From Salibacter halophilus (lineage in GTDB: Bacteria > Bacteroidota > Bacteroidia > Flavobacteriales_G > Salibacteraceae): a DNA stretch of 64,000 nucleotides. The stretch spans positions 372,001-436,000 of the forward strand of contig NZ_WACR01000001.1 of assembly GCF_008806325.1 (NCBI RefSeq), in the 5' to 3' direction. Shown one piece after another: positions 1-64,000 of the stretch (positions are counted from its first letter, which is position 1; each line of letters begins with the position of its first letter). Under the pieces are notes generated by a model, which made no database searches, was not told the origin of the DNA, and saw only the letters and a program-made list of their open reading frames with translations. The position numbers and the translations under genes were made by a program.

Positions 1-159
1 ACCTTCAGAAGCTTCCTCGAGAACTATAGGGTCTACTCCGGGGAGAACAACAAAAGATCCAAGTCTGTACACAAGAATGAGACCAAGAGTCAAAAGAATA
101 CGATCTCTGAGCTCTTCGATCTTAAAAATATTTGCTATGGTATCAAAAAGGCGTTTCAT
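1..159 (-). CDS. secY: Protein translocase subunit SecY, N-terminal part (runs off the window)
   Basis: This is the first 53 codons of SecY, the channel subunit of the Sec translocon in the inner membrane. The protein starts MKRLFDTIANIFKIEELRDR and continues into the first hydrophobic helix (LGLILVYRLGSFVVLPG), which matches the conserved start of SecY. The ATG lies 3 bp after the rplO stop codon, the usual end-of-spc-operon arrangement. The rest of the gene lies beyond position 1, so nothing can be said about its integrity. Confidence 0.93.
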   Translation of the reverse strand, partial: MKRLFDTIANIFKIEELRDRILLTLGLILVYRLGSFVVLPGVDPIVLEEASEG

Positions 160-162
160 CTA

Positions 163-609
163 CTAAACGGTTTTTGCTTCACCACCTTTATCTTCGATGG
201 CTTTGCGTGCGGAGTTAGAAAATTTATGTGCTTGAACGGAAACTTTCGACTTAAGTTCACCACGTCCTAAAACTTTAATTTTATCGTGACGATCAGCCAT
301 TCCATTAGCAATAAAGTCCTCAACTTTTACTTCTTCCAATTTCTTAGCTTCTGCTAACTCAGAAATTGAGTCGAGGTTAATAGGTTTGTATGCAACACGA
401 TTAATGTTGTGGAAACCAAATTTAGGAAGCCTGCGCTGAAGTGGCATTTGCCCTCCTTCAAATCCTAATTTGCGGCTGTAACCAGATCTTGACTTAGCTC
501 CTTTGTGACCTCTGGTAGCTGTGTCTCCATTACCAGATCCTTCACCACGAGCAATACGCTTGCGTTTACGAACAGATCCTTTAGCCGGTTTTAAGTTATG
601 TAATTCCAT
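163..609 (-). CDS. rplO: 50S ribosomal protein L15
   Basis: A 148-residue L15 of the large subunit. The glycine-rich, basic N-terminus (RGEGSGNGDTATRGHKGAKS) and the following FEGGQMPLQRRLPK segment are diagnostic. It sits between rpmD and secY as in the usual spc operon. Length and start are normal. Confidence 0.97.
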   Translation of the reverse strand: MELHNLKPAKGSVRKRKRIARGEGSGNGDTATRGHKGAKSRSGYSRKLGFEGGQMPLQRRLPKFGFHNINRVAYKPINLDSISELAEAKKLEEVKVEDFIANGMADRHDKIKVLGRGELKSKVSVQAHKFSNSARKAIEDKGGEAKTV

Positions 610-628
610 CAGTTATCTTATTGTGCGA

Positions 629-808
629 TTAAACTTTCTCAACTTCGATAAGGTGATTCACCTTTCTAATCATTCCCTCTATTTGAGGATTTACTTCGTG
701 CTCAACGCTATGGTTGATTTTTTTCAATCCGAGTGCTTGCAGCGTTCTTTTTTGACGCTGAGGTCTCTTGATTGAAGAGCGCTTTTGAGTTATTTTAATT
801 TTTGCCAT
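629..808 (-). CDS. rpmD: 50S ribosomal protein L30
   Basis: A 59-residue L30. An open frame extends 23 codons further upstream, but those codons overlap rpsE and are not L30-like. The conserved start is [20 protein letters not shown], so the ATG at 806-808 is chosen. That leaves a 10-bp gap to the rpsE stop. L30 is a small globular protein of the large subunit. Confidence 0.95.
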
Positions 809-818
809 GAGGGTATCT

Positions 819-1337
819 TTATCCGTTAAATACTTTGTCAATACTAATACCTCTTGTTTGTGCAATTGTAGATGCATCTCTAAGTTGAGCTAATGCATCA
901 ATAGTTGCTTTAACAACATTAGCTGGGTTTGATGAACCTTTTGACTTAGCGAGTACATCTGTTACTCCTACACTTTCAAGTACAGCACGCATAGCACCAC
1001 CGGCAATTACACCAGTACCATGAGATGCTGGTTGAATATAAACACGAGCTCCACCGTATTTACCCAATTGAGCATGTGGGATAGAACCGTTGATTACTGG
1101 AACCTTGATAAGGTTTTTCTTAGCATCATCAATACCTTTTGATATTGCAGTAGTAACTTCTTTTGCTTTACCTAACCCGTGACCAACAACACCGTTTTCA
1201 TCACCTACTACTACAACTGCTGAAAAGCCAAAGGTTCTACCACCTTTTGTAACTTTAGTTACTCTGCGAATATTAACGAGCTTGTCTTTGAGCTCAATAT
1301 CGCTGGATTTAACTTTCTTTATGTTCGTCTTAGCCAT
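819..1337 (-). CDS. rpsE: 30S ribosomal protein S5
   Basis: A 172-residue S5, which helps form the mRNA entry tunnel and contributes to decoding accuracy. The double-stranded-RNA-binding-like N-terminal domain ([20 protein letters not shown]) and the C-terminal domain with [15 protein letters not shown] are present. It lies between rplR and rpmD, 6 bp after rplR. Confidence 0.97.
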
Positions 1338-1343
1338 AATATC

Positions 1344-1697
1344 TTAAAATTTTAAACCAGCTTCTCTGGCTGCATCTGCGAAAGCTTTTACTCTACCGTG
1401 ATAGAGATAACCATTTCGGTCGAATACAACTTTATTAATACCTGCTTCAACAGCTTTTTCTGCGGCTAACTTACCTACAAGTTTAGCCTGGTCTATTTTT
1501 GGAATTCCGTGTGCCTCTTTAACATTCAATGATGTTACTGAAAGTAGTGTTTTATCAGTTTTGTCATCAATGATTTGAGCATAAAACTCTTTATTACTTC
1601 TGTACACAGAAAGCCTTGGTCTTTCCGCATCACCAGATAGTGACTTGCGGATTCTTCTCTTGATCTTATTTCTTCTTTCTAACTTCGAGATAGCCAT
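1344..1697 (-). CDS. rplR: 50S ribosomal protein L18
   Basis: A 117-residue L18, which binds 5S rRNA together with L5 and L25. The basic N-terminus ([16 protein letters not shown]) and the C-terminal [26 protein letters not shown] motif identify it. It lies in the canonical spc order between rplF and rpsE. Confidence 0.97.
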
Positions 1698-1706
1698 AGG
1701 TCAATT

Positions 1707-2261
1707 TTATTTAGCAGCTGCTTTACCAGCTTTTCTGCGAATATGTTCTCCAACAAAACGAATACCTTTTCCTTTGTAAGGCTCTGGTTTTCTAAGTGAT
1801 CTCAATTTAGCAGCGCACATTCCAATGAGCTGTTTGTCATGAGATTCTAAAGTAACAAGTGGATTTTTACCACGCTCAGACACTGCAGTAACTTTAACCT
1901 CTTTAGGAAGTTGGAACACGATATTGTGTGAAAATCCTAATGAAAGCTCAAGGTTCTGACCCTGTGCAGTTGCACGGTAACCTACACCTACTAGTTCCAT
2001 TTCTTTCTTGTAACCTTCTGTTACACCTACTACAGCGTTTTGGATTAAAGCACGGTATAATCCATGTTTAGATTTGTGGTCTTTGTCTTCGCTTTTACGC
2101 TCAAGAACGACCTCGTTATCTTCAACTTTAATCGAAACTGCTGAAGTATCGTACTTTTCAGTGAGCTCACCTTTTGAGCCTTTAACTGTTACGATATTGT
2201 TGTCAACTTTTACATCGACACCATCTGGTAATTTTATAGGTGATAATCCTATTCTTGACAT
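1707..2261 (-). CDS. rplF: 50S ribosomal protein L6
   Basis: A 184-residue L6 with two tandem alpha/beta domains, located near the factor-binding site of the large subunit. The C-terminal signature KPEPYKGKGIRFVGEHIRRKAGKAA is intact; it is quoted here in part. The gene contains one exact copy of the repeated 10-bp word described separately (1952-1961), read as Gly-Gln-Asn. Confidence 0.97.
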   Translation of the reverse strand: MSRIGLSPIKLPDGVDVKVDNNIVTVKGSKGELTEKYDTSAVSIKVEDNEVVLERKSEDKDHKSKHGLYRALIQNAVVGVTEGYKKEMELVGVGYRATAQGQNLELSLGFSHNIVFQLPKEVKVTAVSERGKNPLVTLESHDKQLIGMCAAKLRSLRKPEPYKGKGIRFVGEHIRRKAGKAAAK

Positions 2262-2271
2262 AATAATATCT

Positions 2272-2673
2272 TTAGTAAACGTAGCAAATTACTTCACCAC
2301 CAACATTATGCAATTTTGCTTCTTTCTCAGTCATCAACCCTTTTGAAGTTGACATGATAGCTATTCCTAAACCATTGAGAACTCTTGGTAAATCATCTTT
2401 ACCTGTATATTTTCTCAAACCTGGCTTACTGACTTTTTTCAAACTGCGAAATGCGCACTCTTTTGTTTTACCATCGTATTTCAAAGCGATTTTGATGGTT
2501 CCCTGAGGGCCATTATCATCTTCAAACTTATAGTTGAGGATGTATCCTTTGTCAAACAAAATCTTTGTCATTTCCTTCTTCATATTAGAAGATGGAATTT
2601 CAACAAGTTTATGTTTGGCTTGTGCCGCGTTACGTACTCGCGTTAAGTAATCTGCTATTGGATCAGTATTCAT
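2272..2673 (-). CDS. rpsH: 30S ribosomal protein S8
   Basis: A 133-residue S8, a primary 16S rRNA binder. It starts [20 protein letters not shown] and has the conserved C-terminal [18 protein letters not shown] and GGEVICYVY. In Enterobacteria S8 also represses the spc operon by binding its mRNA. I did not find a recognisable S8 binding site upstream here. Confidence 0.97.
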
Positions 2674-2688
2674 TCTATTCGCTTTTTT

Positions 2689-2958
2689 TTACCAACTTGC
2701 TTTGGTTACACCTGGTATTAAACCTTTCACTGCCATTTCTCTAAAAGTTACACGCGACAAACCAAACTGGCGCATGTATCCTCTCGGGCGACCTGTGATC
2801 TTGCATCTGTTGTGTGCTCTGACCGGTGAAGAATTTTTTGGTAGCTTTTGTAGCTCTTCCCATTTTCCTTCTTCTTTGAGTCGCGCTCTTTTCTCAGCGT
2901 ATTTTTCTATCATCTTTGCACGTTTTCTTTCACGTGCTTTCATCGATTCTTTTGCCAT
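2689..2958 (-). CDS. rpsN: 30S ribosomal protein S14, zinc-free form
   Basis: An 89-residue S14 ending [21 protein letters not shown]. It is the longer form that lacks the CxxC-CxxC zinc ribbon; the equivalent region reads [18 protein letters not shown]. That form does not depend on zinc. It lies between rplE and rpsH. Confidence 0.96.
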
Positions 2959-2967
2959 AATCGAATT

Positions 2968-3513
2968 CTATTTTTTAAATGGTAATCCAAGAGCCTCTAA
3001 TAAAGCAAAGCCCTCTTCGTCCGTTTTGGCAGATGTCACAAATGTGATATCTAACCCATTTATATGTGATACTTTATCAATGTCTATCTCTGGAAAGATA
3101 ATTTGTTCTTTAACTCCAAGAGTGTAATTACCTCTGCCGTCAAGTTTCTTATTTACGCCTCTAAAGTCACGAGTTCTTGGAAGTGAAACTGCGATTAGTC
3201 TGTCGACAAATTCGTACATCATATCACCTCTCAAAGTTACACGAGCTCCAATTGGCATTCCTTTTCTCAACTTGAAGTTTGAGATATCTTTCTTTGAATA
3301 AGTTGGTACTGCTTTTTGTCCAGCTATATCAGTAAGTTCTTCTACTGCTTTTTCTATTAGCTTTTTATCGGCAGTTGCTTTACCTATTCCCTGACTCAAT
3401 ATTACTTTTTTGAGTCTTGGAATTTCCATAACGGAACTGTAGCTAAAGCGTTCCTTGAGCTTAGGAGAAACTTCCTCAAGGTAGGTCTTTTTTAATCTTG
3501 GTTGGTAACTCAT
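2968..3513 (-). CDS. rplE: 50S ribosomal protein L5
   Basis: A 181-residue L5, which binds 5S rRNA and contacts the P-site tRNA. The signature [20 protein letters not shown] and the C-terminal [20 protein letters not shown] are present. Its start overlaps the stop of rplX by 4 bp (ATGA), so the two are probably translationally coupled. Confidence 0.97.
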
Positions 3514-3833
3514 GACTTAATTTCCTCCTGACTTTTCTTAGAATATCTCACTAATTTTCCTTCAGAGTTCTTTTTTCTTCCAATCCTTGAAGCATCTCCT
3601 TTAGAGTCTACTACCATAAGATTAGAGATGTGAATACCAGCTTCAGTTTCAACAATTCCTCCCTGCGGATTCGTTGCTGATGGTTTTTGGTGCTTTTTAA
3701 TCATGTTAACACCATCAACTGTAGCTCTATCTTTTTTTCTGAAAATTTCTTTTACTGTACCTGTCTTGCCTTTTTCGTTACCGGCAATAACTTTTACAGT
3801 GTCGCCTACCGTGATATGTAGTTTTTTTCTCAT
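3510..3833 (-). CDS. rplX: 50S ribosomal protein L24
   Basis: A 107-residue L24, an early assembly initiator that binds 23S rRNA. It has the KOW motif near the N-terminus ([19 protein letters not shown]) and the conserved [10 protein letters not shown]. It overlaps the start of rplE by 4 bp. Confidence 0.97.
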
Positions 3834-3843
3834 GATCTAAATT

Positions 3844-4212
3844 TTAAAGCACCTCTGGAGCTAGTGAAACAATTTTCATAAACTGTCTTTCACGAAGTTC
3901 ACGTGCTACTGGACCAAATATCCTGGTACCTTTCATTTCTCCAGTAGGATTGAGAAGAACAACTGCATTGTCATCAAACCTGATGTAAGAGCCATCTTGT
4001 CTTCTAACTTCTTTTTTAGTACGTACAACAACAGCTGGAGAAACGGCACCTTTTTTAACGTTTCCATTAGGCATAGCATCTTTCACAGATACTATTATTT
4101 TATCTCCAATTGAAGCGTATCTTCTCTTTGTTCCGCCTAATACGCGAACACAAAGAACTTCTTTCGCTCCGCTGTTATCTGCAACTTTTAATCTACTTTC
4201 TTGCTGTATCAT
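3844..4212 (-). CDS. rplN: 50S ribosomal protein L14
   Basis: A 122-residue L14 starting [19 protein letters not shown], one of the most conserved large-subunit proteins. It forms part of the inter-subunit bridge. The signature [20 protein letters not shown] and the C-terminal [12 protein letters not shown] are intact. Confidence 0.98.
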
Positions 4213-4231
4213 GGTTGCCCAGTATCAAATA

Positions 4232-4486
4232 TTATTTTGCTTTTTCCAAAATCTCAACCAAACGCCAGTTCTTGCGCTTACTCAACGGTCTTGTTTCCAT
4301 GATACGAACTGTATCACCAATTCCGCAGTCATTTTTTTCATCGTGCGCAACGAACTTGGAAGTCTTTTTCACAAACTTTCCATAAATAGGGTGCTTCACT
4401 TTACGCTCTACAGCAATCACAATGGATTTATCCATTTTATCGCTGGTTACAACACCAATTCTTTCTTTTCTTAAATTTCTTTCCAT
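4232..4486 (-). CDS. rpsQ: 30S ribosomal protein S17
   Basis: An 84-residue S17, a primary 16S rRNA-binding protein with an OB fold. The core [27 protein letters not shown] and the [18 protein letters not shown] tail are characteristic. It lies between rpmC and rplN. Confidence 0.97.
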
Positions 4487-4496
4487 GGCGATTCAG

Positions 4497-4691
4497 TTAT
4501 CCGTTGAGTTCGCGTTTAGTCAATTCTGTATTCAATCGCGCAATTGTTTTTCTCTTAGCGCGTATTTCCATCGGATTCTCAAGTTGAGATACGGAATGGT
4601 TCATCTTCAACTGCTCTAGAGCAGCGCTTTCATTCTCGAGCTTCTCGATGATCTCGTCCTTTGTCAATTGAACTATTTCTGATTGCTTCAT
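4497..4691 (-). CDS. rpmC: 50S ribosomal protein L29
   Basis: A 64-residue, mostly helical L29 located at the polypeptide exit tunnel, where it helps dock trigger factor and SRP. It carries the LxxL...QLENP segment and RAKRKTIARLNTELTKRE typical of the family. Length is normal. Confidence 0.95.
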   Translation of the reverse strand: MKQSEIVQLTKDEIIEKLENESAALEQLKMNHSVSQLENPMEIRAKRKTIARLNTELTKRELNG

Positions 4692-4702
4692 TATTCTAAA
4701 GA

Positions 4703-5122
4703 TTAACCAACGTAGTCTCTACGTACAACAAATTTTGTCTTTACAGGTAACTTTTGAGCAGCTAAGCGAAGTGCTTCTTGAGCTATTTCTTGCTTAACTC
4801 CATCTAGTTCAAAAAGAATCCTTCCTGGCTTAACTTTAGCTACCCAGTGATCCAATGCACCTTTACCTTTCCCCATTCTTACTTCAGCTGGTTTGCTTGT
4901 GATAGGCGTATCTGGGAATATGCGGATCCAAACCTGACCTTCCCTTTTCATATAACGCGTCATTGCAATCCTCGCTGCTTCAATTTGTCTCGAAGTAATA
5001 CGAGCTGGTTCAAGTGTCTTAATTCCAAAAGATCCGAAAGAGATTTCTGCACCTCTGGTAGCATTACCCTTAATTCGTCCCTTTTGTACTTTTCTGTGCT
5101 TAACTTTTTTTGGTTGTAACAT
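4703..5122 (-). CDS. rplP: 50S ribosomal protein L16
   Basis: A 139-residue L16 starting [19 protein letters not shown]. It is needed to form the A site in the peptidyl transferase centre. The [18 protein letters not shown] and [19 protein letters not shown] segments are diagnostic. Confidence 0.98.
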
Positions 5123-5142
5123 CTCAGCCTATTTGTTGTACG

Positions 5143-5841
5143 TTACTTGCGTTTTCTAAATTTCCCTTTACCTCCGCGTTGGTTACCTACACCAACGTTT
5201 GGAGATAGATCTCTTTTACCGTAAATCTCTCCACGGCAAATCCATACTTTTACACCAATACGGCCATAAGTAGTATGGGCTTCAGATAGAGCATAATCGA
5301 TATCGGCTCTGAATGTGTGCAATGGCGTACGACCATCTTTATACATTTCTGTCCGAGCCATATCAGCTCCGTTTAATCGACCAGAGATACTAACTTTAAT
5401 CCCTTCAGCTCCCATTCTCATCGTGCTGGCAATTGCCATTTTCGTAGCACGTCTAAAAGAGATACGACCCTCAATCTGGCGTGCAATGCTGTCGGCTACT
5501 AGTCGAGCATCGAGTTCTGGTCTTTTAATTTCGTGTATGTTGATTTGAACATCTTTACCCGTAAGCTTCTTGAGCTCTTCTTTCAACTTATCAACTTCCT
5601 GTCCACCTTTCCCGATGATAATACCAGGACGAGCAGTGTGAATAGTTACTGTGATAAGTTTAAGGGTACGTTCAATTATAATCTTGGCAACACTTGCTTT
5701 TCTAAGGCGAGCATTGAGATATCTGCGAATGTCGTGGTCTTCAGCGAGTTTATCACCGTAGTCATTACCACCGTACCAGTTAGAGTCCCAGCCTCTAATG
5801 ATTCCTAATCGGTTTCCTATTGGATTCGTCTTTTGTCCCAT
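5143..5841 (-). CDS. rpsC: 30S ribosomal protein S3
   Basis: A 232-residue S3, part of the mRNA helicase at the entry tunnel. It has the N-terminal [20 protein letters not shown], a KH domain with [16 protein letters not shown], and the C-terminal [19 protein letters not shown]. It begins 1 bp after the rplV stop. Confidence 0.98.
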
Positions 5842-5842
5842 T

Positions 5843-6244
5843 CTAATTCTCTTTGCTTTTAGTGTCCAGGATTAAAGTCACGTGATTTGAACGCTTGCGG
5901 ATTCTGTGGGCTCTACCTTGTGGAGCTGGTTGAATACGCTTTAACATTCTGGCACTATCAACTTTTATTTCTTTTACATAAAGATCAGCGTCTTCCCAAC
6001 TGCTTTCAGTCTTCTGCTCATAGTTAGCAAGTGCACTTCTCAATAGCTTTTCTATACGTCCTGAAGCGTCTTGCTTGCTGAATTGTAGTATAGCTGCTGC
6101 TTCGTTAACATCTTTCCCTCTCACTAGATCCGCAACAAGGCGCATTTTACGGGGTGATGTTGGACAGTTATTAAGCTTAGCGAGGTAAAGGTCTTTTCTT
6201 TCCTCTCTTATTTTTTCTGCTCTTAATCTTTTTCTAGCTCCCAT
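5843..6244 (-). CDS. rplV: 50S ribosomal protein L22
   Basis: A 133-residue L22, which lines the exit tunnel and reaches the macrolide pocket. The [20 protein letters not shown] core and the tunnel loop region [20 protein letters not shown] are intact, so no macrolide-resistance loop change stands out. It lies in the usual rpsS-rplV-rpsC order. Confidence 0.97.
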
Positions 6245-6249
6245 AGCAA

Positions 6250-6531
6250 TTACCTTTTACCTTTATCTTTACGGTTACCTGCGTGGCCACGGAAGTTACG
6301 AGTAGGAGCAAATTCACCTAATTTATGACCAACCATGTTTTCCGTAACAAATACAGGGATAAATTTATTGCCGTTGTATACCGCGATCGTTAAACCAACA
6401 AAGTCTGGTGTAATCATCGATGCTCTCGACCAAGTTTTGATCGTAGACTTCTTACTTGATTCCTGAGCTGCTTCAACTCTTTGCATTAACTTGTAATGTA
6501 CAAAGGGCGGCTTTTTAAGTGACCTACTCAT
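6250..6531 (-). CDS. rpsS: 30S ribosomal protein S19
   Basis: A 93-residue S19 starting [20 protein letters not shown], located in the head of the small subunit near the A and P sites. The signature [21 protein letters not shown] and the [12 protein letters not shown] tail are present. Its ATG overlaps the rplB stop by one base. Confidence 0.98.
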
Positions 6532-7358
6532 TATCTCTTATTTTTTCTGCGTTCAACGATATACTTGTTAGTCGCCTTTTTAGGTTTACGCGTTTTGTAA
6601 CCCTTAGCTGGAACACCATTTCTAGAACGTGGGTGACCACCTGATGCGCGACCTTCACCACCACCCATTGGGTGATCGACTGGGTTCATAGCAACACCTC
6701 TTGTACGAGGTCTTCTACCTAACCATCTTGAGCGGCCTGCTTTACCACCTACTTCAAGAGCGTGATCAGAATTACTTACTGATCCTATAGTCGCTTTACA
6801 AGTTTTTAAAACTAATCTTGTTTCTCCACTTGGAAGCTTGATAACACCGTACTTTCCATCTTTCGCTACTAACTGAGCATAGGAACCGGCACTTCTTGCA
6901 AGCTTACCTCCCTGACCAGGGCGGAGTTCAATATTGTGAATGATTGTACCTAAAGGAAGATCACCAATGTACATGGCATTACCAACTTCAGGTGTAGCTT
7001 CTTTACCGGCAACAACTGATTGACCTACTTTAAGGCCAGCCGGAGCTATGATATATCTCTTTTCAGATCCGTATTGTACGAGTGCAATACGTGCAGATCT
7101 GTTTGGATCGTACTGAATAGATTCAACAGTACCTTTAACACCGTCATTATCTCTTCTGAAATCGATAATGCGGTAACGTCTTTTGTGACCGCCCCCTCTG
7201 TAGCGAACAGTCATTCTACCCTGGTTGTTACGACCACCTGATTTTTTAATCGGTGCTAACAAACTTCTTTCAGGTTTATCTGCCGTGATCGTATCAAACG
7301 AACTCACAACTCGATAACGCTGACTGGGCGTAGTCGGTTTTAACTTTCTTATTGCCAT
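6531..7358 (-). CDS. rplB: 50S ribosomal protein L2
   Basis: A 275-residue L2, a primary 23S rRNA binder required for subunit association and peptidyl transferase activity. The C-terminal signature [20 protein letters not shown] includes the conserved histidine. A 35-bp gap separates it from rplW, one of the larger gaps in this operon. Confidence 0.98.
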
Positions 7359-7393
7359 GACATCTTCTTCGTCTAATGGTTTCTTAAATACTC

Positions 7394-7684
7394 TTAAATG
7401 TTGCTGTAAAAGTCGATTACATCACCATCTTTAACAGTGACAACCGCCTTTTTATAAGTTCCGGTGTTTCCGTCAATGATTCCGGTCTTAGTGTAGCGTG
7501 TCTTGCGCTTACCAGGATGAACCATTGTATTAACAGATTCAACTGTTACACCGTAAGCATCTTCTACAGCATCTTTAATCTCAATCTTGTTTGCCTCACG
7601 TTGAACCTTAAAAGCGTACTTATTTCTAAGTTCACTTTCGTTAGTCATTTTTTCCGTGATTATCGGCTTAAGCAATATACTCAT
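7394..7684 (-). CDS. rplW: 50S ribosomal protein L23
   Basis: A 96-residue L23, the docking site for trigger factor and SRP at the tunnel exit. It starts [20 protein letters not shown] and contains the [21 protein letters not shown] segment of the family. It lies between rplD and rplB. Confidence 0.97.
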
Positions 7685-7695
7685 CGCTGTGTTGC

Positions 7696-8322
7696 TTAAC
7701 TTAGTGTGTTTTCAATAATTTCAATAGAACTTTTCGTAAGTATAAGCGCTTTTGCATCCATTACATCATAGGTATTTAGCTGCGAAGCACTTATTACTTT
7801 AACCCCCTTCAAATTTCGGGCCGACAAATATACATTTTTATTTGCATCTCCAAGTACTATTAGGGACTTTTTATCTGAAGCTCCCATGTTATTTAATACT
7901 GATGCAAAATCTTTTGTTTTTGGGCTCTCAAAAGAAAGATCTTCGATAACCATGATGTTATCAGATTTAGCTTTAGCACTCAATGCACTTTTACGTGCTA
8001 CGCGCTTCACTTTCTTATTAAGTTTAAAGCTATAATCTCTTGGAGCTGGACCAAATACGCGTCCACCACCTCTAAAGATAGGAGACTTAATACTACCCGC
8101 ACGAGCAGTACCTGTACCCTTTTGTCTTTTGATTTTCTTCGTACTACCCGCAATATCTGCGCGCTCCTTAGCTTTGTGAGTACCTTGTCTCTGCTGTGCA
8201 CGATACTGTTTAACATCAAGATAAACAGCGTGATCATTGAATTCAACTCCAAATACAGAGTCGCTCAACTTAACTTTAGAGCTAGTACTTTTTCCAGTTT
8301 TATCGTGTACTTTTAGTTCCAT
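7696..8322 (-). CDS. rplD: 50S ribosomal protein L4
   Basis: A 208-residue L4 with the extended tunnel loop KGTGTARAGSIKSPIFRGGG. In Enterobacteria L4 also represses the S10 operon; no equivalent leader was recognised upstream of this merged operon. Its ATG overlaps the rplC stop by one base. Confidence 0.97.
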   Translation of the reverse strand: MELKVHDKTGKSTSSKVKLSDSVFGVEFNDHAVYLDVKQYRAQQRQGTHKAKERADIAGSTKKIKRQKGTGTARAGSIKSPIFRGGGRVFGPAPRDYSFKLNKKVKRVARKSALSAKAKSDNIMVIEDLSFESPKTKDFASVLNNMGASDKKSLIVLGDANKNVYLSARNLKGVKVISASQLNTYDVMDAKALILTKSSIEIIENTLS

Positions 8323-8939
8323 TACTTCTCTACAATTACGTATGAACCATTTGGTCCGGGAACTGAACCAGTTATTAATATCATATTCTTCTCGGTCAGA
8401 ACCTTAACAACTTTGAGGTTTTGAGTCTTAACGCGAGAACCACCAGTTCTACCGGCCATTTTAACACCTTTGAAAACTCGGCTAGGATCTGAAGCCGCAC
8501 CAATTGATCCCGGAGCTCTCTCCTGGTCACCCTGACCGTGAGTTCTGTCTCCAACACCTCCAAAACCGTGACGCTTCATTACACCCTGAAAACCTTTACC
8601 TTTTGATGTTCCAATTACGTCAATGAATTCACCTTCTTCAAAAAGGTCAACCTTAACTTCGTCTCCAACTTTATAGTCTCCATCAAAGTCGCGGAATTCA
8701 ATAACCTTTCTTTTAGGTGCAGTCTTCGCTTTTTTAAAGTGACCTAGCATAGCACTAGAAACGTTCTTTTCACTTTGATCATCGTAAGCGAGCTGCAAGG
8801 CATTGTATCCGTCAGTGTCTTCGGTTTTAACCTGAGTTACAGCACATGGACCAGCTTCGACTATAGTCACAGGAATGTTTTTCCCGTTTTCATCGAAGAC
8901 ACTAGTCATTCCAATTTTTTTACCAATAATTCCTGACAT
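8322..8939 (-). CDS. rplC: 50S ribosomal protein L3
   Basis: A 205-residue L3, which reaches the peptidyl transferase centre. It starts [24 protein letters not shown] lies immediately upstream, but the conserved family start is the ATG at 8937-8939, so that is used. The signature [20 protein letters not shown] is present. It holds one exact copy of the repeated 10-bp word (8394-8403). Confidence 0.97.
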
Positions 8940-8952
8940 CACAATCGAATTA

Positions 8953-9258
8953 TTATACTTTAATTTCTACTTCTACTCCACTCGGTAATTCCAATTTCAT
9001 AAGCGCATCTACAGTTTTTGAAGATGAACTGTATATGTCCATCAATCTTTTGTAAGCACTCAACTGGAATTGCTCTCTCGACTTCTTGTTCACGTGAGGA
9101 GAACGCAATACCGTGTAGATTTTTTTCTTGGTTGGTAAAGGGATCGGACCATTAACTACTGCTCCGGTTGACTTTACCGTTTTAACGATCTTTTCGGCTG
9201 ACTTATCAACCAGGTTGTGATCGTATGATTTTAATTTTATTCTAATTTTCTGAGCCAT
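8953..9258 (-). CDS. rpsJ: 30S ribosomal protein S10 (NusE)
   Basis: A 101-residue S10, which also acts as the antitermination factor NusE linking ribosomes to RNA polymerase through NusG. It begins [20 protein letters not shown] and has [20 protein letters not shown]. It follows fusA directly. In many other phyla a tuf gene sits here; it is absent. Confidence 0.98.
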
Positions 9259-9270
9259 GCTTAAACCAAA

Positions 9271-11406
9271 TTATGCTGTAACGTTTCCTTTAGATTTTGC
9301 AATAATATCCTCCTGAATTCCTGATGGAACCTCAGAGTAATGGTCAAACTGCATCGTTGATGTAGCTCGTCCTGATGATATGGTTCTGAGCGAAGTCACA
9401 TAGCCAAACATCTCAGAAAGAGGTACCATCGCAGTAACAACTTGTGCTCCACCTCTTGAATCCATTCCTTCTACCTGACCACGTCTTTTGTTAAGGTCAC
9501 CTACGATATCTCCCATACTTTCTTCTGGTGTGATAACCTCAACTTTCATAATTGGCTCTAAAATTACCGGCTTAGCTTTAGGAAGAGCTGTACGGTAAGC
9601 TAATTTAGCAGCCATTTCGAATGACAATTGATCAGAATCAACAGGGTGGAATGAACCATCTTTAAGAGTTACTTTCATTCTATCCATAGGATATCCGGCA
9701 AGAACACCATTTTCCATAGCGTCTTTGAAACCTTTCTCTACAGATGGAATGAATTCTCTTGGAATGTTACCACCTTTTATAGTATTCACAAATTCTAATC
9801 CATGCTCATCGTCATCGCGTGGTTCAATAGTAATATCGATATCAGCAAACTTACCACGTCCACCAGTTTGTTTCTTGTAAACTTCGCGGTGATCGATTGC
9901 TCCTTTGATAGTCTCTTTGTAAGATACCTGAGGAGCACCTTCGCTAACTTCAACTTTAAATTCACGCTTCAAACGATCAACAAGTACTTCGAGGTGAAGC
10001 TCACCCATACCTTCAATTACAGTTTGTCCTGAATCTTCATCAGTTTTAACTGTAAATGTTGGATCCTCTTCTGCAAGTTTAGAGAGGGCAACACCTAACT
10101 TATCTACGTCTTTAGAAGATTTTGGCTCAATAGCCAATCCGATTACCGGATCAGGGAATTCCATTGACTCGAGCACAATTGGGTGCTTCTCGTCACATAG
10201 AGTATCTCCTGTTCTTATATCTTTAAATCCAACTGCTGCTCCAATATCACCACAGTGCAACTCATCGATAGAGTTCTGTTTATTAGAGTGCATTTGGAAT
10301 AATCTCGAAATACGTTCTTTCTTACCGGTTCTCATGTTTGTAACATAAGATCCTGCCTGGATAGAACCAGAGTAACAACGCATGAAACAAAGACGACCAA
10401 CGAAAGGATCTGTAGCAATTTTAAATGCTAAAGAAGCCATCGGCTCATCTTTAGAAGGCTTGCGTTCTTCTTTTTCTTCAGAATTCGGGTTGATTCCCTG
10501 AATCGCACCTACATCAAGTGGAGATGGAAGGAATTCGATAACTGCATTGAGAAGTGCCTGAACACCTTTATTCTTAAATGCAGAACCACACATCATCGGA
10601 ATGATTTTCATTTCGATTGTTGCCTGGCGAATTGCTTCGATCATTTCTTCTTCAGAGATTGAATTCTCATCCTCAAAGAATTTCTCGAGAAGCTCTTCAT
10701 TTGTTTCAGCTACGGCTTCAACTAATTTACCTCTCCATTCGTGTGCAGATTCTTTGAGCTCTTCAGGAATTTCGGCTTCAGTGTAAGTCATACCCTGATC
10801 TTCCTCATTCCATAAAATAGCTTTATTACTGATAAGATCAACAACTCCCTGGAAAGTATCTTCAGCTCCAATAGGCACCTGTAATGGCATTGGATTTCCA
10901 CTAAGTCTCTCGCGAACTTGCTCAACAACTTTGAAGAAATCAGCACCCTGACGGTCCATTTTGTTTACAAAACCCAAACGTGGAACTTTGTATTTATCCA
11001 TCTGTCTCCATACAGTCTCTGATTGTGGCTCAACACCACCAACAGCACAGTAAAGAGCAACAGCTCCATCGAGTACACGCATTGAACGCTCTACCTCAAC
11101 AGTAAAGTCAACGTGACCGGGAGTATCAATAATATTAACACGGTAATCTTCCGTGTTTGGAAGTAATTCACCCTGTTTAGTTGGGTACTTCCAAAAAGTA
11201 GTAGTTGCAGCAGAAGTAATTGTAATACCTCTTTCCTGCTCCTGCTCCATCCAGTCCATGGTAGCAGCACCATCGTGAACTTCACCAATTTTGTGGCTCA
11301 ACCCGGTGTAGTATAAAACACGCTCAGTTGTTGTGGTTTTACCCGCATCAATGTGAGCTGAAATTCCAATATTTCTCGTAAATCTGAGGTCTCTCTTTTT
11401 TGCCAT
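9271..11406 (-). CDS. fusA: Elongation factor G
   Basis: A 711-residue EF-G, the GTPase that drives tRNA-mRNA translocation and, with RRF, ribosome recycling. The G1 motif AHIDAGKTT, the G3 DTPGHVDF and the G4 NKMD are all in the N-terminal 160 residues. The following domains end in the conserved [20 protein letters not shown]. It has full length and lies between rpsG and rpsJ, as expected for the str region. Confidence 0.98.
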
Positions 11407-11430
11407 AACAGTAAGCCTTCGCTTGGGTTC

Positions 11431-11898
11431 TTAAAATCTAAAGTGAGAAAAAGCTTTGTTTGCTTCAGCCATACGGTGAGTATCTTCTTTCTTCTTGAAA
11501 GCACCACCTTCGCCTTTAGAGGCTGCCAACAACTCTTCAGCGAGTTTTTGCCCCATCGACTTCCCGCTTCTTGCGCGAGCAAATTTCACTATCCATTTCA
11601 TAGCGAGTGAAATTTTACGGCTGGTGCGAACTTCCTGAGGAATTTGGAATGTTGCGCCCCCCACTCTTCTACTGCGTACTTCAACTTGTGGAGTAACATT
11701 CTCAACAGCCTTTTTGAAAGTAGCTAACGCTCCTTCTTCAGACTTTTCTTCCATTACGTCCATAGCTTCGTAAAATACTCGGTAAGCTAAACTCTTCTTA
11801 CCTTGCAACATCAAGTTGTTTACGAATTTAGCTACTAACGTATCCTGATAGCGTGGATCAGGATCTACCTCTCTTAATTTCGCTTTTGCTTTTCTCAT
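11431..11898 (-). CDS. rpsG: 30S ribosomal protein S7
   Basis: A 155-residue S7, which organises the 3' major domain of 16S rRNA and lines the E site. It starts MRKAKAKLREVDPDPRYQDT and contains VRSRRVGGATFQIPQEVR and the C-terminal DTHRMAEANKAFSHFRF. It lies between rpsL and fusA. Confidence 0.98.
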   Translation of the reverse strand: MRKAKAKLREVDPDPRYQDTLVAKFVNNLMLQGKKSLAYRVFYEAMDVMEEKSEEGALATFKKAVENVTPQVEVRSRRVGGATFQIPQEVRTSRKISLAMKWIVKFARARSGKSMGQKLAEELLAASKGEGGAFKKKEDTHRMAEANKAFSHFRF

Positions 11899-11922
11899 GT
11901 TATCTTAGAATAAGTTCAATTC

Positions 11923-12297
11923 TTACTTCTTCGGCCTTTTAGTACCGTACTTTGATCTTCTCTGTGTTCTTCCTTCAACACCTGCAGTATCGAGTGCTCC
12001 GCGAACAATGTGATAACGCACACCTGGTAAATCCTTCACACGACCACCACGTACAAGCACAATTGAGTGCTCCTGGAGGTTGTGACCTTCACCCGGAATG
12101 TAAGCGTTCACCTCGTTACCATTCGTCAAACGAACACGGGCAACTTTACGCATTGCTGAATTCGGTTTCTTAGGTGTTGTCGTGTAAACACGAGTACAAA
12201 CACCTCTTCTCTGTGGACAAGAAGCTAGTGCAGCAGATTTACTTTGCTGAACTCTTCTGTTACGTCCTTTTCTAATTAATTGCTGAATTGTTGGCAT
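11923..12297 (-). CDS. rpsL: 30S ribosomal protein S12
   Basis: A 124-residue S12, central to decoding accuracy. It is the first gene of the operon. The two lysines whose mutation gives streptomycin resistance are the wild-type residues here ([12 protein letters not shown] and [13 protein letters not shown]), so no resistance change is visible. The promoter lies about 65-90 bp upstream. Confidence 0.98.
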
Positions 12298-12360
12298 ATT
12301 CAGTTATAATACAGTTAATTCTATCAAATAATATAATCCCCACCGATTTTAAGCGGGGTG

Positions 12361-12390
12361 CAAATGTACATGATTATAATTTAAAAACAA
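12361..12390 (-). promoter_or_regulatory. Promoter of the rpsL ribosomal operon
   Basis: On the minus strand a TACATTTG (12361-12368) matches the Bacteroidota -7 consensus TAnnTTTG. A TTG at 12388-12390 sits 19 bases upstream, as expected for the -33 element. A short CCCC/GGGG hairpin lies just downstream in the leader (about 12339-12358). This promoter probably drives the whole run from rpsL to secY. Confidence 0.7.
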
Positions 12391-12521
12391 TAACCAGTTC
12401 AAAAAAATTGAGATAAGTATAAATTTATCAATCATTTAGGCCTCTAGCCTCACTTTTGAGCGTTTTTGGCCATATTTGTCACCTATTTTCAATACTCTTC
12501 TCTACAGTCAGAACCGAATTA

Positions 12522-12529
12522 TACTTTTG
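12522..12529 (+). promoter_or_regulatory. Promoter -7 element of the helicase gene
   Basis: TACTTTTG fits TAnnTTTG. It ends only 4 bases before the GTG start codon at 12534, so transcription would begin at or next to the start codon and give a leaderless or nearly leaderless mRNA. No clear TTG is present 19-23 bases upstream. Confidence 0.45.
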
Positions 12530-12533
12530 CATC

Positions 12534-14828
12534 GTGAATTATCTAGACGAACTAAACGAAGAACAACGAAAAGCAGTTGAACAAACTGAAGGTCCTGTCA
12601 TGGTTTTAGCAGGAGCAGGATCAGGTAAAACAAGAGTTCTAACTTATCGCATTGCACACCTTATTAACAAGGGAGTGCCTCCATTCAATATTCTATCTCT
12701 CACATTTACCAATAAAGCGGCCCGTGAAATGAAGGATCGTATTGGAAAAATAGTGGGCGAAAGTACAGCTAAATCGATTTGGATGGGAACTTTTCACTCT
12801 GTTTTTGCCAGAATCCTGCGATCTGAGGCTGAAAAGATTGGCTACCCTTCAAATTTTACCATTTACGATACTGATGACTCCAAAAGACTGGTCAAGCAAA
12901 TCATCAAGGATCTAAATCTCGATGATAAAGTTTACAAGCCCAATCTTGTTCGGAACCGAATTTCTTCTGCAAAGAACAATCTGCTCAGTCCGCAGGCATA
13001 TAAAGATAACCCAACTCTTGCTAAAGAAGATGCCCAGGCCAAAAAGCCTGAAATCGGTAGAATCTATGAAATCTACGACAAGCGTCTTTTCAAAGCGGGG
13101 GCGATGGACTTTGACGACCTCTTGTTTAAAACGAATATTTTACTCCGCGACTTCCCCGATGTATTATTTAAGTACCAGGAAAAATTCAGGTATATTCTCG
13201 TTGACGAGTATCAGGATACCAACTTCTCACAGTACATTATTGTAAAAGCTCTCGCTTCACGATTCGAGAATATTTGTGTTGTGGGAGACGATGCTCAGAG
13301 TATCTATTCTTTCCGCGGTGCTAACATTCAAAACATCCTGAACTTTAAAAAGGATTATCCCGATACCGAGACTTTCAAACTCGAACAAAATTACCGCTCA
13401 ACTCAAAATATTGTAGAGGCAGCAAACAGCCTTATCGACAAAAACCAGGAGCAGTTCAAGAAGAATGTTTGGACGAGCAACGATACAGGGACGAAAATCA
13501 AGCTGACCCAGGCTCTGAGCGATAATGAAGAAGGACTAAACGTAGCTCATGAAATCTATGCTCTTCATTCTACCCATAACGCAGCGTACAGCAACTTTGC
13601 CATACTCTACAGGACAAATGCTCAATCACGAGCGATGGAAGACGCGATGCGCAAACTCAACATTCCTTACAAGATTTATGGCGGACTCAGCTTTTACCAG
13701 CGAAAAGAGATCAAAGACCTCATGGCCTATTTCAGGCTGGTGATAAACCCGCAAGATGAAGATGCGCTGAAAAGAGTGATCAACTATCCGAAAAGAGGAA
13801 TAGGAAAAACGACAATCGATCGGCTTACGCTTTACGGAAATGAAAATGATATTGGTCTATGGGAGCTCATCAATTCGCTTCCAGCACATAGTGTTAACAT
13901 ACCGGGATCGGCTCGTAATAAAATTGCTCAATTTGCTGAGTTGATCAAATCGTTCCAAAATGTAGCTGAGAAGAAAAACGCTTATGATACAGGAACTATC
14001 ATCGCTAAAAGCACCGGAATATTAAAGGAACACCACAACGATAAAAGTGCTGAGGGCGTTGCTCGCTACGAAAACATTCAGGAGCTACTCAACTCTATGA
14101 AGGAATTCGTAGAAGATGACGAAGCTGAAAACGAGAAAGATTTGCCGTCATTTGTTCAGGATATTCCGTTGCTAACTGATCAGGATCAGGACAGTGAGGA
14201 GGACCAAAACAAGGTTACCCTCATGACCATTCACGCTTCAAAAGGCCTTGAGTTTCCCAATGTTTTTATCGTGGGCATGGAAGAAGAATTATTCCCTTCA
14301 CAAATGTCTACACAATCTCGGTCAGATCTCGAAGAAGAGCGAAGATTGTTCTACGTGGCATTGACACGATCAGAAGAGCGATGCTATTTGTCATTTGCGC
14401 GCAGCCGCTACAAATGGGGAAATCTCATACACTGCGAACCGAGTCGCTTCCTACAGGAAATAGACCCGGATTTCGTAGATGCTTCTGGCGTAACGCCAAA
14501 TCAGCCCAGCAAAGATCCGTTTGCAACGAAAGGTGACTGGGGTTCATCAATGGGTGGTGGATCTGACCGAAGCGCTTCAACTCAAAGGAGAAGTGTAACT
14601 CCTCCACGACAAAAAATGATGAGGGTACCTAAAACCGATACTTCTAACTTTAAAGGTGATGATACTGCAAACCTGAGAGAAGGTATGGAAGTTGAACACG
14701 GTCGCTTTGGCCGCGGAACTGTCGTTTCAATAGAAGTGGCAGGAAACCGCAAAGCAGTTGTCGATTTTGAGGAACACGGCAAAAAGCAACTTTTATTAAA
14801 ATTTGCCAAACTAAAAATATTGAACTAA
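12534..14828 (+). CDS. ATP-dependent DNA helicase, UvrD/PcrA family
   Basis: A 764-residue superfamily 1 helicase that unwinds DNA 3' to 5' in nucleotide excision and mismatch repair and removes recombinase from DNA. Visible motifs in order are Walker A GAGSGKT (residues 27-33), the Ia region SLTFTNKAAREM, Walker B VDEYQDT (about 223-229), DDAQSIYSFRGA, LEQNYRST, TIHASKGLEF and FYVALTRSEER. The C-terminal 50 residues (GMEVEHGRFGRGTV...) match the PcrA/UvrD tail that contacts RNA polymerase. An open frame reaches 26 codons further upstream, but similarity starts at NYLDELNEEQRKAVEQ, so the GTG at 12534 is preferred. PcrA and UvrD cannot be told apart from sequence alone here. Confidence 0.95.
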   Translation: MNYLDELNEEQRKAVEQTEGPVMVLAGAGSGKTRVLTYRIAHLINKGVPPFNILSLTFTNKAAREMKDRIGKIVGESTAKSIWMGTFHSVFARILRSEAEKIGYPSNFTIYDTDDSKRLVKQIIKDLNLDDKVYKPNLVRNRISSAKNNLLSPQAYKDNPTLAKEDAQAKKPEIGRIYEIYDKRLFKAGAMDFDDLLFKTNILLRDFPDVLFKYQEKFRYILVDEYQDTNFSQYIIVKALASRFENICVVGDDAQSIYSFRGANIQNILNFKKDYPDTETFKLEQNYRSTQNIVEAANSLIDKNQEQFKKNVWTSNDTGTKIKLTQALSDNEEGLNVAHEIYALHSTHNAAYSNFAILYRTNAQSRAMEDAMRKLNIPYKIYGGLSFYQRKEIKDLMAYFRLVINPQDEDALKRVINYPKRGIGKTTIDRLTLYGNENDIGLWELINSLPAHSVNIPGSARNKIAQFAELIKSFQNVAEKKNAYDTGTIIAKSTGILKEHHNDKSAEGVARYENIQELLNSMKEFVEDDEAENEKDLPSFVQDIPLLTDQDQDSEEDQNKVTLMTIHASKGLEFPNVFIVGMEEELFPSQMSTQSRSDLEEERRLFYVALTRSEERCYLSFARSRYKWGNLIHCEPSRFLQEIDPDFVDASGVTPNQPSKDPFATKGDWGSSMGGGSDRSASTQRRSVTPPRQKMMRVPKTDTSNFKGDDTANLREGMEVEHGRFGRGTVVSIEVAGNRKAVVDFEEHGKKQLLLKFAKLKILN

Positions 14829-14845
14829 TTTCTCAGTTAAAAGCC

Positions 14846-14853
14846 TATTTTTG
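14846..14853 (+). promoter_or_regulatory. Promoter -7 element of the DUF4290-murA operon
   Basis: TATTTTTG exactly fits TAnnTTTG and lies 18 bases before the ATG at 14872. It falls in the short gap after the helicase gene and probably drives DUF4290, murA and the thioredoxin-like gene. Confidence 0.55.
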
Positions 14854-14871
14854 AGGCACAATTATATTCTT

Positions 14872-15483
14872 ATGAAGTACAATACTACGAGAAAGCACCT
14901 CGTACTCCCTGAATACGGTCGAAATATTCAGGACATGGTTGATTACACACTCACAATTGAAGACAAGGAAGAGAAGAATAAAGCTGCGCGATCTATCGTG
15001 AAGTTGATGGAGCAAATGCACCCTGAAGTGCGTGAAATAGATGATTATCAGCATAAACTGTGGGATCACCTACACGTAATGGCAGATTATCAACTTGACT
15101 GCGATTCACCTTATCCAAAGCCGAATAGGATTGAGTTTGAAAGCAAACCGGATAGAGTTTCTTATCCATCGAACAATATTCGCTTCCGCCACTACGGTAA
15201 AGTAATCGAGAGAATGATCGAGAAAGCTACCGAATATCCTGAGGGCGAAGAAAAAGACGCACTCATCAACACAATTGCTAACCTGATGAAGCGTTTTTAC
15301 CTCGTGTGGAATCGCGACTCTGTTAACGATGATGATATTTGGAATCACGTTAAAATGTTATCGGGTGGAAAACTCGTTAAGCCAGAAGGTGCAGATTTAA
15401 CTGATACTTCTGACATTTTGAGAAGTAACAAGCCAAACAAGAAACGCTCACACAAGAAAAACCGCAAACACAGAAATCGCTAA
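14872..15483 (+). CDS. DUF4290 family protein
   Basis: A 203-residue soluble protein that I recognise as DUF4290, a family largely confined to Bacteroidota and of unknown function. It starts MKYNTTRKHLVLPEYGRNIQ. A TTG seven codons upstream is rejected because it overlaps the promoter -7 element. The protein is helical with conserved YGRNIQ and YQHKLWDHLH segments, and ends in a strongly basic tail (NKPNKKRSHKKNRKHRNR) that could bind nucleic acid. It lies 6 bp before murA, a pairing that is common in this phylum and hints at a cell-envelope link, though this is inference. Confidence 0.85.
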   Translation: MKYNTTRKHLVLPEYGRNIQDMVDYTLTIEDKEEKNKAARSIVKLMEQMHPEVREIDDYQHKLWDHLHVMADYQLDCDSPYPKPNRIEFESKPDRVSYPSNNIRFRHYGKVIERMIEKATEYPEGEEKDALINTIANLMKRFYLVWNRDSVNDDDIWNHVKMLSGGKLVKPEGADLTDTSDILRSNKPNKKRSHKKNRKHRNR

Positions 15484-15489
15484 TAACAA

Positions 15490-16797
15490 ATGGGTGTATT
15501 TGAAGTCAAAGGAGGTCGTGAACTCAAAGGAGAAATAACACCTCAAGGTGCAAAAAATGAAGCTCTACAGGTTTTAAATGCTGTATTGCTCACTCCAGAA
15601 AAAGTCACTATATCAAATATCCCAAACATCAGGGATGTCAACAAACTTATCGACCTGCTAAAATCGCTCGGTGTCAAAATTGAACAACTCAATGACGACA
15701 CTTACACTTTCCAGGCTGATGAAATAGATATCGAATACCTCACAACGCCCGAGTTTAAAGAAAAAGGTGGCGGACTGAGAGGTTCAATCATGATCGTTGG
15801 TCCGCTTTTGGCTCGTTTTGGCAAAGGTTATATTCCAAAACCGGGTGGAGATAAAATCGGCAGACGCAGATTAGACACACACTTTGAAGGTCTTCAAAAA
15901 CTGGGAGCAAACTTCGAATACGACTCAAACACCAACTTCTACAAAACTGAAGCAGCTAAGCTCAAAGGAACTTACATGCTCCTCGATGAAGCATCAGTAA
16001 CCGGAACTGCTAATATCGTGATGGCGGCTTCAATGGCCAAAGGCAAAACCACAATTTACAACGCTGCCTGTGAACCATACCTCCAGCAGCTTTGCAACAT
16101 GTTGGTGAACATGGGAGCCAAGATCAGTGGAATCGGCTCTAACCTACTCACGATTGAAGGAGTTAAAGAACTTCATGGTACGGAGCACCGCTGCCTTCCA
16201 GATATGATTGAGATCGGTAGTTTCATCGGAATGGCAGCAATGACGAATAGTGAAATCACAATCAAGGATGTTCACTACGATCAACTGGGAATGATTCCTC
16301 AGGTCTTTAGCCGACTCGGAATCACAATTGTAAGGCGCGATGATGATCTCATTATTCCAAAACAAAACCATTACGAAATCGACCAATTCATCGATGGTTC
16401 GATTCTCACTGTTTCAGATGCACCATGGCCGGGTTTCACGCCAGACTTATTGAGTATAGTGCTCGTTGTAGCTACACAGGCTAAAGGCAGCGTACTCGTG
16501 CATCAAAAAATGTTTGAAAGTCGTTTATTCTTCGTGGATAAATTGATTGACATGGGTGCTCAAATCATTCTTTGTGACCCGCACAGGGCTACAGTAATCG
16601 GGCTCGATAAGCAAGTTCCATTACGTGGAATAAGCATGACATCACCTGATATTCGTGCTGGTGTGGCGCTCCTCATCGCAGCATTATCGGCTGAGGGAAC
16701 GAGCCACATCCACAACATCGAACAAATCGATCGCGGATACCAGTATATCGATAAGCGCCTCCAGGCACTTGGAGCTCGTATCAAACGAATTGACTAA
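15490..16797 (+). CDS. murA: UDP-N-acetylglucosamine 1-carboxyvinyltransferase
   Basis: A 435-residue MurA that transfers enolpyruvate from PEP to UDP-GlcNAc, the first committed step of peptidoglycan synthesis in the cytoplasm. The N-terminal GAKNEALQVLNA (UDP-GlcNAc binding) and the C-terminal DRGYQYIDKRLQALGA are typical. The active-site loop reads KPGGDKIGRRRLD. The residue at position 121 is Asp (codon GAT, 15850-15852), where E. coli has Cys115. Enzymes with Asp there stay active but are not alkylated by fosfomycin. The gene follows DUF4290 and is followed after 11 bp by a thioredoxin-like lipoprotein, probably one transcript. Confidence 0.97.
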   Translation: MGVFEVKGGRELKGEITPQGAKNEALQVLNAVLLTPEKVTISNIPNIRDVNKLIDLLKSLGVKIEQLNDDTYTFQADEIDIEYLTTPEFKEKGGGLRGSIMIVGPLLARFGKGYIPKPGGDKIGRRRLDTHFEGLQKLGANFEYDSNTNFYKTEAAKLKGTYMLLDEASVTGTANIVMAASMAKGKTTIYNAACEPYLQQLCNMLVNMGAKISGIGSNLLTIEGVKELHGTEHRCLPDMIEIGSFIGMAAMTNSEITIKDVHYDQLGMIPQVFSRLGITIVRRDDDLIIPKQNHYEIDQFIDGSILTVSDAPWPGFTPDLLSIVLVVATQAKGSVLVHQKMFESRLFFVDKLIDMGAQIILCDPHRATVIGLDKQVPLRGISMTSPDIRAGVALLIAALSAEGTSHIHNIEQIDRGYQYIDKRLQALGARIKRID

Positions 16798-16808
16798 AAG
16801 AACAACTT

Positions 16809-17411
16809 ATGAAACCGACAGCATATTTATTACTTACCGCACTTTTCTCAGTTGTAGCCTGCTCTTTCGTGAATAAAGACGCAGCAAAAACACAACAGTC
16901 AGAACCGGTTAGAGTAAGTACCACTCCACCTGATTTATCTTCACAGTCAGAACCGGAAGTTGGAACTGATGTGGGAGACCTCGCACCGGAGATCAACCTA
17001 CCCACCCCGGATGGAAAAGAAATTGCACTCTCTGATCTCAGAGGAAAAATGGTTCTCATCGACTTTTGGGCATCCTGGTGCGGGCCATGCCGTAGAGAAA
17101 ACCCCAATCTCGTTAAGGCTTACGAAAAATACAAAGATGCAGAGTACGAAAATGCTGACGGATTCACGATTTACAGCGTATCGCTCGACAAAAACAAAAG
17201 CTCGTGGGAAAAAGCAATTGAACAGGATAACCTTTCCTGGAAGTACCACGTGAGTGATCTCAATTTTTGGAGCTCAAAGCCAGTATCAGAATACGGAGTG
17301 CGTGCTATTCCTACAAACTTTCTTATAAATGAAGATGGAATTATTGTAGCAAAGGATTTGAGAGGCGCACTTCTTCACCGCACAATGGATGAGTACGTGA
17401 CTTCATTTTAA
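16809..17411 (+). CDS. TlpA-like thioredoxin-fold lipoprotein
   Basis: A 200-residue thiol-disulfide oxidoreductase of the TlpA/ResA type, facing the periplasm. The signal peptide ends in a lipobox with Cys18 (SVVAC). A low-complexity linker follows, then the thioredoxin fold with WASWCGPC (CGPC at 91-94) and the cis-proline segment RAIPTNFLINEDG. Such proteins keep cysteines reduced for cytochrome c maturation or respond to oxidative stress. The substrate cannot be told. It is the last gene before a strong terminator. Two near-copies of the repeated word (AGTCAGAACC) lie in its linker. Confidence 0.9.
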   Translation: MKPTAYLLLTALFSVVACSFVNKDAAKTQQSEPVRVSTTPPDLSSQSEPEVGTDVGDLAPEINLPTPDGKEIALSDLRGKMVLIDFWASWCGPCRRENPNLVKAYEKYKDAEYENADGFTIYSVSLDKNKSSWEKAIEQDNLSWKYHVSDLNFWSSKPVSEYGVRAIPTNFLINEDGIIVAKDLRGALLHRTMDEYVTSF

Positions 17412-17440
17412 TCGAGCGTCAGTCTCTAAGAAATACAATT

Positions 17441-17472
17441 AAGACAGGTTCAATACGACCTGTCTTTTTTAT
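17441..17472 (+). terminator. Intrinsic terminator after the murA operon
   Basis: A perfect 9-bp stem, AAGACAGGT (17441-17449) with ACCTGTCTT (17458-17466), has an 8-base loop and is followed by a T run. Confidence 0.9.
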
Positions 17473-17505
17473 TTAACCACATTGAACTAATCAGTTAATC
17501 AGTTT

Positions 17506-17532
17506 GTGTGACAATTTGTCGGCAAGTCACAC
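17506..17532 (+). promoter_or_regulatory. Inverted repeats upstream of grpE, possible heat-shock operator
   Basis: GTGTGAC (17506-17512) and GTCACAC (17526-17532) form perfect 7-bp inverted arms. A second palindrome, GACAA-T-TTGTC, overlaps at 17510-17520. They lie 45-70 bp before the grpE start. This is not the CIRCE (HrcA) box. The regulator is unknown. Confidence 0.45.
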
Positions 17533-17576
17533 TTGGCAGAATCATTGATAAATAAGACAGCACAAATTTTAAGGAT

Positions 17577-18176
17577 ATGAGCAAGAAGGATAAAAAGAAT
17601 CAAAACACTGATAAAGAGAAAGATATAAAAAACGAAGAGCAGTCTGCTCAAAACGAACAAACTGAAGAAAAAGCAGTTGACGAAAAAGAGACTGACAATT
17701 CGAACGGCTCTGACCAAAAAGAAGATAAAAAAGAGCCTACCTGGGAAGATAAATACAACGACCTCAACGACAAGTATCTGCGCCTCTACTCTGAGTTTGA
17801 AAACTTTAGAAGAAGAACAGCTAAGGAACGCGTTGAGATGATGAGTAATGCCGGATCTGACATGATCAAGGAAGTGCTTCCTGTCCTCGATGACATGGAA
17901 CGCGCTATTGAGTCAAATAAAGATTCTGACGACATTGAATCGATCAAGGAAGGCTTTAACCTGGTTCACAACAAGCTATTTAAAACTCTTGAAGGAAAAG
18001 GTTTAAAACCGATGAACAGCATCGGTGAAGAATTTGATCCTGAAACTGCTGATGCTATCGCTAAAATCCCCGCACCTGAGAAAAAGATGAAGGGAAAAGT
18101 AGTTGATGTGGTTGAAAAAGGGTATTACTTAAATGATAGCATCTTGCGCTACGCCAAAGTAGTTGTAGGAGAGTAA
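17577..18176 (+). CDS. grpE: Nucleotide exchange factor GrpE
   Basis: A 199-residue GrpE, the ADP-release factor of the DnaK chaperone. Residues 1 to about 60 are a highly charged, Lys/Glu-rich, probably disordered stretch. The coiled-coil and four-helix region follows (DKYLRLYSEFENFRRRTAKE), and the C-terminal beta domain has FDPETADAIAKIPAPE and VEKGYYLNDSILRYAKVVVG. It lies 12 bp before dnaJ in the common grpE-dnaJ pair; dnaK is not in the window. An exact copy of the repeated word (17706-17715) is read as Gly-Ser-Asp in the disordered part. Confidence 0.96.
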   Translation: MSKKDKKNQNTDKEKDIKNEEQSAQNEQTEEKAVDEKETDNSNGSDQKEDKKEPTWEDKYNDLNDKYLRLYSEFENFRRRTAKERVEMMSNAGSDMIKEVLPVLDDMERAIESNKDSDDIESIKEGFNLVHNKLFKTLEGKGLKPMNSIGEEFDPETADAIAKIPAPEKKMKGKVVDVVEKGYYLNDSILRYAKVVVGE

Positions 18177-18188
18177 AGCAAATTATTT

Positions 18189-19316
18189 ATGTCGAAAAGA
18201 GACTATTACGAAGTATTAGGTGTTTCAAAAGACGCTTCAGACTCTGAATTGAAGAAGGCTTATCGCAAACTCGCGCTCAAATATCACCCCGATAGAAACC
18301 CGGGTGATGAGGAAGCTGAAAACAAGTTTAAAGAAGCGGCTGAAGCGTACGAAGTACTTGGAAATAAAGAAAAACGACAACGATACGATCAATTTGGTCA
18401 TGCCGGTGTTGGTGGAGCTGCCGGAGGCGGTGGCTTTGGCGGTGGCGGTATGAATATGGACGACATATTCAGCCAGTTTGGTGACATCTTTGGCTCTGCC
18501 TTTGGTGGCGGAGGCGGTGGCTTTGGCGGTGGTGGCGGCCGCGCCAGAGCTCGCAAGGGAAGTAACCTGCGCATCAGGGTACAACTCACGCTCGAAGATA
18601 TTGCTCATGGTGTCAAGAAAAAGATCAAAGTCAAAAAGCTTGTCAACGCTCCGGGCAACTCATACAAAACGTGTCCAACCTGTAATGGATCGGGGCGTGT
18701 GACGCGTGTTACCAATACTTTCCTTGGACAAATGCAAACGGCTTCTACCTGCCCTACTTGTGGCGGACAGGGAAAATCGCTCGACAACAAAGCTTCCGGA
18801 TCTGACCAAAACGGACAGTTGCGCAAAGAAGAGGAGCTCGAGATTGAGATTCCACCGGGAGTTGAAGAAGGAATGCAGCTCACTGTTCGCGGAAAGGGTA
18901 ACGAAGCGCCAATGGATGGAATTCCGGGCGATTTACTCATCGTAATTGAAGAGAAAAAGCACGAACATTTAGAGCGTGAAGGTCAGAACCTTCATTACGA
19001 TCTGTTCCTGAACTTTGCCGATTTGGCTCTTGGCGAAACTGCTGAGATACCGACAGTTGATGGAAAAGCAAAAATCAAAATTGCTGCCGGGACAAATGCC
19101 GGAAGAATCTTGAGGTTAAAAGGAAAAGGGTTACCGAGCGTAAATGCTTACGGAAAAGGTGATTTACTGGTGCACGTTAATGTTTGGACGCCTAAAAACC
19201 TCACATCTGAAGAGAAAAAAATACTCGAAAAACTACGCGAATCGGAGAACTTCAAACCCAACCCAACGGGTAAGGAAAAGAGTTTCTTCGGCAGAATGAA
19301 GGAGTATTTTAACTAG
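18189..19316 (+). CDS. dnaJ: Chaperone DnaJ with only one zinc centre
   Basis: A 375-residue DnaJ (Hsp40) that delivers clients to DnaK. The J domain has HPD at residues 33-35, followed by a Gly/Phe-rich region (about 75-120). A canonical DnaJ has four CxxCxGxG repeats. Only two are present: CPTCNGSG (162-169) and CPTCGGQG (188-195), which are repeats 2 and 3 and form zinc centre II. Repeat 1 is replaced by [10 protein letters not shown] and repeat 4 by [11 protein letters not shown]. The C-terminal substrate domains are intact. Two exact copies of the repeated word lie in it (18798, 18981), the first within the lost repeat 4. Confidence 0.95.
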
Positions 19317-19346
19317 GCATTATTCCACTCGTCAATTTTTTGACTT

Positions 19347-19513
19347 AGAACTTGTTTAATGTTGTAGAAAAATTTCGAGCGTAAAGGCTTGTGTTTGCTG
19401 ACGAATCTCCATTTTTCTTGCATAGCCGGAGTGCTACGTAAGAAAAATTAGATGAAGTTCAGCGGACGCAATGTTTTGCGCGCAGTTTTTTATACCAACT
19501 ATAAACAAGTTCT
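19347..19513. repeat. 167-bp nested inverted repeat, MITE-like or structured RNA
   Basis: The two halves of this interval are complementary along almost their whole length. The perfect 12-bp ends are AGAACTTGTTTA (19347-19358) and TAAACAAGTTCT (19502-19513). Inner matched blocks include GCTGA (19397-19401) with TCAGC (19459-19463), TTTTTCTT (19412-19419) with AAGAAAAA (19440-19447), and TAGC (19423-19426) with GCTA (19433-19436). The loop is CGGAGT. Most near-matches in the arms are G-U pairs if transcribed rightward. It has no open frame. It fills most of the gap between dnaJ and the ABC gene. Confidence 0.65.
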
Positions 19514-19535
19514 TTAGAAATATGTACTTAATTTT

Positions 19536-19563
19536 AGCCGCACAATTAAAGTGCGGCTTTTTT
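19536..19563 (+). terminator. Terminator-shaped hairpin abutting the ABC ATPase start
   Basis: AGCCGCAC (19536-19543) pairs perfectly with GTGCGGCT (19551-19558), with a 7-base loop and a run of six T that ends at the ATG (19564). It may terminate transcripts from dnaJ or act as an attenuator for the ABC operon. Confidence 0.75.
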
Positions 19564-20517
19564 ATGGATACACTTTTAGATGTCAAATCAGTAAGTAAGT
19601 GGTATGTCAACTACAAAGCGTTGAACAACGTATCACTTCAGGTTCCCAAAGGCAGTATTTTCGGTTTGTTGGGTCCAAACGGAGCGGGAAAAACCACGCT
19701 CATCAGAATTATCAATCAGATCACAGCTCCCGATGAAGGCGAAATCCTCTTCAATGGTGAATCGCTAAAGCAAAAGCACATTGCGCAAATTGGGTACTTA
19801 CCTGAGGAACGCGGACTCTACAGCAAAATGAAGGTGGGTGAACAAGCACTTTACCTCGCCCAGCTGAAAGGGATGCCCAAAGCTGAAGCGATGGAAAAGC
19901 TGAAAAAGTGGTTCATCAAATTCGGTATTGAGGAATGGTGGAACAAAAAAATTGAGGAGTTATCAAAAGGGATGGCTCAAAAAATCCAGTTCGTGGTAAC
20001 AGTTGTCCATGAACCGGAACTACTCATTTTAGACGAACCATTCTCAGGTTTTGACCCCATCAATACCAACCTCATCAAAGATGAAATCATGAAGCTGCGC
20101 GATAATGGAACAACCGTTATTTTCTCAACTCACAATATGGGTTCAGTAGAAGAAATTTGTGACCGAATTGCATTGATCAATAAATCAGAAAAGATCCTTG
20201 AAGGTCCGGTTGCTGATATCAAAGAGCAACACAAGCCGCACATTTTCAAGCTTACGTTCAAAGGCAATATGATCAAATTCACCAATGCATTGTGGACCGG
20301 CTTTGAGCTTGTCGATCACAAAGAGATTGGCGAAAACACCTTTGAAGCGAAAGTTAAAATCAAAGAAAACAGTACTCCTAACGACTTATTAGGTGCACTC
20401 ATTCCAAATGTGGAAATCCACTCGATGAATGAAATTATGCCAACGATGAACGAAATATTCATCCAACAGGTAACGGGAAAGAACGAAAATGTTGAACTCG
20501 AAAACGAGGAGGCTTAA
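19564..20517 (+). CDS. ABC transporter ATP-binding protein (NatA-like)
   Basis: A 317-residue ATPase of an ABC-2 type exporter. Walker A is GPNGAGKTT, the signature is LSKGMAQK, Walker B is LLILDEPF and the switch histidine is in STHNMGS. An open frame extends to 19471, but those codons run through the terminator hairpin and are not conserved, so MDTLLDVKSVSKWY at 19564 is chosen. About 80 extra C-terminal residues follow the ABC core, typical of the DUF4162-type tail. The partner permease starts 2 bp after its stop. The substrate is unknown; NatAB systems export sodium, but that is not shown here. Confidence 0.93.
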   Translation: MDTLLDVKSVSKWYVNYKALNNVSLQVPKGSIFGLLGPNGAGKTTLIRIINQITAPDEGEILFNGESLKQKHIAQIGYLPEERGLYSKMKVGEQALYLAQLKGMPKAEAMEKLKKWFIKFGIEEWWNKKIEELSKGMAQKIQFVVTVVHEPELLILDEPFSGFDPINTNLIKDEIMKLRDNGTTVIFSTHNMGSVEEICDRIALINKSEKILEGPVADIKEQHKPHIFKLTFKGNMIKFTNALWTGFELVDHKEIGENTFEAKVKIKENSTPNDLLGALIPNVEIHSMNEIMPTMNEIFIQQVTGKNENVELENEEA

Positions 20518-20519
20518 CC

Positions 20520-21860
20520 ATGGGAAAAATCGGATTGATCATACAGAGAGAATACCTCACTCGCGTTAAGAAAAAGTCGTTCTTGTTGATGACCATCCTC
20601 GGGCCACTCTTACTTGCCGGAGTTGTGGCTTTAGTAGCCTATCTCGGCTTTCAGGATGACAAAGAATACGATATTCTCGTGGTAGATGATTCTGGCGGAG
20701 CATTCAAGAGCATGGAAAATGGTGAAAACTTCACTTTTCATTATATTGACGGACTCGGAATTGAAGAAGCCAAGGATTCTTTCAAAGATTCAGAATACAG
20801 CGTTATTCTCCACTTACCTGACGGAATTCTCGCTCAAAAAAGACCTATCCTCTACTTCAAGGAACAGCCGAGCATGTCGGTGGAGAAAAGTATTGAGGCA
20901 CGGATTGAAAATCTCGTAGAACGCGAAAAACTCAAGCTCTACGACATCAGCTATGCCGATTACAAACGAATCAAAACTGAGTTCAGCCTCACCATGATCA
21001 AATTCACCGAATCCGGTGAGGAAGAAACAGTAACCCGCGAAAAAGCACTCGTTGGTTTCTTCTTTGGTTTAGCTGTTTACCTTTTCATTTTCCTCTACGG
21101 AGTACAGGTGATGCGCGGTGTCATTGAAGAAAAAAATAACCGCATCGTGGAAGTGATTATTTCATCTGTGAAGCCGTTCCAGTTGATGATGGGAAAAATT
21201 GTGGGAATCGCACTTGTGGGGCTCACACAATTTGTACTGTGGATTGTGTTATCCTTTACTTTCATCACAGTTACGCAGCAAGTACTCTTCCAGGATAAAA
21301 TGGAATCGCTCGCACAACAGCAGGTCCAAAAATCAACAGAACTATCAAAACAAACCGCTCCTAAACAAATTCAGGCTGATGTAGATTTTTCGGATCTGAC
21401 CAATCCTAACCACATCGTGAACCGCATCAACTGGCCGCTCATGTTGAGCCTATTCCTCTTCTACTTTATTGGCGGTTATTTGTTGTACAGCGCCTTGTTT
21501 GCAGCAATTGGCTCGGCAGTGGATAACGACACCGATACGCAGCAATTTATGCTTCCCGTCACAGCTCCGCTCATCGTGGCTTATTTCATTGCCTTTACGC
21601 TAATGGAAAACCCTGAGAGTGATGCGGCATTTTGGGCTTCGCTGATTCCGTTCACTTCGCCCATCATCATGATTGAACGCGTGGCAATTGGCCTTTCACC
21701 AAACGAATACTGGGAACTGGGACTGTCGATGGTATTGCTCGTATTGGGCTTCATTTTCACGACCTGGCTGGCCGGTAAAATCTATCGCACAGGCGTTCTC
21801 ATGTACGGTAAAAAAGTGAATTACAAAGAACTGTGGAAATGGATCCGTTACCATGATTGA
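20520..21860 (+). CDS. ABC-2 type transporter permease (NatB-like)
   Basis: A 446-residue inner-membrane permease that pairs with the upstream ATPase. One membrane helix lies near the N-terminus (LLMTILGPLLLAGVVALVAY). A large extracytoplasmic domain of about 130 residues follows, then a cluster of five or six helices from about residue 175 to the end. The conserved cytoplasmic motif RGVIEEKNNRIVEVIISSVKP is present. This is the layout of the ABC2_membrane_3 family. Its last 8 bases overlap the start of the phosphatase gene, which suggests co-translation. Confidence 0.92.
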   Translation: MGKIGLIIQREYLTRVKKKSFLLMTILGPLLLAGVVALVAYLGFQDDKEYDILVVDDSGGAFKSMENGENFTFHYIDGLGIEEAKDSFKDSEYSVILHLPDGILAQKRPILYFKEQPSMSVEKSIEARIENLVEREKLKLYDISYADYKRIKTEFSLTMIKFTESGEEETVTREKALVGFFFGLAVYLFIFLYGVQVMRGVIEEKNNRIVEVIISSVKPFQLMMGKIVGIALVGLTQFVLWIVLSFTFITVTQQVLFQDKMESLAQQQVQKSTELSKQTAPKQIQADVDFSDLTNPNHIVNRINWPLMLSLFLFYFIGGYLLYSALFAAIGSAVDNDTDTQQFMLPVTAPLIVAYFIAFTLMENPESDAAFWASLIPFTSPIIMIERVAIGLSPNEYWELGLSMVLLVLGFIFTTWLAGKIYRTGVLMYGKKVNYKELWKWIRYHD

Positions 21861-22788
21861 TCTCACGGCTATCATAGACATGGGCTCAAACACATTCAAC
21901 CTGTTGGTTGTGAGGGAAAATGAGGACGGTTCTCCGCTCTATGTTTACAAGACAAAAAAGCCCGTAAAGTTAGGACAGGGAGGTATCGGTCAGAACCGAA
22001 TCGCTGATGACGCCATCGAGCGTGCTCACGAGGCAATAGAGAGTTTTGTCTCCGTAGCAAAAGGCTACGAATGCATTACCATAAAAGCATTTGCCACATC
22101 GGCTATTCGCAGTGCCGAGAATGGATCATCTGTCATCGATCAACTGAGTAAAGAGTACGATCTCGATATTGAAGTCATTGACGGATTGAGAGAAGCACAA
22201 CTCATTTACAAGGGAGCGCGAGCAGCAGTTGAGCTGACAGAAAAACCGGCTCTGATCATGGACATTGGCGGAGGTAGTGTGGAGTTCATTCTCGCTAACA
22301 ATAAAACCGTTTTTTGGCAAAACAGCTACGATTTGGGAATTACCAGATTGCGCGAAAAATTCAATATCCCTGATAAAATCGAAAAAATCGATCGGGAAAA
22401 CCTGGAGTTCTTCCTCGATCAAACCACTACCGAGCTGTTTGAATCGCTGGCACAATATCCGGCCGATTCGCTCATCGGGGCGAGTGGTTCGTTCGAAGCT
22501 TTCGCCAAAATGATTGAAGCGCAAAAGGAAAACACTTTTGACGAAAAAGCTTCATCTTACAAATACGGAGACGAGTTTCAGCCCCTCATCGATGCGCTTA
22601 TCGGCTCTGACCGTGAAAAACGAGAAACATGGCCCGGGCTGGAAGAAATGCGAATCGACACGATTCATATTGCTGCTTATTTGGTACGGTATTTATTGGA
22701 TAAAAAGACATTTGAACACCACTGGCTCTCGCAGTTTGCACTGAAAGAGGGCGCGTGGTTTGAAATAAAAGAACAACAACATGGCTGA
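21853..22788 (+). CDS. Exopolyphosphatase / guanosine pentaphosphatase family (Ppx/GppA)
   Basis: A 311-residue member of the ASKHA phosphatase family, which hydrolyses polyphosphate or pppGpp. The phosphate-binding loops are visible as IDMGSNTFNLLV near residue 10 and LIMDIGGGSVEFIL near residue 136. It is the short two-domain form without the C-terminal HD-like domain of E. coli Ppx. Both flanking genes overlap it by 8 bp, so it forms a tight unit with the transporter and the response regulator. Whether it acts on polyphosphate or on pppGpp cannot be decided from sequence. Confidence 0.9.
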   Translation: MIDLTAIIDMGSNTFNLLVVRENEDGSPLYVYKTKKPVKLGQGGIGQNRIADDAIERAHEAIESFVSVAKGYECITIKAFATSAIRSAENGSSVIDQLSKEYDLDIEVIDGLREAQLIYKGARAAVELTEKPALIMDIGGGSVEFILANNKTVFWQNSYDLGITRLREKFNIPDKIEKIDRENLEFFLDQTTTELFESLAQYPADSLIGASGSFEAFAKMIEAQKENTFDEKASSYKYGDEFQPLIDALIGSDREKRETWPGLEEMRIDTIHIAAYLVRYLLDKKTFEHHWLSQFALKEGAWFEIKEQQHG

Positions 22789-23938
22789 GATTTTAGTAGT
22801 TGATGACGAACGGAGTATCCGCAATACGTTGCGCGAGATTTTGGAATATGAAAAGTTCAAGGTTGAAGAGGCTGAGGACGGACAAAAAGCGCTCAACATT
22901 CTCAAGAAAAAGAGCTTTGACCTGATGCTTTGTGACATCAAAATGCCCAAAACGGACGGAATGGATCTCCTCGAGCTTTCGATGAAAATCCACCCCGATA
23001 TGCCGGTTGTGATGATCTCGGGCCACGGAAACATCGAAACAGCAGTTGACGCGATCAAAGCCGGAGCTTACGATTTCATCGAAAAACCGATCGACCTCAA
23101 CCGTTTGTTGGTAACTGTGCGCAATGCACTGGATAAGAGTAGCCTAGTCGAAGAAACAAAAACACTTCGCAAGAAAATATCGGGTAAGAAAGGATCTGAC
23201 ATAATTGGAGAATCAAAAGCGATCAATGAAGTAAAGGAAATGATCGAAAAGGTTGCTCCAACTGATGCTCGTGTTCTCATCACCGGCCCAAACGGAACGG
23301 GGAAAGAGCTCGTTGCACGCCAGCTTCACGCTCACAGCGAGAGAAGTAAAAAACCGTTTGTTGAAGTCAACTGTGCTGCTATCCCGTCAGAACTCATCGA
23401 GAGCGAACTCTTCGGTCATGAAAAAGGTGCGTTTACCTCAGCCGTGAAGCAGCGCAAAGGAAAGTTTGAACAGGCAGAGGGCGGCACACTATTCCTCGAT
23501 GAAATTGGAGATATGAGCCTGAAAGCACAGGCTAAGGTGTTGAGAGCTTTGCAGGAAAGTAAGATCAACCGTGTTGGTGGCGATAAAGACATCAATGTTG
23601 ATGTGCGCGTTATTGCTGCAACGAATAAAAACCTCAAAGAAGAAATCGAGGAGAAAAATTTTAGGGAAGACCTTTACCACAGATTGAGCGTTATTTTAAT
23701 TGAAGTTCCTGCTCTAAACGATAGAAAAGAAGATATTCCGCTCCTCACCGATCACTTTTTGGATAGTATTTGCAAAGAGCAAGGCATCGCTAAAAAATCG
23801 ATGGATAAAAAAGCACTTGACGAACTCCAAAAGCACGACTTTTCAGGAAACATTCGCGAACTTCGCAACATTATTGAGCGACTCGTCATTCTTTCAGGCA
23901 AGTCAATTACTGCGAGTGATGTGAAGAAGTATTGTTAA
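22781..23938 (+). CDS. Sigma-54 response regulator lacking the C-terminal HTH
   Basis: A 385-residue NtrC-family protein. Residues 1-120 are a receiver domain with the acidic pair Asp8-Asp9 and phosphoacceptor Asp52 (MLCDIKMP). The AAA+ domain has Walker A GPNGTGKE (169-176) and Walker B GGTLFLDEIGDM. The sigma-54 contact loop reads GAFTSA (216-221) in place of GAFTGA. The protein ends ITASDVKKYC directly after the AAA+ lid, so the usual Fis-type DNA-binding helices are missing. It may activate from solution or through a partner. No histidine kinase lies nearby. Its stop overlaps the convergent DUF5723 gene by 4 bp. Confidence 0.93.
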   Translation: MAEILVVDDERSIRNTLREILEYEKFKVEEAEDGQKALNILKKKSFDLMLCDIKMPKTDGMDLLELSMKIHPDMPVVMISGHGNIETAVDAIKAGAYDFIEKPIDLNRLLVTVRNALDKSSLVEETKTLRKKISGKKGSDIIGESKAINEVKEMIEKVAPTDARVLITGPNGTGKELVARQLHAHSERSKKPFVEVNCAAIPSELIESELFGHEKGAFTSAVKQRKGKFEQAEGGTLFLDEIGDMSLKAQAKVLRALQESKINRVGGDKDINVDVRVIAATNKNLKEEIEEKNFREDLYHRLSVILIEVPALNDRKEDIPLLTDHFLDSICKEQGIAKKSMDKKALDELQKHDFSGNIRELRNIIERLVILSGKSITASDVKKYC

Positions 23939-25413
23939 TCCAAATACCTTTTTTGCTTCTTTCTTTTCTCGCGGCCCAGCTTGGGGAATAAATTCAACGG
24001 ATTTACGCAACGGAGAAAACTCCAGTCTGGTTGTGGGCGCTTGTAGCCTCGTTTACAATCAAGGCTTGTAAAAATAGCGTGCTTCAGGTGAACATATCCT
24101 CCAAAATGGTAAATGTCCTGTCCGGTCAAAACGGGGAGAAGATTTGAAACACCCAGGCTCAACGACCAAAAGCGCAAACCAAAACCTAAATTAGCCGCTC
24201 CTTTTTGGTTGATGGAAAACGGAAGTGAAAACTCAAACCTTTTCTTTTCAATCCGCGGAGTAAAGGCTATCCAGCTCATGCGTTGAACCCCAACCATGTT
24301 TGATTTTGGAATTCCGATCATCCCACTAACATTCAAAAAGATGTTTTTTCGAAATGTATTGTAGTCGAACTGTGCTGAAATAGCCATTGGCAACCATGCT
24401 CTCACACTGTTTGACGAATTGGAAAACTGACCGTCAAAACGAGTTTCAAAGCCGTTGCGGATTTTTTGTAGATCATTGTTGACAAAAGCCATCCGCCTGT
24501 CCCAGGTCGAAGAGCCGTTTTCAATTTCCCTAACTTGCGTTTCATTGGTGTAGTTGACATAACCTACATCCAGCAAACTCACACCAAAGCGGTAATGATA
24601 ATCGATATGATCACAATTAGCATCCAGAGAGTGCGGAACATAGCGTTCAATCCCTTTCATCATCTTTTTGAACGTTACACCAATATCACCACTCACACCC
24701 CAACCGTTGAAAATATTGAGTGGTGAGGTTGAGTATTGTCCGGTCATGTTGGAAACCTGAAAAGTAGTATCGTTCGGAACCGAGTAATCGAACTGCTGGA
24801 TTTTAAAGCTGGTTTGGTTGATGCCCCGCAAAATTTTGACTGTCCCGCCAAGTGTCCACATGTTGTTATTCCGTCTCCTAATTATTCCACTCCCATTAAA
24901 ACCCAGTTCCATCCAGCTCATTCCATTCACGCGAAAGTTACCGGATGAGAAAGATTGCCCAACATGATCATCAACTTTCCAGTCGTACCAGTAATTATCA
25001 GCCATATCAACCGGAACGTCACGAGCACTTCCAAACACACGCACTGCAGAGTTTATTCCAATAGACCAATTCCCTGAAACGAGTGAAAATCCCGGCCCTG
25101 TTAGTCGTGCTTCGCCATTTGCCCAAACGGGTGATTCAGAGCCGGTACTAAAATCAGGATTGAATTTAAACTTGTACAGATTAAAATTCTCTTTTGAGAA
25201 AAAACCGTAGTTGTTTGTGAAATGACCGAAACCACCACCAAAATGCATATCGAGCCAGGGTTTAGCATCTGCACTGAAAGAAGGATTCAGCCTCACTCCT
25301 TCAGTCACGTTCGCGTTGCCCTGCGCAAGTCCGATCTGCTCCTGGGCTCTGACCGTGAAAAAACTCAGGGTCATGAGGATGATAAAAAATGGGGTTAAGA
25401 ACTTGAGGTGCAT
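23935..25413 (-). CDS. DUF5723 family outer-membrane beta-barrel protein
   Basis: A 492-residue exported protein with a cleavable signal peptide (FFIILMTLSFFTVRAQ). The segments GNANVTEGVRLNPSFSADAKPW and many alternating aromatic strands (WMELGFNGSG, FGLRFWSLSLGVSNLLP) fit a Bacteroidota beta-barrel of the DUF5723 family. Its function is unknown. It ends in a basic tail (KLGREKRKKQKRYLD). It is transcribed alone, divergently from the paa genes. One copy of the repeated word (25345-25354) falls exactly at the signal peptide cleavage region, read as Val-Arg-Ala. Confidence 0.75.
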   Translation of the reverse strand: MHLKFLTPFFIILMTLSFFTVRAQEQIGLAQGNANVTEGVRLNPSFSADAKPWLDMHFGGGFGHFTNNYGFFSKENFNLYKFKFNPDFSTGSESPVWANGEARLTGPGFSLVSGNWSIGINSAVRVFGSARDVPVDMADNYWYDWKVDDHVGQSFSSGNFRVNGMSWMELGFNGSGIIRRRNNNMWTLGGTVKILRGINQTSFKIQQFDYSVPNDTTFQVSNMTGQYSTSPLNIFNGWGVSGDIGVTFKKMMKGIERYVPHSLDANCDHIDYHYRFGVSLLDVGYVNYTNETQVREIENGSSTWDRRMAFVNNDLQKIRNGFETRFDGQFSNSSNSVRAWLPMAISAQFDYNTFRKNIFLNVSGMIGIPKSNMVGVQRMSWIAFTPRIEKKRFEFSLPFSINQKGAANLGFGLRFWSLSLGVSNLLPVLTGQDIYHFGGYVHLKHAIFTSLDCKRGYKRPQPDWSFLRCVNPLNLFPKLGREKRKKQKRYLD

Positions 25414-25444
25414 TAATTCTATGTTTACATTTTTTCGCTATTTA

Positions 25445-25452
25445 TACCTTTG
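25445..25452 (+). promoter_or_regulatory. Promoter -7 element of the paaI operon
   Basis: TACCTTTG fits TAnnTTTG and ends 19 bases before the paaI ATG. It lies in the 58-bp gap shared with the divergent DUF5723 gene. No clear -33 TTG is seen. Confidence 0.5.
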
Positions 25453-25471
25453 ACCGCTCAAAAGTTACGAA

Positions 25472-25897
25472 ATGGAAAGCCTTCAACCAATCGATATTTT
25501 TCACCTAATGTACGATAATGATCCATTCAGCAAGTGGATGGACATGAAACTATCGCACATCGAAAAAGGTTCATGTACGCTCGAAATGACCGTGAAAGAA
25601 CCCATGTTAAACGGCTTTTCTATCGCTCACGGTGGCATCTCCTACTCACTGGCCGATAGTGCTCTCGCATTTGCAGCCAACTCTCGCGGTCCGCAGTGTG
25701 TGAGCATTGAAACATCCATTTCGCATCTCGCGCCCACTGCTAAAGGTGATCAACTAAAAGCTGTGGCAAAGGAAAAACATCGCGGCAAAAAAACCGCAAT
25801 CTACGAAGTCACAATCACCAATCAACACAACAAAACTGTAGCTTTGTTCAAAGGAACAGTCTACATCACATCTAAGAACTGGAATAACATCAAATAA
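25472..25897 (+). CDS. paaI: Hydroxyphenylacetyl-CoA thioesterase PaaI
   Basis: A 141-residue hotdog-fold thioesterase. The motif NGFSIAHGGISYSLADSALAFAANSRG contains the HGG and the catalytic Asp of PaaI-type enzymes. In the phenylacetate pathway PaaI hydrolyses CoA esters that would otherwise trap CoA. It lies 1 bp before the thiolase gene, which supports the assignment. Confidence 0.9.
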   Translation: MESLQPIDIFHLMYDNDPFSKWMDMKLSHIEKGSCTLEMTVKEPMLNGFSIAHGGISYSLADSALAFAANSRGPQCVSIETSISHLAPTAKGDQLKAVAKEKHRGKKTAIYEVTITNQHNKTVALFKGTVYITSKNWNNIK

Positions 25898-25898
25898 A

Positions 25899-27113
25899 AT
25901 GAGTAAAGAAGCTTATATAGTTGACGGAATACGAACAGGAATAGGAAATTTCACAGGAACTCTCTCTCCGGTCAGAGCCGATGACCTCGGAGCGCACGTC
26001 ATCAAAGCCTTGATGGATCGCCATCCCGATTTAGACAAGGAAGCGATAGATGACGTGATCATGGGTTGTGCCAATCAGGCCGGTGAAGACAACCGAAACG
26101 TTGCGCGTATGTCATTGCTCCTTGCCGGATTGCCTTTTACCGTTCCGGGAGAAACTGTAAACAGGTTGTGTTCTTCAGGCATGAGCGCTGCTATTCACGC
26201 TTACCGAGCGATTAGAAACGGTGACGGTCACCTTTTTATCTCAGGTGGTGTTGAACACATGACACGCGGACCATGGGTTATTTCTAAAGTGAGCAAGCCT
26301 TACGGCCGCGATGCACAGATGCACGACTCAAGCTTCGGCTGGCGTTTCATCAACCCTAAAATGGAAGAGCTCTACGGAACTGAAGGAATGGGAATGACGG
26401 CTGAAAACCTCGCTCAGAAATACAATATCAATCGCGAAGATCAGGACAAATTTGCTTACTGGTCGCAAATGAAAGCGACAAAAGCACAGGAAAACGGACG
26501 TTTGAGTGAAGAGATTATTCCGGTTGAAATTCCACAGCGCAAAAAAGATCCAATTATTTTCAAGCACGATGAGTTTGTCAAGCCAAAATCGAGCATGGAG
26601 ATCCTTGGCAAGTTACGTCCTGCTTTCCGCAAAGACGGAACAGTGACTGCCGGAAATGCATCGGGATTAAATGACGGAGCTGGCACACTACTTATCGCAT
26701 CAGAAGACGGATTGAAACAACACAACTTAAAACCGATGGCTCGCATTGTATCATCAGGTGTTGCGGGTGTTGAGCCGCGTATTATGGGAATTGGTCCGGT
26801 TTACGCAACGGAAAAAGCGTTGAAAAAAGCCGGCTTGACCATGGACGACATGGATATCATTGAACTCAACGAAGCATTTGCTGCTCAGTCACTGGCCTGT
26901 ACCCGCAAATGGGGAATTGCTGATGACGATGAGCGCCTCAACCCAAATGGTGGAGCAATCGCAATTGGTCACCCATTGGGAATGTCTGGTCAGCGATTGT
27001 TGCAAACTGCTGCGATCGAACTCAATAAAACGGGTAAAAAATATGCTCTTTGTACGATGTGTGTAGGTGTTGGACAAGGATACGCTACCATTATTGAAAA
27101 TGTAAATGCATAG
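25899..27113 (+). CDS. paaJ: Acetyl-CoA acyltransferase (PaaJ/PcaF-type thiolase)
   Basis: A 404-residue degradative thiolase. The acyl-accepting Cys is in [10 protein letters not shown] near residue 90. The second half has [10 protein letters not shown], the histidine motif [17 protein letters not shown] and the C-terminal catalytic Cys in [10 protein letters not shown]. PaaJ/PcaF cleave 3-oxoadipyl-CoA or 3-oxo-5,6-dehydrosuberyl-CoA to acetyl-CoA and a shorter acyl-CoA. The position between paaI and paaY favours the phenylacetate role. A general fatty-acid thiolase is the alternative. Confidence 0.88.
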
Positions 27114-27115
27114 AG

Positions 27116-27709
27116 ATGGATCCGAGAGTTGACGACTTTTTGGAAAAGAAAGCTACCGGCTGGAAACACGAGGTGCTGAGCAAAATAAGAGCTCTCATTC
27201 TCGATACCAGCCCAAAACTGAAAGAGACGATCAAATGGGGAGTTCCCTATTACGAGGGAAAGAAAAATATCCTCGGCATGACCTCTTTCAAAGATCACGT
27301 AGCTATCTGGTTTCAGGAAGGTGTTCACTTGTCAGATCCGAAAAAGTTACTCGTTCAGGCTAAGGATGTAACCAAAGCGCAGCGTCAAATTAGGATTTCA
27401 GAAAACGATAATCCGGATTACGAAACAATCGCTCAGTATATTCAAGAAGCAGCCGAGAATGATGCTAAAGGAATTCACACAAAGCCGGCTAAAAAACCAA
27501 AAACAGTTGAGTTACCCGCTGAGCTGGATTCGGCTCTGACCGATAACGAACGAGCAAAAGAAGAATTTGAAAATCTGAGTCCGTACAAGAAACGCGAATA
27601 CGCTGAATACATTGAAACAGCGAAACGTGAAGATACGAAGCAGAGGCGATTGGAAAAGATCATCCCCATGATCGAAAAGGGAAAGGGACTCAATGACAAA
27701 TACAAATAA
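27116..27709 (+). CDS. DUF1801 plus YdeI/OmdA-like fusion protein
   Basis: A 197-residue cytoplasmic protein with two recognisable parts. Residues 1 to about 110 resemble DUF1801 (ETIKWGVPYYEGKKNILGMTSFKDHVAIWF). Residues about 130-197 resemble the YdeI or OmpD-associated family (LSPYKKREYAEYIETAKRED...RRLEKIIPMIEKG). Neither family has a firm biochemical function. Its placement 2 bp after the thiolase gene and overlapping or abutting paaY suggests cotranscription, not a pathway role. Confidence 0.8.
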   Translation: MDPRVDDFLEKKATGWKHEVLSKIRALILDTSPKLKETIKWGVPYYEGKKNILGMTSFKDHVAIWFQEGVHLSDPKKLLVQAKDVTKAQRQIRISENDNPDYETIAQYIQEAAENDAKGIHTKPAKKPKTVELPAELDSALTDNERAKEEFENLSPYKKREYAEYIETAKREDTKQRRLEKIIPMIEKGKGLNDKYK

Positions 27710-27710
27710 C

Positions 27711-28322
27711 ATGGCGAATATATACGAGTTTAACGGCTACAAACCGGTCATTCACAAATCGGCATTCATCCACCCCAACGCAACGGTGACAGGAAATGTC
27801 ATCATCGGGAAGGATGTTTATGTGGGTCCGGGAGCTGCTATTCGTGGCGACTGGGGCGAAATTGTGATAGAAGATGGTTGCAATGTGCAGGAAAACTGCA
27901 CCATTCATATGTTTCCCGGCACAACGGTTACGCTTAAAAAATCGGCTCACATCGGACACGGAGCAATTATTCACGGAGGCACAATTGGCGAAAACACACT
28001 CGTGGGCATGAATGCTGTGGTGATGGATGATGCAGAAATCGGGAAAGAGTGCATCATTGGAGCACTGGCTTTTGTTCCGGCAAAGACCAAGCTAGAGGAC
28101 AGGAGCTTGGCTGTTGGAAATCCGGCTAAAGTCATCAAAAAAGTTACGGATGAAATGGCCGATTGGAAAACGCGCGGAACCGAATTGTACCAAAAACTTC
28201 CTCAGGATTGCCGCGATTCACTAAAACCCTGCGAGCCATTGAGAGAAAAACCAAAATTCAGACCCAAACAGGACGACATTTACCAAACCTGGATGGACAC
28301 AAAATCAACTGACAAAAAATGA
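27711..28322 (+). CDS. paaY: PaaY-type gamma-carbonic anhydrase family protein
   Basis: A 203-residue left-handed beta-helix protein of hexapeptide repeats (HPNATVTGNVIIGKDVYVGPGAAIRGDWGEI). The metal-binding histidines appear in TIHMFPG and SAHIGHGAIIHGG. PaaY has been shown to be a thioesterase that hydrolyses the inhibitor 2-hydroxycyclohepta-1,4,6-triene-1-formyl-CoA in phenylacetate degradation. An upstream ATG at 27693 would add six residues (MTNTNN) and overlap the previous gene. The ATG at 27711 matches the family start MANIYEFNG and is preferred, with modest certainty. Confidence 0.87.
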   Translation: MANIYEFNGYKPVIHKSAFIHPNATVTGNVIIGKDVYVGPGAAIRGDWGEIVIEDGCNVQENCTIHMFPGTTVTLKKSAHIGHGAIIHGGTIGENTLVGMNAVVMDDAEIGKECIIGALAFVPAKTKLEDRSLAVGNPAKVIKKVTDEMADWKTRGTELYQKLPQDCRDSLKPCEPLREKPKFRPKQDDIYQTWMDTKSTDKK

Positions 28323-28729
28323 AGCACACGATATTTTTCATCAACAAAAATCCTGAGTGGAATCAGGAATTAGCTGATCGCAGGTACAAGGGCGAAGAAA
28401 GTGAACGCAACCTCTACATCTTGTGGGAAGACGAAATCGATATTGAAGGTGAGCCCATGAGCTTTGAAGTTTTAGAAGATGAAACCTTCACAGTCAGAGC
28501 CGAAAAAGACGGTTCACCTATCGAGATCAAAGTTCCGGAAACAACCGTTTTCCGTTACAACTATGCAGATGGCAACTCGACCGATTTAGCTGTCTCTTCC
28601 TCTATCGTAGAAGAAATAGACCGCAGGCGAATCAACAACGAAGAAGTTGTTTATGTGTACATGAAAGCTGAAAAGGAAATTTTTAGACCTTATGCGGGTC
28701 TGTATTTGGAGGAAGAGCCTGAATTATAG
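28319..28729 (+). CDS. Hypothetical protein, last gene of the paa operon
   Basis: A 136-residue acidic protein that I do not recognise. It has no signal peptide or membrane segment. It overlaps paaY by 4 bp (ATGA), which implies coupling. The segment YILWEDEIDIEGEPMSFEVL and the repeated Glu-rich stretches are the only notable features. A terminator follows 36 bp downstream. A near-copy of the repeated word is at 28492-28501. Confidence 0.75.
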   Translation: MKHTIFFINKNPEWNQELADRRYKGEESERNLYILWEDEIDIEGEPMSFEVLEDETFTVRAEKDGSPIEIKVPETTVFRYNYADGNSTDLAVSSSIVEEIDRRRINNEEVVYVYMKAEKEIFRPYAGLYLEEEPEL

Positions 28730-28764
28730 GAATGATATTATAACAACAGTTGGAGTCACTTTTT

Positions 28765-28787
28765 AAGGAGGAGTTCCCTCCTTTTTC
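28765..28787 (+). terminator. Intrinsic terminator of the paaI-paaY operon
   Basis: AAGGAGG (28765-28771) pairs with CCTCCTT (28777-28783) around a 5-base loop, and T residues follow. Confidence 0.8.
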
Positions 28788-28827
28788 TGCGCCATTTTTT
28801 CTTAGGTACTTTTGGGGACAGTCATTT

Positions 28828-29085
28828 TTAATCATAGTGAAACCTACATTTCGCTACTAAAATTTCTCCCTCATTGTATTGGTATATCAGTCTGTGTTCA
28901 CCATCAATTCGTCTAGACCAAAATCCTGCGTATTTGTGTTTTAAAGGTTCTGGTTTTCCAATTCCATCAAACGGATTACGAGCTATATCTTTTAACAGTT
29001 TATTTATTCTTTTCAGTTTCTTTTTGTCCGTTTTTTGCCAATACAGGTAATCTTCCCAGGACTCGTCTACAAATACATATTTCAT
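28828..29085 (-). CDS. yoeB: Toxin YoeB (Txe/YoeB family mRNA interferase)
   Basis: An 85-residue RelE-fold toxin that cleaves mRNA in the ribosomal A site. Similarity to E. coli YoeB extends over the whole length (ESWEDYLYWQKTDKKKLKRI, GKPEPLKHKYAGFWSRRID, CRFHYD). The catalytic residues known in YoeB have counterparts: Glu in KPEPL, Arg in SRRID and the C-terminal His in FHYD. It overlaps the antitoxin gene by 4 bp. It looks intact and active. Confidence 0.95.
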   Translation of the reverse strand: MKYVFVDESWEDYLYWQKTDKKKLKRINKLLKDIARNPFDGIGKPEPLKHKYAGFWSRRIDGEHRLIYQYNEGEILVAKCRFHYD

Positions 29086-29345
29086 GTGTCTTGGTCTTCG
29101 ATTAGCTCTTTGTCAAAAGATTCTCCCTTTTTAAGTTTTTCGATGGCTGAGTCCAGTCTCACTTCATTTTTTCGTGAAGAAAGTTCGTGGTTAGTAGCCA
29201 TTAACGAATTATACTCTTTTAATGACATCACAACTATTGCTGAATCTTTACCTCGATTGATAATCAAGGTTTCAAAGTTTTTCACTACTCTGTCCAGGTA
29301 ATTCTTGATATCTTTTCTAAAATGAGAAACAGTTGTGACTTGCAT
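29082..29345 (-). CDS. yefM: Antitoxin YefM (Phd/YefM family)
   Basis: An 87-residue antitoxin upstream of and overlapping yoeB. The N-terminal DNA-binding Phd fold reads TVSHFRKDIKNYLDRVVKNFETLIINRGKDSAIVVMSLKEYNSL. The C-terminal acidic helix (LKKGESFDKELIEDQDT) would wrap and neutralise YoeB. It is expected to repress its own promoter, and a fitting operator lies 20-40 bp upstream. Confidence 0.94.
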   Translation of the reverse strand: MQVTTVSHFRKDIKNYLDRVVKNFETLIINRGKDSAIVVMSLKEYNSLMATNHELSSRKNEVRLDSAIEKLKKGESFDKELIEDQDT

Positions 29346-29363
29346 GATTTTGTATTTTTTAAG

Positions 29364-29381
29364 TGTACAAATATATGTACA
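29364..29381 (-). promoter_or_regulatory. yefM-yoeB promoter with paired TGTACA operator
   Basis: Two perfect TGTACA palindromes lie at 29364-29369 and 29376-29381, 12 bp apart centre to centre. The minus-strand -7 element TATATTTG (29368-29375) sits between and within them, so a bound repressor would block the promoter. This is the site type and spacing known for YefM-YoeB of E. coli. Confidence 0.8.
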
Positions 29382-29520
29382 AATAATAGTCTTTACAATA
29401 TTCCTTTTGGGGATAGCATAACTTGAAAACTAAAAATATAGATTTAATTTCAGTAAAAATTAGTGATAGAACTCATATCCCGTAATCCAACTAATAACAA
29501 CTTGTTTCTATCGATTTCAC

Positions 29521-29570
29521 TATTTTTGAAACCAAACCTGGCGTTTAACCAGAATTAATAAATTGGTTTC
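29521..29570 (+). promoter_or_regulatory. Promoter and leader hairpin of the prolyl oligopeptidase gene
   Basis: TATTTTTG (29521-29528) fits the -7 consensus. A TTG at 29502-29504 lies 16 bases upstream, slightly short. The leader then folds: GAAACCAA (29528-29535) pairs with TTGGTTTC (29563-29570), with an inner CTGG/CCAG pair. The ATG is at 29603. The rest of the 257-bp gap shows no gene. Confidence 0.55.
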
Positions 29571-29602
29571 AATAACTTGCAACCCTATCAACTGATTTAG
29601 AA

Positions 29603-31765
29603 ATGAAGAAAGCATTATTACTCTTTGCAGCTGCTGCAAGTCTTGTAGCCTGCAATCAATCACAAAAACAGGAAAAAAAGGCTAAGGCCGAGTGGAAACA
29701 ATTTGACGTGAAATATCCCGAAACGAAAAAAGTAGATACGGTTGATGAATATTTTGGCGTAAAAGTAAAAGACCCTTATCGCTGGCTCGAAAATGACACT
29801 TCCAAAGACACTGAAGCCTGGGTGGAAAAGCAGAATGAGGTGACTTTCGGTTATCTCGATAAAATCCCATACCGCGACTCTATTAAAAGTCGCTACACTG
29901 AGTTGATGAACTACCCAAAAGTATCAGCTCCCAGAAAAGTGGGTGATTACTTTTTCATTTACAAGAATGATGGTCTCCAGGATCAAAGTGTCATTTACTA
30001 CAAAAAAGGGAAAGATGGCGAGGAAAAAGTATTCATGGATCCCAATAAAATGAGTGATGACGGAACTGTTACAGTTTCTCTTATGGGAGCCAGTGACGAT
30101 GATAAGTACATGGCGTACCGCTACTCTGAGGCCGGATCTGACTGGGGCGAAATTCGAGTTCGTGATATCGAAAAAAATGAAAATACTGGTGATATCCTCA
30201 AGTGGGTGAAATTCTCGGGTGCAGCATGGTACAAAGATGGCTTTTACTACAGTCGTTACCCCGCACCAAAAGACGGATTTGAACTATCAGCCAAAAACAC
30301 ATTCCACCAGGTTTATTACCACAAACTGGGAACTTCACAGGATGAAGATAAACTGATTTATGCCAATAAGGAAAACCCTAAGTTGTACCACAACATTGGC
30401 GTTACGGAGGATGACGAATATCTCATCCTCAATGTTTCTGAAGGAACAGAAAACAACGACATTTATTTCCGCAAAACAGCTAATGAAGGTGGAGACTTCA
30501 AGCCACTTATCGATGGTTTTAAAGCGAAGAGTTCTGTTACCGATCACAAGGACGGAAAGTTCTATGTTGTTACTGATCTCAACGCGCCAAACAATCGTTT
30601 CGTAGCAATTGATGTCAACAATGTTGATGAAGCAGGTTGGGAAAATATTCTGGATGAATCTGAAAGTAAGCTAAATGGTGTTTCAAAAGGTGGCGGATAT
30701 TTATTCGCTCAATACATGGAAAACGCTACAGACAAGGTTTACCGCATGAATTATGATGGATCTGACCGTGTTGAAGTGAAGCTTCCCGGGACTGGTAGTG
30801 CTGGCGGATTCTACGCTAAAAAAGAAGAAGACAAGCTCTATTACACATTCACTTCTTTCACTTACCCGAACACGATTTTCGAGTACAACATCGAAAAGAA
30901 TGAGAGCAAAGAATACTACCGTCCAGAATTGAAGTTCAACCCTGAAGATTACGTTGAAAAGCAAATTTGGTACAAGTCGAAAGACGGCACAGATGTTTCG
31001 ATGTTCATCGTTCACAAAAAAGGAATTGAGCTCGATGGAACACATCCAACGATGCTTTACGGGTATGGAGGATTCAACATCAGCCTGACGCCTTCATTTA
31101 GCACTTCGAATATTATTCTGCTCGAGAATGACGGTGTTTACGCTATGGCAAACCTCCGCGGAGGTGGCGAGTACGGAGAAAAATGGCACAAAGAAGGTAT
31201 GCTGATGAAAAAGCAAAACGTATTTGACGATTTCATCGCTGCCGGTGAATACCTCATCAAAGAAGGCTATACAACGAAAGACAAACTGGCGATTGCCGGT
31301 GGTTCAAATGGCGGATTGTTAGTTGGCGCGTGCATGACACAACGCCCCGATCTTTTCAAAGTAGCTTTCCCCGCAGTTGGGGTGATGGATATGTTGCGCT
31401 ACCACAAATTTACAGTCGGCTGGGGATGGGTACCGGAATACGGCTCAAGCGAGCAATCGAAAGAAATGTTTGAGTACCTCAAAGGATATTCGCCACTTCA
31501 CAACCTTAAAGAAGGAACTGATTATCCGGCAACAATGGTTACAACTGCTGATCATGACGATCGTGTTGTACCGGCTCACTCATTCAAATTTGCTGCTACA
31601 TTACAGGAAAAACACGCTGGAACTGACCCGGTATTGATTCGTATTGCGGTCAGAGCCGGACACGGAGCCGGAAAACCGATCAGCAAAATAATCGAGGAAC
31701 AAGCCGACAAATGGTCGTTCATGTTCTGGAATATGGAGTACGCTGATCTTCCGGGAGCAGAATAG
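29603..31765 (+). CDS. Prolyl oligopeptidase family lipoprotein (peptidase S9A)
   Basis: A 720-residue secreted serine peptidase that cleaves short peptides after proline. The signal peptide ends in a lipobox with Cys17 (SLVAC), so it is a lipoprotein of the periplasm or outer membrane. The N-terminal part is a seven-bladed propeller that restricts substrate size (KDPYRWLENDTSKDTEAWVE). The C-terminal alpha/beta hydrolase domain has the nucleophile Ser568 in GGSNGG, the Asp region ADHDDRVVP and the His in AGHGAGKP. Its last 27 codons are repeated downstream at 33364. It carries two exact copies of the repeated word. Confidence 0.95.
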   Translation: MKKALLLFAAAASLVACNQSQKQEKKAKAEWKQFDVKYPETKKVDTVDEYFGVKVKDPYRWLENDTSKDTEAWVEKQNEVTFGYLDKIPYRDSIKSRYTELMNYPKVSAPRKVGDYFFIYKNDGLQDQSVIYYKKGKDGEEKVFMDPNKMSDDGTVTVSLMGASDDDKYMAYRYSEAGSDWGEIRVRDIEKNENTGDILKWVKFSGAAWYKDGFYYSRYPAPKDGFELSAKNTFHQVYYHKLGTSQDEDKLIYANKENPKLYHNIGVTEDDEYLILNVSEGTENNDIYFRKTANEGGDFKPLIDGFKAKSSVTDHKDGKFYVVTDLNAPNNRFVAIDVNNVDEAGWENILDESESKLNGVSKGGGYLFAQYMENATDKVYRMNYDGSDRVEVKLPGTGSAGGFYAKKEEDKLYYTFTSFTYPNTIFEYNIEKNESKEYYRPELKFNPEDYVEKQIWYKSKDGTDVSMFIVHKKGIELDGTHPTMLYGYGGFNISLTPSFSTSNIILLENDGVYAMANLRGGGEYGEKWHKEGMLMKKQNVFDDFIAAGEYLIKEGYTTKDKLAIAGGSNGGLLVGACMTQRPDLFKVAFPAVGVMDMLRYHKFTVGWGWVPEYGSSEQSKEMFEYLKGYSPLHNLKEGTDYPATMVTTADHDDRVVPAHSFKFAATLQEKHAGTDPVLIRIAVRAGHGAGKPISKIIEEQADKWSFMFWNMEYADLPGAE
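31682..31764 (+). repeat. Direct repeat, copy 1 (3' end of the peptidase gene)
   Basis: This 83-bp stretch, the functional end of the prolyl oligopeptidase gene, is repeated at 33364-33446 with four substitutions. It forms the left border of the AT-rich island. Confidence 0.95.
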
Positions 31766-31789
31766 TCCTTTTCAATAGTTTAAATTCTA

Positions 31790-31826
31790 AAGCCCAGATG
31801 TGAATTTCATGTCAGGGCTTTTTTTT
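31790..31826 (+). terminator. Terminator of the prolyl oligopeptidase gene
   Basis: AAGCCCAGA (31790-31798) pairs with TCAGGGCTT (31812-31820) with one A-A mismatch, followed by eight T. A closely related, fully paired version follows the duplicated 3' end at 33469. Confidence 0.8.
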
Positions 31827-31842
31827 GATTTGTGAAATAGAG

Positions 31843-32499
31843 CTAATTCTTAAAATCACCACTGCACTCCTTTACAACTCTAACACTATCAGGATTACAG
31901 GAGAGTTTTGAAATATAGAACTTTTCAAATTCACCGGGCTTACAATTATCATTGTTCATTGGCTCCCATTCTTCCTCAACCTCTCCGTTCAGGGTCAAAA
32001 AAATACTTGATTTAGATAGGTAAACCTTAAACGTATCAGAAATACATACCCAATCATAAAAAATTATCGTATCCCCATATCTTTTCTCGTAGCCCAAAAC
32101 ATCCATTTGTGAAATTGCATTATTGGCTGTTTCAACTGTATCTGCAAGCCCCAAAGACTTCATTGACTTTCTATCTATAGAAACCTCCACTTCTTCAATT
32201 TCACATGATTTTTTCTCAACAGAAACATCCACACCAATTGTTTGCTCATTAAGAGGTGTTTCTTCATCAGAAAAAAGATAACTGGCTAACTCTCTCTTGT
32301 TGTCTCCATTTACTTTTAATCGAATAACACCTCTATTTTCACTGAGCGTGTGAACAACTTTGAACGTATCTTTAATACAGAGCCATTCAGAAACGACATC
32401 TCCTTCTTTATTGACAAGTGCTGGTTTCATTGTTTGAGAAAACAATGTGTTTCCAAAAAAGAGCATGAATAAAAAAAATAAGTATGCTTTCGAAATCAT
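31843..32499 (-). CDS. Hypothetical secreted protein with two related domains
   Basis: An AT-rich gene that I do not recognise. The ATG at 32499 gives a 218-residue product with a normal signal peptide (MISKAYLFFLFMLFFGNTLFSQ). An ATG at 32520 is also in frame but directly abuts a 30-bp palindrome. The mature protein holds two copies of a roughly 80-residue unit. Each starts with a Trp-x-Cys-Ile-x-Asp-Thr-Phe-Lys-Val segment (EWLCIKDTFKV and DWVCISDTFKV), followed by a strand ending L.xNG and a Cys-rich end (KKSCEIEEVEV; SKLSCNPDSVRV). The same unit occurs in the neighbouring gene. No C-terminal sorting domain is seen. Probably horizontally acquired. Confidence 0.75.
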   Translation of the reverse strand: MISKAYLFFLFMLFFGNTLFSQTMKPALVNKEGDVVSEWLCIKDTFKVVHTLSENRGVIRLKVNGDNKRELASYLFSDEETPLNEQTIGVDVSVEKKSCEIEEVEVSIDRKSMKSLGLADTVETANNAISQMDVLGYEKRYGDTIIFYDWVCISDTFKVYLSKSSIFLTLNGEVEEEWEPMNNDNCKPGEFEKFYISKLSCNPDSVRVVKECSGDFKN

Positions 32500-32520
32500 C
32501 ACTGTAAAATATTTGTCCAT

Positions 32521-32550
32521 CTACTAAAGTAGTAGCTACTACTTTAGTAG
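32521..32550. repeat. Perfect 30-bp palindrome between the two secreted-protein genes
   Basis: CTACTAAAGTAGTAG is followed directly by its exact reverse complement with no spacer. It lies 13 bp after the stop of the upstream gene and touches the first possible ATG of the downstream one. There is no T run, so it is not a standard terminator. Confidence 0.9.
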
Positions 32551-32563
32551 ATGGAATAAGGAT

Positions 32564-33310
32564 TTAATAAACTAATTTATCCGTATAAATATGTCCATCA
32601 ACAGACTTTACCTTAACTATATAAGTCCCCTTTGGTAAATCAGAAAGGTTAACTAAATTGCTATTAGAGGATAAATTTGACTTCTGTTTAACTAAACTTC
32701 CTGTTATTGAATACAATTCAACTTTTTTGAGTGGTTTCTGAACACCTTTAATTTTCACAAAAGAATTACTGATGAATAGTTTATAATCTCTATTTTGAGC
32801 ATCTTCTTTAGAATAACCTAGGGTTATATTCTTATTTGATCCTGTAGAATCATAAAAAACAGATTCAGGAACACAATTATAATTAATACCAATTTCAGAA
32901 GGATCACAACTTTGACTTAAACTAAATGATTCAAAATATCCATCTTGACAGTTTGTATTATCTGTAGAGCCTAACGTTTTCACAAAATTACCATTTTTAT
33001 AAAGCTCAATCTCTCCATCATCTCCTAACATTACGGAATACCTATCTTCACTACAAAACCAAGAGTCATACTCAACAAGGTTACCATCTCCACTAGCACC
33101 TACTTCAAAACAGTCAACAACAGCTGGGGTGAACGAGATATCACACCCAAATTCACTGTCCCATGTTGCTGCACAGTAACCACTCGAAGACCCTTCACAA
33201 GAATATACCACCCAAATTTGAACTGCATTTGAGCTAGCTGAAACAAATAGAAATAACACTGTTGCAATAAAGCAACTCCTAAAAGAGTTTTTTAAAATTA
33301 ATTCTTTCAT
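32564..33310 (-). CDS. Hypothetical secreted protein with type IX sorting domain
   Basis: A 248-residue cargo protein of the type IX secretion system. The signal peptide (ATVLFLFVSASSNA) is followed by a Cys-rich region. One copy of the unit also found in the next gene follows (YDSWFCSEDRYSVML ... LYKNG ... NTNCQDGYFESFSLSQSCDPSEIGI). The last 85 residues form a type A sorting domain, with LYSITGSLVKQ and LSDLPKGTYIVKVKSVDGH. It is unknown at the family level. It is AT-rich compared with its neighbours and lies inside the duplicated borders. Confidence 0.8.
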   Translation of the reverse strand: MKELILKNSFRSCFIATVLFLFVSASSNAVQIWVVYSCEGSSSGYCAATWDSEFGCDISFTPAVVDCFEVGASGDGNLVEYDSWFCSEDRYSVMLGDDGEIELYKNGNFVKTLGSTDNTNCQDGYFESFSLSQSCDPSEIGINYNCVPESVFYDSTGSNKNITLGYSKEDAQNRDYKLFISNSFVKIKGVQKPLKKVELYSITGSLVKQKSNLSSNSNLVNLSDLPKGTYIVKVKSVDGHIYTDKLVY

Positions 33311-33363
33311 AATTAGAGATTTTTATTGATTATTCTGCTAATATATAAAACTTATTATCGTAT

Positions 33364-33447
33364 AGCAAAATAATCGAGGAACAAGCCGACAAGTGGTCGT
33401 TTATGTTCTGGAATATGGAATACGCTGATCTTCCCGGAGCAGAATAA
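33364..33447 (+). pseudogene. Duplicated 3' fragment of the prolyl oligopeptidase gene (repeat copy 2)
   Basis: These bases encode the last 27 residues of the peptidase (SKIIEEQADKW...DLPGAE) plus a stop, without any upstream reading frame or start. The four base differences from copy 1 and the change of stop from TAG to TAA are all synonymous. This fragment therefore diverged as part of a working gene before it was stranded here. It forms the right border of the island. Confidence 0.92.
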
Positions 33448-33468
33448 TTTAAAGCTTCAATATACCTT

Positions 33469-33502
33469 AAGCCCTGATGTGAAATTCATGTCAGGGCTTT
33501 TT
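33469..33502 (+). terminator. Terminator paired with the duplicated 3' fragment
   Basis: AAGCCCTGA (33469-33477) pairs perfectly with TCAGGGCTT (33491-33499), followed by T residues. It is homologous to the terminator at 31790. Confidence 0.85.
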
Positions 33503-33503
33503 C

Positions 33504-33529
33504 AATTCGCGATTCGCGAATTGCGAATT
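33504..33529. repeat. Near-perfect 26-bp palindrome before paaZ
   Basis: AATTCGC at 33504-33510 mirrors GCGAATT at 33523-33529 around ATTCGCGAAT, with a single mismatched pair. It directly follows the terminator. It could be an operator for paaZ, whose start lies 79 bp downstream. Confidence 0.6.
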
Positions 33530-33607
33530 AGCAATCCTTCACCAATAATTTCACCACTCCGTGAGTTTACTATAATTTAGTGCCTCCAATAGAAAAATTG
33601 CGAGGAG

Positions 33608-35695
33608 ATGAAGAAATTACAAAACTACGCCCATGGTCAATGGGTTGAAGGTACAGGTGACGGAAAAACACTATATAATTCAATAACAGGTGAACCAATA
33701 GCAGCAGCTACGAGTGAAGGACTCGATTTTGGCGAGATGATGGATTACGGCCGCAGGGTTGGTGGTCCGGCTCTACGCAAAATGACTTTCCACGAACGCG
33801 GACTCATGCTAAAAGCACTGGCGATGCACCTGATGAAAAAGAAGAAGGATTTTTACAAGCTCAGTTGGGCTACAGGGGCTACTAAACCAGACTCATGGTT
33901 TGATATTGATGGAGGATTCGGGAACCTTTTTGCTAATGCGAGTCTGCGTAGGCAATTCCCGAATGAATCGTACTACGTGGATGGTGAAATGCACAACTTT
34001 TCACAAAGTGGTCAGTTTGTAGGTCACCACATCATGGTTCCAAAAGAAGGTGTTGCCATTCACATCAACGCCTTTAACTTCCCGGTTTGGGGAATGCTTG
34101 AAAAATGTGCTGTCAACTGGTTTGCCGGAGTTCCTGCAATCGTAAAACCAGCAACGCTCACATCTTATTTAACTGAGGCTGTTGTAAGAGAGATTATCGA
34201 CTCAAAAATACTTCCTGAAGGTGCGCTTCAACTCATTGCTGGTAGCGCTCGCGGAATTATCGATCACGTTGAATCGCAGGATATCGTGACATTTACAGGA
34301 TCTGCCAGTACTGGTAAAATGCTCAAGTCAAATCCGAGACTAATCGAAGAAGCAGTTCCGTTTAACATGGAGGCCGATTCACTCAATGCATCAGTACTGG
34401 GTGAAGACGCGGCTCCCGGAACGCCTGAGTTCGACATTTTCGTCAAAGAAGTTCGAAAAGAAATGACGGTAAAAGCCGGGCAAAAATGTACGGCTATCAG
34501 AAGAGCGATCGTACCGGAGAAATATGTCGATGACGTCCGCAAGGCTCTGACCGAGCAACTTCAAAAAACAACAGTTGGAGACCCGAATATTGACGGAACA
34601 AGAATGGGCGCACTTGCCGGACAGGAACAACGTACTGAAGTTCGCGAAAAAGTAAATCAGTTACTCGCTGAGCAGGAACTCGCTTACGGAAGCCTGGAAA
34701 CAGCTGAACTCAACGGTGCCGATTACGAAAAAGGTGCTTTCCTCTCTCCTATTCTCATGGTAAATAGCGATCCGTTCAACAAAAAGGCCTGCCACGATGT
34801 GGAAGCCTTTGGTCCGGTTGCTACGATTTTACCTTACAAAAACAACGATGAGGCAATCAAATTGACCAGAATGGGAAAAGGTTCGCTCGTAACTTCTATT
34901 GCTACGGCTGATGACAAAACTGCGAGAGATTTCACACTCGGAACCGCAGCCTATAACGGCCGAATCATGATCCTCAACCGCGATTGTGCTAAAGAAAGTA
35001 CAGGTCACGGAGCTCCTCTTCCACTTCTCGTACACGGTGGACCGGGAAGAGCCGGAGGCGGTGAAGAAATGGGTGGTAAACGCGGTGTTTTCCACTACAT
35101 GCAACGTACAGCAATTCAGGGATCTCCAACGACATTGACTGAAGTTACAAACCAGTACCAGTACGGAGCAAAACACAAAGATCCCGGCAAACACGTGTTT
35201 CAAAAACACTTTGAAGAACTCGAAGTCGGTGAAACAGTTTTCACGCACAAACACACAGTCACAGAAACTGACATCACCAATTTCGCTAATGTAAGTGGAG
35301 ACAACTTCTATGCTCACATGGATAGGACTTCTCTTGACGGAACCATCTTTGAAGATCGCGTGGCGCACGGCTACTTCATTCTTTCAAAAGCTGCCGGATT
35401 ATTCGTTGACCCCAAAAAAGGTCCGGTTCTCCTGAATTACGGAATCGATAATTGTCGCTTCACGAAACCTGTTTATCCGGGAATGACGATCGGAGTTCGC
35501 TTTACGGTTCAGGAGAAAATCGAAAACGATAAACTGGGCGATGAAAATGTAGCCAAAGGAATCGTAAAATTCATGGTCGATATTTACGATGAAGAGGACG
35601 AAACAGTTGGGCTTGCAACAATCCTCACGATGGTGAAAAAGCTCGATCAATCGGCTGCAGAGCAAGCTGCCAAAGAAGCCGAAAATGAAGAGTAA
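33608..35695 (+). CDS. paaZ: Bifunctional oxepin-CoA hydrolase / aldehyde dehydrogenase PaaZ
   Basis: A 695-residue fusion enzyme that opens the oxepin-CoA ring and oxidises the resulting aldehyde in aerobic phenylacetate degradation. Residues 1 to about 520 form the aldehyde dehydrogenase with the catalytic Cys in VKAGQKCTAIRRAI. Residues about 540-680 form the MaoC-type hydratase with MDRTSLDGTIFEDRVAHGYF, which contains the catalytic Asp and His. Both halves look intact. The ring-oxygenase genes paaABCDE are not in the window. A short near-palindrome precedes the gene. Confidence 0.94.
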   Translation: MKKLQNYAHGQWVEGTGDGKTLYNSITGEPIAAATSEGLDFGEMMDYGRRVGGPALRKMTFHERGLMLKALAMHLMKKKKDFYKLSWATGATKPDSWFDIDGGFGNLFANASLRRQFPNESYYVDGEMHNFSQSGQFVGHHIMVPKEGVAIHINAFNFPVWGMLEKCAVNWFAGVPAIVKPATLTSYLTEAVVREIIDSKILPEGALQLIAGSARGIIDHVESQDIVTFTGSASTGKMLKSNPRLIEEAVPFNMEADSLNASVLGEDAAPGTPEFDIFVKEVRKEMTVKAGQKCTAIRRAIVPEKYVDDVRKALTEQLQKTTVGDPNIDGTRMGALAGQEQRTEVREKVNQLLAEQELAYGSLETAELNGADYEKGAFLSPILMVNSDPFNKKACHDVEAFGPVATILPYKNNDEAIKLTRMGKGSLVTSIATADDKTARDFTLGTAAYNGRIMILNRDCAKESTGHGAPLPLLVHGGPGRAGGGEEMGGKRGVFHYMQRTAIQGSPTTLTEVTNQYQYGAKHKDPGKHVFQKHFEELEVGETVFTHKHTVTETDITNFANVSGDNFYAHMDRTSLDGTIFEDRVAHGYFILSKAAGLFVDPKKGPVLLNYGIDNCRFTKPVYPGMTIGVRFTVQEKIENDKLGDENVAKGIVKFMVDIYDEEDETVGLATILTMVKKLDQSAAEQAAKEAENEE

Positions 35696-35716
35696 GATAA
35701 TTTTATTAGTTAATCA

Positions 35717-35858
35717 GGGGCGTGTATCAAAACCGAAAAGTGAGATTTTTCGGTTTTAAAAGGCTAACCTTAAAAAGTTCAAACAACTATAAAGGTTGGC
35801 TAAAGCTCCTTCAATTATCAGTTTTTTGGTCTCGTAAATGCCTTTTGATACCCCCCCT
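35717..35858. repeat. 142-bp inverted-repeat element directly upstream of fhs
   Basis: The ends are GGGG plus GTATCAAAA (35724-35732) on the left and TTTTGATAC (35843-35851) plus a C run on the right. Two hairpins are nested inside: AAAACCGAAA (35729-35738) with TTTCGGTTTT (35748-35757), and AGGCTAACCTT (35761-35771) with AAGGTTGGC (35792-35800). It fills almost all of the paaZ-fhs gap and ends 14 bp before the fhs ATG. It may be a small mobile repeat or a leader RNA. The first hairpin could terminate paaZ. Confidence 0.6.
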
Positions 35859-35872
35859 TTATATGCATACAA

Positions 35873-37543
35873 ATGAAATCTGATATAGAAATTGCCAACA
35901 GCGTTGAGGCAAAAAATATTTCTGAGATAGCTGAAAAACTCGATATTGGTCAGAACCAGATTGAGCCGTACGGTCACCACAAAGCCAAGCTACCGCTCTC
36001 ATTGATAAATGACGAGAAAGCAAAGCAATCTAAACTGGTGCTCGTAACCTCTATCAACCCAACTCCATCAGGTGAGGGAAAAACAACCAGCGCGATCGGA
36101 TTGAATGATGGTTTAAACCTCATCGGTGAAAAATCAACTGTCGTGTTGAGAGAACCTTCACTCGGCCCGGTTTTCGGAATAAAAGGCGGAGCTGCAGGTG
36201 GCGGAATGTCACAGGTAATCCCGATGGAAGATATCAACCTTCATTTTACCGGTGATTTTGCAGCTGTCGAAAAAGCAAACAACCTACTTGCTGCTATCAT
36301 CGATAACGATGTGCAAAAGAAGGATGGCGGACTCGGGATTGACCCGAGAACAGTTACCTGGAAACGCTGCATGGACATGAATGATCGCGCTCTGCGCAAT
36401 ATCGTTTCAGGACTTGGCGGAAAAGCTGGTGGTTTCCCAACTGAAACAGGCTTTAACATCACTGCTGCTTCTGAGATCATGGCCATTTTGTGCATGAGCA
36501 ACACGTTTGCTGATCTCAAAGAAAAACTGGGAAACATCTACATTGGCGACACCCGAACAGGCGAAGCCGTTTTTGCAAAAGACCTCAAAGCAGAAAACGC
36601 AATGGCGATTTTGCTCAAGGATGCTATCAAGCCAAACCTCGTTCAAACGCTCGAAGGAAATCCGGCCATTATTCACGGAGGTCCGTTTGCGAATATCGCA
36701 CAGGGAACGAATAGCATCATCGCGACCAAAACCGGATTGTCACTTAGCGATTACGTCATCACGGAAGCAGGATTCGGAGCTGATTTAGGAGCAGAGAAAT
36801 TCTTTAACATCAAGTCTCGCCATGCTGGTGTTTCACCATCAGCCGTTGTGATTGTGGCTACGATCAGAGCCCTGAAGTACCACGGAGGCGCAAAGCTCGA
36901 CAACCTCACTGAGCCGGATTTTGAGGCTCTGACCGAAGGATTAAAAAACCTTCAAAAGCATATCCAAACAATACAGAGTTTTGGAATTAAGCCGATTGTG
37001 ACAATCAACAAATTCGTTGCTGATCAGGATAGCGAAATCAATAAGGTTAGTGAATTTTGTAAAAAAGAAGAAGTAAAAGCAATTGTAGCCGATAGCTGGG
37101 GAAAAGGCGGAGAAGGAAACCGTGAATTGGCTAAAGAAGTAGTAACACTTTGCGATGAAAATCCACCTACTTTCAACCCACTTTACAACCTGGATGACAA
37201 CATCGAAAATAAGATCAACAAAATTGCAAAAGTGGTTTATGGAGCCGGTGATGTGAAGCTGAGCGCTAAAGCTCAAAAACAATTGAAACGATTTGAAAAA
37301 CTCGGTTTTGACAAATTGCCCATTTGCATCGCAAAAACACAAAAATCACTTTCTGATGATGCTTCATTAATCGGAAGACCTTCAGACATCACCTTTAACG
37401 TGAGAGAATTTGAAATTGCAGCAGGTGCCGGTTTCGTCATCCCGATAGCCGGGAATATGCTCAGAATGCCCGGACTACCTTCTACTCCGGCCGCTGAGAA
37501 AATGGAAATCGATGCTGAGGGCAACATCTCAGGTTTATCTTAA
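35873..37543 (+). CDS. fhs: Formate-tetrahydrofolate ligase
   Basis: A 556-residue enzyme that makes 10-formyl-tetrahydrofolate from formate, THF and ATP. The P-loop is in TSINPTPSGEGKTTSAIGL, and LREPSLGPVFGIKGGAAGGG is the family signature. The C-terminal part ends GNMLRMPGLPSTPAAEKMEID. Full length. It lies alone between an inverted-repeat element and an enoyl-CoA hydratase gene. Two exact copies of the repeated word are present (35948, 36925). Confidence 0.97.
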   Translation: MKSDIEIANSVEAKNISEIAEKLDIGQNQIEPYGHHKAKLPLSLINDEKAKQSKLVLVTSINPTPSGEGKTTSAIGLNDGLNLIGEKSTVVLREPSLGPVFGIKGGAAGGGMSQVIPMEDINLHFTGDFAAVEKANNLLAAIIDNDVQKKDGGLGIDPRTVTWKRCMDMNDRALRNIVSGLGGKAGGFPTETGFNITAASEIMAILCMSNTFADLKEKLGNIYIGDTRTGEAVFAKDLKAENAMAILLKDAIKPNLVQTLEGNPAIIHGGPFANIAQGTNSIIATKTGLSLSDYVITEAGFGADLGAEKFFNIKSRHAGVSPSAVVIVATIRALKYHGGAKLDNLTEPDFEALTEGLKNLQKHIQTIQSFGIKPIVTINKFVADQDSEINKVSEFCKKEEVKAIVADSWGKGGEGNRELAKEVVTLCDENPPTFNPLYNLDDNIENKINKIAKVVYGAGDVKLSAKAQKQLKRFEKLGFDKLPICIAKTQKSLSDDASLIGRPSDITFNVREFEIAAGAGFVIPIAGNMLRMPGLPSTPAAEKMEIDAEGNISGLS

Positions 37544-37567
37544 TTTTGACATCAAAAGCAACAAATT

Positions 37568-38344
37568 ATGAGTGATATCACACAACAGGGATATGTTGAA
37601 ACAACTGTAAAAGACGGAATTGGAACTATTGAATTCATGCATCCGGCCAGTAACTCATTACCGGGGAAACTGCTCGCAGAATTGGCGCAAAACATTACAG
37701 ATGCCGGCAAAAATGACGACATCAAAGTTATTGTACTCAAGTCTGCCGGTGAGCGCGCTTTTTGTGCAGGTGCCTCATTTGACGAGCTGCTCGCGATTGA
37801 TGACTATCCAACCGGCAAAAAGTTCTTTATGGGGTTTGCCAATGTGATCAATGCTGCACGCAAATGCCCAAAACTCATTATCGGTCGGATTCAGGGTAAA
37901 GCCGTAGGCGGTGGAGTTGGAATGGCGAGTGCCGTAGATTATTGCCTGGCGACAAAATACGCTTCAGTAAAGTTGAGTGAGTTAGCGATCGGGATTGGTC
38001 CTTTTGTTGTAGGCCCTGCTGTGGAGCGGAAAATTGGATCAGCTATGTCTCAAATGGCGATCAACGCTACCGAATGGCGAGATGCTCAATGGGCTCACGA
38101 AAAAGGACTTTATGCTGATATTTACGAAACTACTGAAGAACTCGATGAAGCAGTAAATGAGTTATCAGGTAAATTAGCAACTTACAATCCTGAAGCTATG
38201 CGTGACCTGAAAAATGTATTTTGGGAAGGTTGTGAAGACTGGGATGTGCTTTTAGAAAAACGTGCTGAGCTCAGCGGTGAACTCGTTTTGGAAGAATTCA
38301 CCAAAAACTTCATCAACAACTTCAAAAACAAATCGAAGAAATAA
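37568..38344 (+). CDS. Enoyl-CoA hydratase/isomerase family protein
   Basis: A 258-residue crotonase-fold enzyme. The oxyanion-hole segments are GERAFCAGASFDELLAI and GKAVGGGVGMASAVDYCLA. The region that holds the second catalytic Glu in true hydratases reads LSELAIGIGPFVVGPAVERKIG, close to methylglutaconyl-CoA hydratase and PaaG-type members. Placement near paaZ makes a phenylacetate role possible, but fhs lies between them. Exact specificity cannot be assigned. Confidence 0.85.
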   Translation: MSDITQQGYVETTVKDGIGTIEFMHPASNSLPGKLLAELAQNITDAGKNDDIKVIVLKSAGERAFCAGASFDELLAIDDYPTGKKFFMGFANVINAARKCPKLIIGRIQGKAVGGGVGMASAVDYCLATKYASVKLSELAIGIGPFVVGPAVERKIGSAMSQMAINATEWRDAQWAHEKGLYADIYETTEELDEAVNELSGKLATYNPEAMRDLKNVFWEGCEDWDVLLEKRAELSGELVLEEFTKNFINNFKNKSKK

Positions 38345-38365
38345 ACTAAATTCAATTCAATCCTC

Positions 38366-38401
38366 AATCCCGATTGGTTTTATCTATCAATCGGGATTTT
38401 T
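38366..38401 (+). terminator. Intrinsic terminator after the enoyl-CoA hydratase gene
   Basis: AATCCCGATTG (38366-38376) pairs perfectly with CAATCGGGATT (38388-38398), followed by T residues. The remaining 136 bp to the next gene contain a possible -7 element (CTATTTTG near 38500) and no gene. Confidence 0.92.
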
Positions 38402-38537
38402 GTTTTAGTCCCAATATTTTTACGAAATTTACCAATTGATACCAGTAAAGTAATTTAGAATTTAATTTTCAGATAAAAGTTACTTACTTTTAAATCAGCT
38501 ATTTTGCAACCTTATTTGGTGAACACAATTTGACGCT

Positions 38538-40286
38538 ATGACAAAAGCCGATCTCAACAAACAGTTGGAAGAGCTCCTCGAGAAGGAGATGAACAATGAA
38601 ACCGCTATATCTGCAAAAGATATACTAGCCAATTATCAAACCCTGGCAGCAGCCGACCACAAAACTCAACTCGAAGAGCACCTTGAAAAAGGTGGCAAAA
38701 AAGAAGAGTTCTCTCCAAAACGCGATGATGAAGACGAGCACTTTGATGAATTGTGGGCTAAGTTTTCTCAAAAGAAGAAAACATGGGAAAAAGAATTAGC
38801 GGATGTTCAGCAGGAGAATTACAAACACAAGCTGAACATCATTGATGAAATTAAGGATCTGACCGAAAACGAAGAAAACGTAAAGCGTGCTTTTGAACGC
38901 ATGCGCGAGCTCGAAGAAAAGTGGAAAGAATTGGGCTCTGTACCGTCACAAAAATTCAGAGAGCTGCAAAATAAATACAGCAGAATGCGCGATGAGTTTT
39001 TCTACAACATGCGCATTTACAAAGAACTTCTCGAGCACGACCTCAAACGCAATCTTCAAAAGAAAGAGGAGTTGGCCGAAAAAATGGAGTCGCTCAAGGA
39101 GAAGAAAAACATCAAAGAAGTTGATACACTGCTCAAAACCTACCTGAAAGAATGGGATGAAATAGGTCCAACATTTCGCGAAGAATGGGAAAAAGTTCGC
39201 GATAGGTTTCGATCGGCCCAGCACGAATTGTTTGACAAAATCAAGCAGCATTACCAGCAGGTTAAAGATCAACACCTGGAAAATTTAGAACGAAAGAAAA
39301 AGCTTGTAGATCAGCTCGAGAAAATCAACGAGGAAGAAATTGAAACGCAAAAGCGTTGGAGAAAACTCACTGAAAAGGTTAAAGATCTCCAAAAAGAATG
39401 GAAAACGATAGGCTTTGCTCCAAAAGAGGAGAACCGAGAAGTTTGGGAGCGCTTTCAAAAAGCCGGTGATGATTTCTTTGAAGCTAAAAGAGAATACTTT
39501 GCCAATCTGAAAGTTGAGCAGGATAAAAACAAATCGCTCAAAGAAGAGATGATAAAAGAAGCTCAGGCTCTTGAAGATAGTGAAGACTGGAAAGAGACTA
39601 AAGAGAAACTCATCAAGCTTCAAAAGAGATGGCAAAAAGTGGGCAATGCGCATCAGCGTGATGAGCAAAGACTTTGGAAAACATTTAGAAGTTCCTGTAA
39701 TAAGTTCTTCGACCGAAAGAAAGATTACTTTGCCAATAAAGACCAGCGCGAAGCAGAAAACCTGGAAAAGAAAAAGGCGATAATCGAAAAGATTGAGAAA
39801 TTTGAACCTGCGGGAGACTACAAAAAGGATCTCGAATCTTTAGAAGATCTCACACATGAATTCAATGAAGTTGGTTTTATTCCCATCAATCAAAAATCGC
39901 TCATAGCAAACGCGTACAGAAAAGCAGTAAGGGAACAATACAAAAAACTCGGTTTGGATGAGGAAGAAACCAAAGAGCGACTCTACAAAAATAAGCTCGA
40001 AGATTTGAGTCATTCTTCTAATAGTGACAGGGTACTTGAGCGGGAAGAAAGAAAGATTCGTGAAAACATCAGTAAACTGAAATCAACTCTCAATAGATAT
40101 GAAACCAACATTTCATTTGTGGAGAGCTCAAAGGGTGGCGAGTCACTGCTCAAAGATGTGAAAGATAAAATCGAGTCAACCCGTAAACAATTAGAAAACG
40201 AAGAAAAGAAGCTCGATATGCTTTACAGGACGCAAGAAGATGATGAGGAAGACGAATCTGTCTCTGAAGAGGAAACTGAAAACTGA
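38538..40286 (+). CDS. DUF349 repeat protein
   Basis: A 582-residue, highly charged, helical cytoplasmic protein made of repeated DUF349 units. Five units are visible by their Trp-x-x-hydrophobic-Gly signature: KWKELGSVPSQKF, EWDEIGPTFREEW, EWKTIGFAPKEEN, RWQKVGNAHQRDE and EFNEVGFIPINQK. The last 100 residues are a predicted coiled coil ending in an acidic tail (EDDEEDESVSEEETEN). DUF349 proteins are widespread in this phylum and have no settled function. It has its own upstream terminator and is monocistronic. Confidence 0.9.
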   Translation: MTKADLNKQLEELLEKEMNNETAISAKDILANYQTLAAADHKTQLEEHLEKGGKKEEFSPKRDDEDEHFDELWAKFSQKKKTWEKELADVQQENYKHKLNIIDEIKDLTENEENVKRAFERMRELEEKWKELGSVPSQKFRELQNKYSRMRDEFFYNMRIYKELLEHDLKRNLQKKEELAEKMESLKEKKNIKEVDTLLKTYLKEWDEIGPTFREEWEKVRDRFRSAQHELFDKIKQHYQQVKDQHLENLERKKKLVDQLEKINEEEIETQKRWRKLTEKVKDLQKEWKTIGFAPKEENREVWERFQKAGDDFFEAKREYFANLKVEQDKNKSLKEEMIKEAQALEDSEDWKETKEKLIKLQKRWQKVGNAHQRDEQRLWKTFRSSCNKFFDRKKDYFANKDQREAENLEKKKAIIEKIEKFEPAGDYKKDLESLEDLTHEFNEVGFIPINQKSLIANAYRKAVREQYKKLGLDEEETKERLYKNKLEDLSHSSNSDRVLEREERKIRENISKLKSTLNRYETNISFVESSKGGESLLKDVKDKIESTRKQLENEEKKLDMLYRTQEDDEEDESVSEEETEN

Positions 40287-40348
40287 TCTGACCATGACAC
40301 AGAATCAACGAAATAGTTTTCTATTTTCGCAGCCAAACTAAATCATAT

Positions 40349-41281
40349 ATGAAAAGAATTATACTTGCAGTCGTTATTGCACTAACGGCCCAAATCTCTT
40401 ACGCCCAATTAGATTCACTTGTAAAAGATACAGCCTGGACATTAGAAGGCGTTTTATCTCTAACAGGTTCACAGGTTTCACTAACAAACTGGCAGGCCGG
40501 TGGTGAAAACTCAATCTCTGCAAATGGTTTTTTCAGCATCAACGCAGATTACAACAAGGATAAACTGACCTGGGAAAACTATATTGAGGCTGCTATTGGT
40601 GGTACAAGAATTGGTGGTGATGACCTCCGCAAAACTGATGACCGTTTTGAAATAGGAACTAAATTTGGGTATCAACTCAGTAAAAACTGGCAGGCAACAG
40701 GTTTTTCAACTTTCAGAACCCAGTTCACTGAAGATTTCGAACTTTTGGGTGATACAGCCAGGAGAAGAATTTCTCACATCATGGCTCCAGGTTATTTCTT
40801 TGCCGGTCTTGGTGCTCAGTACTCTCCGGTAAAATGGTTCAGAGTAAATATTGCTCCTCTATCAACTAAAATGACATTTGTTCGTGTTCAAAACCTCGCT
40901 AATCAAGGCGCTTTTGGAGTTGAGCCGGCTACGTATGATGAAAACGGTGAATTGATCTCTGAAGGTGAAAACACTCGAGTTGAGCTCGGTGGATACGTTA
41001 AAATTTGGGCGAAGAAGAAGATCATGGATAACGTTGTTATTGAAACGAAAGCAGACTTCTTCTCTAATTACCAGGAACAACCTCAAAACATCGATATCAC
41101 CTGGGATGTAATGCTCAACCTAAAAGTCAACAAATGGCTATCTGCAAATATCACAACCAACCTTATCTATGACGATGACATCATGGTTGAAACAGGCACA
41201 AATGAAATGGGAGAAACAACTACTGGCCCAAGAGTTCAGTTTAAAGAAGTATTTGGTGCCGGATTGAGTGTCAACTTCTAA
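40349..41281 (+). CDS. DUF3078 family outer-membrane protein
   Basis: A 310-residue exported protein. The signal peptide is MKRIILAVVIALTAQISYAQ. The segment SLTGSQVSLTNWQAGGENSISANG is the recognisable start of DUF3078, and the rest alternates like a beta-barrel, ending in FGAGLSVNF with the terminal Phe of outer-membrane proteins. The function is unknown. It is followed by a strong terminator. Confidence 0.85.
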   Translation: MKRIILAVVIALTAQISYAQLDSLVKDTAWTLEGVLSLTGSQVSLTNWQAGGENSISANGFFSINADYNKDKLTWENYIEAAIGGTRIGGDDLRKTDDRFEIGTKFGYQLSKNWQATGFSTFRTQFTEDFELLGDTARRRISHIMAPGYFFAGLGAQYSPVKWFRVNIAPLSTKMTFVRVQNLANQGAFGVEPATYDENGELISEGENTRVELGGYVKIWAKKKIMDNVVIETKADFFSNYQEQPQNIDITWDVMLNLKVNKWLSANITTNLIYDDDIMVETGTNEMGETTTGPRVQFKEVFGAGLSVNF

Positions 41282-41303
41282 TCAATTCCCAAAAATGAAT
41301 TTT

Positions 41304-41337
41304 AAGCCAACTTATATACTGAAGTTGGCTTTTTTTA
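41304..41337 (+). terminator. Intrinsic terminator after the DUF3078 gene
   Basis: AAGCCAACTT (41304-41313) pairs perfectly with AAGTTGGCTT (41322-41331), then a T run. The following 170 bp before the next gene are AT-rich with no gene. TACATTTA near 41493 may be a -7 element. Confidence 0.92.
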
Positions 41338-41506
41338 TGATTTAAAATTCAGGCTATCTCAAAATATACTTTTATTATATTCTGATAAAACAACAAATAC
41401 TCGAAACTATATTTCGATAAACAAAAGTAATTCGAGTACTTGTTTCGCTTTTTCTCATTATTTCAAAAAGAGAAGGAGAAACCGTACATTTACCCGCTCA
41501 AATTAG

Positions 41507-43600
41507 ATGGCTATGAGTGAAGGAAAGTCTCAGGTTAAGAAAACCAACGTTTCAAAGGATATATTGAAGAAAGCATGGAGGTTGATGTGCGAAGCACGTG
41601 CAATGAGCGATTTGTTTGAAGAACACAAGCAGGTTACTTCCAAATACGTTCATGCTTGTTCTCGCGGACACGAAGCCGTTCAGTTGGCTCTAGGATTACA
41701 ACTCAAACCGCAAGACTGGGTTGCGCCCTACTATCGTGACGACTCTATTTTACTGGGAATTGGCATGACACCTTACGACTGTATGCTTCAATTGCTAGCC
41801 AAGCGAGATGATCCGTTCTCTGGTGGTAGAACTTATTACTCTCACCCATCACTCAAGGATGACGACAAACCAAAAATCCCACATCAGTCCAGTGCTACAG
41901 GAATGCAGGCAATTCCAACAACCGGAGTAGCAATGGGTGTTCAATACCTCGAGAAACAGAAAATCGCTGAAGACTTTAATGGTCAGAACCCGGTGGTTGT
42001 ATGCTCAATTGGCGATGCCGCAATGACTGAAGGTGAAGTCTCTGAGGCTCTACAAATGGCTGCTCTAAAGCAATTCCCCATCATGTATTTTGTGCAGGAT
42101 AACGAGTGGGATATCTCTGCCAACTCAAAAGAGACACGCGCTCAAAACGCTGCCGAATTCGCAAAGGGATTTAAAGGAATTGAAGTCATTAAAATCGAAG
42201 GAAACGATTTCATTGAGAGTTACGAAAAGCTTGAAAAAGCAATCCACATAATCAGAACCGAGCGCAGGCCTGTACTCATTCACGCAAGTGTTCCGCTACT
42301 CGGGCACCACACATCGGGAGTGAGAAAAGAATGGTACCGCGATGATCTCGAAGAGCACGAAAAGAGAGATCCGCTTCCAAAATTCAGGGAAACACTGCTG
42401 GGGCTAGATCTGACCGAAAAAGAACTCGAAGAAATTCAAAACAAAGCGATCGAAAGTGTCCAGGAACAATACGACAAAGCTACTGAGGCTGAAGATCCAA
42501 AACCTGAAGATCTTTTCGATTACGATTTTGCTCCCACTCCGGTAACAGAAGAAAAAGGAGAGCGCGAGCCAAAAGGAAAAGAAGCAACCGTAATGGTTGA
42601 CTCTGCGCTTTTTGCTGTACGTGAAATATTGAGCAAACATCCTGAAGCATTACTCTACGGTCAAGATGTTGGTGGTAGACTTGGCGGTGTATTTAGGGAA
42701 GCCGCTACGCTCGCACAGCAGTTCGGTGACGACCGCGTGTTCAATACGCCAATTCAGGAAGCTTTCATTATAGGGAGTACAGTTGGCATGGCAGCTACAG
42801 GCTGTAAACCAATTGTTGAAGTTCAATTTGCCGATTACATTTGGCCCGGACTCAACCAACTTTTTACTGAGTTGAGCAGATCGTATTACCTGTCAAATGG
42901 TAAATGGCCGGCTTCTTCACTCATCCGCGTACCAATTGGCGCCTACGGAAGTGGCGGACCTTACCACAGTTCATCAGTTGAATCGGTATTGACGAATATC
43001 CGTGGAATTAAAATCGCTTATCCTTCAACAGGTGCCGACTTAAAAGGTCTTTTAAAAGCAGGTTTCTACGACCCCAACCCGGTCGTTATGCTCGAACACA
43101 AAGGGCTTTACTGGAGTAAAATCAAAGGAACAGAAAAAGCTAAAACGATTGAACCCGATGAGGATTATGTAATCCCATTTGGCAAAGGTCGTGTTGTACA
43201 GGAAGCCGATCAAAACCAGGTAGAAAAAGGCAAATCAATGGCGATCATAACCTACGGCATGGGTGTTTACTGGTCAACTCAGGCTGCCAAACAGTTTGAT
43301 GGCAAAATTGAAATCATCGATTTGCGCTCATTAGTTCCGGTTGATGAGAAATTGATTTACGAAACAGCTAAAAAGCACAGCAAAATATTGGTCGTTACGG
43401 AAGAGCCTGAAATCAACACGTTTGCGCAGGCACTTTGCGGATTGATTCAGCGCAACTGTTTTGAACACCTCGATGCACCGGTTGAAATAATTGGATCTGA
43501 GAATTTGCCGGCTATTCCGCTCAACAGTACTCTCGAAGCTACTATGCTCCCTAACGCTGATAAGGTTGCTGAGAAAATTGAAGCATTGCTGAATTACTGA
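41507..43600 (+). CDS. Fused alpha-keto acid dehydrogenase E1 (alpha plus beta)
   Basis: A 697-residue fusion of the two E1 subunits of a thiamine-diphosphate 2-oxo acid dehydrogenase, most like the branched-chain enzyme. The alpha half (about 1-340) has the ThDP motif GDAAMTEGEVSEALQMAALKQ ... QDNEW. The beta half starts near residue 360 (KEATVMVDSALFAVREILSK) and has EVQFADYIWPGLNQLFTELS. A different, non-fused E1 alpha (pdhA) lies at the other end of the window. No E2 or E3 is adjacent. Its stop overlaps the start of the alpha/beta hydrolase by one base. Confidence 0.92.
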   Translation: MAMSEGKSQVKKTNVSKDILKKAWRLMCEARAMSDLFEEHKQVTSKYVHACSRGHEAVQLALGLQLKPQDWVAPYYRDDSILLGIGMTPYDCMLQLLAKRDDPFSGGRTYYSHPSLKDDDKPKIPHQSSATGMQAIPTTGVAMGVQYLEKQKIAEDFNGQNPVVVCSIGDAAMTEGEVSEALQMAALKQFPIMYFVQDNEWDISANSKETRAQNAAEFAKGFKGIEVIKIEGNDFIESYEKLEKAIHIIRTERRPVLIHASVPLLGHHTSGVRKEWYRDDLEEHEKRDPLPKFRETLLGLDLTEKELEEIQNKAIESVQEQYDKATEAEDPKPEDLFDYDFAPTPVTEEKGEREPKGKEATVMVDSALFAVREILSKHPEALLYGQDVGGRLGGVFREAATLAQQFGDDRVFNTPIQEAFIIGSTVGMAATGCKPIVEVQFADYIWPGLNQLFTELSRSYYLSNGKWPASSLIRVPIGAYGSGGPYHSSSVESVLTNIRGIKIAYPSTGADLKGLLKAGFYDPNPVVMLEHKGLYWSKIKGTEKAKTIEPDEDYVIPFGKGRVVQEADQNQVEKGKSMAIITYGMGVYWSTQAAKQFDGKIEIIDLRSLVPVDEKLIYETAKKHSKILVVTEEPEINTFAQALCGLIQRNCFEHLDAPVEIIGSENLPAIPLNSTLEATMLPNADKVAEKIEALLNY

Positions 43601-44370
43601 TGCCATTTGCTCAGTTGAAAGATATTCGGTTGCACTATCAGTGGGTCAACGAAAACGCAAGTGGTCCCATTATCGTGTTTCTCCACGAAGCTCTCGGTAG
43701 TATTGGCCAGTGGAAAGATTTCCCCGAACTCTTATGTAGAGCCACAAATTGCCGGGGCTTAATCTACGAGCGACAGGGACACGGAAAATCGACAGGTTTG
43801 ACTTCGGTCAGAACCCCAAACTACATGCACGATTACGCATGGCAAGAACTACCTGAACTCCTCAACGCACTTGAAATCGAAGAAAAAGTGCATCTATTTG
43901 GTCACAGTGACGGAGGAAGTATCGCGTTATTATTTTCAGCTAAACATCCTGAAAAAGTTAATAAAGTAATCACCGAAGCGGCTCATGTTATTGTGGAAGA
44001 TGTTACGCTCAACGGGATAAAACCAGTAAGAGAACACTTTCTTTCAGATCCAGTCTTCAAAGAAAAACTGGCCCGCTATCACTTTGACAATACTGAATCC
44101 ATTTTCCTTGCATGGTGTGATACCTGGCTATCTCCTGATTTCAGAAATTGGGATATCACTCAAGAAATAAAATCGATACAAGCTACCCTTCTCTCCTTTC
44201 AGGGATCTGATGATGAATACGGAACCCACGAACAGTTAGATCTGATTAAAAAATCAGTCGGTCAAAACGCATTAGTTAAAGAGATCGCTGGTTGTAAGCA
44301 TATTCCTCACCTTGAGAAAAAGGAAGAAGTACTCGAATTATCTCACGATTTCTTAGTTGGATCAATCTGA
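43600..44370 (+). CDS. Alpha/beta hydrolase
   Basis: A 256-residue hydrolase with the nucleophile elbow GHSDGG near residue 103, the oxyanion segment FLHEALGS, the acid in SFQGSDDEYGT and the His in CKHIPHLEKKEEV. No signal peptide. The start codon shares one base with the stop of the upstream E1 gene, so the two are probably coupled. The substrate cannot be assigned. Confidence 0.88.
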   Translation: MPFAQLKDIRLHYQWVNENASGPIIVFLHEALGSIGQWKDFPELLCRATNCRGLIYERQGHGKSTGLTSVRTPNYMHDYAWQELPELLNALEIEEKVHLFGHSDGGSIALLFSAKHPEKVNKVITEAAHVIVEDVTLNGIKPVREHFLSDPVFKEKLARYHFDNTESIFLAWCDTWLSPDFRNWDITQEIKSIQATLLSFQGSDDEYGTHEQLDLIKKSVGQNALVKEIAGCKHIPHLEKKEEVLELSHDFLVGSI

Positions 44371-44423
44371 ATTCTGAAAAACTTCGTTCATTCAAAACCC
44401 AACATTCATCATAACATAATTAA

Positions 44424-45071
44424 TCATTCAGCCTTCACAAAAGCATTGGTTTGCTTTTCAGTTCCGATAGTCGTTTCGGGGCCGTGACCACAGTAAACTT
44501 TATAATCATCTGGCAGTTTGTACATTTTTTCCTGAATACTCTTTTTCAAAGTGTCGAAGTCTCCACCGGGTAAGTCGGTTCGTCCAATACTTCCGGCAAA
44601 TAGTACGTCACCATTGATAACACTTTTACTCTCGTGATGAACTAACGCTATGTGACCGGGAGCATGACCGGGAACGAAAAGCACTTCCAGGCTCTGACCG
44701 CCAAATGAAATAACATCACCTTCCTCCCAAAAAACCTGAGGTGCCGGAGAAGACTTATACCCACCAAATCCGTACATATTTGCGCTCGGTTCAGCCATTT
44801 GATAAGTTGGTAATCCTGCTTTATGTCCCTCAACTTTAAGATTGTACTTTTTTGCTACAAATTGATTTCCAAGAATGTGATCGAGATGGAAGTGCGTGTT
44901 GATGAGTTTTACGGGTTTCAGATTTTTTGATTCGATAAATGCAACCAATTCCTCCTCTTCAAACGTTTCATAACAACCGGGATCAATGATTACAGCTTCC
45001 TGAGAATCATCGTATAACACATATGTGTTTTCCTGAAACGGATTAAACGTAAACTTTTGTATCTTCAGCAT
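44424..45071 (-). CDS. MBL-fold metallo-hydrolase, glyoxalase II-like
   Basis: A 215-residue zinc hydrolase. The metal motif THFHLDH is at residues 59-65. Further ligands are the His in VPGHAPGHIALV and Asp in INGDVLFAGSIGRTDLPGGD, and a final His in YCGHGPETTIGTEK. This is the small glyoxalase II-like group (YcbL type) without the C-terminal substrate domain. It converges with the alpha/beta hydrolase gene and is transcribed alone. One copy of the repeated word (44690-44699) is read Gly-Gln-Ser. Confidence 0.92.
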   Translation of the reverse strand: MLKIQKFTFNPFQENTYVLYDDSQEAVIIDPGCYETFEEEELVAFIESKNLKPVKLINTHFHLDHILGNQFVAKKYNLKVEGHKAGLPTYQMAEPSANMYGFGGYKSSPAPQVFWEEGDVISFGGQSLEVLFVPGHAPGHIALVHHESKSVINGDVLFAGSIGRTDLPGGDFDTLKKSIQEKMYKLPDDYKVYCGHGPETTIGTEKQTNAFVKAE

Positions 45072-45132
45072 CTTAAATTGTTAAGGATTCAACAATAGTT
45101 TACAGCCAAAAATGTTATTGTATTATAGTTTG

Positions 45133-45140
45133 TATTTTTG
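45133..45140 (+). promoter_or_regulatory. Promoter -7 element of the large outer-membrane protein gene
   Basis: TATTTTTG fits TAnnTTTG and ends 18 bases before the proposed TTG start. It lies in an 87-bp gap shared with the divergent MBL-fold gene. Confidence 0.55.
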
Positions 45141-45158
45141 GCTTTCAACTAAAAAATA

Positions 45159-48100
45159 TTGATCGACAAAACTAACATATACCTGACGAAGGGACTGTTT
45201 ATTCTCTCGATTATCTCCCTCATGTTATTTACTGCCACCCCCTCAAGTGGGCAGTTTTACAGAGGTAGCTACCAAACGTTTGGAAAAAACAGAGTCCAGT
45301 ATGACCCCAAACAATGGGAGCACATTGACTTTGAGCATTTCAATGTTTACTTCTACGGAGCTGGTCGAAATCTGGCAGTTTACTCTTCACAAAGTGCCAA
45401 ACGAAATCTCAAGCAATTAGAAAGCTTTTTCGATTACCGCCTGCAGGGCAAAGTTTACATGCTTGTATTCAACAATCTTCAGGAGTTTAGAGCCAGCAAC
45501 ATAGGGCTAGAACACTCTGAAGAGCAGAACATTGGCGGTAAAATTCAAATTCAGGGAAATAAAATATTTGTTTACTACGATGGCGATCACTCGCATTTAG
45601 ACAGGCAAATCAGAGAAAATATTGCACGTGTCCTCTTCTTCCAGATGGGCTACGGACAGGACTGGAAAGAAGTAATCAAAAACTCTGCTCTACTCACCAT
45701 TCCAGACTGGTACTCTGAAGGACTCGTTTCCTACGCAGCAAGCCCGTGGAATGTTGAAGTTGACGATCGTATTCGCGACATCATCCTCAATGAAGAGTTT
45801 GAAAAGTTCAACCACAGGACAGGTGAAGCTGCTGAAAATATAGGTCACGCCATGTGGCACTACATCGCTCAAATCTACGGTGAAGACGTGATTCCAAACA
45901 TTGTGTACATGTCCAAGATCAGTAGAAATATTGAAAACGGATTTCTTTATGTGCTGGGCGTACCGCTTGAAACGCTGATTAAAGAAGCAAGAGCATATTA
46001 CCAGCAGCGTTACGATTACGATGAAAAAGTAAGAACACTTCCACGGTCAGAACCGCTCGACATCAAGAGCCGGAAGAACAGAATTTACCAGAAATTCACT
46101 ACAAATAAGTCTGGTGATATGGCCGCTTATGTGACAAATGAAGCTGGTCAACAACGCGTTTATCTTTATGACATCAAAAATGACAAGCGCAAAAAAATAC
46201 TCAAAATCGGTCATCGCCTCGATCGGGTTCCTGAGCTCACATACCCGTTGATTGAGTGGCACCCAACTGAAAATATCTTAACCACTATTTACCGCAAAAA
46301 AGGCGAGATCATACTGGGGATGTACGATGTTGATGAAAAAGAGTGGGACAAACGCGAATTGAGACAGCTCGATAAAGTGCTATCATTCAATTATTCTCCA
46401 TCTGGAAAAGAACTCGTTTTTTCAGCAGTGAGTGAGGCTCAAACTGACCTCTACCTATACAAAATGCTTACTCAAAGCCAGGTAAGACTCACGAATGATT
46501 TATTTGCAGACTTAGAACCGAGTTTCACAGCAGACTCATCTGGAATTGTTTTTACCTCTAACAGACCAACCGATACCATTGGTAGTATTAGAGGCAAAAA
46601 GGAAAGACGCATTGAAAATGTCCAAATCATGCCTACCTACGACATTTTCCGATACGACTACCAAACTGAGAGCGAGGTTCTGACCAGAATCACTGAAACC
46701 CCGCAATTTAGTGAAGAACAACCTTACTCTACTAAAGAAGGCAAATACATTTATCTGAGCCCGAAGAGCGGAATTATGAACCGTTACATTGCCTCGAGAG
46801 ATAGCGCCATAAGCCGAATTGACACCACCATCCACTACCGCTATTTCACTAAGTCGAAACCGCTTACAAACTACAAGCGGAATATCATTCATCACGATAT
46901 AAACCCTGAGGCCAATCAGGTGCTCGATTTGATTCAGTATGAGAATAAATATAGATTTTATATCACTCCGCTTGAAAACTTATCGACTTTGAATGAGTTG
47001 AAAGGATCTGCATTCAATGAGGAAAATAATCAAGAACAAAAAGACGAAGAACTCCCCGAAAGAATTGTCGTTCAAAAAGTTGAAGTGGTTGAAAAGGAAG
47101 AAGAAAAAGAGCGAGAAGTTGACATCGACAATTACCGTTTTGAATCAGATAATGAGCAGAAACCCCAAAAAGGATCTGACACAACACAAACAAAGGTTGC
47201 TGATAATGGACGAGAGCCACTGAAAAATTCGCGATTCATCGAGCTCAAGAAAGCTCCTACTCCACGCAACGGAAGTGGAAAACCGGGAGATTCTATCAAA
47301 ATACCTATCGCAGAAATTTACCGTCCGGCTTTTTTAGCGAATGATCTTACTATCCAATTAGACTGGAATTTTGCGAATAACCTGTATCAACGATTCAATG
47401 GCGGCCCTTACATCGCACCGGGATTGGGAACCGTGGCTAAGACAAACGTAATCGACCTCATGGAGGATTACATTTTTGAGGGCGGAATGCGCTATGCGAT
47501 CAATGGTAATAACACCGAGTTTTTTGCAAGCTTTGCCAACAGAAGAAAACGCCTCGATAAAGAGCTATTGCTACAAAGACAAACGACCACTCAGGAAGTA
47601 CAGGCTTTCACACTTCAAAAAACTATTATCCACAAAGCAAGCGTAATTGGCAAATACCCATTTAGTGAAGTGGCCGGCTTAAAAGGAACTGTGAGTTACC
47701 GTAATGATCAAAATGTAATTCAGGCTACTGATGCCAACTCATTGAGAGAAGAAGATCAATATGATCACTGGGGTGGATTAAAACTCGAGTATATCTATGA
47801 CAACACGCGCCCACTTGGACTCAACCTCATGCAGGGTACTCGATTAAAGGTGTTTGGTGAAATGTACAATGAGTTCTCTGCTGATCAGGGAGATTTTTAT
47901 GTCGTGGGAACAGATATTCGCCACTATATCAAGATTCACAGAAACCTCATCTGGGCGAATCGACTGAGCGGTAGCACCTCATTTGGAAGTAGAAAACTCG
48001 TGTATTACATGGGTTCAATCAACAACTGGATCAGTGGTGAGGACATGTTCAACTTCAATAACAATGTAGCGCGCAACCAGGGATATTACTTCCAAACCAT

Positions 48101-48509
48101 CGCTACACCAATGCGCGGTTTCATTCAGAACGCGAGAAATGGTAACAGCTTTGCTTTATTGAACTCAGAAATCCGCTGGCCTATTTTCCAATATCTGATC
48201 AGCAAACCTATCAAATCTGACTTCCTCAAAAACTTCCAGATTACCGGTTTTGGAGATTTGGGAACAGCCTGGACAGGAACTGATCCATACAGCGATGAAA
48301 ACGCCTTTAACACCAGAGAAGTCACAAATGGAGGTTCTTCTGTAACAGTGAAACTCAAAAATCAAATCGATCCATTGATTGGCGGACTCGGTTTTGGGTT
48401 GCGTACAAAGGCACTCGGCTACTTCATCAAAATGGATTATGCATGGGGAGTTGAAAACGGACAACTCAAAGATCCAAGGCCTTTCTTCTCGCTTGGGTTA
48501 GACTTTTAA
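45159..48509 (+). CDS. Large outer-membrane protein with TolB-like propeller and barrel
   Basis: A 1116-residue exported protein starting at a TTG codon; the next in-frame ATG would cut the signal peptide (LTKGLFILSIISLMLFTATPSSGQ). The N-terminal third includes WYSEGLVSYAASPWN, which resembles metallopeptidase-like domains of the phylum without a clear HExxH. Residues about 310-500 carry TolB-type WD40-like repeats (DLYLYKMLTQSQVRLTNDLFADLEPSFTADSSGIVFTSNR). A charged linker follows (about 620-700). The last 330 residues alternate like a beta-barrel and end in FFSLGLDF. The role is unknown; a surface transport or assembly function is a guess. Confidence 0.85.
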   Translation: MIDKTNIYLTKGLFILSIISLMLFTATPSSGQFYRGSYQTFGKNRVQYDPKQWEHIDFEHFNVYFYGAGRNLAVYSSQSAKRNLKQLESFFDYRLQGKVYMLVFNNLQEFRASNIGLEHSEEQNIGGKIQIQGNKIFVYYDGDHSHLDRQIRENIARVLFFQMGYGQDWKEVIKNSALLTIPDWYSEGLVSYAASPWNVEVDDRIRDIILNEEFEKFNHRTGEAAENIGHAMWHYIAQIYGEDVIPNIVYMSKISRNIENGFLYVLGVPLETLIKEARAYYQQRYDYDEKVRTLPRSEPLDIKSRKNRIYQKFTTNKSGDMAAYVTNEAGQQRVYLYDIKNDKRKKILKIGHRLDRVPELTYPLIEWHPTENILTTIYRKKGEIILGMYDVDEKEWDKRELRQLDKVLSFNYSPSGKELVFSAVSEAQTDLYLYKMLTQSQVRLTNDLFADLEPSFTADSSGIVFTSNRPTDTIGSIRGKKERRIENVQIMPTYDIFRYDYQTESEVLTRITETPQFSEEQPYSTKEGKYIYLSPKSGIMNRYIASRDSAISRIDTTIHYRYFTKSKPLTNYKRNIIHHDINPEANQVLDLIQYENKYRFYITPLENLSTLNELKGSAFNEENNQEQKDEELPERIVVQKVEVVEKEEEKEREVDIDNYRFESDNEQKPQKGSDTTQTKVADNGREPLKNSRFIELKKAPTPRNGSGKPGDSIKIPIAEIYRPAFLANDLTIQLDWNFANNLYQRFNGGPYIAPGLGTVAKTNVIDLMEDYIFEGGMRYAINGNNTEFFASFANRRKRLDKELLLQRQTTTQEVQAFTLQKTIIHKASVIGKYPFSEVAGLKGTVSYRNDQNVIQATDANSLREEDQYDHWGGLKLEYIYDNTRPLGLNLMQGTRLKVFGEMYNEFSADQGDFYVVGTDIRHYIKIHRNLIWANRLSGSTSFGSRKLVYYMGSINNWISGEDMFNFNNNVARNQGYYFQTIATPMRGFIQNARNGNSFALLNSEIRWPIFQYLISKPIKSDFLKNFQITGFGDLGTAWTGTDPYSDENAFNTREVTNGGSSVTVKLKNQIDPLIGGLGFGLRTKALGYFIKMDYAWGVENGQLKDPRPFFSLGLDF

Positions 48510-48514
48510 ATACA

Positions 48515-48886
48515 ATGAAAGTGACAGAAATCATCATCTTTATCGCCATTGGTTTGGCTGCCGGAATGCTCAGTGGAATGTTTGGAGTTGGCGGAGGAAT
48601 CATCATCGTTCCGGCTCTCGTTTTCTTTGCCGGCATGTCACAGCACACAGCACAGGGAACTAGCCTTGGACTCATGTTATTCCCAATCGGGATACTTGCA
48701 GCTTGGAATTATTACAAGGCCGGTCACCTCGATATCAAAGCGGGATTGTTGATTGCAGCAGCTTTTGTAATTGGCGGATACCTGGGCTCAAAATTGTCGC
48801 TCACCATAAATCAGTTAACTTTGAAACGTATTTTTGGAGCTCTGATGCTTATCGTAGCAATCAGGCTCATTTTCTTTTCAAAGTAG
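48515..48886 (+). CDS. Half-size TauE/SafE membrane protein
   Basis: A 123-residue membrane protein with four hydrophobic helices. The first has the TauE/SafE signature GLAAGMLSGMFGVGGGIIIVPAL. Full members of this anion exporter family have two such halves and about 250 residues. This gene holds a single half and no second half follows, so it would have to work as a homodimer or with another half. It fits tightly between its neighbours (5 bp and 1 bp), so it does not look like a broken gene. Confidence 0.88.
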   Translation: MKVTEIIIFIAIGLAAGMLSGMFGVGGGIIIVPALVFFAGMSQHTAQGTSLGLMLFPIGILAAWNYYKAGHLDIKAGLLIAAAFVIGGYLGSKLSLTINQLTLKRIFGALMLIVAIRLIFFSK

Positions 48887-48887
48887 C

Positions 48888-50075
48888 ATGACCGATATCA
48901 AAAATAAAATTGAAAAGCTCGTTGGTCAGAACCTGAACAAGGTACTGGAGATCAGACGTCACATTCACCAACATCCTGAGCTTTCGTTCAAAGAGTTTGA
49001 AACATCGGCTTACATCAAGTCAATTCTCGATGAGCTCGAAATTTCCTACGCTGATAATTGGGTTAAAACCGGAATTGTAGCAGAAATACAGGGTGAGAAA
49101 CCGGGGCCAACAATCGCACTGCGAGCTGATATTGACGCATTACCGATAGATGAAAAGACAGATCTCCCGTTTAAATCTGAAAAGGAAGGCATCATGCACG
49201 CTTGCGGACACGATGTGCACTCAAGCTCGCTGATTGGGGTTCTGACCGTGATCAACGAATTGAAAAGTGAGTTTGCCGGAAAAGTGATTTTCATTTTTCA
49301 ACCGGGAGAAGAAGAAATTCCGGGTGGTGCTTCATTGATGATTAAAGAGGGTCTGCTCGAAAAATTTAAACCCAAATCAATTGTAGCTCAACATACCTTC
49401 CCCGATTTACCTGCAGGAAAAGTGGGTTTTTTCCCGGGAACTTACATGGCATCAAACGATGAGCTTCATGTAACGGTAAAAGGAAAAGGCGGGCACGGAG
49501 CAATGCCGCACAAAACAGTGGATACGGTTTTGATGAGCGCCCATTTAATCACTTCACTCCAACAGGTAATCAGCAGATCGAAAGATCCATTTACTCCGGC
49601 TGTACTCACTTTCGGTAGAATTGAAGGATTGGGAGCTACCAATGTCATTCCCAATGAAGTTCATTTGCAGGGTACATTCAGAACCATGGATGAAGCTTAC
49701 CGTGAAAAGGCACATGAGCGAATGCTCGCCATAGCTAACGGGATTGCCGAAGGAATGGGCGGCTCGATCGATTTTAAGATAAGACGCGGTTACCCCAATG
49801 TGCACAACGATGAGGATTTGACCGAAAAATGCATGAATTGGGCACGTGAATATTTGGGTGATGAGAACGTAATCAACCTTGAGCAAAGAATGACCTCAGA
49901 GGATTTTGCATTCTACAGCCAGGAGATTCCAGGCTGTTTTTACCGACTTGGAACCGGATTTAATAACCGCGAAAACTTTGGTCTTCACCATCCAAAATAT
50001 GAGGTAAATGAAGATGCATTGAAAACAGGAATTGAATTAATGTCGTATTTAACTATAAAACAATTGGAGCAATGA
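48888..50075 (+). CDS. M20 family amidohydrolase (peptidase M20D)
   Basis: A 395-residue metal-dependent amidohydrolase of the IAA-amino acid hydrolase / N-acyl amino acid hydrolase group. Motifs are RADIDALPIDEKT, the metal pair in MHACGHDVHSSSLIG, the QPGEEEIPGGASLMI glutamates and the C-terminal HHPKYEVNEDAL. It is probably cytoplasmic. It overlaps the following lipoprotein gene by 4 bp. Confidence 0.93.
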   Translation: MTDIKNKIEKLVGQNLNKVLEIRRHIHQHPELSFKEFETSAYIKSILDELEISYADNWVKTGIVAEIQGEKPGPTIALRADIDALPIDEKTDLPFKSEKEGIMHACGHDVHSSSLIGVLTVINELKSEFAGKVIFIFQPGEEEIPGGASLMIKEGLLEKFKPKSIVAQHTFPDLPAGKVGFFPGTYMASNDELHVTVKGKGGHGAMPHKTVDTVLMSAHLITSLQQVISRSKDPFTPAVLTFGRIEGLGATNVIPNEVHLQGTFRTMDEAYREKAHERMLAIANGIAEGMGGSIDFKIRRGYPNVHNDEDLTEKCMNWAREYLGDENVINLEQRMTSEDFAFYSQEIPGCFYRLGTGFNNRENFGLHHPKYEVNEDALKTGIELMSYLTIKQLEQ

Positions 50076-50506
50076 AGAAGATAATTACCGGAGTAGCCAT
50101 ACTGGCATTAGCTGCTTGTGGCAACAGTTCCAGCAAGAAAAATGATGAAAATCAGGGAGAGCGCAAAAAGCTCATGGAAGATGTAATGGCTTTGCACGAT
50201 AAGTATATGCCACAGATGGATAGCCTCAAAAACCTGAACAACCGTTTAGGTACACAGCTCGATTCTGTTGTGAAAGATTCTGCCATGACAATCGAATTTG
50301 AAAACGCCCGCACGCAACTGGAAAATGCATCTGAAGGTATGATGGATTGGATGCGTAATTTTGAAAAGCCAGCAGATTCTGTCAAAAAAGAAGAAGCTAT
50401 CAACTACCTCAATGATCAAAAGCAACTGATGGAAAATGTAGGTGTCGAAATGGAAAAATCGATGCATCGGGCAGACTCGTTGTTGAACCTTTCAAAGAAG
50501 AAGTAA
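50072..50506 (+). CDS. Hypothetical helical lipoprotein
   Basis: A 144-residue protein with a lipobox (ILALAAC). The mature part is charged, almost entirely helical and probably a coiled coil (MEDVMALHDKYMPQMDSLKNL; quoted only in part). I recognise no family beyond a resemblance to small Bacteroidota viral A-type-inclusion-like lipoproteins. It is coupled to the amidohydrolase and lies 4 bp before the SCO1 gene. Confidence 0.78.
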   Translation: MKKIITGVAILALAACGNSSSKKNDENQGERKKLMEDVMALHDKYMPQMDSLKNLNNRLGTQLDSVVKDSAMTIEFENARTQLENASEGMMDWMRNFEKPADSVKKEEAINYLNDQKQLMENVGVEMEKSMHRADSLLNLSKKK

Positions 50507-50510
50507 TTAG

Positions 50511-51149
50511 ATGAACTTGAAGTGGAGTGTTGTGGTTATTGCGCTCATTGCATCAGTTAGTTGCATGCGCAATGCCGAGAAGAAGGAGCTTCCTGTTTTG
50601 GGAGCGAAAGATGTAGTTAAGCAGGATGAAAACGGGGAGAATTACATCGATACGGTTTACGCCCAAATCGATGACTTTTCTTTTACTGATCAGGACAGTA
50701 ACACGGTAACGGGAGATTACTATGATGGTAAAGTGAGAGTGGTAGATTTCTTTTTCACATCATGCCCCACCATTTGCCCAAAAATGAAAAAGCAGATGCT
50801 CAGAGCTTATGAGGAGTTTGAGGGAAATGAAAACGTCAAGTTTTTATCCCACTCTATTGACACTCGCCACGACTCGGTGCCGGTTCTGAATGATTATGCA
50901 ACTAAGCTTGGCATTGAAGCAAATCGGTGGAAAATGGTAACCGGTCCCGAAGAAGATATTTACAGCATTGCTGACGAATATCTCGTGAGTGCGGCTGAGG
51001 ACTCGACTGCACCGGGAGGCTATGTTCACAGTGGCGCTTTTGTTCTTATCGATCAGAACCACCAGATCAGAGGCTATTACGATGGAACGCTTCCAAAAGA
51101 CGTGGACCAAATGATGGTTGATATTAAATCACTCCTCGAGGAAGAATGA
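50511..51149 (+). CDS. SCO1/SenC family copper chaperone lipoprotein
   Basis: A 212-residue thioredoxin-fold lipoprotein (lipobox Cys18, SVSC). The copper-binding motif is FFFTSCPTICPKM with Cys85 and Cys89, and the third ligand His lies in GGYVHSGAFVLIDQ. SCO proteins load the CuA centre of cytochrome c oxidase. It is followed, with a 4-bp overlap, by a small cytochrome c, which supports a respiratory role. Confidence 0.93.
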   Translation: MNLKWSVVVIALIASVSCMRNAEKKELPVLGAKDVVKQDENGENYIDTVYAQIDDFSFTDQDSNTVTGDYYDGKVRVVDFFFTSCPTICPKMKKQMLRAYEEFEGNENVKFLSHSIDTRHDSVPVLNDYATKLGIEANRWKMVTGPEEDIYSIADEYLVSAAEDSTAPGGYVHSGAFVLIDQNHQIRGYYDGTLPKDVDQMMVDIKSLLEEE

Positions 51150-51565
51150 AGGTTAGAATTCTCATTATCGGACTAATAGGCTTTGGGCTTGTGATCGTTT
51201 TGTTAGCTCGCGGTTGTGAGTCACCCGCTAATAAAGGAGAGGCTTTGTACTTATCAAAATGTGCAAACTGTCACGGTGATGAGGGAAAGGGATTTTCCAT
51301 TTACCCACCTTTGGCCAACTCAAATTATCTGGTGAAAAACAAAGATGATTTTGCCTGTATTGTGTACTACGGTATTGAAGGTGAAATAACAGTAAACGGA
51401 CAAAAATACAGTCAGCGGATGTTGGGAGATCCAACACTCTCAGCAACTCAAATTGCTAACTTGATGAATTACGTTTACGGTAAATGGGGAAAAGATAAAA
51501 CTGAAGTGAATAGTGAAGATGTTGAAAGAAGACTCAATAACTGTGAAAGTAAACTCGTAAAATGA
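51146..51565 (+). CDS. Membrane-anchored monohaem cytochrome c
   Basis: A 139-residue class I cytochrome c. An N-terminal hydrophobic helix (ILIIGLIGFGLVIVLLARG) anchors it. The haem site CANCH is at residues 39-43 and the likely axial Met is in YSQRMLG. It overlaps the SCO1 gene by 4 bp. It probably carries electrons to a terminal oxidase that is not in the window. Confidence 0.92.
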   Translation: MKVRILIIGLIGFGLVIVLLARGCESPANKGEALYLSKCANCHGDEGKGFSIYPPLANSNYLVKNKDDFACIVYYGIEGEITVNGQKYSQRMLGDPTLSATQIANLMNYVYGKWGKDKTEVNSEDVERRLNNCESKLVK

Positions 51566-51611
51566 TCAATTTACAATCTACAACCAGACTTTCGTAAAGA
51601 ACATTTTTTCC

Positions 51612-51619
51612 TATTTTTG
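51612..51619 (+). promoter_or_regulatory. Promoter -7 element of the small membrane protein
   Basis: TATTTTTG fits TAnnTTTG and ends 18 bases before the ATG at 51638. The 17 bases from 51612 are identical to those from 29521, upstream of the prolyl oligopeptidase gene. Confidence 0.55.
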
Positions 51620-51637
51620 AAACCAAACAAAAGAATC

Positions 51638-51796
51638 ATGAGCGGACACGATACACATAACGAAGAAACCGAAAAAAAATCAATACTTAGTCAAATGTTT
51701 GATGAGTCAATTGCAGGTGGAGCAATGTTTTACAGCATCCTCGCTGTTGTATTGATGATACTCATCCTCACCGGAGTAATCCCGATGTTGTACTAA
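51638..51796 (+). CDS. Small single-helix membrane protein (52 residues)
   Basis: A 52-residue open frame with its own promoter and terminator. The first half is polar (MSGHDTHNEETEKKSILSQM). The second half is one strong membrane helix (AGGAMFYSILAVVLMILILTGVIPM). I do not recognise a family. It lies just after the SCO1 and cytochrome c genes and could be a small oxidase-associated subunit, which is inference. Promoter, clean start and terminator spacing make it likely to be a real gene. Confidence 0.75.
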   Translation: MSGHDTHNEETEKKSILSQMFDESIAGGAMFYSILAVVLMILILTGVIPMLY

Positions 51797-51817
51797 TAAT
51801 AACATTTTGAAAGAATA

Positions 51818-51858
51818 AAACCCCGATGGATTCAATATCTATCGGGGTTTCTTTTTTT
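51818..51858 (+). terminator. Intrinsic terminator after the small membrane protein
   Basis: AAACCCCGAT (51818-51827) pairs perfectly with ATCGGGGTTT (51841-51850), followed by a T run. It also separates this unit from the convergent pheT gene. Confidence 0.93.
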
Positions 51859-51884
51859 ATCGTAATTGTGACTTTTAAGGTTTA

Positions 51885-54326
51885 TCACTCCCTCAAACCT
51901 GCACCTGTTTCTTTTTCAAGGTTCTGAAGGAGTTTACTCATCACCTTATCCACTTTCTTATCCGTCAGCGTTTTTTGTTCATCTCTAAAGATGAAGCTCA
52001 CAGCATAACTTTTCTTACCATCTTCAATATTCTTGCCTTCGTAAACATCAAAAAGATTCACATTTTCAAGGAGCTTTTTTTCAGTTTTTTCAGCAACCTC
52101 AACGATTGAAGAGAAAGGCACTTCTTTATCCACGATCAGAGCCAAATCACGTCTCATTGCAGGATATTTGGATACCGGCTTAAAACGTACCTTAGCCTGA
52201 CCGGCCAATTTCACAAAATTCGTCCAGTCGATCTCGGCAAAGTAGAGATCCTGTTTGAGACTGAATTCTTTCAGAAGATCACCACTGATGATTCCCAAAT
52301 CAGCTACATGGTTTTTATTGATCGTGATACTCAACCCTGCACTAAGAAACCCAGATTCGCTTTCTTTCCACTGCACATTAAACTTATCCAATCCAAATGC
52401 ATCAATAAGCGCAGATACGGCACCTTTAATAAAATCAAAGCCCACCTTTTTTGATTGTGTATTCCATGCTTCAGGCTCTTGATTCCCTGCTACAGCAATG
52501 GATAGTTTCTCACGCTCTTTGCTCTTGTCATTTTTAACAGAATATGTTCGGCCAAACTCAAAAAGTTTGATATCGGTTGATTGGCGGTTCTGATTGAATT
52601 GAGCGGCTTCCAGTAAATCAAATACCATTGAAGTGCGAAGTACATTCAATTCAGAACTCAATGGATTCGCAATTTTGACGATTCCTTTAGAGTCTATTCC
52701 CTTGAACTTTTCGTAGTAATCTGCTTTTGTCAAAGAATTGCTCATCGCTTCCAAAAATCCACGTGACACAAGAAGTTCACTAGCTCTGTTACGAATTACT
52801 TCAGGATTGGGTTTGGGCGCATAGCTCAACGAGCTAGATAGTTTTTGCGGTATTTCTATGTTATCGTACCCGTAAATACGCAAAATTTCCTCGATCACAT
52901 CGATTTCGCGCTGCACATCTACTTTGAATGGCGGAACAAGCAATTTTAACTCTCGCCCATTTTCTTCATCTATAACGATTTCTAGTCTGGTTAGGATCGC
53001 TTTAACAAGCTTAATATCGAGTGATTTACCTCCTATCCTATCGAGGTTATCCATATTGAAAGTCACTTCAAACCACTCGTGTTCCTTTGGATGTTCTTCG
53101 ACAATTTCGCTCGAAATGGATGCGCCACAAATTTCTTTCATCAAAAGTGCTGCTCGCTTGAGAGCGTAAATTGTATTGAGCGGATCAACTCCCCTTTCAA
53201 ATCTGAAAGATGCATCAGTACTCAATCCGTGGCGTTTAGCTGTTTTACGCACCCAAACCGGATCGAAGTAGGCCGATTCGAGAAATACATTAACCGTTTC
53301 TTCTTTTACTCCTGAGTCAACACCGCCAAAAACACCGGCAATGCACATCGGTTCATCATCGTTACAAATCATCAGGTCCTTATCTGATAATTCGCGCTCT
53401 TCTTCATCGAGTGTTGTGAATTTGGTTTTATCGGCCACGGTTCTGACCGTAACTTTATTACCCTTAATTTTTGATGCATCAAAAGCGTGTAATGGCTGCC
53501 CCGTTTCGTGCAAAACGAAATTGGTGATATCAACTACATTGTTAATGAGAGCCAGCCCTATTGAGCGGAGCTTGTTTTGTAGCCAATCTGGCGAGGGGCC
53601 TACTTTCACATTTGTCAAAGTAACTCCAGCATATCGCGGACAAGCCTCAGTATTTTGAACATCAATCCCGATTTCGAGATCGTGATTATCGACTTTAAAG
53701 TGATCAACTTTTGGCCAGTTGATACACTTATCTTTCAATTCATCTTTCACAGCTCCAAGTGCAACGAGATCACGAGCTGTACCAATATGACTTGCTGCAT
53801 CAGCTCTGTTTGGAGTGAGCCCAATTTCAAATACATTATCATTTTCAACCTTGAAGTATTCTGCCGCAGGCGTTCCTGTTTTTGGATTATCGGTCAGAAC
53901 CATAATGCCATCGTGGCTAACTCCCAGACCGAGTTCGTCCTCAGCGCAAATCATTCCTTCAGAACGCTCTCCGCGAATTTTAGCTTTCTTGATTTCAAAA
54001 GGCTCTCCATCGGTTGGATGGATCGTAGCTCCTACCGTTGCTACAACAACTTTTTGGCCTTTATCTACATTTGGTGCCCCACAAACAATTTGTTTGGTTT
54101 CACCATTTCCCAGGTCAACCTGAGTAACTTTGAGCTTATCAGCATTTTCGTGCTTCTCACAAGAAACCACCTCACCGATGACGATGCCTTCTAGTCCGCC
54201 CGGAATGGACTGTACTTTTTCAACACCCTCAACTTCTAAGCCTGTTGAAGTTAACCAATCTGCTACTTGTTGAGCATCCAGGTTAATATCGATGTAGTTC
54301 TTGAGCCAGTTGTATGAAATTTTCAT
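51885..54326 (-). CDS. pheT: Phenylalanine-tRNA ligase beta subunit
   Basis: An 813-residue PheT, the tRNA-binding and editing subunit of the alpha2-beta2 synthetase. In order are the tRNA-binding EMAP-like domain (VIGEVVSCEKHENADKLKVTQ), the B3/B4 editing domain (GQPLHAFDASKI), the B5 domain (EVTFNMDNLDRIGGKSLDI), the catalytic-like core and the C-terminal ferredoxin-fold anticodon-binding domain (FKPVSKYPAMRRDLALIVD). Full length. pheS is not adjacent. Two exact copies of the repeated word are present, one on each strand. Confidence 0.97.
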   Translation of the reverse strand: MKISYNWLKNYIDINLDAQQVADWLTSTGLEVEGVEKVQSIPGGLEGIVIGEVVSCEKHENADKLKVTQVDLGNGETKQIVCGAPNVDKGQKVVVATVGATIHPTDGEPFEIKKAKIRGERSEGMICAEDELGLGVSHDGIMVLTDNPKTGTPAAEYFKVENDNVFEIGLTPNRADAASHIGTARDLVALGAVKDELKDKCINWPKVDHFKVDNHDLEIGIDVQNTEACPRYAGVTLTNVKVGPSPDWLQNKLRSIGLALINNVVDITNFVLHETGQPLHAFDASKIKGNKVTVRTVADKTKFTTLDEEERELSDKDLMICNDDEPMCIAGVFGGVDSGVKEETVNVFLESAYFDPVWVRKTAKRHGLSTDASFRFERGVDPLNTIYALKRAALLMKEICGASISSEIVEEHPKEHEWFEVTFNMDNLDRIGGKSLDIKLVKAILTRLEIVIDEENGRELKLLVPPFKVDVQREIDVIEEILRIYGYDNIEIPQKLSSSLSYAPKPNPEVIRNRASELLVSRGFLEAMSNSLTKADYYEKFKGIDSKGIVKIANPLSSELNVLRTSMVFDLLEAAQFNQNRQSTDIKLFEFGRTYSVKNDKSKEREKLSIAVAGNQEPEAWNTQSKKVGFDFIKGAVSALIDAFGLDKFNVQWKESESGFLSAGLSITINKNHVADLGIISGDLLKEFSLKQDLYFAEIDWTNFVKLAGQAKVRFKPVSKYPAMRRDLALIVDKEVPFSSIVEVAEKTEKKLLENVNLFDVYEGKNIEDGKKSYAVSFIFRDEQKTLTDKKVDKVMSKLLQNLEKETGAGLRE

Positions 54327-54357
54327 AATGCGCTGTACTGAATTGAAATGATGCGCG

Positions 54358-54365
54358 CAAAACTA
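54358..54365 (-). promoter_or_regulatory. Promoter -7 element of pheT
   Basis: On the minus strand TAGTTTTG fits TAnnTTTG, 31 bases before the pheT ATG. Confidence 0.5.
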
Positions 54366-54390
54366 AAGGATATTTGGGATAATGTGGGAG

Positions 54391-54915
54391 TTAATCCAGT
54401 AATTGAATTACAGCTTTATTTATTTTCTCAATATCTTTCTCTGTTGATCTCTTAGGCTCAAATTCAAGCTTTGTTTTTGCTTCAACCGCTTTAATTGTCC
54501 AGTGTTGATTTTGAAAAATGTGTTTTAGTCCTGAATTAGGTATATGTGATGTAAATCGAGATTCATATTCATTATTTGACTCCAGTTCAACAAACATACT
54601 CTCAATCTCACCTGCTTTTATTGAAGTGTCTGGATTTGAAATCTCAAATGATGACAGTTTTTTTAATGGCTTCTCATGAAAGATTGAAAAATTGACAACA
54701 GCAATATTCCCCTTAACAGATTCAATGTTAAAGTCAACTAGCAACTCTGCATCTTCTCCTTTAAATTTCATAGGTTTTATGAAATACTTAAGACCTCCTT
54801 CTTTAAGGTAAAAACTTCGATAAAGCTTTCCTCTATGAGATCCACCCCCCATAGAACCGCAGCCCACAAACAAAAACAAAGAAATGATAACACCGAAAAA
54901 TATATTTATTCTCAT
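54391..54915 (-). CDS. Hypothetical lipoprotein
   Basis: A 174-residue AT-rich gene that I do not recognise. The signal peptide ends in a lipobox (LFLFVGC), and a Gly/Ser spacer follows (GSMGGGSHRGK). The mature part looks like a mixed beta protein. It overlaps the upstream hypothetical gene by 4 bp, so the pair is co-translated. No exact copy of the repeated word is present in this low-GC stretch. Confidence 0.72.
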   Translation of the reverse strand: MRINIFFGVIISLFLFVGCGSMGGGSHRGKLYRSFYLKEGGLKYFIKPMKFKGEDAELLVDFNIESVKGNIAVVNFSIFHEKPLKKLSSFEISNPDTSIKAGEIESMFVELESNNEYESRFTSHIPNSGLKHIFQNQHWTIKAVEAKTKLEFEPKRSTEKDIEKINKAVIQLLD

Positions 54916-55439
54916 TTTAATTTTTTCATATTGACACGCTTAATAAAAGCTGAGTCATTCATTAAAAAAGCAACTTTAGAGGAGTCACTTGATATTATTG
55001 AATAAGTCCAAAAGAAATCCTTTTTCTCAGAAAGTACAGAGACTATGTAACTTCCATCTCTTTCATAGAAATAACGTTGATAAGCATCATGAGAGTCAGA
55101 TTTAATATGCCTGTTTGTTGAATCGTTTTCAATGTATCCAGCTAATTGGGCTCTTTTTATTTTAACCGGAATACTAATAAATGCCTTGTAATGATCAGAT
55201 CTATCAGCAAGAACTTTATACAAAGGCCAATTGAAGGTCTCATATTTATTGAAAATTGAGTCATGAAAATTTATAATTGATTCTTCTCTGGCTATCTCTT
55301 TTTCATTATCCTGTAAATAATATTTAACACCATTCACAAGAGCTATTGTCTTATCATTTTTCTTTTGTTTCACACCACAACTAGTCGATGAGAAAAGTGT
55401 AGCAATTATCCAAAATGATAGTAATAAAAACTTATTCAT
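54912..55439 (-). CDS. Hypothetical lipoprotein
   Basis: A 175-residue AT-rich gene with a lipoprotein signal (LLLSFWIIATLFSSTSC). The mature part is charged and rich in aromatic residues (ETFNWPLYKVLADRSDHYKA). No family is recognised. It lies directly after the TRL-like gene and its terminator, and is coupled to the next hypothetical lipoprotein. Confidence 0.72.
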   Translation of the reverse strand: MNKFLLLSFWIIATLFSSTSCGVKQKKNDKTIALVNGVKYYLQDNEKEIAREESIINFHDSIFNKYETFNWPLYKVLADRSDHYKAFISIPVKIKRAQLAGYIENDSTNRHIKSDSHDAYQRYFYERDGSYIVSVLSEKKDFFWTYSIISSDSSKVAFLMNDSAFIKRVNMKKLK

Positions 55440-55451
55440 AACCTATAAATA

Positions 55452-55480
55452 AAAAAAGGCGCCCTAAATAGAGCACCTTT
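55452..55480 (-). terminator. Terminator of the TRL-like gene
   Basis: On the minus strand AAAGGTGC pairs with GCGCCTTT (one G-U pair) and is followed by T residues. Confidence 0.75.
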
Positions 55481-55499
55481 AATCTAATTGATTTTTTTC

Positions 55500-55784
55500 T
55501 TATTCTCCAGTAACGATTGTCTCATAAGTTTGGATAATACCAAGAATATCACCTTGCTTAATATCAACAGTTGAAATCTTAGAAATTCCACCGTTTTTGG
55601 CAGCAGTTTGAATACTTGCATCCTGGTTGAAGAACAATACATGAAGGAAGCCTGTTGCTTTTGCAGTACCTACTTTGTCGCCAACTGGGTTGCTAGTAGC
55701 ATCAACTGGCAAAGTAAGTGAACAACTTGACATGAATCCTACAACTGCAACTATAGCAGCTAAAGCTTTGATTTTTCTAAGCAT
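55500..55784 (-). CDS. TRL-like lipoprotein
   Basis: A 94-residue small lipoprotein (lipobox GFMSSC). The core (NPVGDKVGTAKATGFLHVLF, AAKNGGISKISTVDIKQGDILG, quoted in parts) matches the TRL family of tRNA-associated locus-like proteins. These are short-looped glycine-zipper-like envelope proteins of unknown function. It has its own promoter and terminator. High expression is plausible but not shown. Confidence 0.82.
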   Translation of the reverse strand: MLRKIKALAAIVAVVGFMSSCSLTLPVDATSNPVGDKVGTAKATGFLHVLFFNQDASIQTAAKNGGISKISTVDIKQGDILGIIQTYETIVTGE

Positions 55785-55822
55785 AATAATTAAAATTTAG
55801 AGTTAACATTAATGATTGGTCT

Positions 55823-55850
55823 CAAAAATAAAATAAAAAACGAGTTACAA
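55823..55850 (-). promoter_or_regulatory. Promoter of the TRL-like gene
   Basis: On the minus strand TATTTTTG (55823-55830) fits the -7 element. TTG at 55848-55850 lies 17 bases upstream, as expected for -33. Confidence 0.7.
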
Positions 55851-55924
55851 GAAATATCAGGATATTTTTATGGTAGAATATTTAGTAATCTTTTTTCATT
55901 CTTAATTAAGAATTATTGAAGCTG

Positions 55925-58021
55925 TTAAGAAATCCTGCCCCAGTTAGGTCTTTCTTTTTGAACTTTAGCATAGCCTTTGGCTACATTGCTATTTTGGGGC
56001 AGTTCGAGTTTAGGATCTTCTTTCAGAACCTGTATAGCAGCATGGCGTGCCAGTTGTAGTAACTTACCGTCCTTAGCCAGGTCGGCAATTTGGAGGTTGA
56101 GAACTCCACTCTGTTGTGTGCCCATTATATCGCCCGGACCTCTTAATTCTAGATCAACTTCAGCTACTTCGAATCCATCCTGGGTTCTGACCATTGTTTC
56201 CATTCTTTTACGCGCCTCTGCTGATAGTTTATTACCGGTCATTAAAACGCAATACGATTGCTCGGCTCCGCGACCTACTCGTCCCCTGAGCTGGTGAAGT
56301 TGAGACAGTCCAAATCGTTCAGCACTTTCGATAACCATGACACTGGCGTTTGGAACATTCACACCTACTTCAATGACTGTTGTTGCAACCATAATTTGGG
56401 TGTTCCCATCAACGAATTGTTGCATCTCGTAATCCTTATCCTCGGCTTTCATTTTTCCGTGAACAATTGAGATGCGATAATCAGGCGGTGGAAAGGCTCT
56501 TGAAATTGCCTCGTAACCATCCATGAGATCTTTGTAATCCATCTTGGCAGATTCCTCAATTAATGGGTAAACGATGTATACCTGCCTTCCCTTTTCGATC
56601 TCTTTTTTTAGGAATCCAAATACTTCAAGGCGGTGTTGATCGCGCTTGTGAATAGTTTCGATGGGCTTTCTTCCCGGAGGCAATTCATCAATAACTGAAA
56701 CGCTCAAATCTCCGTAAAGCGTCATCGCCAATGTTCTTGGGATTGGCGTTGCAGACATAACGAGAACATGAGGTGGTCTGGTGTTTTTTCGCCACATCTT
56801 TGACCGTTGAGCAACTCCAAAGCGATGTTGTTCATCGATCACAACTATACCCAAATTTGCAAACCTTACGGATTCCTGTAACAGGGCGTGTGTTCCGACC
56901 AAAATATTGGTTTCTCCCTTTTCTAGCTGTTCGTGAATGGGTTTTCGGTCAGATTTTTTAATCGACCCGGTAAGTAAATCGACATTTATACCTGTTCCTT
57001 CGAGTTGTTCTTTTAATGTAACGTAATGCTGGTTGGCTAAAATCTCAGTAGGAGCAATCATCGCGCACTGATAACCATTATCTATGGCAATGAGCATTGT
57101 GAGTAGCGCGACCATGGTTTTACCACTTCCCACATCGCCCTGTAACAACCTGTTCATTTGTTCTCCGGTTCCCAAATCACGTCTCAACTCTTTCATGACG
57201 CGCTTTTGTGCTCTGGTTAGCTCAAATGGTAAATGGTTCTGATAAAAATTGTTGAAGTTCTCTCCTACTCTCTCAAATACAAACCCTTTATACTTTTCCT
57301 GCCTGTTGAGTTTGCTTCTCAATATTTGCATTTGAACGAAGAATAGCTCTTCAAACTTGAGCCGATAGCGCGCCATTTGCAAACTCCTTGAGTCTGGTGG
57401 TTGGTGAACAATATGGTAAGCTTTTGTTTTGTCGATTAGCTTGTAATGCTCCATTAGCTCTTTACTCATGGTTTCTTCAAACCTGATTTCACCTGAATCG
57501 AGCACTGTTTTTATCAACTTTGCCAACCCTTTAGAATGAAGCCCAACTCCAGTCAATTTCTCCGTTGTGGAATAAACTGGTTCTAAGCTGGCTTTTTTTC
57601 TTGCGTTTGCTTTCGATAGTGGCTCTAGCTCGGGATGAGCAAAATTGATTTTCCCCTTGAAAATTGAGGGTTTTCCAAAAAGAACGTAATCAACTCCTTC
57701 TTTCAGATTCTTTTTCACCCACTGAACTCCTTTGAACCAAACGAGCTCAACAGTCCCTGTTTCGTCAACCAACTTTGCTGATAATCTTCTCTGCCTTGGC
57801 TTTCCAAATTCCTGAATATGCCTCAACTTACCCACTATTTGAACGTTTGGCATATCGGGATGAAGCTGATTAACTTTATGGAATTGACTCCTGTCGTTGT
57901 ATCTGAAGGGAAAAAGGTTTAAGAGATCTTCGCATGTTAGAACCCCGAGCTCACTCTGTAGTTTCTCACCTCGCTGCGGTCCTACACCTTTTACATATTC
58001 GATGGGAGTCGATAATTTCAT
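55925..58021 (-). CDS. recG: ATP-dependent DNA helicase RecG
   Basis: A 698-residue RecG, which reverses stalled replication forks and branch-migrates Holliday junctions. The N-terminal wedge domain with an OB fold is present (PNVQIVGKLRHIQEFGKPRQ). Helicase motifs follow: Walker A GDVGSGKT, DEQH, the SATPIPRT motif III and QLRGRVGRG. The C-terminal ERPNWGRIS is intact. One copy of the repeated word (56183-56192) is read Val-Arg-Thr. Confidence 0.97.
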   Translation of the reverse strand: MKLSTPIEYVKGVGPQRGEKLQSELGVLTCEDLLNLFPFRYNDRSQFHKVNQLHPDMPNVQIVGKLRHIQEFGKPRQRRLSAKLVDETGTVELVWFKGVQWVKKNLKEGVDYVLFGKPSIFKGKINFAHPELEPLSKANARKKASLEPVYSTTEKLTGVGLHSKGLAKLIKTVLDSGEIRFEETMSKELMEHYKLIDKTKAYHIVHQPPDSRSLQMARYRLKFEELFFVQMQILRSKLNRQEKYKGFVFERVGENFNNFYQNHLPFELTRAQKRVMKELRRDLGTGEQMNRLLQGDVGSGKTMVALLTMLIAIDNGYQCAMIAPTEILANQHYVTLKEQLEGTGINVDLLTGSIKKSDRKPIHEQLEKGETNILVGTHALLQESVRFANLGIVVIDEQHRFGVAQRSKMWRKNTRPPHVLVMSATPIPRTLAMTLYGDLSVSVIDELPPGRKPIETIHKRDQHRLEVFGFLKKEIEKGRQVYIVYPLIEESAKMDYKDLMDGYEAISRAFPPPDYRISIVHGKMKAEDKDYEMQQFVDGNTQIMVATTVIEVGVNVPNASVMVIESAERFGLSQLHQLRGRVGRGAEQSYCVLMTGNKLSAEARKRMETMVRTQDGFEVAEVDLELRGPGDIMGTQQSGVLNLQIADLAKDGKLLQLARHAAIQVLKEDPKLELPQNSNVAKGYAKVQKERPNWGRIS

Positions 58022-58060
58022 GATTGACGAAGATAATGTGATTCCAAAAAATCTTTCATA

Positions 58061-58088
58061 AAAAAAGCCCTCCTTTTTGGAGGGCTTT
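58061..58088 (-). terminator. Terminator after pdhC
   Basis: AAAGCCCTCC (58064-58073) pairs perfectly with GGAGGGCTTT (58079-58088) around a 5-base loop. On the minus strand it is followed by T residues. Confidence 0.9.
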
Positions 58089-58112
58089 AACTATGTGTTA
58101 CCGCAAAGTGAA

Positions 58113-59396
58113 TTAAGCCAACATCATTACCGGATTCTCGAGCATTGACTTGAATGTATTGAGGAACTCTGCTCCTTTTACACCATCAACTACTCTGTGA
58201 TCACATGACAGTGTTACTTTCATGCGATTACCGGGAACTACCTGACCATCTTTTACGACTGGTTTTTCAACGATACCTCCAACAGCTAAAATACAAGAAT
58301 CTGGCGGATTAATAATTGCCGTAAACTCCTCTATTCCAAACATTCCGAGGTTAGAAATTGTAAAGGTATTTCCTTCCCAATCTTCAGGTTGAAGTTTTTT
58401 GTCTTTTGCTCTTTGAGCGTACTCTTTAACTTCTGAAGAGATTTGGGTGAGTGTTTTCCCATTTGCGTGACGAACAACCGGCACTAGCAATCCTTCTTCA
58501 ACTGCTACTGCAACACCCATGTGGACATGCTCATTGAAGCGTATTTTATCTTCTCTCCACGATGCATTGACGTAAGGGTGTTTCGTAAGTGCTATAGAAG
58601 CAGCCTTAATAACAAAGTCGTTAAATGAAACTTTACTTTCAGCTTGTTCATTTACAGCTTTTCTGGCTTTCATCACATTATCCATGTCTATCTCAACTGT
58701 GAGATAGAAGTGAGGAGCCGTAAATTTACTTTCAGAAAGGCGCTTTGCAATTGTTTTGCGCATTTGAGAAACATTCTGTTCGCTGTAACTCTCCTGTCCA
58801 ATTGCTGCTGGTTGAGCTGCTGCCGAAGAAGGCTCGTAATTGTCGATATCTCGCTTCACGATTCTACCACCATCGCCAGATCCTTCTACATTTTCAAGGT
58901 TAATTCCCTTGTCCTCAGCTAGCTTTTTAGCGAGTGGAGATGCCTTGATTCTGCCTGATGAAGTGCGAGGTGTTTCTCTCTTGGCTGGTTTTTCTTCTTT
59001 AGTAGCAGTTGGTTTAGGCTCAGCTTTTTTCGTTTCTTCTTTTTGCTCTTCTTTTCCTGACCCTTTCTCTTCCTTCTTTTCTGCTTTATCGTCACTGTCA
59101 GAACCGGAATCAGCTTGTTTTTTCTCCTCTTCTTCGAGGATATCTGAAACGTCTTCACCCTCTTCACCGAGAATGGCCAATATTGAATCTACCGGAGCAG
59201 AATCTCCTTTTTCAACACCTATGTGTAGGAGAGTTCCTTCCTGGAAAGACTCAAATTCCATTGTGGCTTTATCGGTTTCAATTTCAGCGAGTAAATCTCC
59301 TGATTCTACCTGATCGCCAACACTTTTGTGCCATTCCGCAACAACACCCTCTTCCATGGTGTCGCTCAACTTGGGCATACGTACAACTTCAGCCAT
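58113..59396 (-). CDS. pdhC: Pyruvate dehydrogenase E2, dihydrolipoamide acetyltransferase
   Basis: A 427-residue E2 core protein. A single lipoyl domain at residues 1-80 carries the lipoylated Lys in ETDKATMEFES. A long Glu/Lys-rich linker follows (about 85-145), then the E3-binding domain (RIKASPLAKKLAEDKGINLE) and the acyltransferase domain with the catalytic HxxxDG (CDHRVVDG). It lies 19 bp after pdhA. A separate E1 beta gene is not adjacent, so it must be elsewhere. E2 of another 2-oxo acid complex is less likely given pdhA. Confidence 0.93.
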   Translation of the reverse strand: MAEVVRMPKLSDTMEEGVVAEWHKSVGDQVESGDLLAEIETDKATMEFESFQEGTLLHIGVEKGDSAPVDSILAILGEEGEDVSDILEEEEKKQADSGSDSDDKAEKKEEKGSGKEEQKEETKKAEPKPTATKEEKPAKRETPRTSSGRIKASPLAKKLAEDKGINLENVEGSGDGGRIVKRDIDNYEPSSAAAQPAAIGQESYSEQNVSQMRKTIAKRLSESKFTAPHFYLTVEIDMDNVMKARKAVNEQAESKVSFNDFVIKAASIALTKHPYVNASWREDKIRFNEHVHMGVAVAVEEGLLVPVVRHANGKTLTQISSEVKEYAQRAKDKKLQPEDWEGNTFTISNLGMFGIEEFTAIINPPDSCILAVGGIVEKPVVKDGQVVPGNRMKVTLSCDHRVVDGVKGAEFLNTFKSMLENPVMMLA

Positions 59397-59415
59397 ATGC
59401 TAAATTTTTTCTGTA

Positions 59416-60429
59416 TTAATATTTATTGTCTCTGATGTAAGGATAATCTTCCTGCATGTAAACATCTTCGTAAAGCTCTTCTGGCTTTGGTGCAGGCGAT
59501 TCTTCAGCAAATTTCACTGCTTCGTTCACAGTTTCTTTTACTCTGTCCTGTATTTCTTTGATCTGCTTTTCAGAAGCGTACTTTTTCTTCTCAATAATAT
59601 CGAGAACAACGCTTACCGGATCTTTGCTTTTGTATTCTTCAACCTCTTCTTTACTGCGGTACTTTGCCGGATCTGACATTGAGTGACCTTTGTAACGATA
59701 GGTTCTAATTTCAAGAAGGTATGGCCCTTTACCGGAACGTGCATGTTCAGCTGCTTTTTCAATTGCATTGTGAACTTCTTCAACGCTCATTCCATCTACT
59801 GCCATTGCAGGCATATCGTAAGACTCACCTATTTCAGATAAATCTGTTACGTTTGAGGTACGCTCAACTGAAGTTCCCATTGCGTAATTGTTATTCTCGA
59901 TGAGGAAAACAACTGGTAACTCCCACAACATTGCCATGTTGAAGGTTTCGTGAAGTGCACCTTGCCTAACAGCTCCATCACCCATCGAGCAAATGGTAAC
60001 ATTATCGGTTTCCTTGTACTTTTCTGCAAAAGCGATACCTGCTCCCAGTGGAATTTGGGCTCCAACTATACCGTGGCCTCCCATCAAGTTTTTCTCTTTG
60101 CTGAACATGTGCATGGAACCACCTTTACCTTTAACAAGGCCGGTAGTTTTACCGTACAGTTCTGCCATCATATATTTTGGATGGATTCCCATCGCGATTG
60201 GGTGAGCATGATCACGATAAGCTGTAATATGCTTATCTCCTTCTTTTGTAGCAGAAACTGCTCCTGCTACAACGGCTTCTTGTCCTATATATAAGTGACA
60301 GAATCCTCCAAATTTCTGCTGGACGTATAATTGTCCTGCCTTTTCTTCAGTCTTCCGCATGAGCAGCATGTCTTCATACCATTTCAGATACTGCTCTTTG
60401 GAGAATTTTGATTTCTTTTTTGTCGCCAT
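59416..60429 (-). CDS. pdhA: Pyruvate dehydrogenase E1 component alpha subunit
   Basis: A 337-residue E1 alpha. The thiamine-diphosphate motif runs from GDGAVRQGALHETFNMAMLW to ENNNYAMGTSVER, with the regulatory-loop RYKGHSMSDPAKYRSKEE. It decarboxylates pyruvate together with E1 beta. It starts MATKKKSKFSKEQYLKWYED and has its own promoter. It is cotranscribed with pdhC. Confidence 0.95.
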   Translation of the reverse strand: MATKKKSKFSKEQYLKWYEDMLLMRKTEEKAGQLYVQQKFGGFCHLYIGQEAVVAGAVSATKEGDKHITAYRDHAHPIAMGIHPKYMMAELYGKTTGLVKGKGGSMHMFSKEKNLMGGHGIVGAQIPLGAGIAFAEKYKETDNVTICSMGDGAVRQGALHETFNMAMLWELPVVFLIENNNYAMGTSVERTSNVTDLSEIGESYDMPAMAVDGMSVEEVHNAIEKAAEHARSGKGPYLLEIRTYRYKGHSMSDPAKYRSKEEVEEYKSKDPVSVVLDIIEKKKYASEKQIKEIQDRVKETVNEAVKFAEESPAPKPEELYEDVYMQEDYPYIRDNKY

Positions 60430-60451
60430 ATTAATTCACTTTGAGGAGTGG

Positions 60452-60482
60452 CAAATTTAGTTGCAGAATTCCCAATTGCCAA
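60452..60482 (-). promoter_or_regulatory. Promoter of pdhA-pdhC
   Basis: On the minus strand TAAATTTG (60452-60459) fits the -7 element, and TTG at 60480-60482 lies 20 bases upstream. Confidence 0.7.
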
Positions 60483-60525
60483 ATAAACATTCACTTTGGA
60501 TAAGATGTTGTGAATTCCCTAACAT

Positions 60526-61017
60526 TTAATGATGAAAATCGAAGGAGAAGATAAGTGGTAAAAGATCTGTAGCTGACTGAAAACGAAAAACTTTCCCTGT
60601 TTCTCCGTAGAGGAATAGTTCAAATGGTTTTCCAAATTTACTTGTGTATTCTGCCATCACCTGCCTGCAATCTCCACAGGGTGAAACGGGTTCATCGAGT
60701 TTTTCGGTTGGACTTTTAGCTGAAATTGCCAATTTAACAAAAGGATCATTGGGATTTTGAGCTGCTGCTCCAAACATGGCCACTCGCTCTGCACACAATC
60801 CTGATGGAAAAGCTTTGTTTTCCTGATTGGCTCCATCTACTATTTTTCCTGACTCAAGTTCAATTGCTGCTCCAACCCGAAAGTTACTGTAAGGTGAATG
60901 ACTCGCTTTTGTGTTATGAATAGCTCGCTCGATCAAACTACGATCATGAGCAGACAGTTCTTCAATACTGTCAAAAACTTCAAATTCGCAGTGTATTGAT
61001 TTTTTGCTTTTTGCCAT
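60526..61017 (-). CDS. cdd: Cytidine deaminase
   Basis: A 163-residue homotetrameric-type cytidine deaminase that turns cytidine and deoxycytidine into uridine forms. The motif FPSGLCAERVAMF holds the first zinc Cys and catalytic Glu, and PCGDCRQVM holds the other two Cys. PYSNFRVGAAIE is the substrate segment. Its start shares one base with the stop of porV, so it is cotranscribed with the secretion genes, a pairing seen in other members of the phylum. Confidence 0.95.
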   Translation of the reverse strand: MAKSKKSIHCEFEVFDSIEELSAHDRSLIERAIHNTKASHSPYSNFRVGAAIELESGKIVDGANQENKAFPSGLCAERVAMFGAAAQNPNDPFVKLAISAKSPTEKLDEPVSPCGDCRQVMAEYTSKFGKPFELFLYGETGKVFRFQSATDLLPLIFSFDFHH

Positions 61018-62333
61018 TACTGGTTGATAGGTGCCGGTTCGCCAGAGCTTTCTCCTCCACCATTATTGTTGAAGTTGAAAGTTAATGAAAAGCGCAATGT
61101 ATTTTGAAGTGGTGAGTTTGTTATTGTTCGTTGTTCACCAACATAAAACGGAACAAGGTAGCTCATATCAATACCGATGGCATTGTATTTAAGCCCTAAA
61201 CCAAAAGTAAGGAACTTGCGATTTCCTTTTAGTTCGTGTTCGGTGAAATAACCTAATCTGGCAGCAAAAAGTTTGTTGTACCAGTACTCGGCTCCTACTC
61301 CAAGATAAATTTCACGGAGTTCTTCTCTCAACACACTACCATCTTCTACTTCTGCTTTTCCATCAGGACCAGTTACGTATTCTCCATTTGAATCAGTGAA
61401 TGGATTACCTGGTGCATCGTAGAATGATGTAAACATTGCGTTTGCCACACTTCGATCTGGTGACATCCCGGCTATCACTTCTCCATTGTCATAAATTGGT
61501 GGAGATGGAACGAGTAATTTATTCACATCAAAGTTTAATGAAACATCATTGTAATCATCGAGGTGTAATGTTATACGTGATCCTAACCTGAGGTTTGTGG
61601 GTAGAAAATCTTGCTCATCGAGGTTTGAGTATGAAATTTTGTTCCCGATGTTTGAAATTACTGCTCCAAATGCCAGTGTGGCATCTGTTCCGTTTAAATT
61701 GAGGTCATCGTTTTCGTAGTAGGCACTAATATCAGTTGCAGCTGCGAGTCCGGCCTTTGTTTGAGCAGATTGAACATCTGTTCCTCCTGTGAGGTTTGAA
61801 TAGATGAATTTAAGGTTTATCCCTCCTGTCAATCGATCAGAGAGTACGCGTGAATAGCCTGCACCAATTGACCACTCATTGGGTCTGAATTGCTGAATAT
61901 CATTCCCGAATTCATCAGTAAACTGAATATCACCGAGTGTGAAATAGCGAAATGATACGCCAATTGCGTTCATGTCATCTATTTTATAAAAACCGGTAAG
62001 GTGTGACAGGCTGATGTCAGAAACGAGGTTTCGCAACCAGGGTGTGTAGGAAACAGCCATTCCAAAGTTTTCTTCGTTTTTCACCATTTTGGCCGGATTC
62101 CAGTACATGGAATATACATCTGCACTTGTGGCTGCACCTGCATCGCCTAATGCTCCATGCCTGGAGTCAGGCGCGATTGTCATAAATGGTACGGCTGTCG
62201 TAATAGAGTTTACCTGTTCGGCTCCGGTTACTGTACCTACAGATTGCTGGTTCTGACCGTAATTCATTTGGCTTACTGCCAACGCGCCTATCAAAGCAAC
62301 TGTTCCTCTTGCGATTAACTTCATTCTATCCAA
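61017..62333 (-). CDS. porV: Type IX secretion system outer-membrane protein PorV
   Basis: A 438-residue beta-barrel of the PorV (LptO) family. It shuttles cargo from the translocon to the PorU sortase at the outer membrane. After the signal peptide (ALIGALAVSQMNYGQ) comes the family start TITTAVPFMTIAPDSRHGALGDAGAATSADVYSMYWNPAK, quoted in continuous family context only in part: PDSRHGALGDAGAATS and YSMYWNPAK. The barrel ends LRFSLTFNF with a polar tail. It lies directly downstream of porU, as is typical. One copy of the repeated word is in the signal-peptide region (62249). Confidence 0.93.
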   Translation of the reverse strand: MDRMKLIARGTVALIGALAVSQMNYGQNQQSVGTVTGAEQVNSITTAVPFMTIAPDSRHGALGDAGAATSADVYSMYWNPAKMVKNEENFGMAVSYTPWLRNLVSDISLSHLTGFYKIDDMNAIGVSFRYFTLGDIQFTDEFGNDIQQFRPNEWSIGAGYSRVLSDRLTGGINLKFIYSNLTGGTDVQSAQTKAGLAAATDISAYYENDDLNLNGTDATLAFGAVISNIGNKISYSNLDEQDFLPTNLRLGSRITLHLDDYNDVSLNFDVNKLLVPSPPIYDNGEVIAGMSPDRSVANAMFTSFYDAPGNPFTDSNGEYVTGPDGKAEVEDGSVLREELREIYLGVGAEYWYNKLFAARLGYFTEHELKGNRKFLTFGLGLKYNAIGIDMSYLVPFYVGEQRTITNSPLQNTLRFSLTFNFNNNGGGESSGEPAPINQ

Positions 62334-62344
62334 AATTGAAATGG

Positions 62345-62352
62345 CAAATATA
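62345..62352 (-). promoter_or_regulatory. Possible promoter -7 element of porV
   Basis: On the minus strand TATATTTG fits TAnnTTTG, 11 bases before the porV ATG. It lies in the 46-bp gap after porU; a -33 element is not clear. Read-through from porU is also likely. Confidence 0.4.
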
Positions 62353-62379
62353 ACGATAAGGTTGAGTTCTTATTTTATT

Positions 62380-64000
62380 CTAATTTAAAAGTACTAATTT
62401 CTCGAATTTGTTCACCGTTTTTCCGGTGGGAGCGGTAACTTTTACCTTATAAATATAAACTCCCTTTCCAATTTCATCTCCAAACTCATCGCGACCATCC
62501 CAGTATATGGGACCTGCGCGGTAGCTGTTAGACGCAAAAATAGCATCTAAAGTTTTCACGAGTTTTCCACTTACGGTGAAGACCTGAATGCGAACATCTA
62601 ACTCTTGACCGGGGGCGTTGTGATCAAAGTAAAACGCTGTATTCGTTGTGAATGGATTGGGATAATTGAGTATGTGATCGATAGCCAACTCACTGTTATC
62701 TGCCACAATAAACTCTGTAAATGCTTTACCAGAATTGTTGTAAACATCCCAAACTTTCAAACTTAGGGTGTGCTTCCCTTCTTCTAATTTTTCAAATGGG
62801 TAAGTAATTGTTCCGCTTTGATATGAATCGAGGTCAGATTCATAATAATCGTTGAGCACTATTGCATTTGCTGTATTTTCATCGAGTATAGCTGTGATGT
62901 CATGACCAATTCCATTTCCAACAGTGTTGATTCCGTTTTCATCGAAAACTTTGGCAAATAAGTTAGGATTTTGGTCGGTCATGCCTCCTACTACAAAACT
63001 TTCATCATTCATCCACAAATTCACTTCAGGTCCTTTTTGGTCAGATCCGGCATTTTCAGATCTCCCGCCAATCACCATCTTTTCGTATGCTCCATTAGCA
63101 TCGACTGAACCGTCATCAGCATAGTAGCTGATTTTCGCATTTCCAAAATCAAAGATGATGTCTTTTGGAACGACAAATGTGAATGAGAAATCTCCATTTT
63201 TTACAGTTGCCTTACCTTTAAATATGATGCTCTCCTGAGAATTGTATTTGAACACACCCTCATCGTCATTATCGAGTGTAGACACTTCCTGCGGCTGGTC
63301 GTAAACGGTAACCTGAACAACACCGTTAAAATCATCTACTTTTGCTCCAAATTCATCAGCTACCATTCCATCAATTGTCACTTTCTCCAACGCTTTTATC
63401 GTATCAGGTGCATTTGTGGTCATTACATTGTATTGCGGGTAAGCTAGTCTTATTGCCGGATCACCCAATAATGCGAAATTCCGGTAATTAACACCATTGT
63501 TATTGTTGATTAAACTTACATCTTTTGATAGCATAAGTAACTCTCCAAGTGTTGGAACTTTACCATCAACTGCTTCAAAAGCATAATCAGTAAATGTTTG
63601 AGATAACTCGTAGTTTGGAGATGAGTAAACGAGCCTTGTTGTCGTCATGAGGCCAATACCGCCCCCATCGGGATTTAACAACACGTATTCACCTGCACTC
63701 GTACGTTCAGGGTCATCATATCTACTGAATTCACAGGTTGCGGTCAAAAACAATGGCATATTGTTGCGATTCGTCCAATTGTTGACATCGTTTACTTTCA
63801 ATACTCTTTCATGGGCCCAACCGGTTTCACCGCCATGGCCAACATAGCACATAAAGAGAGTTCCTCTCTTCATTGCATTATCGATTTCTTCATTTACATC
63901 GGGGTAGCTTTGACCACCGGCTGTTGCAACTTGTTTGTAGGCGTCAAACAGAATTTTATTGACGTTGTAATCTGGATAGTTCGTATCGATTTTCCTGGCC
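62380..64000 (-). CDS. porU: Type IX secretion system sortase PorU, C-terminal part (runs off the window)
   Basis: The last 540 or so residues of PorU, the gingipain-like cysteine peptidase that removes the sorting domain from cargo and attaches it to the cell surface. The catalytic His is in MCYVGHGGETGWAHE and the catalytic Cys in LFLTATCEFSRYDDP, as in peptidase family C25. The frame continues upstream to the window edge (ARKIDTNYPDYNVNKILFDA), so the ATG at 63873 is not the true start. The C-terminal 100 residues resemble a sorting-type domain (LNYPNPFTTNTAF ... GKGVYIYKVKV). PorV follows directly. Confidence 0.93.
   Translation of the reverse strand, partial: ARKIDTNYPDYNVNKILFDAYKQVATAGGQSYPDVNEEIDNAMKRGTLFMCYVGHGGETGWAHERVLKVNDVNNWTNRNNMPLFLTATCEFSRYDDPERTSAGEYVLLNPDGGGIGLMTTTRLVYSSPNYELSQTFTDYAFEAVDGKVPTLGELLMLSKDVSLINNNNGVNYRNFALLGDPAIRLAYPQYNVMTTNAPDTIKALEKVTIDGMVADEFGAKVDDFNGVVQVTVYDQPQEVSTLDNDDEGVFKYNSQESIIFKGKATVKNGDFSFTFVVPKDIIFDFGNAKISYYADDGSVDANGAYEKMVIGGRSENAGSDQKGPEVNLWMNDESFVVGGMTDQNPNLFAKVFDENGINTVGNGIGHDITAILDENTANAIVLNDYYESDLDSYQSGTITYPFEKLEEGKHTLSLKVWDVYNNSGKAFTEFIVADNSELAIDHILNYPNPFTTNTAFYFDHNAPGQELDVRIQVFTVSGKLVKTLDAIFASNSYRAGPIYWDGRDEFGDEIGKGVYIYKVKVTAPTGKTVNKFEKLVLLN

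Follow-up and report, generated by a model that had tools for sequence, protein, structure and literature searches.

Miniature inverted-repeat transposable elements (MITEs) are commonly viewed as passive leftovers of insertion sequences (IS), each bound to one parent element. TNA targets are a trait of the IS1031 subgroup. In the Proteobacteria, ERIC (127 bp) and NEMIS/Correia (approximately 107 and 155 bp) are small intergenic MITEs with target duplications and long stem-loop transcripts, for which effects on mRNA via RNase cleavage have been reported (PMC2229807, PMC10969869). YPAL, or RU-2, of Yersinia is palindromic and intergenic, has a length of approximately 168 bp and is predicted to form a stem-loop RNA (PMC2229807, PMC2267715). 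The inverted repeats of YPAL lie internally, and the length of its duplications ranges from 3 to 26 bp (PMC2229807). Within the Bacteroidota, MITECca01 of Cardinium is a high-copy element of approximately 240 bp that was derived from an IS982-family element and is confined to one strain (PMC9769881).

Here, we describe an inverted-repeat element from Salibacter halophilus, found in a stretch of 64,000 nucleotides (hereafter the window), together with the family to which it was assigned. The closest known systems are IS5-family elements of the IS1031-like type (DUF4096) and the MITEs derived from them. They are alike in having ends that start with GA and 3-bp, mostly TNA, duplications, and in one genome an 18-nt terminal inverted repeat (TIR) was identical between the two; unlike IS5 elements, the new family has no transposase gene. 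In MITEs that arose by simple internal deletion, a conserved foldback core would not be expected across subfamilies with different ends, whereas the new family has one. ERIC and NEMIS/Correia resemble the new family by their description as hairpin-forming MITEs, but they have 5'-TA-3' termini and belong to another phylum, in contrast to the mostly TNA 3-bp duplications and the class-wide covarying core of the new family. YPAL/RU-2 is of near-equal length and likewise palindromic and intergenic; identity with YPAL was ruled out, as the new family has terminal repeats and fixed 3-bp duplications. MITECca01 shares the phylum and the nature of an IS-derived, high-copy MITE, but differs in its IS982 origin, its length of approximately 240 bp and its restriction to a single strain. 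No published description of the new family was found in the open-access literature, where MITEs of Porphyromonas and Cardinium are known.

The inverted repeat and its locus

The first-pass annotation had placed a 167-bp inverted-repeat element at positions 19347-19513 of the window, with perfectly matching 12-bp ends, arms of approximately 80 bases and a loop of 6 bases, and all of these properties were found again. The terminal inverted repeats were perfect over 11-12 bp. The true boundaries are probably 19348-19512, with the TIR GAACTTGTTTA lying between the 3-bp flanks TTA and TTT (Table 1). As RNA, the plus strand of 19347-19513 folded with -67.6 kcal/mol, compared with a mean of -35.9 kcal/mol for shuffled sequences (z = -8.5; none of 200 shuffles was as good). 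The minus strand folded with -52.4 kcal/mol (z = -7.4). In agreement with the first-pass annotation, no sigma-70-like promoter was found within the element.

Table 1. Positions of the element, its parts and the neighbouring genes in the window
Feature	Position	Strand	Remarks
dnaJ, upstream gene	18189..19316	+	DnaJ domains
Left flank TTA, putative 3-bp target duplication	19345..19347	.	TTA/TTA or TAA/TAA intact in many relatives
Non-autonomous foldback transposable element (very probably an IS5-type MITE), probable boundaries	19348..19512	+ (family sense strand)	Full-length matches with models R3 and R2
Left terminal inverted repeat GAACTTGTTTA	19348..19358	+	Same ends in L016, L017, L018
Central motif, left half, GACGAATCTC; family consensus GACGAGGC	19400..19409	+	
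Apical loop, 6 nt, between arms 19411-19426 and 19433-19448	19427..19432	+	
Central motif, right half, AGATGAAGTTCAG; family consensus AACGAAGTATGG	19450..19462	+	
Right terminal inverted repeat	19502..19512	-	
Right flank TTT, putative decayed duplication partner, one mismatch to TTA	19513..19515	.	
Intrinsic terminator, stem GCCGCAC...GTGCGGC followed by T run, between element and ABC gene	19536..19558	+	
ABC transporter ATPase, downstream gene	19564..20517	+	

The element begins at a distance of 31 bases from the dnaJ stop codon. The terminator AGCCGCACAATTAAAGTGCGGCT and its T run (19536-19566) extend directly into the start codon (ATG) of the ABC ATPase gene. A hairpin with a T run in front of the ABC gene was kept in several relatives (L188, L189, L190, L197 and L199), with differing sequence, and the arrangement looks as if dnaJ termination and the start of the ABC gene were coupled. 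The reading frame of the ABC gene is open upstream (19471-19563), through the terminator and the right arm of the element, as far as position 19471, where there is an ATG in frame; automatic annotation may therefore stretch the ABC protein into the transposon.

Since it lies between the dnaJ stop codon and the terminator, the element would be co-transcribed and would form a long hairpin in the 3'UTR of dnaJ. This position upstream of a terminator, the sense orientation of the plus strand relative to dnaJ and the strong fold would suit a host regulatory RNA or a cis-acting element of the dnaJ 3'UTR. The gene order dnaJ-ABC was common among relatives, with spacers of up to approximately 215 bases, and the element was missing from this site in every relative that had dnaJ followed by the ABC gene; two genomes of the same genus were left out of this comparison, one having another downstream gene and the other a contig end. 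Further copies in the same genome, which had been proposed as a check for a mobile element, were not found: BLAST against the own genome and 60 relatives returned neither a second copy nor a homologue, the copy number thus being 1, and the kin of the element sit in other genomes. The single copy and the element-free spacers of the relatives indicate a lineage-specific insertion and not an old part of a dnaJ operon.

A search of the window against Rfam at gathering scores gave no match. For the elements of the relatives, nothing came near a gathering score, and weak matches of miRNA models to the palindromes were at chance level. The 6S-like RNA considered in the first-pass annotation resembles the element in its predicted rod shape and its size; the lack of an Rfam match and of positional conservation, together with the mobility of the new family, speaks against it. 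As the relatives are moreover dispersed, flanked by 3-bp duplications and unbiased in orientation (see below), we regard a host regulatory RNA of any of these kinds as very improbable.

Relatives in other genomes

A pattern search that required both exact ends at the correct spacing was run on 84,980 genomes. Besides the window element, three foldbacks were found: a Chitinophagales metagenome-assembled genome (MAG; G060) had two and Sinomicrobium pectinilyticum (G061) had one. They were 162-178 bases long and had the same ends as the window element and different arms. Matches to the exact ends in viral contigs were rejected, being either chance matches in phage contigs, where the partner end was lacking, or the palindromic end of a contig. 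The latter, an IMG/VR contig (L041, positions 1-350), begins with a long, near-perfect palindrome that is unrelated to the element and probably is a chimeric assembly or an assembly artefact of the contig end. The family was not matched in plasmid and phage collections.

A covariance model of the exact-end foldbacks, with the window sequence included (R1), matched the Chitinophagales MAG more than 100 times and Sinomicrobium approximately 20 times, these counts including some copies matched on both strands. A second model, also including the window sequence (R2; E ≤ 0.001), had matches in 42 of the 295 genomes sampled from this class, approximately one in seven, which is a lower bound since few candidates were scored per genome. 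R2 also found the window element at full length. Outside the class, matches within the phylum were weak and confined to two genomes. Weak full-length matches with G+C-rich arms occurred in a genome of another class (G238; L316 and others; E = 4.7e-7), and the range of the family may therefore extend beyond the class.

The window sequence was part of both R1 and R2; a third model (R3) was therefore trained on 30 other elements, leaving the window out. R3 found 19347-19513 end to end, with 61.4 bits on the plus strand and 25.2 bits on the minus strand (E = 5.6e-11 for 105 kb). By this sequence comparison, the window element is a member of a widespread, dispersed family. A chance or convergent palindrome outside the family would be in line with the single copy and with the absence of BLAST homologues from the 60 relatives, but it is exceedingly improbable given that the window-free model matched the exact ends and that equal ends and size occur in other members of the phylum.

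The length was nearly constant across the relatives (approximately 160-166 nt). The family consisted of many subfamilies that differed in their ends (e.g., AGAGTATGTTTAAA, AGAGCTTGTTTGGGAT and TGAAGTTGTCTAAAGT), and the length and a directional core were common to all. This shared core reads roughly GACGAGGC ... TTTTG ... CATAGC-GCTACG ... AAAAA ... AACGAAGTATGG. In the genus of the window organism, one genome had three copies of another subfamily, and more copies occurred in its order.

Shorter sequences of 54-78 bases, in which the core is missing and only the two ends with a small hairpin remain, were also observed (L279, L280 and L281 in the Chitinophagales MAG, and L022); these are internal-deletion derivatives of the element. 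The same MAG contained a second recurrent palindromic repeat, which was rich in G+C (CAGCTCCCCCGAGGGAGC... / GGCTTTCAGCC; L028 1537-1600, L025 and L036). The element copy in L028 carried an inserted short, G+C-rich hairpin.

Mobility and the putative transposase

Recent multi-copy insertion with duplication of 3 bp was evident in other genomes. Nine copies in one genome (G627) had a median identity of 95.8%, compared with a flank identity of 25%, and all nine were flanked by perfect TTA/TAA duplications. The copies L016 and L028 were nearly identical, lay at two loci and had different duplications (TTA and TAA). Among 80 copies with intact TIRs, 51 had identical 3-bp flanks, mostly TNA, compared with a mean of 15.2 and a maximum of 26 in 2000 flank shuffles. 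The flanks of the window copy, TTA and TTT, had a one-base mismatch. The TIRs, the R3 match and dispersed relatives with 3-bp duplications strongly support the first-pass suggestion of a miniature inverted-repeat mobile element.

DUF4096 elements of the IS5 family within the phylum had TIRs starting with GA and 3-bp TAA/TTA duplications. One exact match between such an IS and the new family was found. The IS5/DUF4096 element L165 of the Chitinophagales MAG, 935 bp long and with a coding frame broken by stops, had the 18-nt TIR TGAAGTTGTCTAAAGTTT, and exactly this TIR was carried by two MITEs of one subfamily in that MAG, L257 and L276. For those ends in the MAG that had no perfect partner, neighbouring transposase genes were checked and none was obvious. 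The DUF4096 transposase, the sole transposase family searched, had no match in several MITE-rich genomes, which makes the involvement of other transposases likely. It had no match in the genome of the window organism either; together with the mismatch between the flanks, this indicates that the window copy is probably an old, immobile insertion.

In our view, the window element very probably goes back to an old insertion, solitary in its genome, of a MITE moved in trans by IS5-family (IS1031-like, DUF4096) transposases. Such a transposase would bind the inverted ends (GAACTTGTTTA in this case) and cut out the element, which would then insert at a short target rich in A+T, mostly TNA, and duplicate 3 bp of it. 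The window copy, whose duplication is imperfect, would itself have been transposed in this manner, and the enzyme that moved it would have been of the IS5 type and have acted in trans; no transposase of that type was found in its genome.

Strand-specific structure

In an alignment of 34 copies, 47 of the 49 consensus pairs showed changes on both sides with pairing kept. Double-changed cells numbered 385, whereas shuffling gave 130 and sliding of the partners at most 133; these counts include events that are not independent, since the copies are related, and refer to a structure taken from the same alignment. The covariation was spread over all six helices. Its size and spread leave little doubt that the complementarity of the arms, in a rod of approximately 162-166 nt with compensatory changes, was maintained across the family.

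Of 40 diverse copies, 38 had one better-folding strand under RNA parameters, and all 40 did under DNA parameters. The orientation of the copies had been assigned by the model; a test with the motif only agreed in 35 cases, tied in three and disagreed in two. The asymmetry also appeared with DNA parameters and so fits RNA and single-stranded DNA alike. Most of it came from mismatches in internal loops, which were far more often purine-purine (139) than pyrimidine-pyrimidine (26). G-U pairing contributed less clearly. The first-pass annotation had counted approximately five differences to one in favour of G-U pairs on the plus strand, and the direction held for the window element, with eight G-U pairs in the plus fold versus three in the minus fold and four G-U versus one A-C on the family consensus structure. 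Across the family, the bias was weak, as G-U (G-T) versus A-C counts from folds made without G-U were 83:54 and 65:51.

Forty-six of 49 copies did not overlap a crude ORF. The gaps in which copies lay were tandem in 27 cases, divergent in 13 and convergent in eight. Transcription-linked mutation was ruled out as the cause of the asymmetry, since copies in divergent or antisense position were asymmetric too. In tandem gaps, the sense strand ran along the genes 15 times and opposite to them 12 times, and there was thus no sign of an orientation-dependent host function. The RNA structure proposed in the first-pass annotation is therefore borne out with regard to the covarying pairs and the better folding of one strand, but not with regard to a conserved site or a preferred orientation. 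Likewise, the covariation that it had suggested looking for in the same place was found among dispersed relatives, and the dnaJ-ABC spacers of the relatives were without the element.

The principal alternative to a functional hairpin accepts the MITE and concerns only the origin of its complementary arms. These may be kept alike by palindrome homogenisation, through repair templated on the hairpin or renewed formation from IS ends, in which case the covariation would be unrelated to a functional single strand. The arms of a DNA palindrome are able to convert each other, and the weakness of the G-T versus A-C skew, where it was counted without bias, is consistent with such a process. However, homogenisation should remove asymmetric internal loops rather than preserve them, whereas the purine-rich internal loops, the directional central motif and the near-constant length persisted through many subfamilies, and nearly all copies had one better-folding strand. 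We consider homogenisation unlikely as the explanation of the fold. Our best guess is that the conserved fold reflects selection on the single-stranded hairpin of one strand, either an RNA of the element itself or a single-stranded DNA intermediate, over host regulation. Tentatively, and as a possibility that we hold with well under even confidence, the family may constitute a class-wide mobile module, in which the strand-specific hairpin (RNA or single-stranded DNA) is functional and the core was kept while the TIRs were repeatedly swapped for those of different IS5-type transposases.

Biological meaning

Subfamilies with different ends, one length, one directional core and dozens of compensatory changes were found across distant genera of the class, a pattern that bears on the view of MITEs outlined at the beginning. 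The covariance model enables these repeats to be annotated and avoids their being mistaken for host regulatory RNAs. If the hairpin is functional, the family would represent a small non-coding parasite with a selected nucleic-acid structure of its own, which would be testable in genomes that carry 100 copies.
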